This document shows positions 1 through 64,000 of a stretch of 64,000 nt of DNA, in pieces. Origin of the DNA: Pseudoalteromonas sp. A25 (GTDB taxonomy: Bacteria > Pseudomonadota > Gammaproteobacteria > Enterobacterales > Alteromonadaceae); assembly GCF_009176705.1 (NCBI RefSeq), contig NZ_AP021846.1:3778001-3842000 (forward strand), read 5' to 3'. How positions within the stretch are numbered: position 1 is the first letter of the stretch; each line of letters starts with the position of its first letter. Below the pieces are notes generated by a model. It was not told the DNA's origin and did not search any database. It was given only the letters and a program-made list of their open reading frames with translations. The translations under genes were made by a program, and so were the position numbers.

Positions 1-984
1 ATTGCCTGGAATTTGGGTCATCAAAGCGACAGCATCTTGAAAAGCGGGCGTCACTTTCGCGACGGCACCAAAGCCCACCACCGCTGCTGTGTTGCCAATC
101 GCCACCAAAGCCCCAGTAGTACCAACATTGATTGCCTGTTGAATATTCACAAAATGTTTGTAGTTCAACACTAAAATGCTCAACACACCACCGAGCAGCG
201 CCACAATTAACGCACTTTGCTGAAGCGTTTCATGTAAAGTAAATGATAAAGCTAATACGATCAGCAACGGAACAAGACCTGTGATTGGGTGCGGCAAATG
301 TCGCTTTGCTTGAATGGGGTCATCGTCGCGCGCGGTAAACACCTCGCCATTTTGCTGTGCTTTTTTGATCATTCTAACTAACAAAAAATAACCTAATATC
401 GCCATAAACACAGCCACGATAAGGCTCTCTTGCCATGCAGCATAAGGGGAAGTACCTAAATACTTAATGGGTATCCAATTTTGGATCTCAGGAGAACCCG
501 CTGAGGTCATGGTAAAAGTCACCGAGCCAAAGGCAAGCGTTGCAGGGATAAATCGCCTCGGTAGATTGGCGTCTTTGAATAAACTCAATGCCATAGGAAA
601 GACCGAAAATGCAACGATAAATACACTCACCCCACCATAAGTAAGCAAAGCACAAGCCAGCACCACTGCAAGTACGGCGTACTTCATACCCAGCTTACCA
701 ACAATATAGTGTGCCACCGCATCCGCCGCGCCAGTATCTTCCATAAACTTGCCAAACAGAGAGCCAAGCAAAAACATGAAAAACCATGCTTGAATAAAGC
801 CACTAAAACCACTCATATAGCTGCTAATAAAGTCTACTTCTGCCCCTGAAGGAAACAGCGTAACATTACTGCTTAGCGCAACTAATAAGGCACATAATGG
901 CGCGCACAGAAACAAGTTCATTCCACGCAGCGTCAGGATAATTAACAGTGCTAATGCACCAACAAGTCCAAGCATACTAAGCAT
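1..984 (-). CDS. GntP-family permease (partial, 3' end outside window)
   Basis: This is an inner-membrane permease of the gluconate:H+ symporter (GntP) superfamily, which imports gluconate or related hydroxy-acids. The reading frame runs open from 984 to the window edge (328 codons), so the C-terminus is missing. The translation is strongly hydrophobic, with many membrane segments. It contains the family-typical stretch AINVGTTGALVAIGNTAAVV near residues 295-315 and a TYGGVSVFIVAF segment. The ATG at 984 follows AAGGGA at a good distance; a second in-frame ATG lies three codons later. The promoter must lie in the short gap before the decayed regulator copy at 1082-1605. The substrate cannot be told from sequence. 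The family call is confident. Confidence 0.85.
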   Translation of the reverse strand, partial: MLSMLGLVGALALLIILTLRGMNLFLCAPLCALLVALSSNVTLFPSGAEVDFISSYMSGFSGFIQAWFFMFLLGSLFGKFMEDTGAADAVAHYIVGKLGMKYAVLAVVLACALLTYGGVSVFIVAFSVFPMALSLFKDANLPRRFIPATLAFGSVTFTMTSAGSPEIQNWIPIKYLGTSPYAAWQESLIVAVFMAILGYFLLVRMIKKAQQNGEVFTARDDDPIQAKRHLPHPITGLVPLLIVLALSFTLHETLQQSALIVALLGGVLSILVLNYKHFVNIQQAINVGTTGALVAIGNTAAVVGFGAVAKVTPAFQDAVALMTQIPGN

Positions 985-1037
985 TAAAGTCCCTTCTTTT
1001 TATTATTTTTCAGAACAACATGACTTTAGCATTGAAC

Positions 1038-1605
1038 AAAAACGCACCAGGTTCAAGAGGGAAAACTCTGTTTTATCTCACTTATAAGCGCCATTTTTGT
1101 TTAAACAGAGCAGTTTGTTTGCGCGACAGCTGAACTTTAAGCTGATTATTTAAAGTGACTTCTAAAGAACCACCTACTTCCAATTCAACCGTTTTTATTT
1201 GATTAACATTAATGATCCAGCTTCGCCCAGCTCTAAAAAAATCATCACTGGGCAATCGGCTTTCAATATGTGACATAGTTCGGTAAACGCTTACTTTTTT
1301 GCTTGATAAATGTATCTGCGTATAATTTCCCATCGCTTCAAGTGACTGCAACGCAAACTCATCATATGCCGTAACAAATATCACGCTTGGCACGTAATCC
1401 AACTGCGCAAGTAGGTCAAAACCACTGCCATCAGGCATGTTTATATCTAAAAATATTAGTTCTGCCTGTAAAGGCTCTATTTTTTCTAATGCATCGGCAA
1501 CCCCGCCGCTTCTGCAACAATGTCTTGTTCGCCAAGCTCTGCGAGTTGCATTTTTAGCTCTACACGAGCCAGGCGACTATCGTCAATGAGCATTATTTTA
1601 GTCAC
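1038..1605 (-). repeat. Direct repeat copy A (decayed response-regulator block)
   Basis: This block is a near-identical, same-orientation copy of 6359-8315, apart from the IS element in copy B and a 171-bp deletion in copy A. Homology begins at the five As before CGCACCAGGTTCAAGAGG and ends at the start codon of the regulator gene. It preserves the uninterrupted site into which the IS element inserted in copy B. Confidence 0.9.
1082..1605 (-). pseudogene. Decayed copy of LytTR response regulator
   Basis: This is a broken paralogue of the intact gene at 7620-8315. Three lesions are visible. First, 171 bp are missing; the ends fall in the 7-bp direct repeat CTTCAAA, which occurs at 7874 and 8045 in the intact gene and once here near 1336-1342. 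This removes the end of the receiver domain and the linker. Second, one base is lost near 1504, which puts the N-terminal receiver part out of frame. Third, the ATG start has become GTG. A 118-codon open frame (1082-1438) survives: a receiver scrap fused to an intact-looking LytTR DNA-binding domain. A free LytTR domain could still bind DNA, but nothing shows that it is translated. Confidence 0.9.
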
Positions 1606-1874
1606 GCTCTAACGTGCCAAGGGCAACACTTTGCTCATCACTACATCCAGCTAATAAAACGAACAATATGATACTAAGCCACGCCTTTATCTGCCTGAAC
1701 TCCCTATCAAAAATAAAGGCGAGTCTTTAAGCTAGCAAAAAGCGTGAAAAATAAACTATTTAAATTATGAAAGGCATGTTTTTAATGAGCAAACATGGGT
1801 TACATCAAGTTTGCTCAATATAAACGGAGGGATTTAAACTGAACTCAGTTTGATTATAAGAGTTCAATTTTCAA

Positions 1875-3923
1875 TTAACGCTGACTATATTCAACAAGCT
1901 CTCTACGCCCCCCGATAAACTTAGTCGCTAGTATCTTGTCACCTTTAATATCGCTGATATAAGAGGTGTCTTTGTCTAATGTCGCCACTATTTCCAGTTC
2001 ATGATTAGTTAAATTGTAACGCCAAAAATTAGATTTAATATCAAGACCATAGATGTTATCACTTTTAGGTAACGCATAATTACCCTCTAGTTTTTGATTA
2101 AGTATTGCAAGCCCCTGCGTTCCATTATTTGCTTGAAGCCAGAAGTTTCCTTGCTGATCTACGTAAACAATTTGATTGTCTTTGGTGTACGTTGCCCACG
2201 AAACGTTTTGAATATTGAGGTCAGTTGTCTCACCTGTGTTAAGGTCAATATTAAATAATTGCTGTTTATCGGCTTGATTGTCTATAACCAACAATTTATG
2301 TGGAATGGTCCACGGTAATACCAAACGCGCAGCAACAGGTGACTCAACCATTTGATAACTGCCATCCAAATTGACTAAAGTGATTTGATTATTAACGTTC
2401 ACGACTAAACTATTCCCATCCGGCGCCCAATCGTATCGCGTGCTCTTGAGGCCTTGTTCGAACTTAGTTAATTGATAGGTTTTATCATTATCTTTTATCC
2501 ATAGTTGATACTCTCCTGAACGAGAAGAAACAAAAGCAATTAAATTACCGTTAGGCTGAAACTTTGCATTAATATCAGGGGCAGTAGAGCGTGAAAAAAT
2601 ATCAAACTCAACTTTCTCACCACCTAAGGTTAAGTAGCCAATATCAAAGTCTTTAGTACCATAGGTGACAGCAAACTTTGTTTGGTCGGGGTGGTAACTC
2701 GGTGTCCATAATCCGGTGTGACTAACTGGATGCAGGAGATCTAACTGACCGTCTAAATTCAATCGATAGATCTTACCTTCTATATCAGTAATGAAATGGC
2801 TACCATCTGGAGCAAATTTTATGAAAAATCGTTCATACACTGAATGGCTGGCATGACGTTTAATTTCCGCCTCACTTTTGACTTCACCTGATAGAGTAAA
2901 AGTTCTCACAACATTCGAGTTTTCGCGGCCTAAAGTGACCGTCGCCAAAAGGCCTGATTTGCGCGAATAGTCTAATGAGTAGATGCGCCCAGCATGATCA
3001 TGTGGTACCTGCGATATTTGATCGGTAACAGCATCGTAGATAACCAACTCAGGTTGATTGCTCTCTGGCTCTGGGTATTGAAGTAAGGCGATACGTCCGT
3101 CATTTAACCATGTTGGGTGAGTCGTTTTTATTTCTGCACAGTCATAACGTAACTTATTGTTTGCGTTACCGTTCCATGCATGAGCAAAATCCAAGGTTTG
3201 TAATTGCCAGCACTGTTTGACTTCTGTTGGTATATCAGAACAATCGGATTGCAGCACAAATGCTAATTGTGAACCATCAGAAGACCAGCTCAATTGACTA
3301 TAGTGCCCAGGCTCGCTACTTAATCGCTGCTCTTGATTATTGTTCAGATCTTTTGCCCACAAATGACTTTCACACTGACCGACAAATCGATTAAAGACTA
3401 AGTATTTACCATCAGGAGAGTAGGCAGCATTGTATTCTTGTTCATCACTTGCAGTAAGCGGTGTTACTTGATCATAAATAACGGGTTTAGATGGCCATAG
3501 AATAAATAGCGATAAAATAGCGATAGCAGTAACAGCAAATAACAACCCGTTTTTGCTCTGCTTAGATTGTTTAGATATTAATTGCGGGGTCTGCTTAATT
3601 TCATTATTTTCCCAACGAACATTGGCTTCTAAGCTATATCCCTTTTTTGCGTGGGTTTTGATAAACGCTTGTTTTTTACTATCGTCGCCAAATGCTTTTC
3701 TCAATTGAGCAATCGCTCTTTGTAACGTATTGGGGCCAACAACGCTATTTTCCCAAACGATGTCCATAAGCTCATCATGACTCACAACTTCGCCAGCGCG
3801 TGAAGCCAAAACTTCTAACACCTTAAGTGCTTTTGGTGGAACAGGCGTAGCCTGTTGTTGATGCTCTATTTGATTACGAGAAACATCAATAAAGTAGTTA
3901 TTTACCCAAAACGCTTTGGTCAT
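1875..3923 (-). CDS. Membrane-bound winged-helix transcriptional regulator with periplasmic beta-propeller (CadC/ToxR-like)
   Basis: This is a 682-residue one-component regulator of the CadC/ToxR architecture. Residues 1-105 form an OmpR-type winged helix (VPPKALKVLEVLA, then TLQRAIAQLRKAFGD, the recognition-helix region). Residues 125-143 are a single membrane helix, and residues 150-660 form a TolB/PD40-like propeller in the periplasm, with repeats such as YSPDGKYLVF. Such proteins sense an envelope signal and bind DNA while anchored in the membrane. The gene is divergent from the propeller-serine hydrolase at 4112, with 188 bp between them. Both proteins carry a nearly identical propeller motif (SPDGKYLVFNR against SPDGKYLFFNR), so the regulator probably controls that gene. 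The ligand is unknown. The architecture is certain; the target is inferred. Confidence 0.85.
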   Translation of the reverse strand: MTKAFWVNNYFIDVSRNQIEHQQQATPVPPKALKVLEVLASRAGEVVSHDELMDIVWENSVVGPNTLQRAIAQLRKAFGDDSKKQAFIKTHAKKGYSLEANVRWENNEIKQTPQLISKQSKQSKNGLLFAVTAIAILSLFILWPSKPVIYDQVTPLTASDEQEYNAAYSPDGKYLVFNRFVGQCESHLWAKDLNNNQEQRLSSEPGHYSQLSWSSDGSQLAFVLQSDCSDIPTEVKQCWQLQTLDFAHAWNGNANNKLRYDCAEIKTTHPTWLNDGRIALLQYPEPESNQPELVIYDAVTDQISQVPHDHAGRIYSLDYSRKSGLLATVTLGRENSNVVRTFTLSGEVKSEAEIKRHASHSVYERFFIKFAPDGSHFITDIEGKIYRLNLDGQLDLLHPVSHTGLWTPSYHPDQTKFAVTYGTKDFDIGYLTLGGEKVEFDIFSRSTAPDINAKFQPNGNLIAFVSSRSGEYQLWIKDNDKTYQLTKFEQGLKSTRYDWAPDGNSLVVNVNNQITLVNLDGSYQMVESPVAARLVLPWTIPHKLLVIDNQADKQQLFNIDLNTGETTDLNIQNVSWATYTKDNQIVYVDQQGNFWLQANNGTQGLAILNQKLEGNYALPKSDNIYGLDIKSNFWRYNLTNHELEIVATLDKDTSYISDIKGDKILATKFIGGRRELVEYSQR

Positions 3924-4013
3924 AAAAGAGACGATAGGCCTTATTCGTTATGCGTCAAATCTTACCTCGCTCTTTGCCTCAAAATAAAGAAAAAATAAAG
4001 AAATCAGCTAAAC

Positions 4014-4040
4014 GTCAGGTTTTTTTCATGTATGTCAGGT
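4014..4040. promoter_or_regulatory. Direct repeat GTCAGGT x2, candidate operator
   Basis: GTCAGGT occurs at 4014-4020 and 4034-4040, 20 bp apart, which is two helical turns. It lies between the divergent regulator and hydrolase genes, 72-98 bp before the hydrolase start. OmpR-type winged-helix regulators bind direct repeats, so this is a plausible operator for the regulator at 1875-3923. The assignment is inferred from position and spacing only. Confidence 0.4.
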
Positions 4041-4111
4041 CGTATACAGGCAAGTTGGAGCAATAGTTATTCACTATGAATCCAAAGTGACTAAGAAAAG
4101 AGAGAAAGACA

Positions 4112-6094
4112 ATGAATTTACCTAGCAAAAACATAATGATAATAGCCTTGTTGACTAGTTTGTGTAGTATGGCTTCTGCTGAAACTAAATTAACGGGGCC
4201 ATATCTAGGGCAAAAAGCTCCGGGATTAACAGCTGAAGTATTTGCACCAAACATTATCTCAACAAAAGGCTGGGAATATGGCGTTGTTTTCGCACCAAAC
4301 ATGAAAGAAATGTACATGGTTCGCGAAGTAAATGCTGACACAAAACCAGAGCAACAATTTGTCGTATATGAAAAAGACGGTGAAAACTGGATCGATCGTG
4401 TCATCTCTAAACGCGTTGGTACGCCGACGTTATCACCGAATAACAAAATCATGTTTTTTGGTAGAGGTTATAAAGAGCGTACAAAAGATGGTTGGTCAGA
4501 AATGAAGAGATTGGGTCCCGATTTTGAGCCTTATCGCATCATGCGTGTAACCTCTTCTCTAAACGGTACGATAGCATTTGATGAAGCTGGCAGTGACGGT
4601 AATGGGATTTTGCGTTATTCAACTATGGAGCACGGCAAGCTAAGCACACCAAAGCCATTCCCAAAAGAAATTAATACAGGTACTTGGAATGCTCATCCTT
4701 TTATCGCACCTGACGAAAGCTATATCATTTGGGACGGACAAAGAGGTGAGGATACCCGTAATTCAGATCTGTTTATTAGCTTCAAAGAACCAGATGAATC
4801 TTGGGGAGAAGCAATTAAATTTGGTGATAACGTCAACACCCCTAAAAATGAGTTCGCAGCTCAATTATCACCTGATGGTAAATACCTATTCTTTAACCGT
4901 AATGGCGATAACAGCAATGTAGATACCTATTGGGTAGATGCCCAAGTCATTGAAGACCTAAAACCAGCTCACATTAAAAAATATCTAGCCAAACTAGGCC
5001 CATTGCCAACAGCGGAGCAAGCTTCAGGTTCTCTTTGGGATATTCCTGTATTGACAAAATCATATACTAATACCAAGCCAGTATCGACGGATAACAGCCT
5101 AGTTGCAGGGAAGCTACCTCTTTCAAAAGATAAGGCGTCAGCGATTATTAACCTAGCGAAAGAAATTGGCGAAGGTAAACATGGAAAATACGACAGTTTG
5201 TTAATTGCTAAGAACAATAAACTGGTTTTCGAAAGCTACCACCAAAGAGGCCGCTTTGGGTTAGCTCATGGACAAGCTTCTGCAACCAAAGGGTATACTA
5301 GCTTGATCGTTGGCCGTGCAATCCAGTTAGGCTATTTATCCATGGCCGACTTACATAAACCGCTAATCAGCTTCTTAAAAGAATTAGACACGAGCAAACT
5401 AGTGGCTGGCGCCGATAAGATTACGCTACATAAAGCACTAACGATGCAAGGTGGTTTAACAATTGATCGTGATAAATGGCAAGAAATAGAAAAAGCACCA
5501 GAACAATTAAAAGGCCAAAAACTAGTGCAAAGGCTTTTACAAGAAAGTGCAGCAATCACTGAAGAAACGCAATCGTATAAATACGGTAATTTCAACCCAA
5601 TGCTTGTCATGACTGTAATCGATGCAGTGGTTCCTGGTGGTGCGGAAGTATTTATCAAGACTGAGATACTAGACAAACTAAACATCTCTAATTATAAATG
5701 GGACACACACGCAAGTGGCTTGCCACAAGCAGGATGGATGGTTAGTTTAACGTCACGGGACATGGTTAAACTTGGCAGTATTGTTGTCAATAAAGGAAAG
5801 TGGCAAGGAAAACAGTTTGTTTCACCTACTTACTTAAGTAAAGCAACAAGTAATATCATCAAGCCAACTGAAGACTGGATGCCTGATGAATACCGTTATG
5901 GTTACTTCTGGTACAGTATGCCTGTAGTCGTTGAAGGTAAAACGTATGATCTTGATATCGCTTGGGGCGGCGGTGGAAACCGCGTAATAGTCGTTGAGGA
6001 GCTTGACTTAGTCATCGCTATTACTGGTCATGACAGAGAAGATACCATCATGAAACAAATTGCAGATGTCGTTATTCCAGCGTTTGTTAGTTAA
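4112..6094 (+). CDS. Exported PD40 propeller plus beta-lactamase-fold serine hydrolase
   Basis: The 660-residue precursor has a signal peptide with likely cleavage after ASA at residue 23. Residues 30-285 are a PD40/WD40-like propeller (SPDGKYLFFNRNGD). Residues 345-660 are a class C beta-lactamase/penicillin-binding fold: Ser390-Ala-Thr-Lys393 is the SxxK nucleophile motif, Tyr491-Gly-Asn493 is the YxN motif, and a glycine run (WGGGGNR) stands where the KTG-type strand is expected. Such enzymes are esterases, D-aminopeptidases or amidases; the substrate is not predictable here. The start at 4112 follows AAGAGAG. The gene is transcribed away from the winged-helix regulator at 1875-3923, its probable controller. 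A hairpin after the stop (6119-6145) may end transcription. The fusion of a propeller to this hydrolase fold is unusual but not unique. Confidence 0.85.
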   Translation: MNLPSKNIMIIALLTSLCSMASAETKLTGPYLGQKAPGLTAEVFAPNIISTKGWEYGVVFAPNMKEMYMVREVNADTKPEQQFVVYEKDGENWIDRVISKRVGTPTLSPNNKIMFFGRGYKERTKDGWSEMKRLGPDFEPYRIMRVTSSLNGTIAFDEAGSDGNGILRYSTMEHGKLSTPKPFPKEINTGTWNAHPFIAPDESYIIWDGQRGEDTRNSDLFISFKEPDESWGEAIKFGDNVNTPKNEFAAQLSPDGKYLFFNRNGDNSNVDTYWVDAQVIEDLKPAHIKKYLAKLGPLPTAEQASGSLWDIPVLTKSYTNTKPVSTDNSLVAGKLPLSKDKASAIINLAKEIGEGKHGKYDSLLIAKNNKLVFESYHQRGRFGLAHGQASATKGYTSLIVGRAIQLGYLSMADLHKPLISFLKELDTSKLVAGADKITLHKALTMQGGLTIDRDKWQEIEKAPEQLKGQKLVQRLLQESAAITEETQSYKYGNFNPMLVMTVIDAVVPGGAEVFIKTEILDKLNISNYKWDTHASGLPQAGWMVSLTSRDMVKLGSIVVNKGKWQGKQFVSPTYLSKATSNIIKPTEDWMPDEYRYGYFWYSMPVVVEGKTYDLDIAWGGGGNRVIVVEELDLVIAITGHDREDTIMKQIADVVIPAFVS

Positions 6095-6118
6095 TGAAAC
6101 TAACCTATTGAGCCTAAA

Positions 6119-6150
6119 AAGGGCTAGTTTGTTGAACTAGCTCTTATTTG
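6119..6150 (+). terminator. Probable terminator after serine hydrolase
   Basis: An 11-bp stem with one G-T pair (6119-6129 with 6135-6145) and a 5-base loop starts 25 bases after the stop at 6094. The following T-tract is short (TTATTTG), so termination may be partial. Confidence 0.55.
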
Positions 6151-6358
6151 ATGCTTATAACCCTAAGCATCTAGTAAGTCTTTACTATGCAGATTGAATC
6201 GACACTAATTTGCTAGACACCTCTTAGTAAATTCTTAAATAAAAGATGCCTACAGTGTTAGGAGAAGATCAATCGTAAAAGTCTTTGCTGGATTGATGTT
6301 TGAGGTATTGCTTAAGGGTTTAAGTAGCGAGGCAAAGTTATAAAAATTTAAGCTTCAT
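6151..6358. other. Intergenic remainder before direct repeat copy B
   Basis: No convincing gene is seen. At 6247-6271 there is a 25-base stretch matching 59032-59056 at 22 positions (TGCCTAC, GT, TTAGG, GAAGATCA conserved), perhaps part of a dispersed repeat. Direct repeat copy B starts at 6359. Confidence 0.4.
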
Positions 6359-6398
6359 AAAAACGCACCAGGTTCAAGAGGGAGAACTCTATTTTATC

Positions 6399-6424
6399 TG
6401 AATTAGTCTCGACTTGATCTGACA
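6399..6424 (+). repeat. IS481 left terminal inverted repeat
   Basis: The sequence starts TGAATTAG and contains GACTTGATCTGACA, which is identical to the right end. It is preceded by the target duplication ATTTTATC at 6391-6398. Confidence 0.85.
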
Positions 6425-6509
6425 TTTCGATTTGAAAAATTGAGAGTTACCCGTTTTGATAAAGGTGTCGAATCTTTTAATCAAAACAACCTAAAAGGTG
6501 GTAACTCTC

Positions 6510-7550
6510 ATGTTGCATACTAACAACCCAATTATAAAACACAAAACTGGATTACTTAATCTTGCAGAAGAACTAGGTAACGTTTCAAAAGCCTGTAAAG
6601 TCATGGGCGTTTCAAGAGATACATTTTATCGATACCAAGAGCTAGTAGAGGACGGTGGCTTGGATGCGTTAATTGATAAAAGTCGTAGATCGCCAAACAT
6701 TAAAAACCGTGTAGATGAAGTTACTGAGAACGCAGTGGTTCAATACGCTATCGATTACCCAGCTCATGGCCAGCACAGAACTAGCAATGAGTTGCGTAAA
6801 CAAGGCGTCTTTGTTTCAGGCAGTGGCGTTCGCTCAATCTGGTTACGCCACGATTTAGAGAACTTCAAGAAACGCTTAAAAGCTCTAGAAGGTAAAGTTG
6901 CTGACGAAGGTATTATCCTCACCGATAGCCAAATCGCTGCGCTTGAGAAAAAGAAAAGCGATGACGAAGCTTGCGGTGAAATTGAAACAGCACATCCGGG
7001 TTACCTAGGCTCACAAGATACCTTCTATGTTGGCAATCTCAAGGGTGTTGGGCGTATCTACCAACAGACGTTTGTCGATACCTACAGCAAAGTAGCCTTC
7101 GCAAAGCTGTATACGACCAAAACACCAATTACTGCGGCTGACATACTCAATGACAAGGTTCTGCCTTACTTCGAGCAACACGAGTTGCCAATGTTACGCA
7201 TTTTGACTGACCGAGGCACCGAATATTGCGGTAAGGTAGAGCACCATGATTATCAGCTCTATCTGGCAATTAATGATATCGACCATACGAAAACTAAGGC
7301 AATGTCGCCTCAAACCAATGGTATCTGCGAGCGATTCCACAAGACGATACTTAACGAGTTCTATCAGGTTACGTTCCGTAAAAAGCTTTACGGTTCGCTA
7401 GAGGAACTTCAAAAAGATCTGGACGAATGGATGGCTTATTACAATAATGAGCGAACTCATCAGGGAAAAATGTGTTGTGGCAGAACGCCATTTGAAACAT
7501 TGCTTGATGGAAAATCGATTTGGGCTGAGAAGAATTTAGCTCAAATCTAA
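6510..7550 (+). CDS. IS481-family transposase
   Basis: This 346-residue DDE transposase has an N-terminal helix-turn-helix (LAEELGNVSKACKVMGVSRD, residues about 15-35), then a winged second DNA-binding part. The integrase-core catalytic region carries Asp in GSQDTFYVG, Asp in ILTDRGTEY and Glu in NGICERFHKT. Length and motifs fit the IS481 family. The ATG at 6510 is preferred over the upstream GTG at 6498 because AAAAGGTGG lies 8 bases before it, whereas the GTG lies inside that ribosome-binding site. The gene fills the element and is intact. It points opposite to the response-regulator operon. Confidence 0.92.
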   Translation: MLHTNNPIIKHKTGLLNLAEELGNVSKACKVMGVSRDTFYRYQELVEDGGLDALIDKSRRSPNIKNRVDEVTENAVVQYAIDYPAHGQHRTSNELRKQGVFVSGSGVRSIWLRHDLENFKKRLKALEGKVADEGIILTDSQIAALEKKKSDDEACGEIETAHPGYLGSQDTFYVGNLKGVGRIYQQTFVDTYSKVAFAKLYTTKTPITAADILNDKVLPYFEQHELPMLRILTDRGTEYCGKVEHHDYQLYLAINDIDHTKTKAMSPQTNGICERFHKTILNEFYQVTFRKKLYGSLEELQKDLDEWMAYYNNERTHQGKMCCGRTPFETLLDGKSIWAEKNLAQI

Positions 7551-7581
7551 ACTGACAGTCACCGATTGAAAAACGGGTAAC

Positions 7582-7607
7582 TGTCAGATCAAGTCTGAGC
7601 TAGTACA
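7582..7607 (-). repeat. IS481 right terminal inverted repeat
   Basis: This is the reverse complement of the left end over 20 of 26 positions. The direct target repeat ATTTTATC follows at 7608-7615, and the response-regulator stop codon ends at 7620. Confidence 0.85.
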
Positions 7608-7619
7608 ATTTTATCTCAC

Positions 7620-8315
7620 TTATAAGCGCCATTTTTGTTTAAACAGAGCAGTTTGTTTGCGCGACAGCGGCACTTTAAGCTGGTTATTTAAAGTGACTTC
7701 TAAAGAACCACCTACTTCCAATTCAACCGTTTTTATTTGATTAACATTAATGATCCAGCTTCGCCCAGCTCTAAAAAAATCATCACTGGGCAATCGGCTT
7801 TCAATATGTGACATAGTTCGGTAAACGCTTACTTTATTGCTTGATAAATGTATCTGCGTATAATTTCCCATCGCTTCAAAAGCCAACACGTCATCCAAAG
7901 CAATAAAAAAGCACTTGTTGGCGTCTTTAATAAAGAACTTACTGCACAGTGACAACGGTTTTGCCGCTTTTTGCTGATACTTTTCAAGTGCCGCTTTTAT
8001 ACGCTCGTCGGTTACAGGTTTTAAAAGGTAATCAAGCGCATTCACTTCAAATGACTGCAACGCAAACTCATCATATGCCGTAACAAATATCACGCTTGGC
8101 ACGTAATCCAACTGCGCAAGTAGGTCAAAACCACTGCCATCAGGCATGTTTATATCTAAAAATATTAGTTCTGGCTGTAAACGCTCTATTTTTTCTAATG
8201 CATCGGCAACCCCTGCGGCTTCTGCAACAATGTCTTGTTCGCCAAGCTCTGCGAGTTGCGCTTTTAGCTCTAAACGAGCCAAGCGACTATCGTCAATGAG
8301 CATTATTTTGGTCAT
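7620..8315 (-). CDS. LytTR-family response regulator
   Basis: This 231-residue cytoplasmic regulator has a receiver domain at residues 1-115, with the acidic pair in LIDDS, phospho-acceptor Asp54 in IFLDINMP, and Lys in LLKPVTD. A LytTR DNA-binding domain follows at about residues 125-228 (GNYTQIHLSS, FFRAGRSWIINVNQI). It is the LytR/AlgR type. Its start overlaps the end of the LytS-type kinase gene by 4 bases, so the two are translationally coupled and form one two-component system. It is the last gene of a four-gene operon that begins at 10948. A decayed copy lies at 1082-1605. An IS481 element sits 4 bp after the stop. LytTR regulators bind paired direct repeats; none was recognised nearby. 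Confidence 0.93.
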   Translation of the reverse strand: MTKIMLIDDSRLARLELKAQLAELGEQDIVAEAAGVADALEKIERLQPELIFLDINMPDGSGFDLLAQLDYVPSVIFVTAYDEFALQSFEVNALDYLLKPVTDERIKAALEKYQQKAAKPLSLCSKFFIKDANKCFFIALDDVLAFEAMGNYTQIHLSSNKVSVYRTMSHIESRLPSDDFFRAGRSWIINVNQIKTVELEVGGSLEVTLNNQLKVPLSRKQTALFKQKWRL

Positions 8316-9352
8316 ACATACTCCTTGGGTAAAGATATCTTCGCCAACATGCTTTTGCCCTGCTGTGTCAATACCATACTAGCTTTGCCTTGATATAACA
8401 GCCTGAGTCGATCTTGAATGTTTTTCGTGCCAATACCTAAACTAGGCTGCCTAGACCGCTGACAAATATATGGGTTAGAAATCTGTATTTCTAGGTTATC
8501 ACCATTTATGCGCACGACAACAGCAACCTCTCCCCCCTCGACACTTGGAGCGATACCGTGTTTTACCGCATTTTCTAAACACATCTGTAACATCAACTTG
8601 GGGACCAAACACGTCAAAGACAGCTCATCAACCTCGAACTTGTATGACAACCTAGACTCTAAACCGAACTGACACAAAGCGAGGTAATTTCGGGCACATT
8701 CAAGCTCACTAGACAGCGCTACTTTATCACCCTCTAATGGTTGTAAGCTATAACGCAGTATATCCGACAATTGCGCCAACCCTTTCCTCGCCTGTTGCGG
8801 TTGCTCTAATATCAATGCGCGCAAATCATTGATCGCATTAAACAAAAAGTGTGGGTTAAGCTGATTGTTTAATAGTTGCAGCTGACTTGCTTGCAATAGG
8901 CTTCTCGCCTCATGGAGCTGCCTTACCTTGGTGAGTGTTAAGTAGCATGTCGTCCACAACAGGCTCAACCAGAGCATATTAAAGGCATTACTTACAAATA
9001 CTTTTTCTATAACAAAACCCCATTGCGAACGAGGTATCGGGTAGGACCAACCCAAATGAGCGAACAAAAACACTGCAACCAAAAGCAATCCAGTCGAAAT
9101 GCTCGTCATCAGCACAACTGAGCAAGCGAAATATAAAATTTGTTGCAAGTTAGACCGATATGAAAAATAACGCTTAAATAGCACTCGAACAATATGGCTT
9201 AACAAAGCAGCACTGCTCAACAAAACTGCCCCATAGACATACTCTAAAGTGGTAGCAAACGGGTTGCGCGCTATCATATAACTAAAGATAAGGTAGGCCC
9301 CAACCCATCCAGCCACTTGGCACAGTAAATACTGTTTTTGCTTGTCTTTCAT
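8312..9352 (-). CDS. LytS-type sensor histidine kinase
   Basis: This 346-residue inner-membrane kinase has four predicted membrane helices within residues 10-140 and no sizeable periplasmic loop. The cytoplasmic part is of the His_kinase (LytS/YehU) type, with phospho-acceptor His168 in LNPHFLFNAIND. The ATP-binding N-box is ENAVKHGI and the G-box region is SLGIGTKNIQDRLRL. The 5' end overlaps the serine hydrolase stop by 4 bases, and the 3' end overlaps the response-regulator start by 4 bases. It should phosphorylate that LytTR regulator. With so little exposed surface, the signal may be sensed within the membrane or passed on by the co-encoded hydrolase or repeat protein. Confidence 0.92.
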   Translation of the reverse strand: MKDKQKQYLLCQVAGWVGAYLIFSYMIARNPFATTLEYVYGAVLLSSAALLSHIVRVLFKRYFSYRSNLQQILYFACSVVLMTSISTGLLLVAVFLFAHLGWSYPIPRSQWGFVIEKVFVSNAFNMLWLSLLWTTCYLTLTKVRQLHEARSLLQASQLQLLNNQLNPHFLFNAINDLRALILEQPQQARKGLAQLSDILRYSLQPLEGDKVALSSELECARNYLALCQFGLESRLSYKFEVDELSLTCLVPKLMLQMCLENAVKHGIAPSVEGGEVAVVVRINGDNLEIQISNPYICQRSRQPSLGIGTKNIQDRLRLLYQGKASMVLTQQGKSMLAKISLPKEYV

Positions 9353-10311
9353 TGTTTATCCAGTTGGTTAAATAGTAACATCCCAATCTGAGTGACATTA
9401 GCAACACCTGCGGCGAGTACGATAACGGCTTGTTGTTTATTCGGGTTAAATATAACCATGGAGGCATAACCTCCCGTTTGTCCGTTATGCCAATAAGTAT
9501 GCTCAAATTGACGCATCCAGCCATAACTCATTTGCTCATTTAAAGGTGTCAAAGTCGCACTCATTTTTTGGTGCAACAAAGGGTTGCTCTGTTCAAACCG
9601 CCAATATGATGAGACCCATTGCTGCATATCATGTAATGATGAAACTGCAGCGCCTGCCCCAGCTAAGCTATCAAACTGCCATGGTTGAACCCGCTCTCCA
9701 TAGTAATCTTGCGCACCCACAAGGTTAATCTCTTCATGTTTGTTATCCGTACTCAAAGCCATTACTGTATTATTCATTCCTAGCGGCTTAAAAAGGCGTT
9801 CATTTAAAATCGTGTCAAGTGTTCCATCTAGTTGCTTAGTTAACAAGTAAGCCAACACGGCATAACCATAATTTGAATACTCAAACGCTTTTGAATCTCC
9901 CACCGTCGCTTTCAAAGCAACCAGCAATTGGTTCGTATCATATGTTGCATATGGATTGTTCATATCCGCTGGCGAGAAATTACTCGGTAAGCGCGGCAAT
10001 CCCGAGGTATGCGTAATTAGCTGCTGCAAAGAATACTGGTGATGAGTAAACGTTTTATCCTCTAGAAGCTTTGCTATTGGCTCAGATAACAGCCACTGAT
10101 GTGACTGCACCAAATCACTCGCAACGGTTGCAACCATCGGCTTAGTTAACGAGCCAACCTCAAAAAGCGCATGCTCGTTAACTTTGTCGCCAAAAAAGTA
10201 ATGTCTCGGCTGGCCATCTGCAATAATAGCAATGGCGGCGTTGATACCCTTAAAGTGCTCTGCAAGTATTTGCTCTGTATTTCCATTTACATATTTATCA
10301 CTTACGCTCAT
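9349..10311 (-). CDS. Beta-lactamase-fold serine hydrolase
   Basis: This 320-residue protein has the class C beta-lactamase/DD-peptidase fold. The nucleophile motif is Ser54-Leu-Thr-Lys57 (EVGSLTKP), the YxN motif is Tyr145-Ser-Asn147, and HNGQTGGY near residue 280 takes the place of the KTG strand. No signal peptide is evident, so it may act in the cytoplasm or the annotated start may be too short. It overlaps the upstream repeat-protein gene by 14 bases and the kinase gene by 4 bases, so all four genes are likely co-translated. The hydrolase may act on a peptide or cell-wall fragment that the two-component system monitors; this is inference. The true substrate is unknown. Confidence 0.85.
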   Translation of the reverse strand: MSVSDKYVNGNTEQILAEHFKGINAAIAIIADGQPRHYFFGDKVNEHALFEVGSLTKPMVATVASDLVQSHQWLLSEPIAKLLEDKTFTHHQYSLQQLITHTSGLPRLPSNFSPADMNNPYATYDTNQLLVALKATVGDSKAFEYSNYGYAVLAYLLTKQLDGTLDTILNERLFKPLGMNNTVMALSTDNKHEEINLVGAQDYYGERVQPWQFDSLAGAGAAVSSLHDMQQWVSSYWRFEQSNPLLHQKMSATLTPLNEQMSYGWMRQFEHTYWHNGQTGGYASMVIFNPNKQQAVIVLAAGVANVTQIGMLLFNQLDKQ

Positions 10312-10948
10312 TCTGTTTTTTTTTTAAAGACAATGGCATTGCAAACCCTTGGGTAAACGTACCATTGTACTCACCCTCTTTCATCGTTCCTTTAAAAGCA
10401 GCGTTAATCATCTCAGACTCAAAACTCAGCACCTGAGTGGTTATCGCAAATTGACTGAGGGGGATACCAAAACTTTGCTGCGCAGGGCTGTCTAATGTTG
10501 CATGAAACCCATCTTCTAGTGCAGCAACCTGCAACTCCAAAGGCAGCTTTTTCCCATTGATATCCAATGCGCCTGCGTAAGTACCCTCGAGCGCAAGCTG
10601 TGATTTAGCATCGGCCGTCAGTAAAGAGAAAGTCAAAGGCCTCGCTTTACCCTGCGTAAACGTCCCCACTAACTTGCCATCAACGAATTGTCCTTCATAA
10701 CTTGCATTGAGTTTATTATCTGAAAAACTTACGGCTTTATCAGACACCGAAGCTTCTGTCGGCACGTACTCAAACATTTTTTGATTAGGGCTATCAAGCG
10801 TAAGGGTCTGAGTGTCAGTATCTATATTGACCCCAACCACAAGCGATATCTGTTTTGATATCTCAAGTTTACCTCGCCATTGCTCTACCGCTGCATGGGA
10901 GGGTATTGCGCAAAGTAATATCAAAGTTCCTAAAATTTTAATCATCAT
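10298..10948 (-). CDS. Secreted two-repeat protein of unknown function
   Basis: This 216-residue precursor has a signal peptide ending near SHA at residue 19. The mature part consists of two homologous repeats of about 90 residues. Each begins with a W/Y-x-G-x-L strand, has a central LDSPnQ / LDSPaQ motif, and ends GTFTQG followed by PL-hydrophobic-L. Modules with this pattern are known to me as extra domains beside alpha/beta or beta-lactamase-like hydrolases, which fits the overlapping hydrolase gene downstream. It heads the operon; AAGGAGA lies six bases before the ATG at 10948. The protein may hold or present a substrate for the hydrolase, or act as a periplasmic input to the kinase. I do not recognise a named family. 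Confidence 0.75.
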   Translation of the reverse strand: MMIKILGTLILLCAIPSHAAVEQWRGKLEISKQISLVVGVNIDTDTQTLTLDSPNQKMFEYVPTEASVSDKAVSFSDNKLNASYEGQFVDGKLVGTFTQGKARPLTFSLLTADAKSQLALEGTYAGALDINGKKLPLELQVAALEDGFHATLDSPAQQSFGIPLSQFAITTQVLSFESEMINAAFKGTMKEGEYNGTFTQGFAMPLSLKKKQNERK

Positions 10949-11087
10949 GCTCTGTCTCCTTAAAAGTTACAAATACCGTATCAGATCTCTGCGTCATGTT
11001 GCTTAAATTATGACGAGTCAGGCCATTTTCTTTTTAAATTGTGCGAAAAATATGATGAGCAAAGATTTTAAATCAGCAAAACACAAA

Positions 11088-11147
11088 TGAAAATAAATCT
11101 CATTTAACCGTTGACACATCCAAAGATCTAACTGATAATCAATCTCA
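11088..11147 (+). promoter_or_regulatory. Sigma-70 promoter with two Fur-like boxes (sRNA copy 1)
   Basis: TTGACA (11111-11116) and GATAAT (11134-11139) are separated by exactly 17 bases, which is close to a consensus promoter. TGATAATCAATCTCA (11133-11147) overlaps the -10 and matches the 7-1-7 Fur consensus (TGATAAT-N-ATTATCA) at 12 of 14 positions. A second, weaker box TGAAAATAAATCTCA lies at 11088-11102, before the -35. The two boxes are 45 bp apart, as in copy 2. Binding of Fur is inferred. Confidence 0.75.
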
Positions 11148-11364
11148 ACAAAGCGAGATTGACGGCTCACTTTGTTGGATAATTCATATTGTTTCTCGAC
11201 CCTGAAACAAACGTGTGGCGCACGCAAACAGCCATAGGTTGAGCGTGTTTGCAGCAACGCCCCTTGATGCAAACGCTTTCAACCAACTCACTATTTTACT
11301 TGCTACATTGCTCATATCGGTGACGGTAGATATGACACTAAAAAGCCCCTTGTGGGCTTTTTTT
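11147..11364 (+). ncRNA. Candidate Fur-regulated RyhB-like small RNA, copy 1
   Basis: This is a transcript of about 218 nt, predicted from promoter to terminator. The core ACATTGCTCATAT (11305-11317) differs at one base from the E. coli RyhB core ACATTGCTCACAT, as I recall it. RyhB pairs with iron-protein mRNAs through this core and is repressed by Fur-Fe2+. Known Vibrio RyhB RNAs exceed 200 nt, so the length is not odd. The core is followed by a small hairpin (CATATC/GATATG) and an intrinsic terminator. An inner stem (about 11242-11278, GTTTGCA with TGCAAAC) precedes it. No convincing open frame or ribosome-binding site is present on this strand. The segment from about 11286 to the terminator is almost identical to copy 2, while the 5' part diverges. 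The call rests on promoter, core and terminator together. Confidence 0.75.
11340..11364 (+). terminator. Intrinsic terminator of sRNA copy 1
   Basis: The stem AAAAAGCCC / GGGCTTTTT has a five-base loop and is followed by a run of Ts. It is the same terminator as in copy 2. Confidence 0.9.
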
Positions 11365-11402
11365 ATGTCTGCTTTTTAAGTTTTCATCACACTAAAATTA
11401 AA

Positions 11403-11462
11403 TGATAATTAATCGCATTTAATTATTGACACACTGCTAGATCTAATTGATAATCAATCTCA
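11403..11462 (+). promoter_or_regulatory. Sigma-70 promoter with two Fur-like boxes (sRNA copy 2)
   Basis: TTGACA (11426-11431) and GATAAT (11449-11454) are 17 bases apart. TGATAATCAATCTCA (11448-11462) overlaps the -10 and TGATAATTAATCGCA (11403-11417) precedes the -35, again 45 bp apart. The layout is the same as in copy 1 although the surrounding bases differ, which points to selection on the sites. Confidence 0.75.
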
Positions 11463-11646
11463 ACAAAGCATGATAACATGAATTTTGTTACTCTAATTGT
11501 TGATACCCTTGTTCTACGTTTGGCAAACGTTAACTGCTAGGTTCAGGTAACCCTTTACACTGAACCACTCACTATTTTACTTGCTACATTGCTCATATCG
11601 GTGACGGTAGATATGAAACTTAAAAAGCCCCTTGTGGGCTTTTTTT
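11462..11646 (+). ncRNA. Candidate Fur-regulated RyhB-like small RNA, copy 2
   Basis: This is a transcript of about 185 nt in tandem with copy 1. The core ACATTGCTCATAT lies at 11586-11598, within a block of more than 50 nearly identical bases running into the same hairpin and terminator. The 5' half is largely unrelated to copy 1, so the two RNAs share the seed and 3' end but could differ in extra targets or stability. The arrangement recalls the tandem PrrF1/PrrF2 RNAs of Pseudomonas, which are Fur-controlled functional analogues of RyhB, but here the core resembles RyhB itself. The diguanylate cyclase gene starts 104 bases after the terminator and appears independent. Confidence 0.75.
11622..11646 (+). 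terminator. Intrinsic terminator of sRNA copy 2
   Basis: The stem AAAAAGCCC / GGGCTTTTT with T-run is identical to that of copy 1. Confidence 0.9.
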
Positions 11647-11750
11647 ATCTCTAAATTTTACCCTTTAGATGTGTAATCCGCTGTAATCGACTATAAAATC
11701 AACACCGTGTAAGATGCAGTCTACTTCTAGCGTGAATAATAAAAATACTC

Positions 11751-13166
11751 ATGGACCATGCTCGACGCCACTGCAATATCATCTTAACTCTGTTGTTATT
11801 GGCCGGGTTCACTTTTACTAGTTGGTTTAGTTATCACATGGCACACAACTCTTTGAGTGAAGGCATTGTTGATGACGCGCTTCCTCTTACTAGCCATTTA
11901 ATTAGCACTGATTTACAAAAACAACTGCAAGCACCAATTTATGTAGCACAAAGCATGGCACAAAATCACTTTGTCCACTTGTGGCTTAAAAGCAATCAAG
12001 GTGACACTGAGCAACTCTTTGCGTTTTTGAAGAAAACCAAAACCCTGTTTAAAAGCCAAACCAGCTTTTTAGTTGACCACCGAACAAACAAGTACTATCA
12101 CTTCGATGGCCGCACCAGCGTGCTCGATTTAAACTCGCCAGAAGGGTCTTGGTACAGCGAAGTATTAAACTATGCACAGCTGGATTACGTACTCAATGTT
12201 GACGTATCCCCTCAAGACAACTTTAGTCCCATCGTGTATGTGAACCATAAAATCATGGTCAATAATGAGCTACTTGGCGTAACAGGCGTTGGCATTCAAC
12301 TCGATGATTTACAACACCTTATCAATCATTACCAAAGTGAATATAAGCGTAAGGTGTATTTTGCTGATCATCGAGGCAGGCTGATTTTTTATAACCAAGA
12401 AAAAATGCCAAGCGACTCTTTAGCTTCTGAATTTGCTGAACACTACAGTGCCATCGTCAGCCAACCAAGCTATAAATTTTCTATCGAACAGCATGGCGTA
12501 CAACGCCTAGTCAATTCGCGTTACATTCCCGATTTAGGTTGGCATCTAATTGTTGAGCAAGCATTCACGCCCGAAACCAAACTGACGGACGCACTCATCG
12601 CAAACTTATTATTGGGTGTGGTGATCACCTTGTGCATTTTAGTCATCGCCCAGCTCACTTTTAACCAATATCAAAAGCGCTTAGAAACCATCGCATTAAC
12701 AGATAAACTGTGTAATGTATTAAATCGCCAAGCTTTTGAACCTCTATTACAGCGCCATATTTTGCGCGCTAAACCTGGCCGGGTACCACTCAGCTTACTG
12801 CTTTTAGATATTGATCACTTTAAACAGGTTAACGACCAGCATGGTCACTTAGTTGGCGACCAAGTGTTAAAACACTTTGCCCAGCTATGTATGAGCGTTG
12901 CTGATAGTAGCGATATTATCTGCCGCTGGGGTGGTGAAGAGTTTATGATTTTGATGCCTAATTCTTACATAGACCATGCCACACAATTTGGGGAGCGCTT
13001 AAGAGCGAAACTCGCTGCGTGTGATTGTATTGTACCTATCACAATCAGTATTGGCGTTGCGCAATATCAGTCACAAGAAAGTGAAGATGACTTTATTAAA
13101 CGTGCGGATGACGCTTTGTATCGAGCAAAACGGTTGGGCAGAAATAGAGTAGAGTTGGCTGCGTGA
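11751..13166 (+). CDS. Membrane diguanylate cyclase with periplasmic Cache-type sensor
   Basis: This 471-residue enzyme makes cyclic di-GMP from two GTP. A membrane helix at about residues 10-30 is followed by a periplasmic Cache-type sensory region (about 35-280), a second helix (about 283-305), and a cytoplasmic GGDEF domain (about 315-471). The active-site motif GGEEF is at residues 394-398, and a substrate-binding segment DIDHFKQVNDQHGH is present. The inhibitory site normally reads RxxD five residues before GGEEF; here it reads DSSD, so product feedback inhibition is probably absent. The gene follows the tandem sRNA units but has its own start region. It converges on the RbgA gene with only 19 bp between stops, and a 9-bp hairpin spans its stop codon. 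Confidence 0.92.
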   Translation: MDHARRHCNIILTLLLLAGFTFTSWFSYHMAHNSLSEGIVDDALPLTSHLISTDLQKQLQAPIYVAQSMAQNHFVHLWLKSNQGDTEQLFAFLKKTKTLFKSQTSFLVDHRTNKYYHFDGRTSVLDLNSPEGSWYSEVLNYAQLDYVLNVDVSPQDNFSPIVYVNHKIMVNNELLGVTGVGIQLDDLQHLINHYQSEYKRKVYFADHRGRLIFYNQEKMPSDSLASEFAEHYSAIVSQPSYKFSIEQHGVQRLVNSRYIPDLGWHLIVEQAFTPETKLTDALIANLLLGVVITLCILVIAQLTFNQYQKRLETIALTDKLCNVLNRQAFEPLLQRHILRAKPGRVPLSLLLLDIDHFKQVNDQHGHLVGDQVLKHFAQLCMSVADSSDIICRWGGEEFMILMPNSYIDHATQFGERLRAKLAACDCIVPITISIGVAQYQSQESEDDFIKRADDALYRAKRLGRNRVELAA

Positions 13167-13176
13167 TGCAGCCAAC
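13154..13176. terminator. Hairpin over the stop codon of the diguanylate cyclase gene
   Basis: The perfect 9-bp stem GTTGGCTGC / GCAGCCAAC has the TGA stop inside or next to its five-base loop. It lies between convergent genes and could stop transcripts from both sides, but there is no T-tract. Confidence 0.4.
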
Positions 13177-13185
13177 ATGGTAGGG

Positions 13186-14130
13186 TTAGCGTCGATTTTT
13201 ACGAGCGCGAGCGCGACGTTGCTTTTTCTCTTCTTCTTTTGCGGCCTTTTTAGCTTCAGCTTCTGCGCGCAGCTGCGCTACCATCACTTCTTCTTCTTCA
13301 CGCATCTGCGGTGTTTCCATCGTGATACGGCCAATCACCGCATCGCGCAGTTCATTGATTAAAATTTCAGACATCTTGTGTGTATCGATTTGATTGCCAC
13401 CTCGGATACAACCGCGCTTTTTACCCGCCATTTCGATAAACTCCCAATCTTGCTCTGGTAATTCATCAATTTTGTAGCGTGCTTTAAGTAATTGAGGATA
13501 AGCCTGTATGAGGTATTCTGCGGTATAACTTGCCACTTCTTCATAATCAATGGCAGTGTCTCGAATGGCTCCTGTCGCAGCCAGTCTATAGCCTGAATTT
13601 TCATTCTCCACTTTAGGCCACAACATACCTGGTGTGTCGTATAGCATAATGCCATCATCTAACTTGATGCGTTGCTGCGCTTTTGTGACAGCGGGCTCAT
13701 TACCCGTTTTAGCCACAATACGCCCAGCCAAGATATTTATCAGGGTCGATTTACCTACGTTAGGAATCCCCATGATCATGGCTTTTAGCTGCTTGTCTGC
13801 ACCTACTTTTTGTGGCGCTAACTTTTTACATAACTCATTAATTTTATGAACTTCTGCCGCTTTATCATGACCAAAAGCAAGCGCTTTTACACCACTTTCT
13901 TGCTCAAAGTAACTCATCCACTGCTGAGTCAATTCTGGGTCGGCTAAATCGGCTTTATTGAGTATTTTGATGACCGGCTTATCGCCTCGAAGTGCCGACA
14001 CCATTGGGTTCTCGCTACTGTAGGGAATGCGCGCATCTAGCACCTCTATGATCACATCCATCTGCGGCATGATCTCTTTGATCTCATTACGAGCCTTATT
14101 CATATGCCCAGGAAACCACTGGATGGCCAT
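13186..14130 (-). CDS. ylqF: Ribosome biogenesis GTPase YlqF/RbgA
   Basis: This 314-residue circularly permuted GTPase assists late maturation of the large ribosomal subunit. The permuted motif order is visible: G4 (NKAD, near residue 58), then G1 (GIPNVGKS, near 121-128), then G3 (DTPG). The N-terminus WFPGHMNKA is typical of the family. The C-terminal 40 residues are very rich in Lys, Arg, Glu and Ala (ending RRARARKNRR), as expected for rRNA contact. The ATG at 14130 starts the conserved N-terminus. It is a single gene, convergent with the diguanylate cyclase gene and divergent from yaeQ. Confidence 0.95.
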   Translation of the reverse strand: MAIQWFPGHMNKARNEIKEIMPQMDVIIEVLDARIPYSSENPMVSALRGDKPVIKILNKADLADPELTQQWMSYFEQESGVKALAFGHDKAAEVHKINELCKKLAPQKVGADKQLKAMIMGIPNVGKSTLINILAGRIVAKTGNEPAVTKAQQRIKLDDGIMLYDTPGMLWPKVENENSGYRLAATGAIRDTAIDYEEVASYTAEYLIQAYPQLLKARYKIDELPEQDWEFIEMAGKKRGCIRGGNQIDTHKMSEILINELRDAVIGRITMETPQMREEEEVMVAQLRAEAEAKKAAKEEEKKQRRARARKNRR

Positions 14131-14291
14131 ATTTTTCTCCTACAAGTACAAATAAAAGCGGCATTTTACCTAGGTATAGACAAAATTACCTCAATAGAGC
14201 GAAAAATTTCTGCTTTTATCCGTAGCAAAGCCAACTATAGCCTTTAACTCAAGTATACTGCGCGCATCATTTTATGTGGGTAACGATTCAT

Positions 14292-14828
14292 ATGGCGTTA
14301 AAGTCAACTATTATAAAAACACACCTGTCGATCAGTGATATGGATAGACATATCTATGAGACCCTTTCACTGACAGTTGCGCAGCACCCATCAGAAAACG
14401 AGCAACGTTTAATGGTTAGGCTTTTAGCTTATGCGCTGCAATATAAAGAACATCTGGAGTTTACCAAAGGACTATGCGCCGACGATGAGCCGGAAATTTG
14501 GGTAAAAAACTACAGCGATGAAATTGAGTTATGGGTAGAACTGGGCTTGCCTGACGAAAAACGTCTTAAAAAAGCCTGTAACCGAGCAAAACAGGTTGTG
14601 CTTTATACCTACGGTGAAAACACCCAAGCTATCTGGTGGCAAAAAAATCAGGCTAAACTGGCAAACTACAACAATTTATCTGTAATTAGCCTGCCCTTCA
14701 GTGCCACCGAGCAATTAGCTAAAATGGCGGCGCGCTCATTGTCTTTAACGATAACCATACAAGATGGTGAGATATGGGTAAGCGATGAAAAAAACAGCGT
14801 ACATTGCACCCCTGAATTATTAAAGTAG
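14292..14828 (+). CDS. yaeQ: YaeQ family protein
   Basis: This 178-residue protein belongs to the YaeQ family, whose fold resembles PD-(D/E)XK nucleases. The E. coli member was reported to compensate for loss of RfaH; its precise role is unsettled. Conserved stretches are LTVAQHPSENEQRLMVRLLAYAL, FTKGLCADDEPEIWVKN and ELWVELGLPDEKRLKKAC. The ATG at 14292 is chosen because the protein then begins MALKSTI, like the E. coli protein; an upstream ATG at 14274 would add six atypical residues. Eight bases separate its stop from the next gene, a probable operon with the alpha/beta hydrolase. Confidence 0.93.
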   Translation: MALKSTIIKTHLSISDMDRHIYETLSLTVAQHPSENEQRLMVRLLAYALQYKEHLEFTKGLCADDEPEIWVKNYSDEIELWVELGLPDEKRLKKACNRAKQVVLYTYGENTQAIWWQKNQAKLANYNNLSVISLPFSATEQLAKMAARSLSLTITIQDGEIWVSDEKNSVHCTPELLK

Positions 14829-14836
14829 GAGATTGT

Positions 14837-15442
14837 ATGGCGATAAAGCGTGTGGTGGTATTACACGGTTTGTACATGTCTGGGTTTGTGATGCATCCGC
14901 TTTGCACCAAGCTCGAAAAAGAAGGGTTTGAAATATTAAACCTCAGCTACAATACGCTGTCGCCAGATAAGCGCGCCATTTTTTCAGCCATTGATGAATT
15001 TATTAATGGCCAACCTACCGCCCTTGTTTGTCACTCAATGGGTGGCTTAGTCGCCAGAGCCTATCTTGAACATCACTCAGAGCAAAGTCATTGGGTAAAA
15101 AAAGTGATTACCCTAGGCACGCCACATAAAGGCAGTGCCATTGCCCAACACATGCATGACAAAGGCTTTAATATGCTATTGAAGAACAGCATCGAATTTT
15201 TACTCAGTGACAATCAAGATTGGCCATTTAAAGCCAAACTTTATAGTATTGCAGGCGATTTACCGCTAGGCCTGATGCCGCTCCTTAAAAAAGGCAGCCG
15301 CTCTGATGGCACCGTACTCCTTGAAGAGACAAAGCTCCAAGGTATGGCCGAGCACAAGGTATTTCATTTAAGCCATACTACGATGATTTACTCACGTCAG
15401 GTCATGCAGTATATCCAACAGCTACTAAATCAAGACGAATAG
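14837..15442 (+). CDS. Alpha/beta-fold hydrolase (lipase/esterase-like)
   Basis: This 201-residue cytoplasmic protein is an alpha/beta hydrolase. VVLHGLYMSG near residue 10 is the oxyanion-hole region, ALVCHSMGGLVARAYL carries the nucleophile elbow (C-H-S-M-G, serine near residue 66), and VITLGTPHKGSAIAQ is typical of PGAP1/lipase-type members. HLSHTTM near the end provides the likely catalytic histidine. It begins eight bases after yaeQ, preceded by AGGAG, so it is probably in the same transcript. The substrate is unknown. Confidence 0.88.
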   Translation: MAIKRVVVLHGLYMSGFVMHPLCTKLEKEGFEILNLSYNTLSPDKRAIFSAIDEFINGQPTALVCHSMGGLVARAYLEHHSEQSHWVKKVITLGTPHKGSAIAQHMHDKGFNMLLKNSIEFLLSDNQDWPFKAKLYSIAGDLPLGLMPLLKKGSRSDGTVLLEETKLQGMAEHKVFHLSHTTMIYSRQVMQYIQQLLNQDE

Positions 15443-15465
15443 TGAGCCTGATTGGTATTAAGACA

Positions 15466-15717
15466 TCACCGTGATTTAAGTGGCGTATCTTTAAGGTTAG
15501 AGCAATGCATCAGCCAAAACGCCGCCGCTGCAAAAATTCCTCCACTTAGAGTCAGTAAAAACCAAAAAAACGAGCCAAGAAACCACAACTTCTGCTCGCG
15601 CTTTTTAACTTGCTCAGCCTCATGATAAACCCCATACGCCAACACCAAGTGAACAAACATCATAAACACGGTGCAAGTAAAAACCGACCTTCTTGCACCG
15701 TACAGTGGAGGCTTCAT
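15466..15717 (-). CDS. Small membrane protein, unknown
   Basis: This 83-residue protein has two hydrophobic segments (about residues 12-30 and 47-70) and a charged stretch between them (EAEQVKKREQK). It starts 13 bases after the stop of the next upstream small membrane protein and lacks a clear ribosome-binding site, so translation may be coupled. No family is recognised. Confidence 0.6.
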   Translation of the reverse strand: MKPPLYGARRSVFTCTVFMMFVHLVLAYGVYHEAEQVKKREQKLWFLGSFFWFLLTLSGGIFAAAAFWLMHCSNLKDTPLKSR

Positions 15718-15730
15718 TTTTTAGCCGATT

Positions 15731-15940
15731 TTAGTGATCACCGTTCGCAGCCACTTTATAGGCAATAAACGCTATGATACCCGTGATCAACGGAACGGGG
15801 GCGGCAATATAACCAAACGCATCCGAATTGGCGAAACTGGCACCGGCAAGATGCCCAACTAGCCCCACCACAAATGCAAGCAATGCAATACAAACAACGA
15901 TGATCTCTGATTTATGTTGTGACGCAGTTTTACCTTGCAT
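15731..15940 (-). CDS. Small two-helix membrane protein, unknown
   Basis: This 69-residue protein has two predicted membrane helices (SEIIVVCIALLAFVVGLVG, then a glycine-containing helix near IAAPVPLITGIIAFIAY). The ATG at 15940 is preferred to the one at 15946 because AAGGAG lies seven bases before the former and only one base before the latter. A well-formed FNR-type box is centred about 72 bases upstream, so expression may respond to oxygen. It is probably co-transcribed with the 83-residue protein downstream. No family is recognised. Confidence 0.65.
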   Translation of the reverse strand: MQGKTASQHKSEIIVVCIALLAFVVGLVGHLAGASFANSDAFGYIAAPVPLITGIIAFIAYKVAANGDH

Positions 15941-15946
15941 AGCCAT

Positions 15947-16323
15947 TCTCCTTAAATATTTTGATGAATTACAAGTTCATTATGCGCCTTCATACGGGTT
16001 GTTTTTTGACCTAAATCAAAGACCATTTTACGACCAACACCTTGTCGACTGGCGATTGTTTCAGATCAATTTTCACGCAATTCATTAAAAATGTGATTAA
16101 TTTTGGCAAGCTTTATTCCCAGGTGAAGGTATTAGGCTAATAAAAAGTTATGAGTTTCACCCTCTAGGGTAGAAATATCATTATTCGCCCATAGGTCAAT
16201 CATTGAAAAGGTAATTAAAATTTTATTTTTGATTTGTTTTTTCGATTGGATGCATAGATTTTACTCGATAGTCATGGGCGCGCTTTTCACCCATACTGAG
16301 CACATCAAAACAAGGAGCATATT
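15947..16323. other. Intergenic region between small membrane protein and dps genes
   Basis: This divergent region of about 380 bp is AT-rich on the dps side. It holds an FNR-type box (16006-16019) and the dps ribosome-binding site AAGGAG (16310-16315). I saw no gene and no convincing OxyR or Fur site. Confidence 0.5.
16006..16019 (-). promoter_or_regulatory. FNR/Anr-type box
   Basis: TTGACCTAAATCAA matches the FNR consensus TTGAT-N4-ATCAA at all but one position and equals common Anr-box variants. It lies about 66-80 bases before the start of the small membrane protein at 15940. Use by FNR or a related CRP-family protein is inferred. Confidence 0.55.
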
Positions 16324-16797
16324 ATGAACACGACAAACTCAATTGGTTTAGACAATCAAAAAAGCCAAGCATTAGTGACTGCATTAAACACCTTACTAAG
16401 TAGCTACCAAATTCAATACATGAATGCGCGTGGTTTTCATTGGAATATCAAAGGCCGTAACTTTTTTGAATTGCACCTTAAATTTGAAGAAATTTACAAC
16501 CTACTGTTAGAAAAAGTAGATGAAATAGCTGAACGTATTTTAACGATTGAAGGTAAGCCGCTACATGCGTTTTCTGACTACCTTGAAACCAGTAAAATTG
16601 ATGAAGCAAAAAACATCAGTGATGGCTCTGATGCCCTAAATAACCTGTTAAGTGGTTACAAAACCTTAATTGCAATGCAACGAGAGATTTTAGAGCAAGC
16701 GGGGGAAGCACAAGACGAAGGCACCGCTGCGTTGATGAGTGACTATATCAAAGAGCAAGAAAAGCTAGTTTGGATGCTTAAAGCGTATCTTAACTAA
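16324..16797 (+). CDS. dps: Dps-family DNA-binding ferritin-like protein
   Basis: This 157-residue miniferritin oxidises and stores iron and shields DNA under starvation or peroxide stress, acting as a dodecamer in the cytoplasm. Ferroxidase ligands are visible: His in FHWNIKGRNFFELH (two histidines twelve residues apart), then the Asp/Glu in VDEIAERILTIEG. The length is typical. AAGGAG lies eight bases before the ATG. Its 3' end overlaps the convergent gene at 16765 by 33 bases. Dps genes are usually under OxyR, RpoS or Fur control; no site was recognised here. Confidence 0.95.
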   Translation: MNTTNSIGLDNQKSQALVTALNTLLSSYQIQYMNARGFHWNIKGRNFFELHLKFEEIYNLLLEKVDEIAERILTIEGKPLHAFSDYLETSKIDEAKNISDGSDALNNLLSGYKTLIAMQREILEQAGEAQDEGTAALMSDYIKEQEKLVWMLKAYLN

Positions 16798-17193
16798 CTG
16801 CTCAATATTCTCTTGATGATGAGGCTGCTTTGACAGCAGCTCATCCATCGACTCATAAAAGCATGCCTCAGTTGTGGTGTCTTGCCACAACTGAGCCAAC
16901 ATATGGCGCGCTAATGCATTAGCCCCCACATAATTTACTTTCTTCAAGCCCCGTTGTGTTACCCCAACAAAATACTGCCGCGTATCTTCGATACTGTCGG
17001 CCGTACTCATTTCAAACTCAGTTAAGTCAACAACCGCTTCAGCAATACTTTGCGGCGCAAATTGGCTCGCTGTTGCCATCAAATCATTTTGAAAAGCAAC
17101 AACACCTTCTTTGTTAAATGCCCCTTTCATACTCATATAGGCATAAGGAGGGTGCATACAAACGCGCCAAAGACCATGGGCTATAAACATCAA
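16765..17193 (-). CDS. Hypothetical protein, possibly STAS-like
   Basis: This 142-residue protein follows the oligopeptidase gene by 21 bases on the same strand and overlaps the dps 3' end tail-to-tail by 33 bases. The segment YAYMSMKGAFNKEGVVAFQNDL recalls the start of SpoIIAA/STAS-like folds, where a beta strand and FN-x-EG precede a helix, but the match is weak. There are no membrane segments. A second Met at 17190 could also be the start. Function unknown. Confidence 0.6.
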   Translation of the reverse strand: MMFIAHGLWRVCMHPPYAYMSMKGAFNKEGVVAFQNDLMATASQFAPQSIAEAVVDLTEFEMSTADSIEDTRQYFVGVTQRGLKKVNYVGANALARHMLAQLWQDTTTEACFYESMDELLSKQPHHQENIEQLVKIRFKHPN

Positions 17194-17214
17194 AGCTACC
17201 TTATCAACAACTGC

Positions 17215-19272
17215 TTATTTTGATAATAAAGCAATAAAGAAAGTCATTTCTAGTGCTTTTTCATGTAAACTTTTAAAACGTCCAGACGCGCCACCATGAC
17301 CGGCTTCCATATCTGTTTTAAATAACAATACGTTATCATCTGTTTTTAGTTCGCGTAGTTTTGCAACCCACTTCATTGGTTCCCAGTATTGAACCTGAGA
17401 ATCATGTAACCCTGTGGTCACTAGAATGTTGGGATAGGCTTGGGCTGTTAAATTATCATAGGGTGAATACTGCAATATGGTTTGATAAGCAGCATCTTCA
17501 TTGGGATTACCCCACTCATCATATTCATTGGTCGTCAGTGGAATAGACTCATCTAGCATGGTGGTTAGCACATCTAAAAATGGCACATGCACACCTACTC
17601 CCAAATAGAGCTCAGGTGCTTGATTAACAATAGCACCCATTAATAAGCCACCAGCACTGCCGCCTGATGCAAATATTTTGTCTTTATGACCATAGCCTTG
17701 CTTGATTAAAGCTTGGGTAACATCAATGAAATCATTGAAGGTATTTTGCTTATTGGCTTTTTTTCCTTGCTCATACCAATGACGACCCAACATTTCTGAG
17801 CCTCTGATGTGGGCAATAGCATACACAAACCCTCTATCTAATAGCGATAATGTGGTGCTAGAGAAGCTCGGATCGATAGTAATTCCGTATGAACCATAAC
17901 CATACTGCAGTAACGGATTACTGCCATCTTTGGCAAAGCGCTCTTTGCGATACACAAGCGACACTGGCACTTGTACACCATCTCTGGCAGTGACAAACAA
18001 TCGCTCGGAAGCATAATTAGTAGAGTCAAAATTTCCCAGCACTTGCTGTTGTTTACGTAAGATCTTGCGCCCTGTCGTTAAGTCACAGTCATAAACAGTG
18101 CTTGGTGTTGTTAAGCTTGAGTAATGAATTCGTACCGTTGCAGCATCGGGCTCTGGGTTATAGCCAATTCCAGCATAAAAGCAGGCATCATCAAAACTGA
18201 GCTGATAGCTCTCACCTTGGTAGTTGTGCACAACAAAGCGAATTTGACCAAGTTCACGTTCGGTGATCACAAAATGGCTAGCAAATAGCTCCATGCCTTC
18301 AATCAAAATATGCTCACGGTGCGCTATCAGCTCTTGCCATTGGTTCATATCACCAATGGTGTGCTCATTGGCTTTAAGTAAACGAAAATTCTTTGCTTGA
18401 TGGTTAGATAAAATAAAATACTCGCCCGCCAGCTTATCGATACCAAACTCATGGCCCTCAAGGCGCGGTAGTAAGCGTTTAAATTGCCCCATCGGCGCAT
18501 TAGCATCCAGCACTAACACATCACTGGTTTCTGTCGCAGCAAGATGTATATAGATTTCACTGTCGTCTCGGCTTTTACCCAACTCCATATAAAACTGTCG
18601 GTCTTGCTCTTCATATACCAACGTATCATCGCTTTGTGGTGTACCTAATATGTGGCGGTATACTTGATAACCTAGTAGGGTTTGCGCATCTTTCTTAACG
18701 TAAAACACCGTTTTGTTGTCATTGGCCCAAACCAATTGACCTTCGGTGTTCTCTAAGACATCATCGAGATAAGTGTCGTTGCTTAGGTCTTTAAAGCGAA
18801 AGGTATAAATACGTCGACCATCTAGGTCTTCACTATAAGCCAAGAGATGCTCATTAGGACTCACCGTCATCTCACCGACATCGTAATACTCGTAACCTTT
18901 TGCTAATTCATTAATGTTAAGCAAAAGCGTTTTATCACTCAGTTGCTCATCCGACGCACGGTAGTGACTGGCATACTCATCATCGCCTTGTACATCACTC
19001 ACATACCAATAATTACCATCTTTAACGGGTACTGAGCTGTCATCTTTAACGATCCGCCCTTTCATTTCTTCAAATAAGCTATTTTGCAGCGCTTGATGAG
19101 ACGCCATATTTTGCTCTACATAGTGGTTTTCTTTTTCAAGGTGAGCGAGCACATGCTCGGCTTGCCTTTCATCATCACGCATCCAGTAATAATTATCGAT
19201 ACGTGTGTGTCCATGATGTGTCATGCTGTGAGGGATTTTTTTCGCTATTGGCGCAGATACTTTATCAGTCAC
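17215..19272 (-). CDS. ptrB: Oligopeptidase B-like S9 family peptidase
   Basis: This 685-residue serine oligopeptidase of the prolyl oligopeptidase (S9A) family cuts short peptides, typically after Lys or Arg. Residues 1-75 are a cap helix region, about 75-400 a seven-bladed propeller, and about 410-685 the alpha/beta hydrolase domain. The nucleophile elbow is GGSAGG in FASGGSAGGLLMGA. The acid is Asp in TGLHDSQVQYWEP and the histidine is in EAGHGGASGR. The N-terminal segment (KIPHSMTHHGHTRIDNYYWMRDD) is typical of PtrB. There is no signal peptide, so it is cytoplasmic. A gene of unknown function follows by 21 bases. Confidence 0.93.
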   Translation of the reverse strand: MTDKVSAPIAKKIPHSMTHHGHTRIDNYYWMRDDERQAEHVLAHLEKENHYVEQNMASHQALQNSLFEEMKGRIVKDDSSVPVKDGNYWYVSDVQGDDEYASHYRASDEQLSDKTLLLNINELAKGYEYYDVGEMTVSPNEHLLAYSEDLDGRRIYTFRFKDLSNDTYLDDVLENTEGQLVWANDNKTVFYVKKDAQTLLGYQVYRHILGTPQSDDTLVYEEQDRQFYMELGKSRDDSEIYIHLAATETSDVLVLDANAPMGQFKRLLPRLEGHEFGIDKLAGEYFILSNHQAKNFRLLKANEHTIGDMNQWQELIAHREHILIEGMELFASHFVITERELGQIRFVVHNYQGESYQLSFDDACFYAGIGYNPEPDAATVRIHYSSLTTPSTVYDCDLTTGRKILRKQQQVLGNFDSTNYASERLFVTARDGVQVPVSLVYRKERFAKDGSNPLLQYGYGSYGITIDPSFSSTTLSLLDRGFVYAIAHIRGSEMLGRHWYEQGKKANKQNTFNDFIDVTQALIKQGYGHKDKIFASGGSAGGLLMGAIVNQAPELYLGVGVHVPFLDVLTTMLDESIPLTTNEYDEWGNPNEDAAYQTILQYSPYDNLTAQAYPNILVTTGLHDSQVQYWEPMKWVAKLRELKTDDNVLLFKTDMEAGHGGASGRFKSLHEKALEMTFFIALLSK

Positions 19273-19340
19273 TATGGTGTTCCTATTTTTATTTTTTAGC
19301 AGTCTAACACAGCTGTAAACTGCTCGCAGTGTCGTCTATA

Positions 19341-19375
19341 CAAAATAAAAAAGGCCAATCTCTCGATTGGCCTTT
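19341..19375 (-). terminator. Intrinsic terminator of the RND pump operon
   Basis: An 11-bp stem (19350-19360 with 19365-19375, GGCCAATC/GATTGGCC core) has a four-base loop. On the minus strand it is followed by TTTTTTATTTTG. It lies 21 bases past the pump gene stop. Confidence 0.9.
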
Positions 19376-19396
19376 CAAGATTTTCGCTTAAAACCA

Positions 19397-22300
19397 CTAA
19401 GCGTTTTGTACTTTACTTTTGGCTTTGAACAGCCCCTTTATACCACGACCTAGTGTACCAAAAGCACCTCTTACATCGGTCATTATGATGTATAGGCACG
19501 GCACCAATAGCAGTGTAATAAGCGTGGCAAAAACAACCGCAAAGCCAAGCGATACAGCCATAGGAATAACAAACATTGCCTGTAGGCTGGTTTCAAACAT
19601 AATAGGTAATACCCCAACAAAGGTGGTAATTGAGGTCAATGTGATTGCCCTAAAGCGCGCACAGCCGGCATTAATCACCGCCTCTTTTAGATGCGCCCCT
19701 TCTTTGCGGGCTTGGTTCACAAAGTCAGTCATCACTAGCGAGTCGTTAATCACCACCCCAGCCGCTGCAATAATGCCGTAGGTAGACATCATGCTTAAAT
19801 CTAAACCAAAGAACAAATGCCCCCAAATAGCACCGACCAGACTAAATGGAATTACCGACATAACAATCAACGGTTGCGCATAGCTTTTTAATGGAATAGC
19901 TAGCAAGATGTACACTATCAGCATGCCAACAATAAAGAACACCAGTTGTTCATTGGCCTGCGCTTGTTGCTCTTCAACTGAACCACCCAACTTAGTTTTA
20001 ACCGATGGGAAATCTTTAAGTAGCTGCGGTAACAAGTCATCATCAATGCGTTTTGTCACAGCATTCGGCTCGACTACTTCTTCATCGATATTACCGTAAA
20101 CATACACTGTACGATAACCCTCTTCTCGGCGAATGTAGCTGATCCCTGGCTTTTCATTTAGGTCCACAACATCACCCAGCATCACTTCTTTGCCTTTTGG
20201 TGTTTTTATCATGGTGTGTTTTAACGATGAAAATGCTTCTCGTGTCAGTTTAGGGTAACGCACCATCACACGCACTTCTTCACCATTTCGGATCACACGC
20301 TGAGCTTCGCCGCCGTAAAAACTCGCCCCAACCTGACTACCAATGTCTTGTAACGAAAGCCCCAAATCATAAGCCACTGGCTTTAAGGTAAGCTGAATTT
20401 CCTTACTTGCAGGGTCGATCGTGGAGCTAATATCAAACAGCCCTTTTTCATCTTGTAGCATGCGAATTAATTGACGACCCGCAGCATTCAAGGTGTCGAT
20501 ATCAGAGCCATATAACAGGTAACCAAAGTCGCCATCTTGTCCTAAGTTAATCACTTCTTCTTCGATTAAAATCGATTTTACGCCCGCGATCTCGGGCATG
20601 TTTTCTCGCCAGCGTCGAGTTAGTTCAAAGGTATTAAATGGCCGCAAATCTTCATCTACCAGTGGTGCCAGCACTCGACCCTCAGTTCTTTCTCGGTTCA
20701 TCACCAATACATCGCGAACCATTTTATGACCAAATTCCTGCTCAATTTTCTTATCTTCTAACATGATAAGTTGCTCTAACTGACGAATTGCTGAAATAGT
20801 CTGCTCGTCTGAGGCATTATCATTCATCGTCAAGTTTATGGCAGGAAAATCATGAGGGATCTTGGGCACGAACAGCGTTCTTACCGCTCCACTTGTAATA
20901 AGCGCAACACTCATAATAAACATGCCAACAAAAGCAAAAAGTACCGTCCAGCGCCATTGCACACACAAGGTTACAAAGCGCTTATATGGGCCATTTACAA
21001 AACTGAAAAAACGTTTATTAAAGCGTACTCGCCAGCTGGTTTCAGCCATTGGTTCAAACTTAGTATGAGCAATATGGGCAGGTAGAATAAGCTTAGATTC
21101 CACTAAGCTAAATGCGAGACAGAGTAATACAACCCCAGCAATAGATATAAAATTAGAGCTATCAGGTCCACTTGAAAACATCAGTGGCGCAAAGACTGCC
21201 ATCGTGGTAAGTACACCGAAGGTTGCCGGTGTTGCTACCCGTTTTGCGCCGCGCACAACATTCTCTACACCGGGTCCTTTATTCTCAATTTCTGTGTAGG
21301 CGCTTTCTCCTATGACTATGGCGTCATCCACCACAATCCCCAGCACCATAATAAATGCAAACAAAGACACCACATTAATGGTAATACCAAGTAGTGGCAT
21401 CGTCATAATGGCACCCAAGAAACAAATGGGTAAGCCAACCATAACCCACAATGCTAACTTAAAGCGTAAGAAAATAGACAACATAATGGCAACCAAAATC
21501 GCACCTTGGAACAGGTTTGTTTTCATCATGTTTAATCGGCCATTAAGATAATAAGTCATATCAACCAGCGGTACGATTTCTACACCTGCAGGCAACTGTG
21601 CATTTTTTTGCTCTATATACGCCTTGACGGTTTCCGCTATTGGGATCATGTTCTGATCTTTGGTTGCTTTCACCGAAATGTACACGCCATTTTTGCCATT
21701 AAGCTTGAAATAACGTTCACCTTCAGTGAACTCATCTTTCACGACAGCAACATCTTTGAGCAGTAATTTTGCGCCATTCTCCCCAACTTTTACTGGGATT
21801 TGGCGAAACTGCTCTGCATTGTAAGATTGGTTTTCTACACGTACCGAAATAATACCGGCATCGGTACGCAGTTGACCTGCCGATAAATTGGTTGAATAGG
21901 CTCGAATAGCCGCAGTCACATCATTAATAGTCAAGCTATACTGACGTAACATGTCTGGGTCTATTTCTATTCCGATTTCATCCAAAGGTACATTTACCTC
22001 AACCAAAGACACATTACTGAGCTGCAGCAATTCATCTTCAATATTCTTGGCAATGGGTTTTAAGTCCGTAAGTGGTAAGTCAGCTGAGACCGTCATACCA
22101 ATCACATCTTGACGAAACTCTCGTTGGCTGACCGTTAACGGCTCCATAGCCGCTGGAAACGTCGCGATACCATCAACACGAAGCTTCACTTTATCCATAA
22201 CATCGGCAAGCTCAACATCAGGGTCAATCTCTAGTGTCGCACTACCACCATTACGAAAGGCGCGATACACACCTTCTTCAATTTCGGTCACATCTTTAAG

Positions 22301-22546
22301 TGCTTCTTCAATCTTAATTAAAATGCTTTCTTCGATTTCTTGCGGAGAGGCACCGGGGTAAGTCGCTTCCACATTGATGTAATTAAGCTCAACGTTTGGA
22401 AACATTTGTCTTTGAATCGTAAAATATGACGCTATACCTACAATGAGGATAAACCACATTAACAAGTTGGCTGCGACTGAGTTATTAGCAAAATAGGCGA
22501 TGATGCCCGTTTGCTTTTCGTGCTGTTGCATACTCATAGTGTTCAC
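19397..22546 (-). CDS. RND-family efflux transporter permease (AcrB-like)
   Basis: This 1049-residue inner-membrane proton-driven exporter is the pump subunit of a tripartite RND system. The topology is classic: one helix at residues 28-48, a large periplasmic loop, a bundle of helices around 340-560, a second loop, and a final bundle around 870-1030. Helix 4 carries the proton-relay type segment VLGIVVDDAIVIGES. The GVVINDSLVMTDF segment in the C-terminal half is the duplicated equivalent. It starts six bases after the adaptor gene, so the two form an operon. No outer-membrane factor gene is adjacent; it would have to use a TolC encoded elsewhere. Substrates are unknown. Confidence 0.93.
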   Translation of the reverse strand: MNTMSMQQHEKQTGIIAYFANNSVAANLLMWFILIVGIASYFTIQRQMFPNVELNYINVEATYPGASPQEIEESILIKIEEALKDVTEIEEGVYRAFRNGGSATLEIDPDVELADVMDKVKLRVDGIATFPAAMEPLTVSQREFRQDVIGMTVSADLPLTDLKPIAKNIEDELLQLSNVSLVEVNVPLDEIGIEIDPDMLRQYSLTINDVTAAIRAYSTNLSAGQLRTDAGIISVRVENQSYNAEQFRQIPVKVGENGAKLLLKDVAVVKDEFTEGERYFKLNGKNGVYISVKATKDQNMIPIAETVKAYIEQKNAQLPAGVEIVPLVDMTYYLNGRLNMMKTNLFQGAILVAIMLSIFLRFKLALWVMVGLPICFLGAIMTMPLLGITINVVSLFAFIMVLGIVVDDAIVIGESAYTEIENKGPGVENVVRGAKRVATPATFGVLTTMAVFAPLMFSSGPDSSNFISIAGVVLLCLAFSLVESKLILPAHIAHTKFEPMAETSWRVRFNKRFFSFVNGPYKRFVTLCVQWRWTVLFAFVGMFIMSVALITSGAVRTLFVPKIPHDFPAINLTMNDNASDEQTISAIRQLEQLIMLEDKKIEQEFGHKMVRDVLVMNRERTEGRVLAPLVDEDLRPFNTFELTRRWRENMPEIAGVKSILIEEEVINLGQDGDFGYLLYGSDIDTLNAAGRQLIRMLQDEKGLFDISSTIDPASKEIQLTLKPVAYDLGLSLQDIGSQVGASFYGGEAQRVIRNGEEVRVMVRYPKLTREAFSSLKHTMIKTPKGKEVMLGDVVDLNEKPGISYIRREEGYRTVYVYGNIDEEVVEPNAVTKRIDDDLLPQLLKDFPSVKTKLGGSVEEQQAQANEQLVFFIVGMLIVYILLAIPLKSYAQPLIVMSVIPFSLVGAIWGHLFFGLDLSMMSTYGIIAAAGVVINDSLVMTDFVNQARKEGAHLKEAVINAGCARFRAITLTSITTFVGVLPIMFETSLQAMFVIPMAVSLGFAVVFATLITLLLVPCLYIIMTDVRGAFGTLGRGIKGLFKAKSKVQNA

Positions 22547-22552
22547 CCGTCC

Positions 22553-23716
22553 TTAAAGCTTTTGAGAAGACGGTTGCGCATCTGAAGAGTCAGCCCCAGC
22601 AACCTTAACCGCCATCCCTTTTTGCGGATATTCAGGTACCGTGGTAACAATTCGCTCATTATCATTCAAGCCAACATTCACAAAGAAGAACTCACCTTCC
22701 TCACGAATCACTTGCACCTTACGAGGTTCAAGTTGGTTGTCATCATTTAGCAACCATACCGTTTGATTATTCACTAAGTCTTGTGGCAAACGATAAATAC
22801 GATTAAGTGTTTTGCCTGCAAAATTAACTTGTACAAACGCACCAAACTTAATGGCTGGTTGATCTGATTTTAGGCCATACGGGTCGTCTATTCGAACCAC
22901 CAAGTTAACCATCCGCGTTTGCGTATCGACAGTGCCTAAGTCTCTGTCGATCACCGCTTCACGGGTAAAACCATTTAGGCCACTTTGTGTCACATTCGCT
23001 TTAGTACCTGCAACCACTTTTGGCAAAAATGCACTATCAAAGCCTGCGATAGGAATGATCACTTCTGCAGATTCAATATTATTGAGTTGCGCAACCGCCG
23101 TGCCTACGCCGACAAACTGCCCTAAACCTACGTCACGAGTCACCACTAATGCATCATATGGCGCAACCACTTCACAATTATCCAAATCTCGCTGGGCACG
23201 TTTAAGTGCCGCTTCTGCTGATTTAACCGATGCGCTAGCACTCATTAGCTGGGGTTTACGAAGAAATAAGTCAGTGTGCTTTTTACTTGGAAAGCGTCGC
23301 GCTTCATCTTCTGCCACATCGGCAAGTGCTTGCTCTTCAATTAAAGCCGCTTTAGCGCGAGATAGCTCAGCTTGAGCTTGCAGCAATGCAGCTTCATAAT
23401 TGTCTTTTTCGATGCGCATCAACACATCTCCGCGTGCCACAATACCACCGGCAATAAAATTAGGGTGCCAATAAGTCACTTCACCTGAGACTTGCACCGA
23501 CAATTGAGTTTGTTCAAATGGCTTAACTTCACCATAACTATTGATCATTACTTGGTAGTCTAAAGCGGAAATTGACTCGACTTCTACCACGGGTCGACTG
23601 TCAACGGCCTCCTTTGCTTTTGGGTCTGCTGCAATAGCGTTGATACCGACAGCGCCAACCGCACCGATCATTAATACCGCAAAGGGCAATATCCATTTGA
23701 GAGTTTTTGTTTGCAT
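22553..23716 (-). CDS. RND efflux periplasmic adaptor (HlyD/MFP family)
   Basis: This 388-residue membrane-fusion protein links the RND pump to an outer-membrane channel. An N-terminal membrane anchor (residues about 8-28) is followed by a split biotinyl-lipoyl domain (QVSGEVTYWHPNFIAGGIVARGDVLMRIEK and VVAPYDALVVTRDVGLGQFVGVGTAVAQL). An alpha-helical hairpin lies between its halves (about 110-165), then come beta-barrel and membrane-proximal domains. The ATG at 23716 follows AAGGTGAAG; an upstream in-frame ATG at 23782 would add an unlikely Cys/Tyr-rich leader. It is the first gene of the pump operon. Confidence 0.92.
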   Translation of the reverse strand: MQTKTLKWILPFAVLMIGAVGAVGINAIAADPKAKEAVDSRPVVEVESISALDYQVMINSYGEVKPFEQTQLSVQVSGEVTYWHPNFIAGGIVARGDVLMRIEKDNYEAALLQAQAELSRAKAALIEEQALADVAEDEARRFPSKKHTDLFLRKPQLMSASASVKSAEAALKRAQRDLDNCEVVAPYDALVVTRDVGLGQFVGVGTAVAQLNNIESAEVIIPIAGFDSAFLPKVVAGTKANVTQSGLNGFTREAVIDRDLGTVDTQTRMVNLVVRIDDPYGLKSDQPAIKFGAFVQVNFAGKTLNRIYRLPQDLVNNQTVWLLNDDNQLEPRKVQVIREEGEFFFVNVGLNDNERIVTTVPEYPQKGMAVKVAGADSSDAQPSSQKL

Positions 23717-23937
23717 GACTTCACCTTGTAAAATTTTCCTATGCCTATAGTAACAATTATATGCGCAAGGAGAATGTGACATTTGTAATTTTATGTTTCT
23801 TACTTTGACATAAAAAGAAAGTCAGCCATAGCAAGACTTTAAATTAAGGGAGGCACGTCACTACATACTCAAACCAACCGTCTTGAGAATAAATAAATTT
23901 AATAAGAAACAAATAACTATAAGTTAAGCCAATACAC

Positions 23938-25182
23938 TCAAAGCGCTACATTGAAGCCTGGAATATCTGAAAAGGTCACCGTTTTGCACTGCGGGTCGTT
24001 CAAGCTTAATTGTTTAAGTGGTGATTGCACCCAACACAACTGATGCTGTTTGGCTTCATTGCTAGTATTGAGCCAATCATCAACAGTTAGTTTTGGTGTG
24101 TCTTGGTTATTCACTTTCGTTATAATATCACCTACTTTTAAACCAATATTGCTTGCCCTTGGCGCGACAGCTCTTACGACAAAATAACCACTTCGTAGCT
24201 TTCTAAGCTCTAAACCAGACAGGTTATAACGCGATTGAAATGCCTGCGCTCTAGGCTGTAAATAGAGCGTATCGGTATGATAATCAATAGTTGATACAAA
24301 CTGATTTAGAAATGCGTTACCGATGATCCACAATTCATCTTCATCTTCTGTTGGTATAAAGTTTGCCTTTACATTAGGAACTATCAAGTTTGCTATCTGA
24401 ATACGTTTGATATGTCCTCTTTGATGCTGCGTTTTTCCTGATAAGCCAAAGTCGGCAGCATTCACAAGCCGACCCATATCCAATTTATGGTTTTCTATAT
24501 ACCTAGCACTGAGCTTTAAGTAGTGGCGTGAGCCCGTATCTATGACAATCGGCATGTTAACCGTATGCGCTTCAGTTAGTTGAAATTGGGCTGATATCTT
24601 TAATTTACTCAATGAGCGTGAGATAGATATTTCATGCGCACCCGGCTGGGGGCTATGTGCGCGCTGCGATAACACAATTTGCTTTTTCGCTTTATCAAAC
24701 GTCCAGGCAAAATGACGCATAACATCATGACCAATTATGCCATCAAATGTCGCCTCATCATCACGTAAATAGTATTTACTCGTTGACGTTGGAATAACCG
24801 CCATTATCAAGTTATTAAACCTTGCAGCTCCCAAGTCAAAAACACCCACCTGAGTCTTATAAGCCAAACTATTTTCTTCATCTCCCCACCCTCCAATCAT
24901 TAACTGAGCCTGTCTCGGTAGTCTCATTGCCGCAACTTTAGGCGTATCAAACAAAGAGCTAAAACTGGCGCCCGTATCTATTAGTAACTTCAAGCGATGA
25001 CCATCTACATCCACATATAGGTAGCTTTTCTCTCCCTCAAAATAGGCATTTAATAATGTGCTGACCTGCTGAGATTGCCAGATAGGCTCAATATCAGAGT
25101 TGGCCCACTTCATACCTACTGTGCGTACAAAAGTACAACCAGATAACATGACAACCAGTGTCACTAGTAACCCTATTTTCAT
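23938..25182 (-). CDS. Aspartyl-protease lipoprotein with PDZ domain
   Basis: This is a 414-residue predicted lipoprotein: starting at 25182, the sequence MKIGLLVTLVVMLSGC has a lipobox with Cys16. Two retropepsin-like halves are visible, each with a DTG motif (LLIDTGASFSSLF and IVIDTGSRHYLKL, about 145 residues apart). A C-terminal PDZ domain (GLKVGDIITKVNNQDTPKL) follows. Such proteins are periplasmic aspartyl proteases in which PDZ selects substrates. The ATG at 25182 is chosen over 25221 because it starts the signal peptide. It diverges from the TPR lipoprotein at 25343, so both may share a control region and a role in envelope protein turnover. Confidence 0.87.
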   Translation of the reverse strand: MKIGLLVTLVVMLSGCTFVRTVGMKWANSDIEPIWQSQQVSTLLNAYFEGEKSYLYVDVDGHRLKLLIDTGASFSSLFDTPKVAAMRLPRQAQLMIGGWGDEENSLAYKTQVGVFDLGAARFNNLIMAVIPTSTSKYYLRDDEATFDGIIGHDVMRHFAWTFDKAKKQIVLSQRAHSPQPGAHEISISRSLSKLKISAQFQLTEAHTVNMPIVIDTGSRHYLKLSARYIENHKLDMGRLVNAADFGLSGKTQHQRGHIKRIQIANLIVPNVKANFIPTEDEDELWIIGNAFLNQFVSTIDYHTDTLYLQPRAQAFQSRYNLSGLELRKLRSGYFVVRAVAPRASNIGLKVGDIITKVNNQDTPKLTVDDWLNTSNEAKQHQLCWVQSPLKQLSLNDPQCKTVTFSDIPGFNVAL

Positions 25183-25342
25183 AATGTATCTTGAGTAAAT
25201 AAACTTACCAGCAACATACAACCCTATAAGTGAAGTAAGTGTGAAACCGCATCGTGATATATCTTTTCAAACTAAAAACAAGTTGCGAGCTGACCATGTA
25301 ATAGATACATTGTTCGTAGTACTAATCGAAGTAAGCCCAATC

Positions 25343-26503
25343 ATGAAATTCGTTATTCTGCTCTTGATTTTTGCCTTAACTGGCTGCTCGCATACAGCGA
25401 AAAAAGTTGAACCTATTACAATCCCAGCTCCCGTATCCCTGATGAATCATGCATTATTTAAGACTGTTCACGTTGCTCAAGAAGAACACATTTTTACGCT
25501 GCCAGAACACGAGCAACTCGCTTTCAAAGCTCATGTAAAACAAGCACAAGATAAGCAAGTACGAGCCGATCGCATCATTGCAGATTATTTAGAGTCTAGG
25601 ATCAGCAACTTTAGTTATGATGGCGCGACATTAACAGCCAGTGAGGTGGTCGCGCAAAACGAAGGTAATTGCATCAGTCTCGCTATTTTAACTCAAGCGT
25701 ATGCTGACCTTATTGGCGTTGAAACCAGCTTTAGTGAAGTTGCATCCATACCCGTATATAAACAGCAAAACCAAACCGTACTGATTTCTCACCATTTTAA
25801 GACCAAGCTTTATGCCCCTTTAGAGGAAGGGTCTGATTGGATATACTTTATGAAACCAGGAACCGTGATTGACTATTTCCCCGTCAAAGACATAGCCTTT
25901 GTTGGCAGTGCGAGCTACCAAGATTTAGTTGCTAAGTACTATGCAAACTTAGCTACAGAAGCCTTACTAAAAGAACAGTTTGATCTGAGTTACTCTTTGC
26001 TAGTAAAAGCTTTTTTATACGCTCCGTATGATCCTGAACTGATTAGTTTAGCTGCGATATTACATCGGCGTTATGGCGATACTCAAACAGCACTAGCACT
26101 ATACGAGTTTGCCTATAAAAACCAGCTTCTCTCAAGTAATTTACTTCACAACTACAGCTTTCTTGCACTGCAACTTGGTCAAACTGAACGGGTCAAAGAA
26201 CTTGATAATGCGTTATATAGCAGCGCTAAAACGCCGTTTGATTTTATCCAGCTTGCAGAGCAGGCTATTGATCGCAAGAAATATATAAAGGCTGAGAACA
26301 TTTTGCAGGAACTAGCGCAAAATGCACCTTACCTGCCCGAACCCTTTTTCTCATTGGCAAAAGTGCGCTACTTACAAGGTGATATCAAAGCAGCTCAACA
26401 GTATTTGCAAAACGCTCTAGATAAAGCTGAAGATCAACACAAGCAGGGTATCTATCAGGCTAAACTCGCCACCCTAAAGCAATTTGATAGCGGTTATAAC
26501 TAA
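25343..26503 (+). CDS. TPR lipoprotein with transglutaminase-like domain
   Basis: This is a 386-residue predicted lipoprotein (MKFVILLLIFALTGC, lipobox at residues 12-15). The N-terminal half has a transglutaminase-like core: GNCISLAILTQAYADLIG gives the cysteine, and the later SHHFKTKLY region gives a possible histidine. The C-terminal half (about 225-386) is a TPR array with repeated motifs (LLVKAFLYAPYDPEL, LALYEFAYKN, ILQELAQNAPYLPEPFFSLAKVRYLQGD). The start at 25343 begins the signal sequence; the longer frame from 25241 has an unlikely hydrophilic leader. A perfect 15-bp inverted repeat follows 17 bases after the stop. Function unknown; an envelope scaffold or processing role is inferred. 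Confidence 0.82.
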   Translation: MKFVILLLIFALTGCSHTAKKVEPITIPAPVSLMNHALFKTVHVAQEEHIFTLPEHEQLAFKAHVKQAQDKQVRADRIIADYLESRISNFSYDGATLTASEVVAQNEGNCISLAILTQAYADLIGVETSFSEVASIPVYKQQNQTVLISHHFKTKLYAPLEEGSDWIYFMKPGTVIDYFPVKDIAFVGSASYQDLVAKYYANLATEALLKEQFDLSYSLLVKAFLYAPYDPELISLAAILHRRYGDTQTALALYEFAYKNQLLSSNLLHNYSFLALQLGQTERVKELDNALYSSAKTPFDFIQLAEQAIDRKKYIKAENILQELAQNAPYLPEPFFSLAKVRYLQGDIKAAQQYLQNALDKAEDQHKQGIYQAKLATLKQFDSGYN

Positions 26504-26519
26504 ATCAAAGTACAAAATT

Positions 26520-26554
26520 AAATACAATGTTAATTTATTATTAACATTGTATTT
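26520..26554. promoter_or_regulatory. Perfect 15-bp inverted repeat
   Basis: AAATACAATGTTAAT (26520-26534) and its exact reverse complement (26540-26554) flank a five-base loop. The stem is almost free of GC and has no T-tract. It lies between the TPR lipoprotein and protease genes and could be a weak terminator or an operator for the protease gene 78 bases downstream. Confidence 0.45.
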
Positions 26555-26585
26555 ACCTCACCGTTTTTTCGTTCTACCTTAGATG

Positions 26586-26602
26586 TGTCTAACTTTTAGA
26601 CA
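26586..26602. promoter_or_regulatory. Inverted repeat upstream of protease gene
   Basis: TGTCTAA-CTT-TTAGACA lies 30 bases before the start codon at 26632, in a position to act as an operator or as an mRNA leader hairpin. The site is seen; its role is inferred. Confidence 0.4.
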
Positions 26603-26631
26603 AACACATAATAAGCATGTAAGGATAAACA

Positions 26632-28404
26632 ATGAAAAAACGCTATTTTCTTCCGGCTCTGGGTTTCGCTTCAATGACAGCGCTAGCTCAAGCACCGTTG
26701 ACCGAAACACAAATGATGAACTTCACCAGTAAAACCAATGAAGCAGTGATCGGTAAAACAGCCACGTTAAACCTCGCATTAAGTGGTAAAACAAACACCA
26801 TTATGCAAACAGTCTCTCATCCTAATGCCAGCTATCTCAAACTGCACTTTAAAAATGTTAATCTCAAAGGAGGTGGCAAATTAGTCGTTAGAGCAACAGA
26901 TAATAGCGAGCGTTATGAGTACACTGAAGCAGACATGCGCAAAGCAACCTTGGAAAAAGGTGATAATGGCGTGAATCATTTTGCAGCAATGTCAGTGTCA
27001 AGCGATACAGTTATTGTTGAATATACCCCTGGTGCAGACCTAAATACTACACTAGGTACGCCTGTTATTGATTACTACCACTTTGGTATTGAAAACCAAC
27101 TTAGCAGTGATGATTTGGGCACAGATTCTACATGTGGTGCTATGGAGCGCCGTGATGTGCAATGTTGGTCGCAATCTCACCCTGAAGAATTTGAACGCAG
27201 CCGACCTGTTGCGCGTCTAGTCATCGGTGGTCGCAGCCTATGTACAGGCTGGCGTGTCGGTGCTGACAACCGCATGTTCACCAATAATCACTGTGTGGAA
27301 ACAGCCTCTGAGCTCACTTCAACCGAAGTATGGTTTAACTACCAGCACACAACCTGTAATGGCACAACAAAAGAAACCGTTGTTAAAGTGACGGGTAAAG
27401 ATTTCTTAAAAACTGATTACACCCTCGATTATACGCTGTTTACAGTGAACAACTTTGAGCAAACGCAACCATTTGGTTACTTTGGTCTTGATGTTAACGA
27501 TGCCACCCAAGGGCAGCGTATTTATATTCCTCAGCACGGAGCAGGCAATCCAAAAGAGCTATCTATCGAGTCAGATCAAGATAGCAATGGCCTATGCCAA
27601 GTCAACGAAGCAAATGCGAACGGCCGCGGCACAGGCACTGACTTAGGTTACTACTGCGATACCATTGGTGGCTCTTCCGGCTCACCAGTTTTGGCAGCTG
27701 ATACGCGCGACGTTATTGCCTTGCATCACCTTGGCGGTTGCACTAACAAAGGTGCCAAAATCAGTAAAATTTGGCCACAAGTGTCTTCTCACTTTAACAA
27801 TGAGGTACCTGTAGGCGACCAACCAACTGGCGACCCAGTCCCCGTTGCGAGCTTCACCTATTCATGTGACCTACTTAGTTGTCAATTTGATGGCTCTGCT
27901 TCAAGAGTAACTGACGGCTCAATCACACAGCATGAGTGGCAATTTGGTGACGGTAGCAACGCTGACTTTGGCAGTAATGTTACTCATAGCTATGCCAGCG
28001 CGGGTGATTATTCAGTAACACTAAAAGTGACTGATAACAATGGCCAAACCGCTTCTTTGACTAAAACAGTCTCTGTCATCAATACCGAGGATCCTGCGCA
28101 ATTACAAAAGGGCGTTGCCAAAACAGATTTATCTGGCGCAAAGTACTCCGAACAGTTTTTCTACTTCGACGTACCTGCTGGCGCATCAAATATTACGTTT
28201 AAAATGGCTGGTGGCACAGGCGATGCCGACTTATACGTGCGTAAAGGCGAAAAGCCCACAACTTTAATTTATGATTGCCGCCCTTACCGTTGGGGCAATG
28301 GTGAAACTTGTACACAAAATGATGGTTCAGGTCGTTATCATGTGATGATCAGAGCTTTTTCATCTTTTAATGGCGTCCAGCTGACTGCTGACTATACTAA
28401 TTAG
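26632..28404 (+). CDS. Secreted trypsin-like serine protease with PKD and PPC domains
   Basis: This 590-residue exoprotease precursor has a signal peptide ending near LAQA at residue 20, then an N-terminal region (20-175). The trypsin-fold domain (about 180-390) resembles lysyl endopeptidase-type enzymes: His in FTNNHCVETA, Asp in DYTLDYTLFT, Ser in GGSSGSPVLA. Several cysteines suggest disulfides. A PKD domain follows (about 403-485; SVTLKVTDNNGQT) and a pre-peptidase C-terminal (PPC) domain (about 495-588; GGTGDADLYVRKGEKPT). PKD and PPC modules in marine bacterial proteases help bind polymers and aid secretion. AAGGA precedes the ATG. A good terminator lies at 28498-28523. Confidence 0.92.
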   Translation: MKKRYFLPALGFASMTALAQAPLTETQMMNFTSKTNEAVIGKTATLNLALSGKTNTIMQTVSHPNASYLKLHFKNVNLKGGGKLVVRATDNSERYEYTEADMRKATLEKGDNGVNHFAAMSVSSDTVIVEYTPGADLNTTLGTPVIDYYHFGIENQLSSDDLGTDSTCGAMERRDVQCWSQSHPEEFERSRPVARLVIGGRSLCTGWRVGADNRMFTNNHCVETASELTSTEVWFNYQHTTCNGTTKETVVKVTGKDFLKTDYTLDYTLFTVNNFEQTQPFGYFGLDVNDATQGQRIYIPQHGAGNPKELSIESDQDSNGLCQVNEANANGRGTGTDLGYYCDTIGGSSGSPVLAADTRDVIALHHLGGCTNKGAKISKIWPQVSSHFNNEVPVGDQPTGDPVPVASFTYSCDLLSCQFDGSASRVTDGSITQHEWQFGDGSNADFGSNVTHSYASAGDYSVTLKVTDNNGQTASLTKTVSVINTEDPAQLQKGVAKTDLSGAKYSEQFFYFDVPAGASNITFKMAGGTGDADLYVRKGEKPTTLIYDCRPYRWGNGETCTQNDGSGRYHVMIRAFSSFNGVQLTADYTN

Positions 28405-28497
28405 GGCATATCGGGGAGCATGTAGGCAGCGATTGAGCTTACGAGCATAACGCATACACCTGACATGCACGTCATTCTCCATATCTGTTTCATACCC

Positions 28498-28523
28498 AAG
28501 GCGACAGCCATGTCGCCTTTTTT
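28498..28523 (+). terminator. Intrinsic terminator after protease gene
   Basis: The stem AAGGCGACA / TGTCGCCTT has a four-base loop followed by Ts. It also stands 18 bases beyond the stop of the convergent gene at 28541, so it may serve both. Confidence 0.85.
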
Positions 28524-28540
28524 CAAAATTTATCAATAAG

Positions 28541-31453
28541 CTATAAATCGTACCATAAACCTAACCAAGCACGGTTTTCATTTTCGAAACTGTCGCCTTC
28601 CACTCGACTTATCCCCAAATCAACACGGAAATCACTTAACCCAGCCGGTGCAAATTTTCCTAACCATGATTGACCGTTAAAGCCTGTTGACCACTTCAAT
28701 CCATAACTTTGTCCATATACTTGCTGATCAAGTTGGTGCTGCTGATAGTAAAGCCATGGAAAACGCTCTCGTAAAGCAATAGCCCCTCCATACCCTTCAT
28801 ATCTATGGCCTTGAGCTGCGTAAAATGGTAGATCTGGCGCAGTAATCGTATTGACCATACGAGTATCTGGCAATAAAGACGAGCTAAAGCCACCTAAATA
28901 CAAAGCCTGCTCTTGTCGTTTCGCAAACTGATATGACAACGACATTGGAATATGAAATACCTTACCAAACAAAGTCGCAGCGAGGTTTTGGCCTTGCCAG
29001 TCATGCCCGTCAGTTTTTCCTTCGCTCCAAAAACCGCTCAGCTGCTGACCAATAGAAAACGACTGGTTATCATATTGCCACATCTGTCGAGCGCCCACTC
29101 TTAACCACTGATGATCGATGCTTTCCCCTTGCAGCTCCTCACTTGCACGCAAACCAGCAAACACCCCTTTTAGGCGTAACTGCTGCCATTGCACATCATG
29201 ACTAAACTGACCATAAATCCCCATCACATTAGCTTTATTCCCTTGATTGGCTCGCTGCTGTTTTTGACTGTCGAACTGATAATCAAAAACATGCGTATCC
29301 CATTGCGATGCACCGTGCTGATATCGCGCCTTAGCATATACTCCGCTAAGCGCACCATCTGCAATATCCTGAGCAACACCGATATGCCAACTTAGTTTCT
29401 CTAAAAAGTCAGATCCTTTCACGCCAATATTTAACAACGATGTGCTCGCAGAGGTATGCTGTGCACCTAATACCAATGACGCTCTTTGTTGCCAAATGTC
29501 ATACTGGCTTATCTCAGCGCCATAGTGATAGATTTTTGCTTCTGGCAGCTTTATTGAAGCATTAAAGTGCGCCGCCTTTTCATCCACTGAACTATGTTGC
29601 ACCACCACATTATCAGGTACTACAACACTGCGTGGTGCAAGCTCATAAACCAATTCTCCCTGTAATGTGGCAGGAAGCTGGTACATATCATTACCTTCAA
29701 AGCCACTTGCCAAATACAATAACTCACCGCTTGGCAGCTCCAATGGCGATGCAAACAGCGATTGTCCTTGTGTTAATTTGTATAAAGCTCCCGTTACCAA
29801 TTCAAAACGATAAATATCCACACTGCCATTGGTACCGGCAATGAAATAAAGCGCCTCACCATTTTTAGACCAACTAGGCTGAGTGACATATTGATAACCC
29901 ACAGGCATAGGCACTTGCACCTGTTCCTGGGTATGTACATCTTGTATATACAACTGCCAATTTTGATTCAACGTATGCTTAAGGTAAGCAAGTTTTTGTT
30001 GCTCGTGATGTAACGTTGGGTAATCATATAAAGTACTTAACTGCTTGGTAAATAAAGGTTCAATGGCTTGGCTATGGAGGTCAATTTGGACTAATTCTGA
30101 GTAACCATACAAAACCTGTTCAGCAATAACAGCGCGCTTATTTTTACTCAATGTAAAACGGCGAATAGCAGCTCCTTGTGTCAATTGCTCAACCTTACCA
30201 GTCTCCAGAGACCAACTAAATAGCTCTCCTCTTCGCACGTGCATAACGTCCGCATCATTCACCGACCCAACAAAATAAATGGTATTACTGTCAAACCATT
30301 GTGGGAAACGTATGCCCGAAAAGTTTATCGGCTCAAGTGTGTGACGTGTTTTTTTTGCAAATACTTTTGGTCTTACATCTACGATATCTTGTGGGTCATT
30401 AATTAATATTTCTTTTTGTTTTTCAATGAACTTTTCTTCAGCAGTGACGTCCTCCTTAGTCTCATACACATTTAACTTTACTCTGCCCTTAGAGTCACGC
30501 TCAACAATAGCAAGCAGACTGCCGTCTTCACTAAGTACAGGACTACTTGCCGTATATTGATAGTCTTGCCAAAGTTCGTTCATCAATGCAGGCTCTTGCT
30601 GCTCCTTTAACATCGATTTATAGGTAAACTCAGCAACAAAACGGCGGTAGAGAGTGCTGGGATACTCAGAAAACACCCCATAAAATGCACTATTAAAATC
30701 ACGAGACTCTACCGCTCTCATACGCGTCCATACAGCATCAAGTGTTTTATCTGAGTAGCGCTGTTCCAGCCATGCTAAAAACCGCCCACCTATCAAATAA
30801 GCCATAGATTTAGAGTAATACTCATCGTTTCCCTCATTTAGCTGAGCGTATGAGAGTAAAGCCCCCTGCTGAGCAAGCTCTGTTAATAACGCCTCACCAA
30901 AATTGTCATAAATTCGCCCTCGCCCAGTCATTTTTGACTCCATTAACGTGGCATATCCTTCAGCAACCCACCGAGGCATCATTGCTTGAGAAATATCGTA
31001 TAAATCCCAGCTATCTCTAAGCGCCTGCCGCCAACGGTGTCGACTGGGTTGTGACAAATGTACTAAGTGTATATATTCATGAAGAATTAAAAGTTGCTGC
31101 CAACTAGCATGATTGGAAATAACGCTGTCAGATTGCGGTGGCGCGGTAAAAAGAGCCATCAAGGGGTTATCTGTACTAGGTAATGCAAAGCCATTTGCCG
31201 CATGTATTGGATCAAATACCACCACATCCGCTTTGCCTTCAAGAACGCGTTTTTGTTGCTGCCAAACTTTTTCTCTAACGATTTCAAGCTCTTGTGCTGC
31301 AGAACGCGCCCAAGCCTCATGACCCTCTGTATAGTGAATATTAAAATGATCAGTATTGAGCGTAAACCACTGTGGTGTTGCCCACGCAGACATCACCCAT
31401 AAGCTCATTAGCTTAATCCAGCTTGTTACAATAATTCTGCAGCGCATCGACAT
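28541..31453 (-). CDS. Envelope metallopeptidase-like protein with beta-propeller and C-terminal beta-barrel
   Basis: This 970-residue precursor has a signal peptide (ending near WA at residue 25). An N-terminal gluzincin-like domain of the peptidase MA type carries the zinc motif HExxH in LLILHEYIHLVHLS, with WVAEGYATLMES as the downstream glutamate segment. A TolB/PD40-like propeller covers about residues 290-620. The last 300 residues have alternating aromatic strands and end AWLGLWYDL, the pattern of an outer-membrane beta-barrel with a terminal aromatic-hydrophobic strand. It is probably an outer-membrane protein with a periplasmic or surface peptidase. Its order, peptidase-propeller-barrel, is uncommon. 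Substrate unknown. Confidence 0.8.
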   Translation of the reverse strand: MSMRCRIIVTSWIKLMSLWVMSAWATPQWFTLNTDHFNIHYTEGHEAWARSAAQELEIVREKVWQQQKRVLEGKADVVVFDPIHAANGFALPSTDNPLMALFTAPPQSDSVISNHASWQQLLILHEYIHLVHLSQPSRHRWRQALRDSWDLYDISQAMMPRWVAEGYATLMESKMTGRGRIYDNFGEALLTELAQQGALLSYAQLNEGNDEYYSKSMAYLIGGRFLAWLEQRYSDKTLDAVWTRMRAVESRDFNSAFYGVFSEYPSTLYRRFVAEFTYKSMLKEQQEPALMNELWQDYQYTASSPVLSEDGSLLAIVERDSKGRVKLNVYETKEDVTAEEKFIEKQKEILINDPQDIVDVRPKVFAKKTRHTLEPINFSGIRFPQWFDSNTIYFVGSVNDADVMHVRRGELFSWSLETGKVEQLTQGAAIRRFTLSKNKRAVIAEQVLYGYSELVQIDLHSQAIEPLFTKQLSTLYDYPTLHHEQQKLAYLKHTLNQNWQLYIQDVHTQEQVQVPMPVGYQYVTQPSWSKNGEALYFIAGTNGSVDIYRFELVTGALYKLTQGQSLFASPLELPSGELLYLASGFEGNDMYQLPATLQGELVYELAPRSVVVPDNVVVQHSSVDEKAAHFNASIKLPEAKIYHYGAEISQYDIWQQRASLVLGAQHTSASTSLLNIGVKGSDFLEKLSWHIGVAQDIADGALSGVYAKARYQHGASQWDTHVFDYQFDSQKQQRANQGNKANVMGIYGQFSHDVQWQQLRLKGVFAGLRASEELQGESIDHQWLRVGARQMWQYDNQSFSIGQQLSGFWSEGKTDGHDWQGQNLAATLFGKVFHIPMSLSYQFAKRQEQALYLGGFSSSLLPDTRMVNTITAPDLPFYAAQGHRYEGYGGAIALRERFPWLYYQQHQLDQQVYGQSYGLKWSTGFNGQSWLGKFAPAGLSDFRVDLGISRVEGDSFENENRAWLGLWYDL

Positions 31454-31613
31454 AACCTTATGATATTGAATCTACAAATTATGCCAATAAATTAAGAATG
31501 TGGGTGTATTAAATTGTAAGGGTTAATGACAAGTGCGATAAGACGGAAAATGCTCATCAAACACCCGTAACGCATACCCCATTTTTACCACAGGGTATGC
31601 GCTAGAGATACAA

Positions 31614-32465
31614 CTAAATCCAGCGTATCGTCGTTGCTAACGTATGACTTTGACCTGGTGCAACGATTGCCATGTCTTCCATCACATTCGCTGCCTCTAA
31701 GCACAACATTGTGTGATATTCATCATCTCGAAAGTTACTTAACCGTTTAGACTTTTCAATCCAAGGGTTCCACAAAACACATGAGTGAGAATTTTCTCGT
31801 GTCACGGCAATCGCTCCCTCAGGAGTATGTATTGTCTGCGCTGCACCAGCTTGGGTGTATACCATGTCTGTTTCACGCGCGAAGCTAATCACGTCCTGTT
31901 GAATAAACGGCCCTTCATTAAACTCGATATAACTTGCACCTTGCAAGCCATCAACCGTGGTGTTCTCAATGTCAGAAGTAGGAAAATAAGTATGTAAAGC
32001 CTGAGACAACCTAAAAGCGCTATCACCTAAATTAGTATTTGTCAGACGTACCTCTAATTGCTCAGAAAAACGAAATTCAACTTCCAATTTTGACTTATGA
32101 GGCCAATATGTTTCATCAACTAAACGCATCGGTAGCGATAAGCGAACCACGATGTGATCGCTAAATTCATTAACCTCTTCGGCACGCCATAGCAGCTTAC
32201 GAGCCACACCATGAATGGGCCAATCCGCGTTTTCATGTACACCAAACCAAGGCCAGCAAATGGGTATTCCACCTCGGATCGGCTTTCCTTCTTGGTAATC
32301 TTCATCGGCAGACACCCATATCAAGCTACTTTTGCCCTTTGGTGTAAACTCAGTCAATTGAGCGCCCTGTAAAAACACTTTTCCAGTACATAGCGGGCTG
32401 TCAATATTGATATATTCAAGACCGCTGTCGGTATGTTGGATAGACACGGATGCAGATAATTCCAT
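31614..32465 (-). CDS. yeaD: D-hexose-6-phosphate mutarotase (YeaD-like)
   Basis: This 283-residue cytoplasmic enzyme of the aldose-1-epimerase fold interconverts alpha and beta anomers of hexose-6-phosphates. Family stretches include FLQGAQLTEFTPKGKSSLIWVS, RGGIPICWPWFG, PIHGVARKLLW and LCLEAANVMEDMAIVAPGQSHTL. The conserved histidine is in WPIHGVAR. The length fits YeaD. It is a single gene downstream of a chemoreceptor gene, with a perfect hairpin between them. Confidence 0.92.
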   Translation of the reverse strand: MELSASVSIQHTDSGLEYINIDSPLCTGKVFLQGAQLTEFTPKGKSSLIWVSADEDYQEGKPIRGGIPICWPWFGVHENADWPIHGVARKLLWRAEEVNEFSDHIVVRLSLPMRLVDETYWPHKSKLEVEFRFSEQLEVRLTNTNLGDSAFRLSQALHTYFPTSDIENTTVDGLQGASYIEFNEGPFIQQDVISFARETDMVYTQAGAAQTIHTPEGAIAVTRENSHSCVLWNPWIEKSKRLSNFRDDEYHTMLCLEAANVMEDMAIVAPGQSHTLATTIRWI

Positions 32466-32532
32466 CTTTCACCTTATTGTTAGTCTGTGGCTTTCGCTAC
32501 ATTACCGAAAAAGTGCGCTACGAGTAAATAAA

Positions 32533-32571
32533 TAACGGCGAATGATGAAGGTTTCTCATCATTCGCCGTTA
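32533..32571 (-). terminator. Perfect 16-bp hairpin, probable terminator of chemoreceptor gene
   Basis: The arms at 32533-32548 and 32556-32571 are exact reverse complements with a 7-base loop. On the minus strand the stem is followed by TTATTTATTTAC. It lies 95 bases past the chemoreceptor stop and 68 bases before the mutarotase start. Confidence 0.65.
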
Positions 32572-32665
32572 GCGTGAGGTAAATATCATCATTGGATGTT
32601 GAAGGAGTTACAACGTCTCTATTGTGAACCATCCAAACGCTTATCCACAGTTGAGGTTAAATAGC

Positions 32666-34624
32666 TTATACCTTAAATTGACCGACCAGATCTGACAGCT
32701 GCGCTGACAGTTTATTCATTTTCTCGCCGCTTTGCGCCGTATTTGCTGCGACCTCTGTGACACTGTCGGCGGCATTTTTAATTTCAACAACATTTCTACT
32801 AATATCTTCAGCAACATGTTGCTGCTCCTCTGCGGCAGTGGCGATTTGCATGTTAACATCACTAATCGTTTGAATTGACGTTGTAATGTCTGCAAACTGA
32901 GTCTGTGCAGACTCACTAAGCTCAACAGCACCTTCGGTTCTTTGCAAACTTTTACGCATTTCTTGTGACACTTGCTCGGTCATTTTGCGTAGCTTATCTA
33001 ATTGCGAAGCAATCTCTTCTGTTGACTCTGAGGTACGCTGCGACAAGGCGCGTACTTCATCGGCGACAACCGCAAATCCCCGCCCGTGTTCGCCAGCTCT
33101 TGCCGCCTCTATGGCGGCATTTAGCGCCAACAAGTTGGTTTGCTCTGCAATACCCCGGATCACGCTCAATATAGACATAATGTTTTCACTTTCACTGTCT
33201 AATTGGGTTATGTCGTTGTTAGCATTGGTGATCACCGATGAGAGTTCAGCAACACTTTCCACCGTCCGTGAAATAACACTCTGACCAAGCTCAGATGCTT
33301 GCTGTGTTTGTGACGCAAGCTCTGCTGCGTTAGCACAGCTTGCTGCCACTTCATTTGCTGTAGCCGCCATCTCGTTGATCGCCGTTGCGGCCATTTCCAA
33401 AGCTTGTCTCTGCTGTGCTGTTGACTCCGTTAACTCTGCAGCTTGTGAGGACGTTGCTTGGGCTGTATGCGTCACCTGCTGTGCACATTGATTTATCTTA
33501 GTCACCAACTGCGCAATGAGGTTTAAAAATAAGTTAAAGCTATTTGCCAGCTTACCCGTCTCATCTTTGGTTTTTATATCTAAACGCTGTGTTAAATCTC
33601 CGCCGCCTTGCGAAATGACAGTCAGTCCATCGCTTACCTCAGTAATGGGTCCAGAGATTAAACGAGAAATATAGGTACCAAGTGCGACAAAAACTGCGAT
33701 TAGAATGGCACTTAACACCACGATGGTGATGGTCATATTGTTTGCCGAAGCCATCACTTCACTTTTTTGCACCAAGCCTACAAACTTCCAACCTAATGAC
33801 TGCGAGGTATAAATATTGGCAAAGTAGTTTTCCCCATTGACTGTGACTTCATGCAAGCCACTATCAAACCGTGCGAGTTTCGCAAACACTCCCCCTGCCA
33901 CTTCATCAAAAGCTTTAAAAGTATGCTCAGGATACTTGGCATCTGCCAGCACAGTCCCAGTATTTTCAACAAGTACCAAATACCCTGTTTCTCCTAAGCG
34001 AATTTTTTTCACAATACCAGTCAAATCACTCAGTGATACATCCATTCCCTGGGCGCCGATAAGTTGGCCGTCCTGTATAATTGCTTTTGCAGTTGACACA
34101 ATAACCATATCATCTGGTGGCCAATAATAAGCATTGGTGCGCACAGCCTTAGCATTTGCTCGCTCTGCAGTTTGATACCATGGCCTTTCACGCGGATCGT
34201 ACCCGGCATTGACCTCCCCCTGTGGCCACTGAATATAACCTCCTTCAGTGTTCCCCATGTAAATATATGCAATGCCAGGATGTGTATCCCCAAACAGTTC
34301 AAACACTTGATAGGCTTCTTTTTCTATTGAAGAGTTTTGCATCGAAGTAAGGTTAGTTGCCGTACTTTTATCAAAGTAGGTTTGCACCTGTGTACGAGCA
34401 CTAATCACATTGGGGTGGCTGGCAAGGTAGTCAACATTTTTCGCGATTTCTGCAAAAAACATCGAAATCCCATTATCAATTTGCAATGCTTCTCGGTTTG
34501 CCATTTCCGTGAAGTTTTCCAGTGATGCTTGGCGGGTTTGCGAGATCATCAGCCCAGCAATAATAATTAAAGGGAGCGCAATGGCAGACATAAATGCCAA
34601 ACGCAGCTTTTGAGAAATTCTCAT
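32666..34624 (-). CDS. Methyl-accepting chemotaxis protein with double Cache sensor
   Basis: This 652-residue inner-membrane chemoreceptor has a membrane helix at residues 10-30 and a periplasmic dCache-type ligand-binding domain at about 35-290 ([24 protein letters not shown] is a typical Cache stretch). A second helix lies at about 297-318, a HAMP domain next to it, then the MCP signalling domain. Its hairpin tip reads [24 protein letters not shown] followed by [12 protein letters not shown]. It signals to CheA/CheW. The ligand is unknown; dCache domains often bind amino acids or small acids. The porin gene diverges from it 183 bp upstream. Confidence 0.94.
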
Positions 34625-34807
34625 ACCCGTACCAACTTCAACTGTTCATTATCAAAATATAGTTAGCGTTTTCTAAGACGGTCAAGCATTCGGAACGTAA
34701 TCATTAAAATGAGTTTAAGTGGTTGTTTCTAATTTGAGTTAAAGCGCCAATATGGTCTACCCTATTACAGACAACTAACTATCATAGTAACTCTAAAGTG
34801 GGTAACC

Positions 34808-36028
34808 ATGCATAAATTAACATCTCTCGCGCTCGCAATGAGCCTAGCTCCCTTCGCTACTCAAGCTAGCGATGCAGAAATCGACAAACTCAAACAACAG
34901 TTAGCTGATTTGCAAAAGCAAATACAAAAGTTAGAAAAAAAATCTGTCGAAAAATCCAAGAAGAAATCGTCTGGTATCAAAGTTGGCGGCGCTGTGCGCA
35001 CTAACTTCAGCCACACCTCTTATAACGATGGAAACAAAAATCGCGGCGGTGATTTCGACTTTGATATTTTTCGGGTGAATTTCGCCGGAGATATTGGCAA
35101 TGTTCAGCTCAATGCGGAAATCCGTTTTTTTGACTATATGAGTGCCGTAAAATATGCCTATGTAGGGTATGATTTCGCCAAAGACTGGCAAGTACAGGCC
35201 GGGATCACCAAAGTTCCATTTGGAAACTGGCCCTATAACTCACATAACTGGTTCTTTAATACCACATATTATATTGGCCTTGAAGACGATCATGATTTAG
35301 GTGTCTTGTTCAAGCGAAAACTCAAAGACAACTGGCAATTAGATGTCGGCTTTTTCAAAAATGATGAACTGGGGGGTGTTGACGGGTATGTAGAAGACCG
35401 CAGTGACCGCTACTCATACGATATTGTTGGCTACCGTAAAGCGGGCGATGGTATTTATGACAACCCAACTCAGCCTTTAGGCGAATACAATACATTTGTA
35501 GGGCGCTACGCTTATCACTTTGAACACAAAGGCGGCACCACTGAGCTTGGCTTTTCAGGTCAAACTGGGGGGCTACACAATGGTATTGAGCGCGCTGGCG
35601 ATTATCAATCTTGGGCAGTACACGTAAACAGCAACATGGGTCCTTGGAACTTTCAGCTGCAACATGGTGAATATAATTATGATGTAGACGGAGTTGATCG
35701 TATGGCGGTAGGTGCTTACGCTTTTTACGATAGCATTGCCGCAGAAGCAACGATGTCTAACCTAAACGTTGCTTATAGCTTACCTGTAAAATGGGGCGCA
35801 GTAACGGGGCTGCAGTTTTACAATGATTTTGGCATTATCTACGATAAATCAGATAACACGCAAGACACGTGGATGAATGTTACCGGTGTATCCGTCGCTG
35901 CAGGTGGCTTTTTCACTTACTTCGACTTTGTGAATGCTAAAAACCAACCTTTTGTTGGCGGTTCAATTGCGGGTGACAGTGACGATACCGAGCGACGCTT
36001 TAATATCAACATTGGTTACTACTTTTAA
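34808..36028 (+). CDS. Outer-membrane porin (phosphate/carbohydrate-selective type)
   Basis: The 406-residue precursor has a signal peptide cut after QA at residue 20. A short coiled coil rich in Lys and Gln follows (residues 22-55, DKLKQQLADLQKQIQKLEKK), then a beta-barrel of alternating aromatic strands that ends in Phe (NINIGYYF). FAKDWQVQAGITKVPFGNW and SYDIVGYRK are typical of the OprO/OprP-like porin group. The N-terminal coiled coil would lie in the periplasm and may trimerise or contact the cell wall. Solute unknown. It is divergent from the chemoreceptor gene, which might sense an imported solute; that is only inference. Confidence 0.88.
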   Translation: MHKLTSLALAMSLAPFATQASDAEIDKLKQQLADLQKQIQKLEKKSVEKSKKKSSGIKVGGAVRTNFSHTSYNDGNKNRGGDFDFDIFRVNFAGDIGNVQLNAEIRFFDYMSAVKYAYVGYDFAKDWQVQAGITKVPFGNWPYNSHNWFFNTTYYIGLEDDHDLGVLFKRKLKDNWQLDVGFFKNDELGGVDGYVEDRSDRYSYDIVGYRKAGDGIYDNPTQPLGEYNTFVGRYAYHFEHKGGTTELGFSGQTGGLHNGIERAGDYQSWAVHVNSNMGPWNFQLQHGEYNYDVDGVDRMAVGAYAFYDSIAAEATMSNLNVAYSLPVKWGAVTGLQFYNDFGIIYDKSDNTQDTWMNVTGVSVAAGGFFTYFDFVNAKNQPFVGGSIAGDSDDTERRFNINIGYYF

Positions 36029-36141
36029 CAGTACGCCGTTGGCAGCCAACAATGCATCGAGCTTTTTGGCTGTCATTAATACTCGCAAACTCACCGCTGT
36101 GTGATAAGCTTTTAAAAATAACCTTTTGCGTGAGCTTAGCT

Positions 36142-36537
36142 ATGGCAAAACTTTTTAATAAATGTTTTTGGCTTCATTTTGCTGGCATTAGTTTTGTTGG
36201 GCTAGGCTTTATTGGTATTGTATTACCAGTCATGCCAACAACGGTTTTTTTTATTTTGGCATTAGCTTGCTTTACCCGCTCCAACCCCAAATTAGCTAAC
36301 TGGTTGCTGACTCATAAAAAGTTTGGCCCTTCTCTGGTGCAATGGCATGAATACCGTGTGATCCCAAGAAAAGGCAAGCTGTGTGCACTACTGGGTATGT
36401 CTCTTGGTTTTGTCTTACTATTGTTAAGTGACCCTGCTGTTTGGGTGATAGTCACAGTCGCAGTTTGTGAATTAATGGTCATAGCCTATATTTTTTCAAA
36501 GCCCTCGCACCGCCCACTATCTGCTAAGTTAAAGTAA
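36142..36537 (+). CDS. ybaN: YbaN family membrane protein (DUF454)
   Basis: This 131-residue inner-membrane protein of the YbaN/DUF454 family has no established function. Three hydrophobic segments are visible, and the N-terminal stretch FIGIVLPVMPTTVFFILALACFTRSNPKLANWLL is the family signature. The ATG at 36142 fits the family start; the frame is open from 36052 but would add 30 atypical residues. It lies in a short run of plus-strand genes between the porin and katG. Confidence 0.88.
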   Translation: MAKLFNKCFWLHFAGISFVGLGFIGIVLPVMPTTVFFILALACFTRSNPKLANWLLTHKKFGPSLVQWHEYRVIPRKGKLCALLGMSLGFVLLLLSDPAVWVIVTVAVCELMVIAYIFSKPSHRPLSAKLK

Positions 36538-36605
36538 AACCGCCAACGTTTCCTAGCTCTCTCTTTTTTGTATAATACTCGCCTCTATGACTAAAAGGAT
36601 TTGCA

Positions 36606-36983
36606 ATGAACTTAAACCAAGTCACTCTTCCCGTTCATAATATGTGCCAGTGCACTCACTTTTATCGTTTACTCGGCTTTTTACAAATCGTCGACACTGA
36701 GCATTATGCACGTTTTGAATGTCCAAATGGCGCCACCTTTTCGTTATCTTTAAGAGAAACTCTGCAGCAACATAATGTGACTATTTATTTTGAGCATGAA
36801 CAACTTGATGAATGGGTAGAACAACTACAGAAAAAGGGTATCACTTTTACCGAACTGCCTCAGGATAAACGTTATTTATGGCGCGAAGCGAAACTGAAAG
36901 ATCCCAGTGGCAACAACATAATACTCTATTGGGCAGGTGAAAATCGTTTAAACCCACCATGGAGAGTTGAGAGGCGCCAGTAA
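36606..36983 (+). CDS. VOC (glyoxalase/bleomycin-resistance fold) family protein
   Basis: This 125-residue cytoplasmic protein of the vicinal oxygen chelate superfamily has one betaalphabetabetabeta pair: VTLPVHNMCQCTHFYRLLGF at the start, and AKLKDPSGNNIILYWAGENR at the end with the usual DP-x-GN motif. Metal ligands are plausible (His near residue 7, Glu and acidic residues later) but not certain. Substrate unknown. It is preceded by AAAAGGA nine bases before the ATG. Confidence 0.87.
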   Translation: MNLNQVTLPVHNMCQCTHFYRLLGFLQIVDTEHYARFECPNGATFSLSLRETLQQHNVTIYFEHEQLDEWVEQLQKKGITFTELPQDKRYLWREAKLKDPSGNNIILYWAGENRLNPPWRVERRQ

Positions 36984-37135
36984 TTTAAGCTTTCAATAGA
37001 AAAAACCGAATACGGCAATCGAGATAAGCCACTGTCAATCCGATAAGTTCATATCTATAGTCTAAAATACAGTCAATGCTTGTAAGTTAACGATGCGAGT
37101 AACGAGCGAGCTAGTCATGTAAAATTTTAGTCTAA

Positions 37136-39358
<2,223 letters not shown>

Positions 39359-39372
39359 ACAGAGTAACCTAA

Positions 39373-39398
39373 AAGAGCACATCACTGGTGCTCTTATT
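39373..39398. terminator. Bidirectional terminator between katG and histidine phosphatase genes
   Basis: The stem AAGAGCAC / GTGCTCTT has a seven-base loop, with a T-rich tail on the plus side and AGG-TTAC on the minus side. It lies between convergent stops 52 bp apart. Confidence 0.75.
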
Positions 39399-39410
39399 TA
39401 AATCGGTGGG

Positions 39411-40058
39411 CTATGCCTTTTGACTCGGTGTTAGCCCCCACTCTACACAACGCCAGTCAGAGACTTTGCCAGTCATATTTTCAAAAATACAAATGCCACC
39501 CGTAGGCACTTTAAGGTTACTAAAGCCAAACTGAGAGTCAATGACATGACTAAATCGCATAATTCCATTGCTGCTGACCATCAAGGTCGTTTTGTCAGCT
39601 TGGTTTGTTAACAGATTTTGAGCAAATGAACGCCACCCCATGCGCAATGCGTCAGGGTTGACTAACCAACCTTCCGGGACCTGAGCATCACGATTCCAGC
39701 GCTCAATTACCTGTTTGCCAAGCGCGATATCACCGCCACCTAAACGCTTCATCACCATCTCTTCGACTTGGTTTTCATCTGGACCATAATCGATTTCGTT
39801 TAAAAACTCATCTAGTTTAATAGCCGTAACATCGAGATTCAGCACCTCACAAATCAGCTGCGCTGTTTGTTGATGGCGCTTTAATGGACCTGCATAGACG
39901 ACATCTGGTGAAAGGTGGTTATCACGCAAATAATGACCTACTGATGTGCTTTTGGTTTGTTCAACTAAATCCAAATCGGTACGCGCCCCCACTCGAGTAG
40001 GCGTATCTGTTGGCAAAAAGGTATTGCCGTGTCTTACTACGATTAATCGGGTTGTCAT
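39411..40058 (-). CDS. Histidine phosphatase family protein with altered active site
   Basis: This 215-residue cytoplasmic protein has the phosphoglycerate-mutase-like fold. The phospho-acceptor motif VVRHGNT (His10) is intact, and arginine YAGPLKRHQQTA (about residues 56-66) fits the family. The second catalytic histidine, usually in a V-x-HG motif near residue 170, is replaced: the sequence reads MVSSNGIMRF, with Asn in the histidine place. Either the enzyme has a modified mechanism or it acts in binding. It follows kdsB by 47 bases on the same strand, so the pair is probably co-transcribed and it may dephosphorylate a sugar intermediate. That role is inferred. Confidence 0.82.
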   Translation of the reverse strand: MTTRLIVVRHGNTFLPTDTPTRVGARTDLDLVEQTKSTSVGHYLRDNHLSPDVVYAGPLKRHQQTAQLICEVLNLDVTAIKLDEFLNEIDYGPDENQVEEMVMKRLGGGDIALGKQVIERWNRDAQVPEGWLVNPDALRMGWRSFAQNLLTNQADKTTLMVSSNGIMRFSHVIDSQFGFSNLKVPTGGICIFENMTGKVSDWRCVEWGLTPSQKA

Positions 40059-40105
40059 TAATATTTATCCAATTTTATTCAAATCTACGCATAATGATCA
40101 CAACA

Positions 40106-40927
40106 TTATCTGGATAGATCATATTCGCCATCTTTGGCAATAATCGCTTGTGCACGCTCAATATCTTCGGGGCTATCTACACCACTCATGCCCGTTCGGC
40201 CTCGATAACTTACAGGCACCATTTTCACAGCCATCGCATTTTCTAAAAAGCGCATTTGCTCAAGCCCTTCACACGCTTCATAGGTGCTTTCTGGTAACGC
40301 TAAATAGGCTTCTAATGCCTTCGTCGTATACCCGTATAAACCGATATGACGCTTAACTGGAGACAACTCTGTGGAGTCACGCATATCTTGTTCTTTTCGT
40401 ATCGCTGGAATAATATTTTTACTGAACGTTAAGGCCAATTGCGCTTTGTTAACTTGTACAGTTGTACCGCTAAATGGGGTGATCTTTTTTACTTCTCTAA
40501 GTTTATCCAATTCTTGCCATGTTAAATCCACATACGGGGTAAAGACTTCTCCCACTTCACTGGTGCGCCAAGACTCTATCAAAGCACTAATAAACCACGG
40601 CGGACAAAGCGGGTTATCACCTTGTAAGTTAACGATAAAGTCAGGTTTTTCTGGCACCTTTTGCAGCACATCATAGCAACGCTCAGTACCACTGCTACAT
40701 TGCGGCGAAGTCATGATACAAGGCACTTGATGTTGCTGACACAATTGCTCAATTCGCACATCATCCGTCGCTACCACATAGTCACATTGCGCTAAATTCT
40801 GGCAAACGTAGCGTGCTATATCTGCAACGCGTAGCAGCATTTCTCTACCGGCTATTTTTATTAAAGGTTTACCCGGCAACCTAGTGCTGCCAAATCTTGC
40901 AGGGATCACGACCAACGTCTTATGCAT
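40106..40927 (-). CDS. kdsB: CMP-Kdo synthetase-like cytidylyltransferase (KdsB)
   Basis: This 273-residue cytoplasmic enzyme activates 3-deoxy-manno-octulosonate, or an 8-amino analogue, with CTP for lipopolysaccharide or capsule synthesis. The nucleotide-binding motif PARFGSTRLPGKPL is at residues 8-21; further motifs are YVVATDD, CIMTSPQCSSGTER, IVNLQGDNPL and TGMSGVDSPEDIE. The ATG at 40927 follows AAGGACT; the frame from 40966 adds 13 unusual residues. It stands with a histidine phosphatase gene rather than with lpxK or kdsC, so it may be a pathway-specific second copy. Some Alteromonadales make 8-amino-Kdo, so the exact sugar is open. Confidence 0.9.
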   Translation of the reverse strand: MHKTLVVIPARFGSTRLPGKPLIKIAGREMLLRVADIARYVCQNLAQCDYVVATDDVRIEQLCQQHQVPCIMTSPQCSSGTERCYDVLQKVPEKPDFIVNLQGDNPLCPPWFISALIESWRTSEVGEVFTPYVDLTWQELDKLREVKKITPFSGTTVQVNKAQLALTFSKNIIPAIRKEQDMRDSTELSPVKRHIGLYGYTTKALEAYLALPESTYEACEGLEQMRFLENAMAVKMVPVSYRGRTGMSGVDSPEDIERAQAIIAKDGEYDLSR

Positions 40928-41039
40928 TGAGAAGTCCTTAGAAGTTTTTATAAGCGGCTTTATCACTTTCGATAGCCTAAATTACTGCACATTATAGAAC
41001 GTCTATCACTTTACTTTAAGGGCCAGTCTTACATTAAAG

Positions 41040-44000
41040 TTACTCATCAATGTTATGATCGACCCGCCATTGCGTTAGCAGTAACTGCAACACGGCATGT
41101 GCACTCTCAAAGTCATATTCATCCAGGCACTTTACCAACGCTAGCAACTGAGATTGGTAATGAGCCTGCGGCAACACACTCATTAGTTCATCAACGACAT
41201 CCGCAGCCCCCGTATCGCTGTCAGTCAACATGCTGTTCAGCAACGAAAATTTCTCCTGGATACTCTGCGTATCTTGTTGCACATCAACTCTACTTGAGTC
41301 TGTGGTGATGTTAGAGCCAGATTTTACCTTACTCAGCGCGCGCTTAATATGATGCATTAAATGCGGCAAACATTCGTTGATCGCTTGCAGATACAAATAT
41401 AGATCGCGACTATTCTCAAGGCATGCTTGCTCTAATTGAGATGCGGCTTTTTGCAACTCATTCGCGCCAATATTACCCGCTAACGCTTTAAGTGTATGAG
41501 CCCAATGGAAAGTTTGATCTTTGTCTTGCTCAGCAGTTGTCAGTAAATTAGCCAACTGATCTATAAACACAGCTTCTTTATCAACAAAGCGCCTCAAAAG
41601 TTGTATATACAACTCTATATCCCCATCGGCAACTTGCAAACCTGCTATGGCATCTAGACCATTGATATGATTAAATTCTTTAATTTCCTTGTCATCAATA
41701 TGCGTTATTGCAAGCTCAAGAATTGGCTGCTCAGGTGCCACCCAGCGTACTATTGTCGTTATCATGTCGCCGATATTGATTGGTTTAAAAATAATATCGT
41801 TCATCCCACACGTTTTTACTGCATGCTGATTATCTTTGGTCACACTGGCCGTCATGGCGATGATGGGCAAATTTATAAAATTCGGCTGGGCCCGGATTAA
41901 CCGAGTTGTCTCATAGCCATCCATTAAGGGCATTTGGCAATCCATCAATACACCATCAAATGCCTGCTCTTGCAACCAATCCAAGGCTTGTTGACCATTA
42001 CTCGCCACTTCAACATGCGCACCATGCTTAGCCAACAGAGCTACAGCAAGCTCTTGATTTAATTCATTATCCTCAACCAGAAGTAGGCTTTTATTCAGCA
42101 GTGGCTGAGCACTTTCGTGTTTAACAAACGCATTGCTATCGGTATCATTGTTTATTCCGATAAGCACCGCAAGTTCGTGGTAAAGAACGCTTGGAAAAAT
42201 AGGCTTAGTCAGCAATCTCACACGGCTGTGCTGTGCTGCGATGTACTGCAAGTGGTCAGTATCAAAGTCAGCCATTAAAACAACATACCCCTGTGGATTA
42301 CTAAGTTTAAACTTTGCTATGAGTGATAGCGCTCGTTCAACATATTGATCGATAAACAACACATTCGCCTGCATTAACTGCGGCTCAATTTGGGCCAGTT
42401 GCGTGCTACTAAAACTTTGTACTTGCAAATTAGCATGTTCTAAATAACGGGATAGCGCTCGGCTTGTATATTGGTCATCATCTACTAACAAGGCATTGCT
42501 TATCGCCAACTTTGGCGGAGCAATTAATTGCCCTGATCGACTTTGTAGTGTTATTGCAAAAGAAAATGTACTACCAATCTCAGGTGTACTCTGACATTCG
42601 ATCCGTCCACCCATTAGTGCGACAAGCTTCTGACTAATCGCTAGTCCAAGACCAGTTCCACCAAACTTACGGGTAATGGAAGCATCGGCTTGGCTGAATG
42701 ACTCAAACAACTTATGCTGCTGCGCTTGTGTCATGCCGATACCAGTGTCAATTACAGCGATAGCTATCGTCACCTGCTCAGCCGATTGCTGATCCAAAGT
42801 GACATTAAAGGTAACTTGCCCACCTGACTCGGTAAATTTGATGGCATTACTACCCAAGTTTAACAAAACCTGACTAATTCTTAGTGGATCCCCATACAGC
42901 TGCTCGGGGATTTGCGGGTCTAGCGACACGCTCATTTTCAACCCCTTCTCCTGTGCCTTAACACTCAATACATCAACACAATTTGATAGCACTTCTTCCA
43001 GTGCAAACGGCACGGCTTCAATATCAAGTTTGCCTGCTTCAATTTTTGAAAAGTCTAATATATCGTTAATGATCCCCAACAACGATTCTGCACTACGGTG
43101 GATTTTTTCTAAGTAATTTCGCTGTTTTCGATTAAGCTCTGTGTCTAAAACCAAATAACTCATGCCAATAATTGCATTCATAGGCGTGCGAATTTCATGA
43201 GACATATTAGATAAGAAATCAGACTTCGCTTGTGTTGCACTCTCAGCCGTTTCTTTGGCCTGTTTTAACGCGGCTTCTAATGTTTTGGCATCGGTGATGT
43301 CCATATTGATACCAAATATACTTCGTTTTTGCGTACGGTTTTCTTGGTGAAAGCTGCGACCTATACTAAGTACCCATTTCCACTTATCATCCGCGGTGCG
43401 CATCCTAAACTCGCAGCGAAACATCGATGACTGTTTTTTAAAATATGCAAACAGTGTATTTTGTACATGATCAAAGTCATCGGGGTGAACAAGTGCTCGC
43501 CAACGAGCAATACTTTTACCATGCTTTTGCTCTAACTCATGAGAAAGGTAACCAAGCATGGTTGACCATACGCTATTCGTTAGCAAGATATCTTTAAAGC
43601 TATCCCACTCCCAAGCCCCCATATTCGCACCATGCATCGCCAACTCCATACGTTGCTCCGCTTCCTTAAGCTCACCGTAAGATAAAGAATTGGCTAATGC
43701 CACCGCCAAATGATTGCCAACAACGCGTAGAATACTTAACTGGGAGTCGCTAAATGCCCCGCCTCTACTTGATTGTATTGAGAACACACCCAACACTTTA
43801 CCATCTACAATCAAAGGCATACAAAACACTGATTGCGTGCGCTCTCCATTGAGACTGTCTGATGGCAGCAAATCATATGCTTGCCAAGCCTCATTGCTAT
43901 CAAGTGACAATTCTGCGCCATGTTTCATGCAAACACTCTCTGCGATTGCTGTTTGACTTATATTTACCTCAAGTAACGACACTCGGTTACGATCTTTTTC

Positions 44001-46628
44001 TGCATAAATGAACTCTATTATTTGCTCGCTGTGCTGGTAAAGCCCTACAGCAAACAGCTCAAAGTCAAGGGTATTGCTCAGATGCTCATTGATTGTATGA
44101 CAAATTTTGCTCATATCATGACTTGCAGCAGCATCTTTACCCACCTCTGCGAGCACGATAATATCTTGAGTTCGCTGAGCGATTTTTTGTTCCAACTTTG
44201 CCCCAGCAATACTTAGGCGCTTGAAACGCCAGAAAATAATACTCGCAAGTATCATTATAAAAAGTACAGGGGCAGATATTTGAAACCAACGAGTTTGATA
44301 CCATGCCGGCGCGCGCACTACTTTTATCGAAATACCTTGCTTGTTCCATACACCATGATTGTTGCTGCCCTGTACTCGCAGCTCATATTCACCAGGCGGC
44401 AAATCTCGATAACTCACTTCATGACTAGCGGTAATGTCAGTCCACCCTGCTTGATAACCCACCAGCCAAGTTCGGTAACGATTATCTTCAGTGGCTTGAT
44501 AGTCGAGCGCCGAAAAATAAACGGTTAAAATATGGCTGTCTGGGGCAAGGGTAATACGTTCACCCAAATCAGCGATATCGCGCCCATCCACATTTGCTTG
44601 AGTAAAGACGAGCTTTGGTACGGTGCGATTTACACTCACCTCACCGGGCAAAAAGCGGGTGATGCCATCAATGCTGCCAAACATAATTTGATCATCAAAT
44701 TGTACTTGAGCCCCCACCAAAAAATGATTACTTGCTAAACCATCATGTGTGGTAAAGCGATGAAAGACATTCGTTTTTGTATCAAGCTTGTATATACCAC
44801 TTGATGTCGCCAACCATAAAAAACCGTTTTTATCTGCAATAATGGATTTAACAGCAAAAGAAGAGTCAAACCCTGTGTTATTAACACGCTGGAAATTACG
44901 ACTTGCCATATCATAGCTCGTCAACCCACTATTAGTTGCAAACCATATTTTACCATTGAGTTCAATGGCTTGATTAACATAGTTATTACTTAAACTTGCG
45001 CTATCTCTTTGCGAAATAAATTGCACCAAGTTTCGTCCGTCTGATTCAACTCGAAAGACACCTTCTCCATCAGTTCCCGCCCAAACCCGTTGCTCGCTAT
45101 CGACGAATAAGAAGTTTGCGTCAACATGGGGAAATAAAAACTGATATTGATCAGTGCCTAAACGCCACTTGCTCACTGAATTTTGACCGGTTGGGATCAC
45201 CCAAGCCCAGCCGTTATGGTCGAACACAATATCTTCGATCGAATGGCGTTTATCATCAAGCCAAGGCAATGGCATCAAATGTAATTTTTTACTCAGTTCA
45301 TCAACACGATAAAGACCAAAGTTTGTTGCCACGAACAATTGACCGGCTTGATCACGCGCCAGTTTATGAATGCGCAACCGATAATCATCTGTTAACCGAG
45401 AACGCTCTGTAAAAGGTGTAAAGTGCTGCTTCGCATCAAAATGTACAAGGCCTCGCCCTGTGCCTAGCCACACCCCTCCCTGGCGAGCCTCAATCATACT
45501 GAATACTTGACGAAACAACCCAGCAAGTATGTATTCTTGTAAAAAATCTTGATGAGATATAAATGTGGGTGGTTGAGGGTAAATTTTCACAACTCCAGAA
45601 TAACGCGTCGCCGCCCAAAAGAGTCCCGTTTCATCGACCAAAACTTGCCTAACATCGCGACTGGGCAGCAGTGCCAACTGCGGCATATTCGCCGTGTTTA
45701 TAAACTGGCGCTGCGCGATAGAAAACCGATATATGCCAGCAAACGTCGACAATATAATGTCACCGTTATGATGCAGCATACCCGATACGCTAGGTAATTT
45801 TTCATTTGGTAAATCATAAACTTGATATCGACCCGTTGCTGGGTAAAACGCACCAAAGCTGCGCCGCGTCGCGAGCCACATTTGCCCGTTGCTATCAAAT
45901 GATACGTACCTAATTTCTTGATGGTCTAACTCACTGGAGTGCATATCAAAGCTGCTGATCTGAGCGGATCGCCGGTCTAGCTTTTGCAGACCATGTGAGG
46001 TGCCGTACCAAATTGCGCCTTGGGCATCTTCACTGATACTCCAGACTCGGTTTTTGCTCTGAAAATGCGGGTCACTGACATCATGAATAAAACGCTTAAA
46101 ACTCAGCTCACCTCTTTGTAGTTGATTTAGCCCACCTCCGTTTGTACCCACCCATAAAGTACCATCTCGACTTTCAAACAACGTTTGAATTTTATCAGAT
46201 CCCAACGACGTCTCTTCTGTACTATCGTGCTTGAGGTGCAAAAATGATTGAGAAGCAGTAAGTAGATTCAGCCCACCTCCCCATGTGCCGACCCAGAGTT
46301 TACCCTTACTATCAAATAAGATACTCGATACGCTGTTCGCTGATAATGAATCAGGCCTGCTAATGTCGTTTTTGTAGGTAATAAATTGATATCCATCATA
46401 ACGTATAATGCCGTCTGCGCTTGCAAACCACATAAAGCCTTTTGAGTCTTTGGCTAACGCATAAATTTGTGGATTTAAAAGACCATTATTGGCAGAAACA
46501 TACTCTACTTTCAGTGACGGATGTACTGTTTTTGCCCAAGTGTTGTTTTGCAAAACAACAATAAGTGTCAGAGCCAATAAAGTACTAAAGACTAACGATT
46601 GTTTCACATACAACTCCGCTGAAAGCAC
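41040..46628 (-). CDS. Giant propeller-type hybrid histidine kinase with phosphorelay domains
   Basis: This 1862-residue one-protein phosphorelay has an N-terminal export/anchor segment (about 12-32). About 40-730 hold two-component-regulator propeller repeats (many VWAGT/LWVGT-type units), followed by a Y_Y_Y domain (about 735-805) in the periplasm and a membrane helix (about 815-835). In the cytoplasm come a GAF-type domain (about 845-985), a PAS domain (about 1000-1115), HisKA with His1144 ([13 protein letters not shown]), and HATPase (N-box [10 protein letters not shown]-boxes DTGIGM and GTGLGLA). A receiver follows (about 1400-1515), then a second receiver with Asp1563 ([13 protein letters not shown]), and an HPt domain with His1711 (HTLKALAGN). 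The end product would be phosphate on an HPt, ready for a separate regulator. The divergent double-receiver protein at 46780 is a candidate partner. Propeller kinases of this type are often linked to glycan sensing. Confidence 0.92.
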
Positions 46629-46779
46629 AGCCAGTACAATGACACACCATCAATGCCAGCCAATATAAAGCTTAAATTATAACAGTTATCTCGTTTAATT
46701 AAGGATATTTAACCTTCATGATGCATCTTCTTGCCCTTATGCTATTACTATACAGTTAGCTCGCAAACAAGGTATGTTC

Positions 46780-48297
46780 ATGAATTCTCTTACCAATAAA
46801 ATGACAGTGCTGATCGTTGACCCATTCGAAGCATTTCGTGCCATGATCAGTAAAGTGCTTAACGAAATGGAAGAGATCACAGTAATACAAAGCTCTCATG
46901 GAAACGATGCCCTAGAAAAGCTAGCTTACAATGATGTGGATCTGATTATTGCTGAGTGGCAGTTATCAGGCCTATCTGGAATAGAGTTTTTAACCCAAGT
47001 TCGCACAAACCAACGCACTAAGCACATTCCATTTTTAATGACCTCCTCTACTATAGAGCAATCCCATGTAGTGAGAGCTATACAATGTGGTGTATCTGAG
47101 TTTGTGGTCAAACCCTTTTCAAGCAAACAGCTTAAATCAAGGATTGAGCGTGCGCTTTGCCGACCTGTTCGAGAATATCAAGGAGAGGTTAACCAAGAGG
47201 AAGAGAAAGCTTTAGATCAAAAAATTCAATTACTTATCGTTGATGATGTTGCAGATAATATCAAAGTGATCAGTGATATTTTACGTAAAGATTATAAAGT
47301 GCGCGCTGCGTTAAATGGTAAAAAAGCACTGCAAATTTGCCGTGCTGAGCCCCAACCCGATATTGTCTTATTAGATATCATGATGCCCGAAGTAGATGGC
47401 TTGCAAGTGTGCCAACAACTAAAGTCAGACCCCAATACACAGCATATCACCATCATTTTCTTAAGTGCACTAGAGCAGACGGAGCATGTAGTTAAAGGTC
47501 TATCTCTTGGAGCCGTTGATTATATCACCAAGCCTGCCAACCCAGCTATTGTAAAATCAAGGGTACAGGCGCATTGTCGGGGTATTCAATCAAATAGACT
47601 AATGCGTGACCAGATAGATACCATGCTTGAAAATGCACGACTCAGAGATGAGTTTGACAACCTCAATCAAAATGAAATATCAAAGCCTATCAAGCACATT
47701 AAAAGCGCCTGTGGTCTTTTGGCAAACCACTTAAACCATCCGCAAAGAGCCATGCCCTACCTCAGTGAAATTCAATTAAATTGCAACCAATTACAGCTGC
47801 ATTTAGATAGTATTTCGGCCCTCAGCGCAATCGAAAAGGGCGATTACGAGCTGACCTCAAAATCCCACAACCTTGCGCCCATCATTGACAATGTACTTGA
47901 AAACCTGGCGGGTATGCTAAAACATTATAAAATCAGTGCGCATACCTCAGTGGATAAAACCTTTACCTTTTATGGTGATGCTGATCTCACATTTGCCTTA
48001 TTAATGCATTTAACAAAAAATGCCATCGAAGCATCGAGTAAACGGCCCAGTATCAATATTAATAGCAGTGAAAGTGAAGACTTCATCGTTATTACGATTC
48101 ATAACTCAGACACGGTACCACACCAAGTACGAACCCAGTTTTTTGAAAAGTTTGTTAGCTATGGGAAACCTGATCACTTAGGGATGGGTACCTATGCAGC
48201 AAGACGGCTTTGTGAAGCACAAGGGGGAACTGTCGCATTTAGAACAGATGAGGGCTTAGGCACCGAGGTTTTTGTTCACCTACCTATAAAAAAATAA
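46780..48297 (+). CDS. Double-receiver protein with degenerate histidine-kinase module
   Basis: This 505-residue cytoplasmic protein has a first receiver (about 1-120) in which the phospho-acceptor is Glu (LIIAEWQLSG) instead of Asp. This is a pseudo-receiver or a permanent mimic of phosphorylation. The second receiver (about 145-265) keeps Asp (IVLLDIMMPEVDG) and Lys (YITKPANP). The C-terminal part resembles a kinase, with an ATPase-like fold (HLTKNAIEASSK N-box, HLGMGTYAARRLCEAQGG G-box). The usual H-box histidine is replaced: QNEISKPIKHI has Asn where SHELRTP has His. The start at 46780 is preferred because AAGG lies seven bases before it. It diverges from the giant hybrid kinase gene by 151 bp and may receive phosphate from it. 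Confidence 0.85.
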   Translation: MNSLTNKMTVLIVDPFEAFRAMISKVLNEMEEITVIQSSHGNDALEKLAYNDVDLIIAEWQLSGLSGIEFLTQVRTNQRTKHIPFLMTSSTIEQSHVVRAIQCGVSEFVVKPFSSKQLKSRIERALCRPVREYQGEVNQEEEKALDQKIQLLIVDDVADNIKVISDILRKDYKVRAALNGKKALQICRAEPQPDIVLLDIMMPEVDGLQVCQQLKSDPNTQHITIIFLSALEQTEHVVKGLSLGAVDYITKPANPAIVKSRVQAHCRGIQSNRLMRDQIDTMLENARLRDEFDNLNQNEISKPIKHIKSACGLLANHLNHPQRAMPYLSEIQLNCNQLQLHLDSISALSAIEKGDYELTSKSHNLAPIIDNVLENLAGMLKHYKISAHTSVDKTFTFYGDADLTFALLMHLTKNAIEASSKRPSININSSESEDFIVITIHNSDTVPHQVRTQFFEKFVSYGKPDHLGMGTYAARRLCEAQGGTVAFRTDEGLGTEVFVHLPIKK

Positions 48298-48313
48298 GCC
48301 AGCAATGCCAGCT

Positions 48314-48667
48314 TTATTTTACTACTTTTAGAAAAGATGCCTGAGCTTCAGGTCGCATAGGAATGGTCGTTTGATCACTACACCCTAGCGTTTGCGCGCG
48401 TAAAGCACTCACATGGTTAAACACCGTCTTTACACCATAATACTGTTCGATATCTTTATCACTCTCTAACAAATCACCTAACTCGAGCATTAAGTAATAA
48501 GCAGTGTGTTGGATTTGTTCTGGCACCTGCTCTTCAACCTCACCTTTTACAAACCAACGACGGATCCAAAACTCTAGGCGATTGCATCCATGCCCTTGTA
48601 CAATCATGCCAACAGCTAATGCGATCGCAACAACCATCAAAACTGTAAAAATTATAACCGGTTGCAT
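48314..48667 (-). CDS. Small single-helix membrane protein, paralogue A
   Basis: This 117-residue protein has one N-terminal membrane helix (MQPVIIFTVLMVVAIALAVGMIVQ) and a soluble, partly helical tail. It is a paralogue of the protein at 49578-49940. They share the MQP-II start, a basic LxF stretch after the helix, a P-x-Q-x-Q-x-x-AY-x-x-MxELG-like core (here YYLMLELGDLLES), a GV motif, and the terminal LKVVK. No family is recognised. It converges on the double-receiver gene with 16 bp between stops. Confidence 0.7.
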   Translation of the reverse strand: MQPVIIFTVLMVVAIALAVGMIVQGHGCNRLEFWIRRWFVKGEVEEQVPEQIQHTAYYLMLELGDLLESDKDIEQYYGVKTVFNHVSALRAQTLGCSDQTTIPMRPEAQASFLKVVK

Positions 48668-48936
48668 CGTCTATACTTCCTCCAATTACTGACCTATAAA
48701 TGTGATTCGTCGTCTATTTCGAGCAATATAATATTTGATTTACCAAATATTAACTTCCGCATTAAAGCGTGTCAATTTTAACTCAGCTAACCTAATGCTC
48801 TTGATCAACAAAAGACTGAAATAACATACAAAAACCATGTACAGTATATAAATATATTTATACAAAACCAATAGATAAAGTTAATATTTGTTAACAAACT
48901 TAAATAACTCTGAGCCAAAGCTCATATAAAGTCAGT

Positions 48937-49497
48937 TCATACTTTTTTTTGTGCCGCAAAAACATGAACGAGATATTTAATTGGCACGCACAGCAGAATA
49001 AATGCTGTCAAAATATTAATCGATATAACCCCAAGACTGTATATATGATAGTCATACAGCACGTTAATATCTAAATAGCCTCGCAGAACCAACTGCACAT
49101 AATTTAGAACAACCACCACCGAGGCGCCATACATGTATATTCTCGCATACAATGAAAAATGACAGCCTCTCACTCGATGTACAATATACAAAGTAAGCAT
49201 GAATAAAAATCCAGAGCACATCAAAGACGTATAAAAAATTTGTCTTCGATCAATCACATCCATTGATAAAGCCACTAACTCATAAGCTAGGGGAGTTGCA
49301 TATAGTGAATTTGCCGCGACCATAAATGTAGTTACTAAACATGAATACAACTGATGGTCTTGTGCTGTTTTCAAACTCGATTTGTCGACTAAGGAAAAGC
49401 GAATTCCATGGTATTTATAAACAATTAAGGTGATTAAAAAGGCGCAACTTTCTATAGCTAAAGTAATCGCATCAGTGACGACTAAATAGCTTTTCAT
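48937..49497 (-). CDS. Multi-pass membrane protein, unknown
   Basis: This 186-residue protein has about five hydrophobic segments and short loops. The ATG at 49497 follows GGGAAG at good spacing; the frame from 49515 lacks such a site. It sits between the two paralogous small membrane proteins and is encoded on the same strand, although gaps of 269 and 80 bp argue against a tight operon. No motif is recognised; the overall look recalls small integral sensory or scaffold proteins. Confidence 0.65.
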   Translation of the reverse strand: MKSYLVVTDAITLAIESCAFLITLIVYKYHGIRFSLVDKSSLKTAQDHQLYSCLVTTFMVAANSLYATPLAYELVALSMDVIDRRQIFYTSLMCSGFLFMLTLYIVHRVRGCHFSLYARIYMYGASVVVVLNYVQLVLRGYLDINVLYDYHIYSLGVISINILTAFILLCVPIKYLVHVFAAQKKV

Positions 49498-49577
49498 AAA
49501 GCTTCCCTGCGACAATTTACTCTGTATTCAAATTCATATACCAACTTTTACAGCCTTTTACCTAGCGTTTTTGTTGT

Positions 49578-49940
49578 TTATTTCACCACTTTTAAATTAG
49601 GCTTTTTCGTCTTATTTTCTGGCGTTGCTTCTTCAGCGCTTGATTGAGATTCATACTCTGCAGTTTCAGCGTGTAATTCACTGACTTTTGATAACGCTTG
49701 TCTGACTCCATGTTGCTGGGCATGATCTTCTTGCTCTTCTAGTGCTTCACCAAGCTCCATCATTATATGGTATGCTTGGCTTTGAAGCTGATCTGGGGCG
49801 TCATCATCCACATCTTTGCCCAACACCAACTTATGTAGTTTCTTTTCAAATTTTAAACGCTTTTGTCCATGAACAACCGACATAACAACGAGCCCAAATG
49901 AAATAACCATAAGCACTGAGCCGATTATCAATGGCTGCAT
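49578..49940 (-). CDS. Small single-helix membrane protein, paralogue B
   Basis: This 120-residue protein is a paralogue of 48314-48667. It has the same MQP-LII membrane helix, the basic stretch RLKFEKKLHKLVLGKDV, the core AYHIMMELGEALEE, and a terminal LKVVK. The C-terminal region before that end is rich in Ser, Glu and Lys. The conserved first and last residues and central motif suggest that two contact surfaces are kept. Function unknown. Confidence 0.7.
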   Translation of the reverse strand: MQPLIIGSVLMVISFGLVVMSVVHGQKRLKFEKKLHKLVLGKDVDDDAPDQLQSQAYHIMMELGEALEEQEDHAQQHGVRQALSKVSELHAETAEYESQSSAEEATPENKTKKPNLKVVK

Positions 49941-50208
49941 ACTTCACTCTCCCTTATATTAAAAAAGCAATCTGTTGCCTTCGCTGAGATACAAACACTT
50001 AAAATGTGGTGTTGACTGTTATAATCAAAGTAACCCTATAAAAAATTATAGAGTTTTGTAAAAATTTTTCATCGTTCACTCTCATTAGCGCTATGATGTT
50101 AAATCTTCTTTCCTGCCGTAGCAATAGAGTGATGGCTTTATATACAGTTTTTTACATCTCTGTTAACGCTTCATATACATGATAGTTTAGTGAGGATGCA
50201 CCTTTTGC

Positions 50209-52899
50209 TTAACTCAAAACAAAAGCGGCGACAGCTCTCAAGAGTTCATTTTGCTCAATTGGCTTTGCGATGTGGCCATCAAAGCCTACTTGTCGATACA
50301 AACGTTTGTCCTCTTCATAAGCATTTGCGGTCAGTGCAATGATTGGAATGGATGGTTGGATGTGCTTGATTATTTTACACGCTTCAATTCCATCCATTAT
50401 TGGCATTTGAATATCCATTAAAATGATATCAGGCGCCTGATCTCTAAAGGCGTCTACCGCTTCCTGGCCATTATTTGCTATACAGATCTTTGCTTTGGTT
50501 GGTGACAACATTGCCTTTGCGACCATTTGGTTAATTTCGTTATCTTCAACAACTAAAATGTAACTCCCCTCAAAGTCATACTGCTCTATAACTGCTTCAT
50601 CATCTTCCAATCTCGGGGTGGTTTTAAGCAACGGCAAGGTAACACAAAAGAGACTCCCTTTATCGGGCTCGCTTTGCACATCAATCGAGCCATGCATCAT
50701 CGTAACAAGAGAGTGCGTAATGGCTAAGCCTAATCCAGATCCCCCATACTTGCGAGTCGTTGATTTATCTGCCTGCTCAAAACGGTAGAAAAGTCGACTC
50801 ATTTGTTGCTCATTCATCCCAATTCCAGTATCGCTCACTTGAATAAGTAAGTTCTGTGGACCACCTTGTTCCGAAAATAAAACCTTAACTTGCCCTTGTG
50901 AGGTGAACTTGAGTGCATTTGAAACGAGGTTTAATAGTATTTGCCTAATTCGTACTTCATCGCCAACCCAAAAGTCGCTCGATAGATGTTTGTCAAAACT
51001 CAAAGTAATATTTTTATCGAACGCGATGGGTGACAACTCAGACTTTACGTTTTCTATGAGTCTGTTTAAGTTAAAAGCCTGCTGCTCTAATACTAGTTTT
51101 CCAGCTTCAATTTTAGAAAAGTCCAAAATATCGTTAATGATGGTACGCAATGCTTTAACAGAGTAAATCCCTTTGGCAAGCAACCCTTGCCCATACTCTC
51201 CGAGCGGCTCTGCTTTGAGTAACTGCAATGTGCCATACAACCCATTCATTGGGGTTCTGATCTCATGACTCATATTCGCCAAAAACTCAGATTTAGCTTT
51301 GGTTGCAAGCTCTGCTTGCTCTTTGGCTTCTGAGAGTGCTTTTTCATGATTCAATTGATCAGTCAGGTCATATGCAATCCCTAAAAAACCAAACAAAACC
51401 CCTTTTTCATCAGTCAGCGCTGTAATATTCAAGCGAACTTGAATAAAATGCCCATCCTTTGCCACATAGGTCCAACGATTAACATCACTGCCACCCGCTC
51501 TTGCTTTGGCAACAAAGCTTTCAAAGCCCGGTGTAACCTGTATTTCTAGCTCTTTGCTCAGCGTGCTAGCATGCTCTTCAACTTCTTCTGCTACGTGAAA
51601 AATGGCAGGTGTCGCATGCCCTACAAGTTCATCTGCTTGATAGCCCAATAACCGCTCAGCAGCGGGGTTAAATAAGGTAATCGTGCCAAACTCATCGGTG
51701 GCAATAATGGCGTAGCTCGCAGAAGTTAAAATACTTCTTTGTAAGGTATTCGTTTTTTCAATCTCTTGCGTACGCATCGCAACTTCTTTCTCTAGTTTTT
51801 GGTTTGCTTGCTCTAGTGCAATTTCCTTTGCTTTTGCCAACTCAACTTTCTGCCGCTTTATCTGGCTTCTTTTTAACAGCACGCTTTGCACACTCAATAC
51901 CATGATAACGAGCAGTAAGGTAATGCCCAATGTTGATGTTAGTACGTCTGCGCGAGACTCGAGATCTAATCCATAAATAAATGTCGGCGTGGCATATAGA
52001 GATACAAGCCATTGACGACCAAACATATTTATCTGTGTACTGGCATTAAACTGCTCTAGCTTGTTACGCCGCTCACCATGCGTAAAAAAAGTAATGCCTT
52101 CATTGGGGGTAACATCTGAGATGGATAAAATAACATTATCACTGAGTGTTCGGATTGAAGATAAAACTTCGTCAATTAAGATAGGTGAATAACTCCAACC
52201 CAATAAACTGTTCAGCCTATCGTTTCTTTGAATTGGCGCACCAGAACGATATATTGGTAATAAAATTAAAAAGCCCTGCTGTGCTTTTTTGTTTGCCTGT
52301 ACGAGCGTAATTGGCGCTGTTAACCTTACTTCGTCACTCAAAGCGGCATCTACGGCAGCCTGCCTGCGCATTTTTTCAGAGCCAATATCTAAACCTACCG
52401 CACTCGCATTTCGCTTCTCAGGTTCAATAAATTGAATAATAAAGCGACTTTCATCATGCGTACTGAGCTTTTTAATAGTAAACGCGTTATCTGGTCTTTG
52501 CCGTTTGGCGTTATCGATAAACTCCCTCTCGTCTTTTGGCTCAACATAGCGGATCAAGCCAAAACCTCGAGCACCAGGAAATTCGCGATTAAAATCCCTC
52601 ACTTTCATATATCGCTGCATAGCATGGTAATCAAACTTATCGATACCAATCGCGGTGATTGTTCCACTGAGACCAAACAACCCATATTGATATAGCTCTA
52701 CGCGCTGTTTTACGCCACTGGCTATAAACTGTAAACGCTCAGCCAAAGCACTCTGTATCCTGTGCTCTATCAAGTGAGCCTGACGCTCATATGCGATATA
52801 GCTAAAAACCAACCCAGCCACCAAAGTTAGCAAGGGCAAAGCCAGCAACTTAAATAATGCCGTTCCAGCCTTTTTTGGTTTGATAAAAAGCTCTTTCAT
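50209..52899 (-). CDS. CHASE-domain hybrid histidine kinase with receiver
   Basis: This inner-membrane hybrid kinase has 896 residues from the ATG at 52899; a GTG at 52962 would give 917, and neither has a strong ribosome-binding site. A membrane helix (about 15-35) is followed by a periplasmic CHASE domain (FPGARGFGLIRYVEP, TAPITLVQ, GFLILLPIYR), a second helix, a coiled linker, and a PAS domain (ILTSASYAIIATDEFGTITLFNPAAERLLGY). HisKA ([13 protein letters not shown]), HATPase (NLVSNALKF, DTGIGM, GSGLGLA) and a C-terminal receiver with Asp in IILMDIQMPIMDG complete it. No HPt domain is present, so an external one is needed. The gene follows a periplasmic binding protein gene on the same strand with about 121 bp between them (58 bp if the GTG is used), suggesting joint sensing as in TorT/TorS or LuxP/LuxQ. 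Confidence 0.9.
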   Translation of the reverse strand: MKELFIKPKKAGTALFKLLALPLLTLVAGLVFSYIAYERQAHLIEHRIQSALAERLQFIASGVKQRVELYQYGLFGLSGTITAIGIDKFDYHAMQRYMKVRDFNREFPGARGFGLIRYVEPKDEREFIDNAKRQRPDNAFTIKKLSTHDESRFIIQFIEPEKRNASAVGLDIGSEKMRRQAAVDAALSDEVRLTAPITLVQANKKAQQGFLILLPIYRSGAPIQRNDRLNSLLGWSYSPILIDEVLSSIRTLSDNVILSISDVTPNEGITFFTHGERRNKLEQFNASTQINMFGRQWLVSLYATPTFIYGLDLESRADVLTSTLGITLLLVIMVLSVQSVLLKRSQIKRQKVELAKAKEIALEQANQKLEKEVAMRTQEIEKTNTLQRSILTSASYAIIATDEFGTITLFNPAAERLLGYQADELVGHATPAIFHVAEEVEEHASTLSKELEIQVTPGFESFVAKARAGGSDVNRWTYVAKDGHFIQVRLNITALTDEKGVLFGFLGIAYDLTDQLNHEKALSEAKEQAELATKAKSEFLANMSHEIRTPMNGLYGTLQLLKAEPLGEYGQGLLAKGIYSVKALRTIINDILDFSKIEAGKLVLEQQAFNLNRLIENVKSELSPIAFDKNITLSFDKHLSSDFWVGDEVRIRQILLNLVSNALKFTSQGQVKVLFSEQGGPQNLLIQVSDTGIGMNEQQMSRLFYRFEQADKSTTRKYGGSGLGLAITHSLVTMMHGSIDVQSEPDKGSLFCVTLPLLKTTPRLEDDEAVIEQYDFEGSYILVVEDNEINQMVAKAMLSPTKAKICIANNGQEAVDAFRDQAPDIILMDIQMPIMDGIEACKIIKHIQPSIPIIALTANAYEEDKRLYRQVGFDGHIAKPIEQNELLRAVAAFVLS

Positions 52900-53020
52900 T
52901 TGAATATTACTCAGCAGGCCAGGGGGTAAAGCTGCTTGACGTGCATGTTCATGCACTTTCACTGATGTTTTGAGTATAGGTTTTAAACAAATGGATGCAA
53001 ATTTGAATTAACACGCTATG

Positions 53021-54001
53021 TTAGTGATTGACCGTACAGCTTGCCGCGTTATTGCTTGTGCAATAATGGTAATCCAAAAAGTAGCTTTGCTGTGCAGGTC
53101 GTTGACCTTTGACGATGTAGTCGTATAAAAGCTGCGCAGACAACCGTCCCATCATGTAAGGCTTTTGCCCAATATTTTCAGTTGACAGCCCTTTTGATAA
53201 AGCCTGCAACTGAATGTTCTCTGTGTCAGCAGAGACGATGGTGATCTCATGCTCTGCTATCTGAGCTTTAAATGGCTTCAGCTGTTCAATGTATTGAGGG
53301 TTAAACTGTGCAAAACCTGCCACCGCAACAAAAATAGGAGGGGAAGGCTGCCTGATCATATTAAGTAGTTGCGACAACGCATCATCTCTGCGGCCCATCG
53401 TAAAAAGTGGGCATCGAATATGCTCTTGCCAGCCAGACTCGGCTGTTAATCTGTCAGATTTGCCATCAGACAAAGCATATCTTACGCCACGGATGCGTTC
53501 ATTTAAATTCGGTGTAGTTTGATGACCTGACTGAATACATACCGATTGTACCGCCTCTTTTTTATATTTTTTGGCCACTTCTCCCATCGCTTTGCCAAAG
53601 TCAAAGTTATTAGTACCTACATAGGCTAAACGATATACCCGATGTTGCGCTAACAAGTCCGAATCAAACGTAACCACCGGGATCCCTTTTTGTTTAGCCG
53701 CTTTCAAAGCACCCTCGACTAGATAGGCTGAATCAGTTGTCGAAATCATTAGCCCATCAATATCTTGCTCTATTAACTCTTTTACAATAAGCACTTGGGT
53801 GCGCACATCTTGATAGTCGTCAGCACCATCGTATATACAGCTCAAATCGTCATGTAACTTAGCGAATGCTTGGCAGCCATGAAACGATTGCTCGTAAAAG
53901 CTATCATTTTTGGTCTTGCCTACGACTGCAATTTTCAGTTGAGCATGGGCGTGACACATTACACATGCCAACAGCAGTAACAGTGATCTCGCGTATTTCA
54001 C
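53021..54001 (-). CDS. Periplasmic sugar-type binding protein (Peripla_BP_4, TorT/LuxP-like)
   Basis: This 326-residue precursor has a signal peptide ending near AHA at residue 20, then a ribose-binding-protein fold. Motifs include KIAVVGKTKNDSFYEQSFHGCQAFA at the start of lobe 1, DIDGLMISTTDS, GIPVVTFDSDLL, and LAYVGTNNFDFGKAMGEVA near the hinge. It starts with GTG at 54001, just after AAGGAGA. No ABC-transporter genes are nearby; instead a CHASE hybrid kinase gene follows on the same strand. The natural reading is a sensory partner that carries the ligand to the kinase. The ligand is unknown and need not be a sugar. Confidence 0.85.
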   Translation of the reverse strand: MKYARSLLLLLACVMCHAHAQLKIAVVGKTKNDSFYEQSFHGCQAFAKLHDDLSCIYDGADDYQDVRTQVLIVKELIEQDIDGLMISTTDSAYLVEGALKAAKQKGIPVVTFDSDLLAQHRVYRLAYVGTNNFDFGKAMGEVAKKYKKEAVQSVCIQSGHQTTPNLNERIRGVRYALSDGKSDRLTAESGWQEHIRCPLFTMGRRDDALSQLLNMIRQPSPPIFVAVAGFAQFNPQYIEQLKPFKAQIAEHEITIVSADTENIQLQALSKGLSTENIGQKPYMMGRLSAQLLYDYIVKGQRPAQQSYFLDYHYCTSNNAASCTVNH

Positions 54002-54184
54002 ACATCTCCTTAAACGCTTTACATATGCCGATTGAAAAGACGACTGTTTGTTAGATTAGCAATAACCTCTGGAAAAAAGAAACAAGTTTTTAACCCGTTG
54101 ACGAAACCGCCACCATGCTGCTAAGCAAAACAATACTTTTCAAAAGATGATGTGATGAGACACTTTTAGATGAAGGGCATAATA

Positions 54185-54220
54185 AAAAACAGCGCAAACC
54201 ATTAAATTTGCACTGTTTTT
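54185..54220 (-). terminator. Terminator downstream of secreted protein gene
   Basis: The stem pairs AAAAACAG (54185-54192) with CTGTTTTT (54213-54220), plus an inner GCAAA/TTTGC. It lies 27 bases past the stop at 54247, and on the minus strand it ends in a T-run. Confidence 0.8.
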
Positions 54221-54246
54221 ATTGTTTAACAGTTTTGCTTATACGA

Positions 54247-54732
54247 TTATGGCTCGTAGCCACAACGCCAAACACGCTGAGTAACCGTCTCTGTTCGACA
54301 GTTTGTTTTAATAGTGCGTGTATGCTCAGTCGTTCTCAACTGATCATTCGTCAGACCTAAACTACCAGAGTATGTATACCAATCAACACTGCGAATGCCA
54401 TCTGGCTGTGTGTACCAGTAGGTACCTGTTTGTGATTCCCATTGTGCTGCCGGACAACTACTCGACTCGTCTAAAACAAGGTTAGTTGAGGCATAACGGA
54501 AACTAGGTAAGTAAAAATCTGGTTCATTCCATAAATGACCTAAGTATATATGGCCACTGTAGTCACAGTGTCGTGTCGTTACGGTGTAAGTTTCTGTTTC
54601 TGTATCACAGACTTGTACATTTCGAGTCACGATATCCCAATAACCACCTACGTCACACTGCATACGTGCTTGCGCAGAGCCTGCCCCCAGTAATAGTAGC
54701 GCCGACACAACAGCTATATTTGAAGCTTTCAT
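54247..54732 (-). CDS. Small secreted Cys-containing protein, unknown
   Basis: The 161-residue precursor has a signal peptide (ending near AQA, residue 22). The mature protein of about 139 residues has six cysteines, some close to both ends (MQCDVGGYW, WRCGYEP), and is rich in Thr, Tyr and Trp. These are signs of a disulfide-bonded extracellular or periplasmic protein. No family is recognised. It follows the coiled-coil protein at 54767 by 34 bases, so the two probably share a transcript. A good terminator follows it. Confidence 0.7.
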   Translation of the reverse strand: MKASNIAVVSALLLLGAGSAQARMQCDVGGYWDIVTRNVQVCDTETETYTVTTRHCDYSGHIYLGHLWNEPDFYLPSFRYASTNLVLDESSSCPAAQWESQTGTYWYTQPDGIRSVDWYTYSGSLGLTNDQLRTTEHTRTIKTNCRTETVTQRVWRCGYEP

Positions 54733-54766
54733 ATTTATCCTTATATTTTTTATTGTCTTTTCAGCA

Positions 54767-55612
54767 TCATAAGCTCAGCTTATGCTGCTGCTCTTCAGAG
54801 AAAAGTGCCCTGATCTGAGCAAGCTTTTCAAAGTTTGTTTTAACACCAGGATTAGCGTACGGACTACCTGACGTACCAAGGTCAATCACTTCTGGTATCG
54901 AGTAAATGTGTGCCGAAAGGCGTCTTATTTCTTGCTTTTGGAAGGCGCTTAAATTCAAGCTAGTTAGTGAGTTATTTAACATACTGAGCTTTTGATCAAC
55001 ACTCAGCTTAGCCTGCGCTCGCTCATACTGTTTATATTGCTCTAACTGCTCTGCGGTGAGAGTATTTTCAAGTGAGCGTTGGTACTGGACGCTATTTTGG
55101 CCAATAACATCCATATAACGCTGTTGATAGTAATCACGGTTGTCGGGCTCTGAGCGGCTATGTTTATCAAATGTTTGCCAAGCATCAAAATCTGCCTGTG
55201 CTTTACTTGTCAATAACTGCGCCAACGCATCATGCTGAGCGTCATCTAACTGCAATTGATTACTCAAAGAAAGCAGCACGGGTTGCACAGAAAATACTTG
55301 TAACTTGCTTTTTATTTCTGCCGCAGGAATAACCTTGAGGTCACTTGGGGTAGTTGTTTGCTCGTAAGGCGCTTCTGGCTGGGGTTTTGAAAGGTCATAC
55401 GATGCGACTGGCAACTCGAGCACCGCAACTTGCTCACGTAAATTCAAATTGGCTGCTTCCAGTTCAGCAACACGCGCAGACAGCGACGATACCGAAACAT
55501 GCTGAGTACTTGCAACTGAATTGACTTGGTCTGTTTTTGTTGCAACCCCAAGCCATAAGTATGCCAAGACAAAGCCACTAAAAAACATACACAACAATTT
55601 GAGAACATTCAT
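54767..55612 (-). CDS. Membrane-anchored coiled-coil periplasmic protein, unknown
   Basis: This 281-residue protein has an N-terminal membrane anchor (residues 5-24), then a short coiled coil (about 45-70, SARVAELEAANLNLREQVAVLE) and a mostly helical body. LQLDDAQHDALAQLL and LTAEQLEQYKQYERAQAKL recall LTXXQ-type envelope stress proteins (Spy/CpxP), but the match is loose. It heads a likely two-gene unit with the small secreted protein at 54247. Function unknown. Confidence 0.68.
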   Translation of the reverse strand: MNVLKLLCMFFSGFVLAYLWLGVATKTDQVNSVASTQHVSVSSLSARVAELEAANLNLREQVAVLELPVASYDLSKPQPEAPYEQTTTPSDLKVIPAAEIKSKLQVFSVQPVLLSLSNQLQLDDAQHDALAQLLTSKAQADFDAWQTFDKHSRSEPDNRDYYQQRYMDVIGQNSVQYQRSLENTLTAEQLEQYKQYERAQAKLSVDQKLSMLNNSLTSLNLSAFQKQEIRRLSAHIYSIPEVIDLGTSGSPYANPGVKTNFEKLAQIRALFSEEQQHKLSL

Positions 55613-55994
55613 GATATTTGCCTACCTTAAGCCTAACTGGAGCAATGCTGAAAAAGCCTTTTTGGCAAAGGCTTTGTGGATACAACTAAACGTTTAAGTG
55701 CAACTTATAAACGATTCATGAATATGGTACGCCAGTTAACTGTTTAAGAAACCAGCGATTTATGACAGGTTTTTGTACAAAGTGAATGAACAGACTGACT
55801 TAGAAATAAAGGCTAAGAGTAGAAGGGGCTGAATTGCCAAAAATTCGCTTTTTCAGCAGTAGCCAGAATGGCTGCAACGAGCACTAGATTATATTGAGCG
55901 CATATATCTATGTCTTTGAAAGAGAAATGCCTGGCAGATAAGCGCTGCCCGCTCAATAAAGTGGCAGCGCTTTGGCGTCATTTTTTCCAAATAA
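55613..55994. other. Intergenic region with a 10-bp hairpin
   Basis: No gene is seen in this 382-bp stretch. The hairpin AAGCGCTGCC / GGCAGCGCTT (55940-55949 and 55963-55972) lies 23-55 bases past the stop of the repeat-protein gene at 55995 and may end its transcript, though it lacks a T-tract. Confidence 0.5.
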
Positions 55995-58835
55995 TTACAC
56001 TTTGCGATTAAATCTGCGCATTACCAAAACGGCAGCAAACAAGCAAAAGCCAAACCCTAACGAGCCAGAGCTAGATGATTTAGCCGCTGTCTTTTCGGTT
56101 TTTACAACTTTGCTTTCCACTTTGGAATATTGAGCTGTAACAGTTAGGGCGCTAGTCACTTGAGCAAATGATTTATCCCAACCGCTGAATTCATGACCTT
56201 CTCGCTTTGGAGACTCAGGTGCAACAGCCGCGCCTCCATGCTCTACATTAAATAAAGCCAGTTCTTTGCCATCCCAATCTTTGAAAACCACTTGATATAT
56301 GTTGACCTCATATTGTGCTGTGATTGTCGCGTTGGCAGTAATGTTGTTAAGGCTATGATCCCAACCGCTGAACGTATACCCTTCTCGGCTTGGTGATGTA
56401 TCAAGGCCTTGCGCTGCTTGACCATGATTTACAACTTCTTGCTTGAGCACCGCACCATTCCAATCTTGGAATGTAACTTGATATGTGTTGATGTCATATT
56501 GTGCCGTGACCACGAGATCTGACGTTACATTGGCAAACGCGTGATCCCAGCCTGTAAAAGTATATCCAACTCGGTTGGGTGTAGTTTCCAGGCCTAGCGC
56601 TTCTTGATTGTAATTAACAACCTCTTGCTTAAGCACCGTACCATCCCAATCTTTGAATACGACTTGATACTTGTTGATCTCATATTGCGCCACAACCACC
56701 AGATCTGACGTTATATTCGTCAGTTCATGATCCCAGCCTTTAAAAGTATGCCCCAATCGGGTTGGTATGGTTCCTAGTCCTCGCGCCGCTTGATTATAAT
56801 TAACAACCTCTTGCTTAAGCACCGTGCCATCCCAGTCTTTAAATGTCACTTGAAAGGTATTGATCTCATATTGAGCAGTAATCGTTGTGTCGAGTGCTAT
56901 TTTTGTCAGCGGTTGATCCCAACCGACAAACGTATAACCAACGCGCGTTAGAGTGGTTTGCGGAGCCGGTGCCGTTTCACCTTCTGCTACTTGTACAGTC
57001 GATAAAACCGTACCATCCCAATCAACAAATCTAACGGTATAGATTGTTGGCTCTACACCAACCACCGAGACGTTTAAAAGGTTATTATCAAATTTAAGCT
57101 CAGGCTCATCTGATATAAATCTAAAAGCAAGCGCCGCTTGCTTGGTCGTGTTTGCGGTTAGATTAAATGTAACATCTTTATCTAGCGTATTTGCAGGGAC
57201 TGTAAACTCACATCGACCACTGCCGTTGACAAACTCACAACTAGACGTTCCTGTACCAGTCATACTATCGAATGTCACTTCAACGTCGTCACTACCAGTC
57301 ACTAAAATAGCAAATGTATTGGGCAGCGCTTTTCCTGCAAGCTCCTTAAAGCTTAACGTAATTTGCTCAGGCTTGTTAAGGCGCCCCTCAATCGTTTTAG
57401 CACTTGTCGAAATATAAAGATCTGCGATGTTTTCATCCGCCACGTTAAAAAATACATAAGGGTTTATGCCTTTAACGATAAGCTCTTCTATTTTGCTGCC
57501 ATCAAACTGGTTGCGCTGGTTATCTCTAACCCACCAGCTTTTAACATGCCACACCCCAACATGATCAGTTTTATCGAACGTAAACGTTGCATTACCTACG
57601 AACACATGCGGCTGTGGATCAGTTTGCCATTCAGTAATATTAACCAACTTGTTATCTCGATAGTCACCCGAAGGTGAAACAAGACTAATATAACCACTGG
57701 ATAAACCTGATGGCTCATAGAACTTAACTTGAGCGGTCACTTGCTGCTGACCTTCGCTTATGCTGAGCGAATTATCCGATACAGTTAGGCTAACTAGTTT
57801 AGGGGGCGTAGCATCAACCTCACTTGAATTAATAACTTTAATGTTTGGAAAAAAGCCCAAATCTCTGATCTCACGCTCTGAAATGCTCGATTGATTTTTT
57901 TTGTCTGTATCGTAGGCCCACAAAATTGAGGTTCGCCATTCCCCTGCAACATCGTTACTATTAAAAGACAGCTCAGCACTGGCTTTATACACTCCATTTT
58001 GAGACGTTGTTTGCCAGTCAGCAAGTGGTACAGTTCGACCTATCGTGGCGCTGTGTTCTTCAGGTGGCGCGATAGAAACAACGGCTTCTTGAACACCGCT
58101 GTCATCGTGTAAAAACACTTCGAGAGTAACCGTTTGCTGACCATCATCAACGTTCACCGACGTGCTTGATAAAGAATAGCCTCGCAATTGGGGGGCCATT
58201 GAGTCTATCAAAGTGGTATTGGTTACCATCACATAAGGATTGAACCCCATTTTCTTTAGCATACTGGCACTTGTGTAAACTCGATAGTGGCCTTTGCTAT
58301 CTCTTAAAAACATCACTGCTGCTCGCCAAATACCACCAATATCGCTGGTAGTTTTGAGCGTTATCGTGCCAGTTGCTTCATAAACATGCTTTTCATCAGT
58401 TTGTGTCCACTGTGTTAATGCAACTCTGTTAGTGGGAAACGGGTAGCTTCGATTAGGTGGAACCAACCCAAATACCATAGAAGCAACGCCACTTTCATCA
58501 TAAGCTTTTACAGTCAGCGTTATCGTTTGGTCACCAGAGGAAAGGTCTACTTCGTTGCTAGACAATTGCCATGATGTTATTTTCGGTGGCTCTCGGTCTT
58601 CATCGTCGCTTAATTGTATGATGTCACGACCAGGCTGACACTGAGTATCTAGGTAACTAAATACACTATTTATATGTTCAGGACCCAATTGCGCATATAG
58701 AGCCAACTCGGTATTGAGGTGCTGTTCATCTAGCTGGCAAAGTTGTTGGTGACTAGTCAGTGCGCTTGCATGACTAAAAATAAAAAGTGCAGCGATCAGT
58801 ATACTGCTAATAAAGAGTTTGAGTATGTTCTTCAC
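55995..58835 (-). CDS. Secreted repeat protein with InlB-type B-repeats and GlyGly-CTERM-like tail
   Basis: The 946-residue precursor has a signal peptide (ending near ASA, residue 26). Residues about 65-460 hold three homologous modules of about 130 residues, each opening with PP/AP-x-L, a run of Ser, then DG/GQQ-x-VT and an SGV motif (Ig-like beta sandwiches). A region with paired cysteines follows (SCEFVNGSGRCEF). Residues 599-908 carry five 62-residue repeats of the Listeria-Bacteroides/InlB B-repeat type (FKDWDGTVLKQEVVN, then GYTF-x-GWDH). The C-terminus SGSLGFGFCLFAAVLVMRRFNRK is a short Gly-rich, hydrophobic, basic tail like GlyGly-CTERM sorting signals cut by rhombosortase. It is likely surface-exposed and adhesive; no enzyme motif was seen. 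Confidence 0.85.
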   Translation of the reverse strand: MKNILKLFISSILIAALFIFSHASALTSHQQLCQLDEQHLNTELALYAQLGPEHINSVFSYLDTQCQPGRDIIQLSDDEDREPPKITSWQLSSNEVDLSSGDQTITLTVKAYDESGVASMVFGLVPPNRSYPFPTNRVALTQWTQTDEKHVYEATGTITLKTTSDIGGIWRAAVMFLRDSKGHYRVYTSASMLKKMGFNPYVMVTNTTLIDSMAPQLRGYSLSSTSVNVDDGQQTVTLEVFLHDDSGVQEAVVSIAPPEEHSATIGRTVPLADWQTTSQNGVYKASAELSFNSNDVAGEWRTSILWAYDTDKKNQSSISEREIRDLGFFPNIKVINSSEVDATPPKLVSLTVSDNSLSISEGQQQVTAQVKFYEPSGLSSGYISLVSPSGDYRDNKLVNITEWQTDPQPHVFVGNATFTFDKTDHVGVWHVKSWWVRDNQRNQFDGSKIEELIVKGINPYVFFNVADENIADLYISTSAKTIEGRLNKPEQITLSFKELAGKALPNTFAILVTGSDDVEVTFDSMTGTGTSSCEFVNGSGRCEFTVPANTLDKDVTFNLTANTTKQAALAFRFISDEPELKFDNNLLNVSVVGVEPTIYTVRFVDWDGTVLSTVQVAEGETAPAPQTTLTRVGYTFVGWDQPLTKIALDTTITAQYEINTFQVTFKDWDGTVLKQEVVNYNQAARGLGTIPTRLGHTFKGWDHELTNITSDLVVVAQYEINKYQVVFKDWDGTVLKQEVVNYNQEALGLETTPNRVGYTFTGWDHAFANVTSDLVVTAQYDINTYQVTFQDWNGAVLKQEVVNHGQAAQGLDTSPSREGYTFSGWDHSLNNITANATITAQYEVNIYQVVFKDWDGKELALFNVEHGGAAVAPESPKREGHEFSGWDKSFAQVTSALTVTAQYSKVESKVVKTEKTAAKSSSSGSLGFGFCLFAAVLVMRRFNRKV
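56112..57041 (-). repeat. Five 186-bp in-frame tandem repeats
   Basis: The units begin near 57041, 56855, 56669, 56483 and 56297, one every 62 codons, inside the secreted repeat protein gene. Units 2 and 3 are nearly identical at DNA level over long stretches, pointing to recent duplication. Copy number may vary between strains. Confidence 0.85.
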
Positions 58836-58920
58836 TTTGGCATTCCTTTTATACTCAGTATTCGTATTTTACAAAGAGAGACCCATACAAATCACTTAGG
58901 TACACTCCATGTCCCTATTT

Positions 58921-58937
58921 TCCGCGTCAAACGCGGA
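58921..58937. repeat. REP-like palindrome
   Basis: TCCGCGT-CAA-ACGCGGA lies beside TGTCCCTATTT, a pairing that resembles REP or RAYT-associated ends, in the leader of the gene at 55995-58835. This is a single copy in the window, so the assignment is tentative. Confidence 0.4.
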
Positions 58938-59069
58938 CCTTTAATGGTAACACACCATAAATAAATAACTTTATCTTTTGTGAATTTTTAATTGGTTTTA
59001 GTGACTTATCGACTCTTAAGTACTAATTGGGTGCCTACTGTTTTAGGGGAAGATCAGTTCGCGAATGTA

Positions 59070-59231
59070 ATACCAATTGCATTAAATTGGTGATCAGATA
59101 TTGCGACAGATAAATGGCTTAGTAACAAGGCAAATATTTCACTATGTAGTTATTCTACATGAGAAATATTTAACGCAGTTAATGAGTTATTTAGCTCGCT
59201 AGAATGATCAATGTATTAATAAAATTGGTAT
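59070..59231. mobile_element. MITE-like element, about 162 bp
   Basis: The imperfect terminal inverted repeats share ATACCAATT, then ATTAA, then TGATCA over about 27 bases at each end. A large internal hairpin (AAATATTTC...ATGTAG / CTACAT...GAAATATTT, about 59141-59170) fills the middle. There is no coding capacity. This is the form of a non-autonomous element of the sort common in Pseudoalteromonas and relatives. It lies in the 568-bp gap 58836-59403, which holds no gene. Confidence 0.7.
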
Positions 59232-59403
59232 AAGGTAAACGTAAAGAGAATAGCGCAGCAAGATTAGCTTACTATTGCATTCTTTGCTTGAGATAGGCAT
59301 ACCACAGTAGCTAAAAACGTTGAGATAAGGCTTTAAACTGGCATGTATGAGCACACTGTTGGGACCAAGTGCAACCAACCCGCCATACCGACACCCAATA
59401 CAT

Positions 59404-59910
59404 TCACCTTTTTGCGTACAATACTCCGGCCAAATGGATCGCGATTAACCACCACATAGCTTGTTGTAGCAGTAAGTGAACCTCATGAAATTGACTAAAA
59501 ACACTGAAATAGTTGTCTTTTTTTGCAGGAAGCTCAATACCTAAAATGTTAAGTGGCAGCTCATAGTTAGTCACCATGAGTATCCCCGTGCCAGCAAGAA
59601 GAAAAATACACACATACAACAAGCCGTGAACAGCATTGATAAAGAGACTATGGCGCCTGCTTTGTGGTGTCATTCGCGGCAACTTGGTTTGAAATCGAAG
59701 TGTATATAACACTCTTGAGAGGATAATAATGACTAGAACAAAGCCTGCTGTTGCATGTGCTTGTAAGGCATCTTGGCGATGTTGCACCTCGCCTTTTATT
59801 TGCCAATCAACATAGTGAATTTGACCAGACAAAACCATGAGCATATAAAACAACAAAAGCGCACTTATCCAGTGCAATCCCCGATCCATTAGGTAAGCTT
59901 TAGATAACAT
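59404..59910 (-). CDS. Cytochrome b561-type membrane protein
   Basis: This 168-residue four-helix membrane protein belongs to the bacterial cytochrome b561 family, which carries electrons between quinol and partners in the inner membrane. Haem-ligand histidines are suitably placed: His13 in RGLHWISALLL, one in AHATAGFVLVII, one in NAVHGLLYVC, and others in FHEVHLLLQQ and IAIHLAGV. The length is typical. It stands alone, with no electron-transfer partner gene next to it. Confidence 0.9.
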   Translation of the reverse strand: MLSKAYLMDRGLHWISALLLFYMLMVLSGQIHYVDWQIKGEVQHRQDALQAHATAGFVLVIIILSRVLYTLRFQTKLPRMTPQSRRHSLFINAVHGLLYVCIFLLAGTGILMVTNYELPLNILGIELPAKKDNYFSVFSQFHEVHLLLQQAMWWLIAIHLAGVLYAKR

Positions 59911-60153
59911 AAAAATTCCCTTTAATATCTAAGAAACAGCATTATAGCGCCATTAATCTTCTATAAACAACACATTGGGTTTTATCTAGACACAGCTAGT
60001 AGCTCTAAAGAAAAACAAGCTGGTGTTAATCAACTTTTGTAAGATAGGCCCATGTTTCACGAAAGGGGTAAATTGAAATGGCATACGTCATAGCCAAGTT
60101 GCAAAGTCAATCACGTTCATTTATCAAGTAACAAGAAAGTCTGAGAAGACATA

Positions 60154-60894
60154 TCAAAGCATTGTCGGGGTATCTGTTGCTATTAAATGAGAAAACTCTT
60201 CATATGATTTTAATATAAATTGCTCTTCAAGTACCTGCGATTGCTGAATTCGGTCAATTCGAAAAGTTCTATAGTCATCCCTTAGGTGGTCCCAGGCAAA
60301 TATATACCACACGGGGTAGTTGAAATATAAGTAATGAGGCTCAATTATTCGCTTCGATTCGTTTCTTCTTTCATCGGAGTAACTAATCGACAATAGATTT
60401 TGATAAACAAAAGCCGCATTAACCTCCCCACAGTCTGGAAACTCCGATTGCTCATATGAAGAATGCACTTGTGGCGATGCCGAACTTCCAATCAATACCC
60501 TATTACGCAAACTTCTGATCTTTTCTTTTTGTTCAGGAGATAACAATGCCAATAGCTTATATCGTATTGAATTTAGGCTTTTCATAAAAAGCGGAGAGTT
60601 CATTTTTTCACAAATGGCGATACTAATTAATAGATCAATTGTTTCGCTATCCGTAAGGTTGATTTTTCCTAGCCCCCAACTCCTGTGTAGTCTGACGCCT
60701 CCACCTCTGCCTTTATCAGCATCAATAGGTAGCCCCCTTTCCCTAAGTATATTTAGATCACGAAATAAAGTTCGCTGAGAAACTTTCAAGGCTTGGGACA
60801 AGTCTTTGGCAGTTAAAAAATCATCCGACTTAAGCATGCTAGCAAGTAAATCTAATCTCGCTAAATGATTGTTAGTATTCGCTCTTTTCATCAA
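60154..60894 (-). CDS. YafY-type transcriptional regulator (HTH plus WYL domain)
   Basis: This 246-residue regulator has an N-terminal HTH_11-type helix-turn-helix (residues about 10-60, AKDLSQALKVSQRTLFRDLNILRERG), then the typical GGGVRL turn and a WYL-type ligand-sensing domain (about 145-230, LSISYSDERRNESKRIIEPHYLYFNYPVWYIFAW). WYL domains bind small ligands or nucleotides. The gene is divergent from a secreted DUF protein at 60965, with 70 bp between starts. A perfect palindrome there is the likely operator for both. Confidence 0.92.
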   Translation of the reverse strand: MMKRANTNNHLARLDLLASMLKSDDFLTAKDLSQALKVSQRTLFRDLNILRERGLPIDADKGRGGGVRLHRSWGLGKINLTDSETIDLLISIAICEKMNSPLFMKSLNSIRYKLLALLSPEQKEKIRSLRNRVLIGSSASPQVHSSYEQSEFPDCGEVNAAFVYQNLLSISYSDERRNESKRIIEPHYLYFNYPVWYIFAWDHLRDDYRTFRIDRIQQSQVLEEQFILKSYEEFSHLIATDTPTML

Positions 60895-60900
60895 CTTAAT

Positions 60901-60917
60901 ATGTCACAAAATGACAT
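60901..60917. promoter_or_regulatory. Palindromic operator candidate for WYL regulator
   Basis: ATGTCA-CAAAA-TGACAT has perfect 6-bp arms with a five-base spacer. It lies seven bases before the regulator start and 48 bases before the divergent start at 60965. Binding by the WYL regulator is inferred from position and symmetry. Confidence 0.6.
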
Positions 60918-60964
60918 CTTTGTTAATAGACTTACATTTCTCATATAACTTAAAGCGAAACAGA

Positions 60965-61537
60965 ATGAAAACAACTTACTTACTTTTAGTGATTTCTTTT
61001 ATTTTTGGAAAACAAGCCATGGCAGAAAATATAAACGATATAAACCATCAAGATTCACAAGAAGAATCTATTGCTCCTAATGACTTTGACTTTGAATTAG
61101 GCACCTGGAAGGTTAAACACCGAAGGCTCAGAAATATGTTTAGTGATAAGAAAGAATGGCTGGAATTTGAAGGTAGTTCTTCGACGACCAAGATTTTAGG
61201 AGGTTATGGAAATCTAGAAGACAATGTCCTGCACTTTCCTGATAATTCATTTCGGGCTGTCGCTATACGCTCTTACGATTCAGCTACAAAAAAGTGGTCA
61301 ATTTGGTGGTTAGACGGACGATCGCCAAACAAACTAGATGCCCCAGTTATCGGCTCCTTCAAAAACAAAGTCGGTTTATTTTATGCTGAAGAAGTTTTGA
61401 ACGGGATTCAAACAAAAATAAGATTTAAATGGGACTCATCCAAACAGGAAAACCCTAAGTGGGAACAAGCATTCTCTTTTGATGATGGTGTCACTTGGGA
61501 AACCAACTGGACCATGAGCTTTTCACCTGCAAACTAG
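60965..61537 (+). CDS. Exported protein of calycin/DUF1579-like type
   Basis: The 190-residue precursor has a signal peptide (ending near AMA, residue 19). The mature part opens with PNDFDFELGTWKVKHRRL, the DFdFL-G-W start common to DUF1579-like small beta-barrels. It continues as alternating strands with many Trp (SIWWLDGRSP, DDGVTWETNWTMSF). Such proteins may bind a small ligand. The ATG at 60965 begins the signal sequence; the frame from 60869 overlaps the divergent regulator and is unlikely. It is probably regulated by the WYL protein. The family assignment is tentative. Confidence 0.75.
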   Translation: MKTTYLLLVISFIFGKQAMAENINDINHQDSQEESIAPNDFDFELGTWKVKHRRLRNMFSDKKEWLEFEGSSSTTKILGGYGNLEDNVLHFPDNSFRAVAIRSYDSATKKWSIWWLDGRSPNKLDAPVIGSFKNKVGLFYAEEVLNGIQTKIRFKWDSSKQENPKWEQAFSFDDGVTWETNWTMSFSPAN

Positions 61538-61694
61538 CACTTAACACTCAAAACGGACAAAATATTAGGGTAAAATTTAGATGTTCGCTTCTCACTCAAC
61601 ACAGTCCTTTAGTATATTAACGTTAACTCACAATGGGGCAAAAACATTTTAGTATAAAACTTTTTTGAGAAGGTATATCTATATTCCTAAGTCA

Positions 61695-61716
61695 CAAAAA
61701 AAGGCGCTTTCGCGCC
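61695..61716 (-). terminator. Intrinsic terminator of glmS
   Basis: The stem GGCGC / GCGCC with loop GAAA is followed on the minus strand by a run of Ts. It lies six bases past the glmS stop. Confidence 0.9.
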
Positions 61717-61721
61717 TTTTC

Positions 61722-63542
61722 TTATTCCACCGTCACCGATTTGGCTAGGTTTCTGGGCTGATCAACGTCGGTGCCTTTAATTACCGCAACGTAGTAAGAT
61801 AGTAGCTGTAGCGGGATTGTATATACAACTGGCGCGAGGATGTCTTCAACGTGATTGACATTGATAACACGCATGGTGTCGTCAGATTCAAAGTGTGAGT
61901 CTTTATCTGCGAATACGTAGATGATGCCGCCACGTGCGCGTACTTCTTCAACGTTTGATTTTAGCTTTTCAAGTAGCTCGTTGTTAGGTGCAACGACAAT
62001 GATTGGCATATCTGCATCAATCAACGCCAGTGGGCCGTGTTTTAGCTCACCTGCTGCGTAGGCTTCGGCGTGAATGTATGAAATTTCTTTCAACTTCAAC
62101 GCGCCTTCCATTGCGATTGGGTATTGTGAGCCACGACCTAAGAATAACGAGTGATGTTTATCGGCAAACTCTTCGGCTAAATCTTCAATGCCACCTGCCA
62201 GTGTTAGCGCTTCTTCTAACTTATTTGGTAGGGTTTTAATGGCATTGACGATATTGCTTTGATCTAAGCCTTTTTCTTGTGCGATAGACGCTGTTAGCAT
62301 CAGTAAGCCCACAAGTTGTGTGGTAAACGCTTTGGTAGAGGCGACACCAATTTCGGCACCCGCTTTGGTCATAAAGGCCAAGTCAGATTCGCGTACCAGT
62401 GATGAGCCTGGCACATTACAAATGGTCATTGATGCCATGTAACCTTGCTCTTTTGCAAGGCGTAAAGCCGCTAAAGTGTCAGCCGTTTCACCTGACTGTG
62501 AAATGGTCACAAGCAAGCTGTTTTCGTGTACGAACGATTGACGATAGCGAAACTCTGAGGCAATTTCTACATTACAACTTACGCCAGCAAATTGCTCTAA
62601 CCAATAGCGTGCAACCATACCTGAGTGGTAAGACGTACCACAAGCAATGATCTGTACATGTTTTACATCTTTAAATATTTGCTGGGCGCTGTCGCCAAAG
62701 GCGTCTACTGCTACACGGTCATTTTCAAGTCGGCCTTCAAGCGTATTACGCACTGCCAGTGGTTGCTCGTAGATTTCTTTAAGCATGTAGTGGCGGTACT
62801 CACCTTTACCTGAGTTATCTTGAGTTATGTTAGACTCAACTACTTCACGTTCAACTAATTCGCCGTTGCTATTATAAATTTCTACGCTGTCACAGGTAAT
62901 ACGAGCTACATCGCCTTCTTCTAAAAAGATAAAACTGCGTGTTACAGGAAGTAGTGCCAGTTGATCAGAGGCAATAAAGTTTTCACCTAAGCCTAAACCA
63001 ATCACCAATGGACTGCCTGAGCGCGCCACAATCATTTCTTGGTCATTCGCTTTGTCAAACACCACGGTGCCATAAGCACCATCAAGCTGTTTTACTGCCG
63101 CTTTTACTGCATCTAGCAAGCTATCGTGTTGCTGGCGAAGTTGGTGAATAAGGTGCACCATAACCTCAGTGTCGGTGTCTGATAAAAACTCATAGCCATC
63201 ACCTTTTAAAGCATCACGAAGCGGCGCGTGGTTTTCAATAATACCGTTGTGCACTAACGCAATTTCGCTATTTGAAACATGCGGGTGCGCGTTGCTTTCG
63301 GTTACACCACCGTGGGTTGCCCAGCGCGTGTGTGCAATACCGGTCGTGCCTTTTACTGCCGCTTTTTCAAGCGCTTTCTCAAGGTTAACCACTTTACCTA
63401 CCGCTTTTACGGTATTCAAAGTGCTTGCTAAACTCAGTGCGACCCCTGCTGAGTCGTAGCCACGGTACTCAAGGCGTTTAAGGCCTTCAATTAAAATCTT
63501 ATTTACTGGACGCTCTGCAACCGCCCCTACAATACCACACAT
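61722..63542 (-). CDS. glmS: Glutamine-fructose-6-phosphate aminotransferase (isomerizing)
   Basis: This 606-residue cytoplasmic enzyme makes glucosamine-6-phosphate from fructose-6-phosphate and glutamine, the entry step to peptidoglycan and lipopolysaccharide precursors. The mature N-terminal Cys nucleophile follows the start Met ([13 protein letters not shown]). The glutaminase domain carries HTRWATHG and HNGIIENH, and two SIS domains follow ([24 protein letters not shown]). The C-terminus [13 protein letters not shown] is the family end. The ATG at 63542 follows GGAGAGA; the longer frame from 63731 runs into the upstream gene and is not used. It sits after a DeoR-type regulator gene with 86 bp between, the layout often seen next to the ATP synthase operon. 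Confidence 0.97.
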
Positions 63543-63628
63543 AATCTCTCCATTTTGCACGTGAAGTGTGTTGTCATAATGATGTTTACTACGCACGATG
63601 TTGTCTTTCGTACGTAGCGTTAAATTTT

Positions 63629-64000
63629 TTAAACGCTTGCGCGAATAACGGTTACGCCACTGCTTTCGATTGTTTGGCACAACTCCAACGCTAAATTGTC
63701 GTCGGTGATCAAGGTCGTTACTTGCGACCAAGGCAATTCTAAGTTGGGAATTTTGCGCCCTACTTTGTCAGACTCCACCATCACTATTACTTCTCTGGCA
63801 GATTCGGCCATAACTTGGCTTAATCCCACCAGCTCGTTAAAAGTGGTTGTACCGCGCGCAACATCAATGCCATCGGCACCAATAAACAGCTGGTCAAAGT
63901 CGTACGAACGCAGTACTTTTTCAGCCACTTGCCCCTGAAAAGACTCAGAATGTGGGTCCCAAGTACCGCCGGTCATCAAAAGTGTTGGTTCATTTTCTAA
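63629..64000 (-). CDS. DeoR-family transcriptional regulator (partial, 5' end outside window)
   Basis: This is the C-terminal effector-binding part (DeoRC) of a DeoR/GlpR-type regulator. The frame stays open to the window edge, so the N-terminal helix-turn-helix is missing. Visible stretches are [58 protein letters not shown] and a conserved end VTTLITDD. Such proteins sense a phosphorylated sugar; next to glmS the plausible ligand is an amino-sugar or hexose phosphate. It is probably a regulator of glmS. No binding site was identified in the 86-bp gap. Confidence 0.88.

Follow-up and report, generated by a model that had tools for sequence, protein, structure and literature searches.

A tandem pair of predicted Fur-controlled small RNAs with RyhB-like cores in Pseudoalteromonas

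Positions 11088-11647 of a 64,000-nucleotide stretch of the Pseudoalteromonas sp. A25 genome, called the window here, consist of two tandem promoter–sRNA–terminator units with a core close to that of RyhB. The locus raises the question of whether these RNAs are RyhB under another guise, copies of an element that is not an sRNA, or a regulator family of their own. The reading favored here, and probably the correct one as judged by sequence features, is that of a genus-specific, multi-copy family of Fur-repressed iron-sparing sRNAs with petA, sdhC, acnB, and fumA as predicted targets.

Anatomy and conservation of the array

The features of both units are collected in Table 1. The first-pass annotation had described TTGACA-17-GATAAT promoters, paired Fur-like 15-mers 45 bp apart, a common terminator, and a core one base off that of RyhB, and all of these are borne out: the box spacing is 45 bp in each unit (11088/11133 and 11403/11448), and the stem-loop is identical in both terminators. 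The promoter regions (11085-11159 vs 11400-11474) share 81% identity, and the 3' regions (11286-11364 vs 11567-11645) share 87% in a gap-free comparison—a figure that is lowered because the second terminator is preceded by one extra base. The array accounts for 4 of the 10 Fur-like sites in the window at ≥11/14 matches (shuffle mean 6.5) and for 2 of the 3 at ≥12/14 (shuffle mean 0.45). The folding z-scores are -4.38 for unit 1 and -2.14 for unit 2. The claim of a tandem, diverging sRNA pair with a RyhB-like core therefore stands for this Pseudoalteromonas genome, with Fur control as a prediction.

Table 1. Predicted features of the two sRNA units (positions in the window)
Feature	Position	Strand	Remarks
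Unit 1 upstream Fur-like box	11088..11102	+	11/14 consensus matches
Unit 1 promoter TTGACA-17-GATAAT	11111..11139	+	11/12 matches
Unit 1 downstream Fur-like box, overlaps -10	11133..11147	+	12/14 matches
sRNA 1, predicted, about 218 nt	11147..11366	+	ends inferred from promoter/terminator positions
Unit 1 hairpin, loop CGACCC	11190..11209	+	predicted fold; motif in 112/154 predicted transcripts
Unit 1 long variable stem, loop CGCCCC (11258-11263)	11237..11284	+	predicted fold; genus-wide pairing conserved
Unit 1 shared 3' module	11290..11335	+	core 11305-11317 RyhB-like; hairpin 11313-11334
Unit 1 3'-module hairpin loop GGTGACGGTA	11319-11328	+	
Unit 1 intrinsic terminator	11340..11366	+	
Unit 2 upstream Fur-like box	11403..11417	+	11/14 matches
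Unit 2 promoter TTGACA-17-GATAAT	11426..11454	+	11/12 matches
Unit 2 downstream Fur-like box, overlaps -10	11448..11462	+	12/14 matches
sRNA 2, predicted, about 185 nt	11462..11647	+	neither CGACCC nor CGCCCC in 5' half
Unit 2 shared 3' module	11571..11616	+	core 11586-11598; hairpin 11594-11615
Unit 2 intrinsic terminator	11622..11647	+	

Of 108 genus genomes, 107 contain the core pattern GCTACATTGCTCANAT, and the reversed pattern, used as a control, is absent from all of them. Most genomes carry two or three copies (37 and 38 genomes, respectively), 14 carry one, 17 carry four, one carries five, and one carries none; in the genome of strain A25, the two window copies are the only ones. The genome without the exact pattern (G096) has a petA leader (L437) that retains the site described below. 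R1, a covariance model built on the 3' module, matches 12/12 genus members drawn. Run with strict filters, under which weak relatives could escape, it matched none of the 234 genomes sampled from the rest of the family.

For comparison across the genus, 154 distinct units were collected by the exact 12-nt core motif, being those among the matches listed, from 56 of the 108 genus genomes and from Pseudoalteromonas sp. S16_S37. Promoters with at least 9/12 matches and a spacer of 17 nt precede 152 of them, 108 of these promoters being exactly TTGACA-17-GATAAT, and a terminator follows all 154 (152 by script, the remaining two by eye). The predicted transcripts of the promoter-bearing units are 152-331 nt long with a median of 217 nt. 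Both Fur-like boxes score at least 10/14 in 144 of the 152 units—the score of the downstream one being raised because it overlaps the -10 element—and are spaced by 45 in 118 units, by 44 in 13, and by 46 in 7. Putative Fur boxes at the promoter are what would be expected of a Fur-regulated iron-sparing sRNA.

The position of the array is stable. At least one of four proteins neighboring it in the window—a YlqF-like GTPase, a GGDEF protein, a 216-aa protein without a Pfam match, and a beta-lactamase-family protein—was detected by tblastn in 26 of 31 loci (L001-L031), and the two-copy array recurs in Pseudoalteromonas sp. S16_S37, next to a GGDEF protein with 90% identity to that of the window. 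The synteny that the first-pass annotation had suggested comparing is thus present in other members of the genus. This stability bears on the reading of the array as an attenuator, a repeat, or a mobile element with look-alike copies: multiple copies with near-identical 3' ends are what such an element would leave, but a kept position, a promoter and a terminator of its own for every unit, and one to five copies per genome, with none in one, make this reading very improbable.

Several side observations were made. The ORF at 6498-7550 (350 aa) has the look of an IS-type transposase by eye, with a helix-turn-helix start and an integrase-like core. About 5 kb from the array, a 157-aa ORF (16324-16797) overlaps a PF00210 (ferritin/Dps) match at C1:3794381-3794800 that runs through one TAA; in a further genome (G003), about 7.5 kb separate a PF00210 match at C1:401115 from the sRNA copy at C1:393581. 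A relative of the GGDEF protein is encoded in a record labeled Candidatus Anaplasma sp. TIGMIC (L106), possibly a misbinned contig, since such a protein would be unexpected for Anaplasma.

The shared 3' module and its complementarity to iron-gene leaders

The 3' module common to both window units spans 46 nt. Across the genus, TACTTGCTACATTGCTCATAT is present in 152 of 154 units and CACTTGC... in the other two, a constancy that is partly fixed by the search motif. The hairpin CATAT-C...G-ATATG that follows pairs in all 154 units, with one pair varying between C-G (146), U-A (6), and U-G (2); a count over 45 rows likewise yields this single covarying pair. The hairpin loop is GGTGACGGTA in 118 of the 154 units. 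Predicted folds leave the core segment UACUUGCUACAUUGCUC only half unpaired, with a median of 0.51 and values of at least 0.7 in 9/152, which counts against the favored reading.

Leaders of iron genes were searched for complements of this module from -70 to +15 in 25-30 genus genomes per family. In petA, the 10-nt ATGAGCAATG running from the start codon on complements the module in 24/24 leaders, and in sdhC, the 8-nt GCAAGTAA at -10 does so in 24/24 leaders. In acnB, whose start was located in 21 of 24 loci, the 7-nt CGTCACC is found in 21/21 leaders, at -21 in 19 and at -20 in two. All 24 fumA leaders carry at least 7 nt of complement to the hairpin loop, seven of them 10 nt (ACCGTCACCG). 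Complementarity of the module to the petA, sdhC, acnB, and fumA leaders, in every genome in which the leader was found, is the new finding of this analysis. These leaders are related by descent, and the distinct sequences among them number 21 for sdhC, 20 for acnB, 20 for fumA, and 13 for petA. Part of the petA match falls within codons 1-4, where protein conservation could account for its retention.

Two of these leaders feature additional structure. In fumA, 8/24 leaders have the loop complement at the start codon, as ACCGTCATG, and 17/24 have it farther upstream, as a motif between about -27 and -68; one leader (L355) has both. The upstream motif sits in a local hairpin in 16 of the 17—L355 being the one without—whose stem sequence varies, and in one leader (L364) it lies partly within the hairpin stem. 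In 18 of the 24 petA leaders, a second element, TAGCAAGT, at about -35 is complementary to ACTTGCTA, with UAGCAAGU inside a predicted hairpin; in the petA leader of strain A25, the element forms a predicted hairpin that exposes AGCAA in its loop.

Taken over the whole module, four of six iron families show a complement of at least 7 nt in at least 90% of their leaders, a result that none of 1000 dinucleotide shuffles (best three families, once) and none of 1000 mononucleotide shuffles (best three, twice) reaches, in a test that is free of segment choice and not of span choice; ftn was excluded from it because only five leaders were found. With 8-nt matches, two families pass and 1/1000 shuffles reaches two; with the span narrowed to -40..+15, three families pass instead of four and 1/1000 shuffles reaches three. 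In the test by element, for which E1-E4 and the leader span were fixed after the acnB and fumA sites were known, the core element's 8-nt sdhC result is equaled by 15/2000 shuffles, and the hairpin element's results for acnB and fumA by 15/2000 and 0/2000, respectively. Control leaders of gltA (23), rplM (12), and rpsI (19) contain no module complement, and sdhD has one in 4/21 leaders. Among control modules (reversed, complement, sense), a level of at least 90% is attained in gltA alone, with the unreversed complement; the next-highest results are 0.83 for rplM and 0.67 for Fe-sodB, with the reversed module.

In the genome of strain A25, the predicted duplex with petA (-38.4 kcal/mol) is stronger than those of all 77 background genes and that with sdhC (-31.7 kcal/mol) stronger than all but one of the 77, whereas acnB and fumA have ordinary energies, equaled or exceeded by 12/77 and 41/77 background genes, respectively. 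Points against the favored reading are these two energies and the 9-mer ACCGTCACC, of which the whole genome shows no enrichment (38 sites vs 75 in the control) and for which no iron-gene start was recognized among 28 non-self sites of the 38. The core complement GAGCAATGTAGCAAG occurs in this genome at 185 sites with up to three mismatches vs 70 for the reversed control, which does not keep codon use; no iron-gene start was recognized by eye among 28 non-self sites of the 185, and one in-gene site looks like hemC.

Two further candidates do not fit, which counts against the favored reading: sodB, which was rejected, and bfr. A module complement of at least 7 nt is present in 2 of the 12 Fe-sodB leaders, which are 12 of 30 sodB-type loci, the other 18 being of a second type; over the whole sodB-type set, element E3 matches by at least 7 nt in 8/30. 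For bfr, a module complement is present in 4/31 leaders. Of the targets that had been put forward for checking at first sight of the core, sdh therefore fits (sdhC, 24/24), and sodB does not.

Complementarity to mRNAs of iron enzymes, here petA, sdhC, acnB, and fumA, is the second feature to be expected of a Fur-regulated iron-sparing sRNA, and together with the putative Fur boxes it points to that functional class.

Variable 5' halves and a proposed mode of action

Upstream of the module, the two window units differ, in line with the first-pass annotation, which had seen conservation only in the promoter layout and the 3' part. This second part of the claim is too narrow: the class of 5' half found in unit 1 is seen again in other units of the genus, and conservation thus extends beyond the promoter and the 3' part. 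CGACCC and CGCCCC occur together in 90 of the 154 predicted transcripts, including that of window unit 1; CGCCCC occurs alone in 23, CGACCC alone in 22, and neither in 19, window unit 2 among them. Both motifs are predicted to be unpaired, CGACCC with a median of 0.98 (at least 0.7 in 105/114 occurrences) and CGCCCC with a median of 0.99 (at least 0.7 in 107/113 occurrences). Four loci (L007, L016, L018, and L020) hold another class of unit with the same core and terminator type and a different 5' half containing CTCGACCC; these units are without CGCCCC, and none of the four window-neighbor proteins was detected next to them.

RNAalifold on A2, an alignment of 5' halves by sequence only, gave no 5' structure, and both C-rich blocks are invariant in it by construction because its rows were chosen by a regular expression for both loops. 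An arm-swap test was used instead. Over 93 arm pairs with 76 distinct left arms, the CGCCCC stem has a median of 19 spanning pairs in native arms vs 12 when arms are swapped between unlike units and a median energy of -21.1 vs -8.6 kcal/mol, and at least 10 pairs form in 90/93 native vs 58/93 swapped combinations. The sequence of the stem thus varies while its pairing is retained, which supports, at the level of predicted folds, a function of the 5' half as RNA.

The exposed loops and the retained stem give some weight to a reading in which the RNAs are real and Fur-controlled, the petA, sdhC, acnB, and fumA matches are incidental, and the main effect comes from the C-rich loops, which would act on Shine-Dalgarno-like sequences or on an RNA-binding protein; the unremarkable duplex energies of acnB and fumA would agree with it. 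However, the four-family result and its absence from 1000 shuffles speak against incidental matches, the C-rich loops have no complement of at least 7 nt in the sdhC, acnB, fumA, or Fe-sodB leaders, and 19 predicted transcripts, unit 2 of the window included, contain neither C-rich motif. This reading is considered unlikely. In bfr, complements of CGCCCC are scattered over 4/31 leaders.

According to the favored reading—iron-sparing action through the 3' module—the two units would be paralogous genes of trans-acting sRNAs, belonging to a family so far known only from Pseudoalteromonas. With iron plentiful, Fe-Fur would bind the two boxes at each promoter and silence it; with iron short, both RNAs would be transcribed. 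The module segments UUACUUGC and CAUUGCUCAU and the hairpin loop GGUGACGGU would then pair with the leaders or start regions of petA, sdhC, acnB, and fumA, as suggested by the conserved complementarity, possibly with the involvement of Hfq. Pairing would lower the translation or stability of the mRNAs for petA (cytochrome bc1), sdhC, acnB, and fumA, and iron would be spared in the TCA cycle and in respiration. Copies have different 5' halves, most of which, genus-wide, would expose C-rich hairpin loops.

A tentative extension, given a little short of an even chance, is that the family is modular: the 46-nt 3' module would offer at least three separate pairing sites, one of them a hairpin loop contacting its target loop to loop, in keeping with the hairpins predicted in the fumA and petA leaders, and would be combined with diverging 5' modules that show other, C-rich loops. 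With duplicated copies diverging in their 5' modules, new targets would accrue to the array, and the common shutdown of the TCA cycle and cytochrome bc1 would be preserved. The one to five diverging copies per genome would form a natural series for the study of how sRNA paralogues acquire pairing sites. The array is a candidate post-transcriptional iron-sparing system, missed by Rfam and with specified, testable targets, for a whole genus of common marine bacteria.

Relation to RyhB and other known sRNAs

The array sRNA is not a member of the Rfam RyhB family (RF00057), because the covariance model gives no match. At the gathering threshold, no Rfam family matches anywhere in the window. The RF00057 search proposed in the first-pass annotation yielded no match over 10800-12000 at E≤5, and 18 related loci searched at E≤1 likewise yielded none; the annotation had named the lack of a covariance-model score as a refuting outcome. 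The five Rfam hits that 10800-12000 does give at E≤5 are weak, belong to unrelated families—several on the terminator—and include neither RF00057 nor PrrF nor NrrF. Within the order, RF00057 matches 109 of 295 genomes at E≤1e-3, 79 of them above the cut-off; none of the 109 belongs to the window's family, and the A25 genome itself has no match. Conversely, no credible match to R1 came from 38 RyhB-type loci, the best hit (E 0.18) lying away from the RyhB core.

The likeness to RyhB spans about 13 nt: the core ACATTGCTCATAT is one base from the ACATTGCTCACAT of RF00057 loci (12/13 common), which there is followed by TGCTTCC, and the bases after the array core differ. Since RF00057 loci also carry visible Fur-like promoter boxes, and tandem copies are also seen in two further families of the order, the array could consist of true RyhB orthologues of which only the core survives, with replaced flanks and the same function; that the S. 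oneidensis RyhB was likewise missed by an early Rfam model (PMC2964681) adds to this. Set against the mutual failure of RF00057 and R1 and the differing post-core sequence, a RyhB origin is possible, if on balance doubtful. The array sRNA as favored here, a distinct RNA, probably works like RyhB, NrrF, or PrrF, a function that is predicted.

Tandem RyhB-type copies were observed in other families of the order (L276-L285), all below the Rfam cut-off; one family (f2) has up to three copies at intervals of about 364 nt, and another (f16) has two separated by about 230 nt. The first-pass annotation had known of no described tandem RyhB in this lineage; alongside these two families, PMC2964681 reports two tandem ryhB copies in S. 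amazonensis, a precedent that qualifies the statement. For the array RNA itself, a search of open-license literature without supplements, by title and start of abstract, found no published description, although a listing as an unnamed candidate is possible. PMC11277574, PMC12096840, PMC11882849, and PMC9927453 were also consulted; the word RyhB is absent from the main texts of both P. fuliginea sRNA papers.

RyhB shares with the array sRNA Fur control (predicted here), an intrinsic terminator, 12/13 core bases, and iron-enzyme targets including sdh (predicted here). The differences are the missing covariance-model match, the core flanks, and Fe-sodB, which does not fit here, whereas sodB is a classic RyhB target. 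Salmonella RyhB-1 and RyhB-2 are paralogues with a common core and different ends and resemble the array in all three respects; they occupy two loci, in contrast to up to four exact-core copies per array here. PrrF1 and PrrF2 of Pseudomonas form a tandem Fur-regulated iron-sparing pair with nearly identical copies. The array is likewise tandem, with Fur control and iron sparing predicted, but it has no Rfam match, and its copies share only the promoter layout and the 3' module. The tandem layout of PrrF1/PrrF2 is also mentioned in PMC2964681.

The same paper describes the Shewanella RyhB as an RNA of 168 nt with a Fur box and the RyhB core; it was found in S. oneidensis via synteny after the Rfam model of its day had missed it. 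A long RNA and a Fur box (both predicted here), a RyhB-like core, and tandem copies are common to both systems. In S. oneidensis, sodB goes down and sdhA and acnA are unaffected (PMC2964681), whereas the fit here, as judged by complementarity only, is with sdhC and acnB and not with Fe-sodB. If the favored reading is true, RyhB-type control would be carried in Pseudoalteromonas by a different RNA, with a target choice the reverse of that in S. oneidensis: the TCA cycle and bc1 instead of sodB. In its targets, the array sRNA comes close to NrrF of Neisseria, a Fur-controlled sRNA that acts on sdhCDAB and petABC (PMC5586341)—two of the four targets predicted here—and it differs from NrrF in having no Rfam match at gathering and in being arranged in multi-copy arrays.
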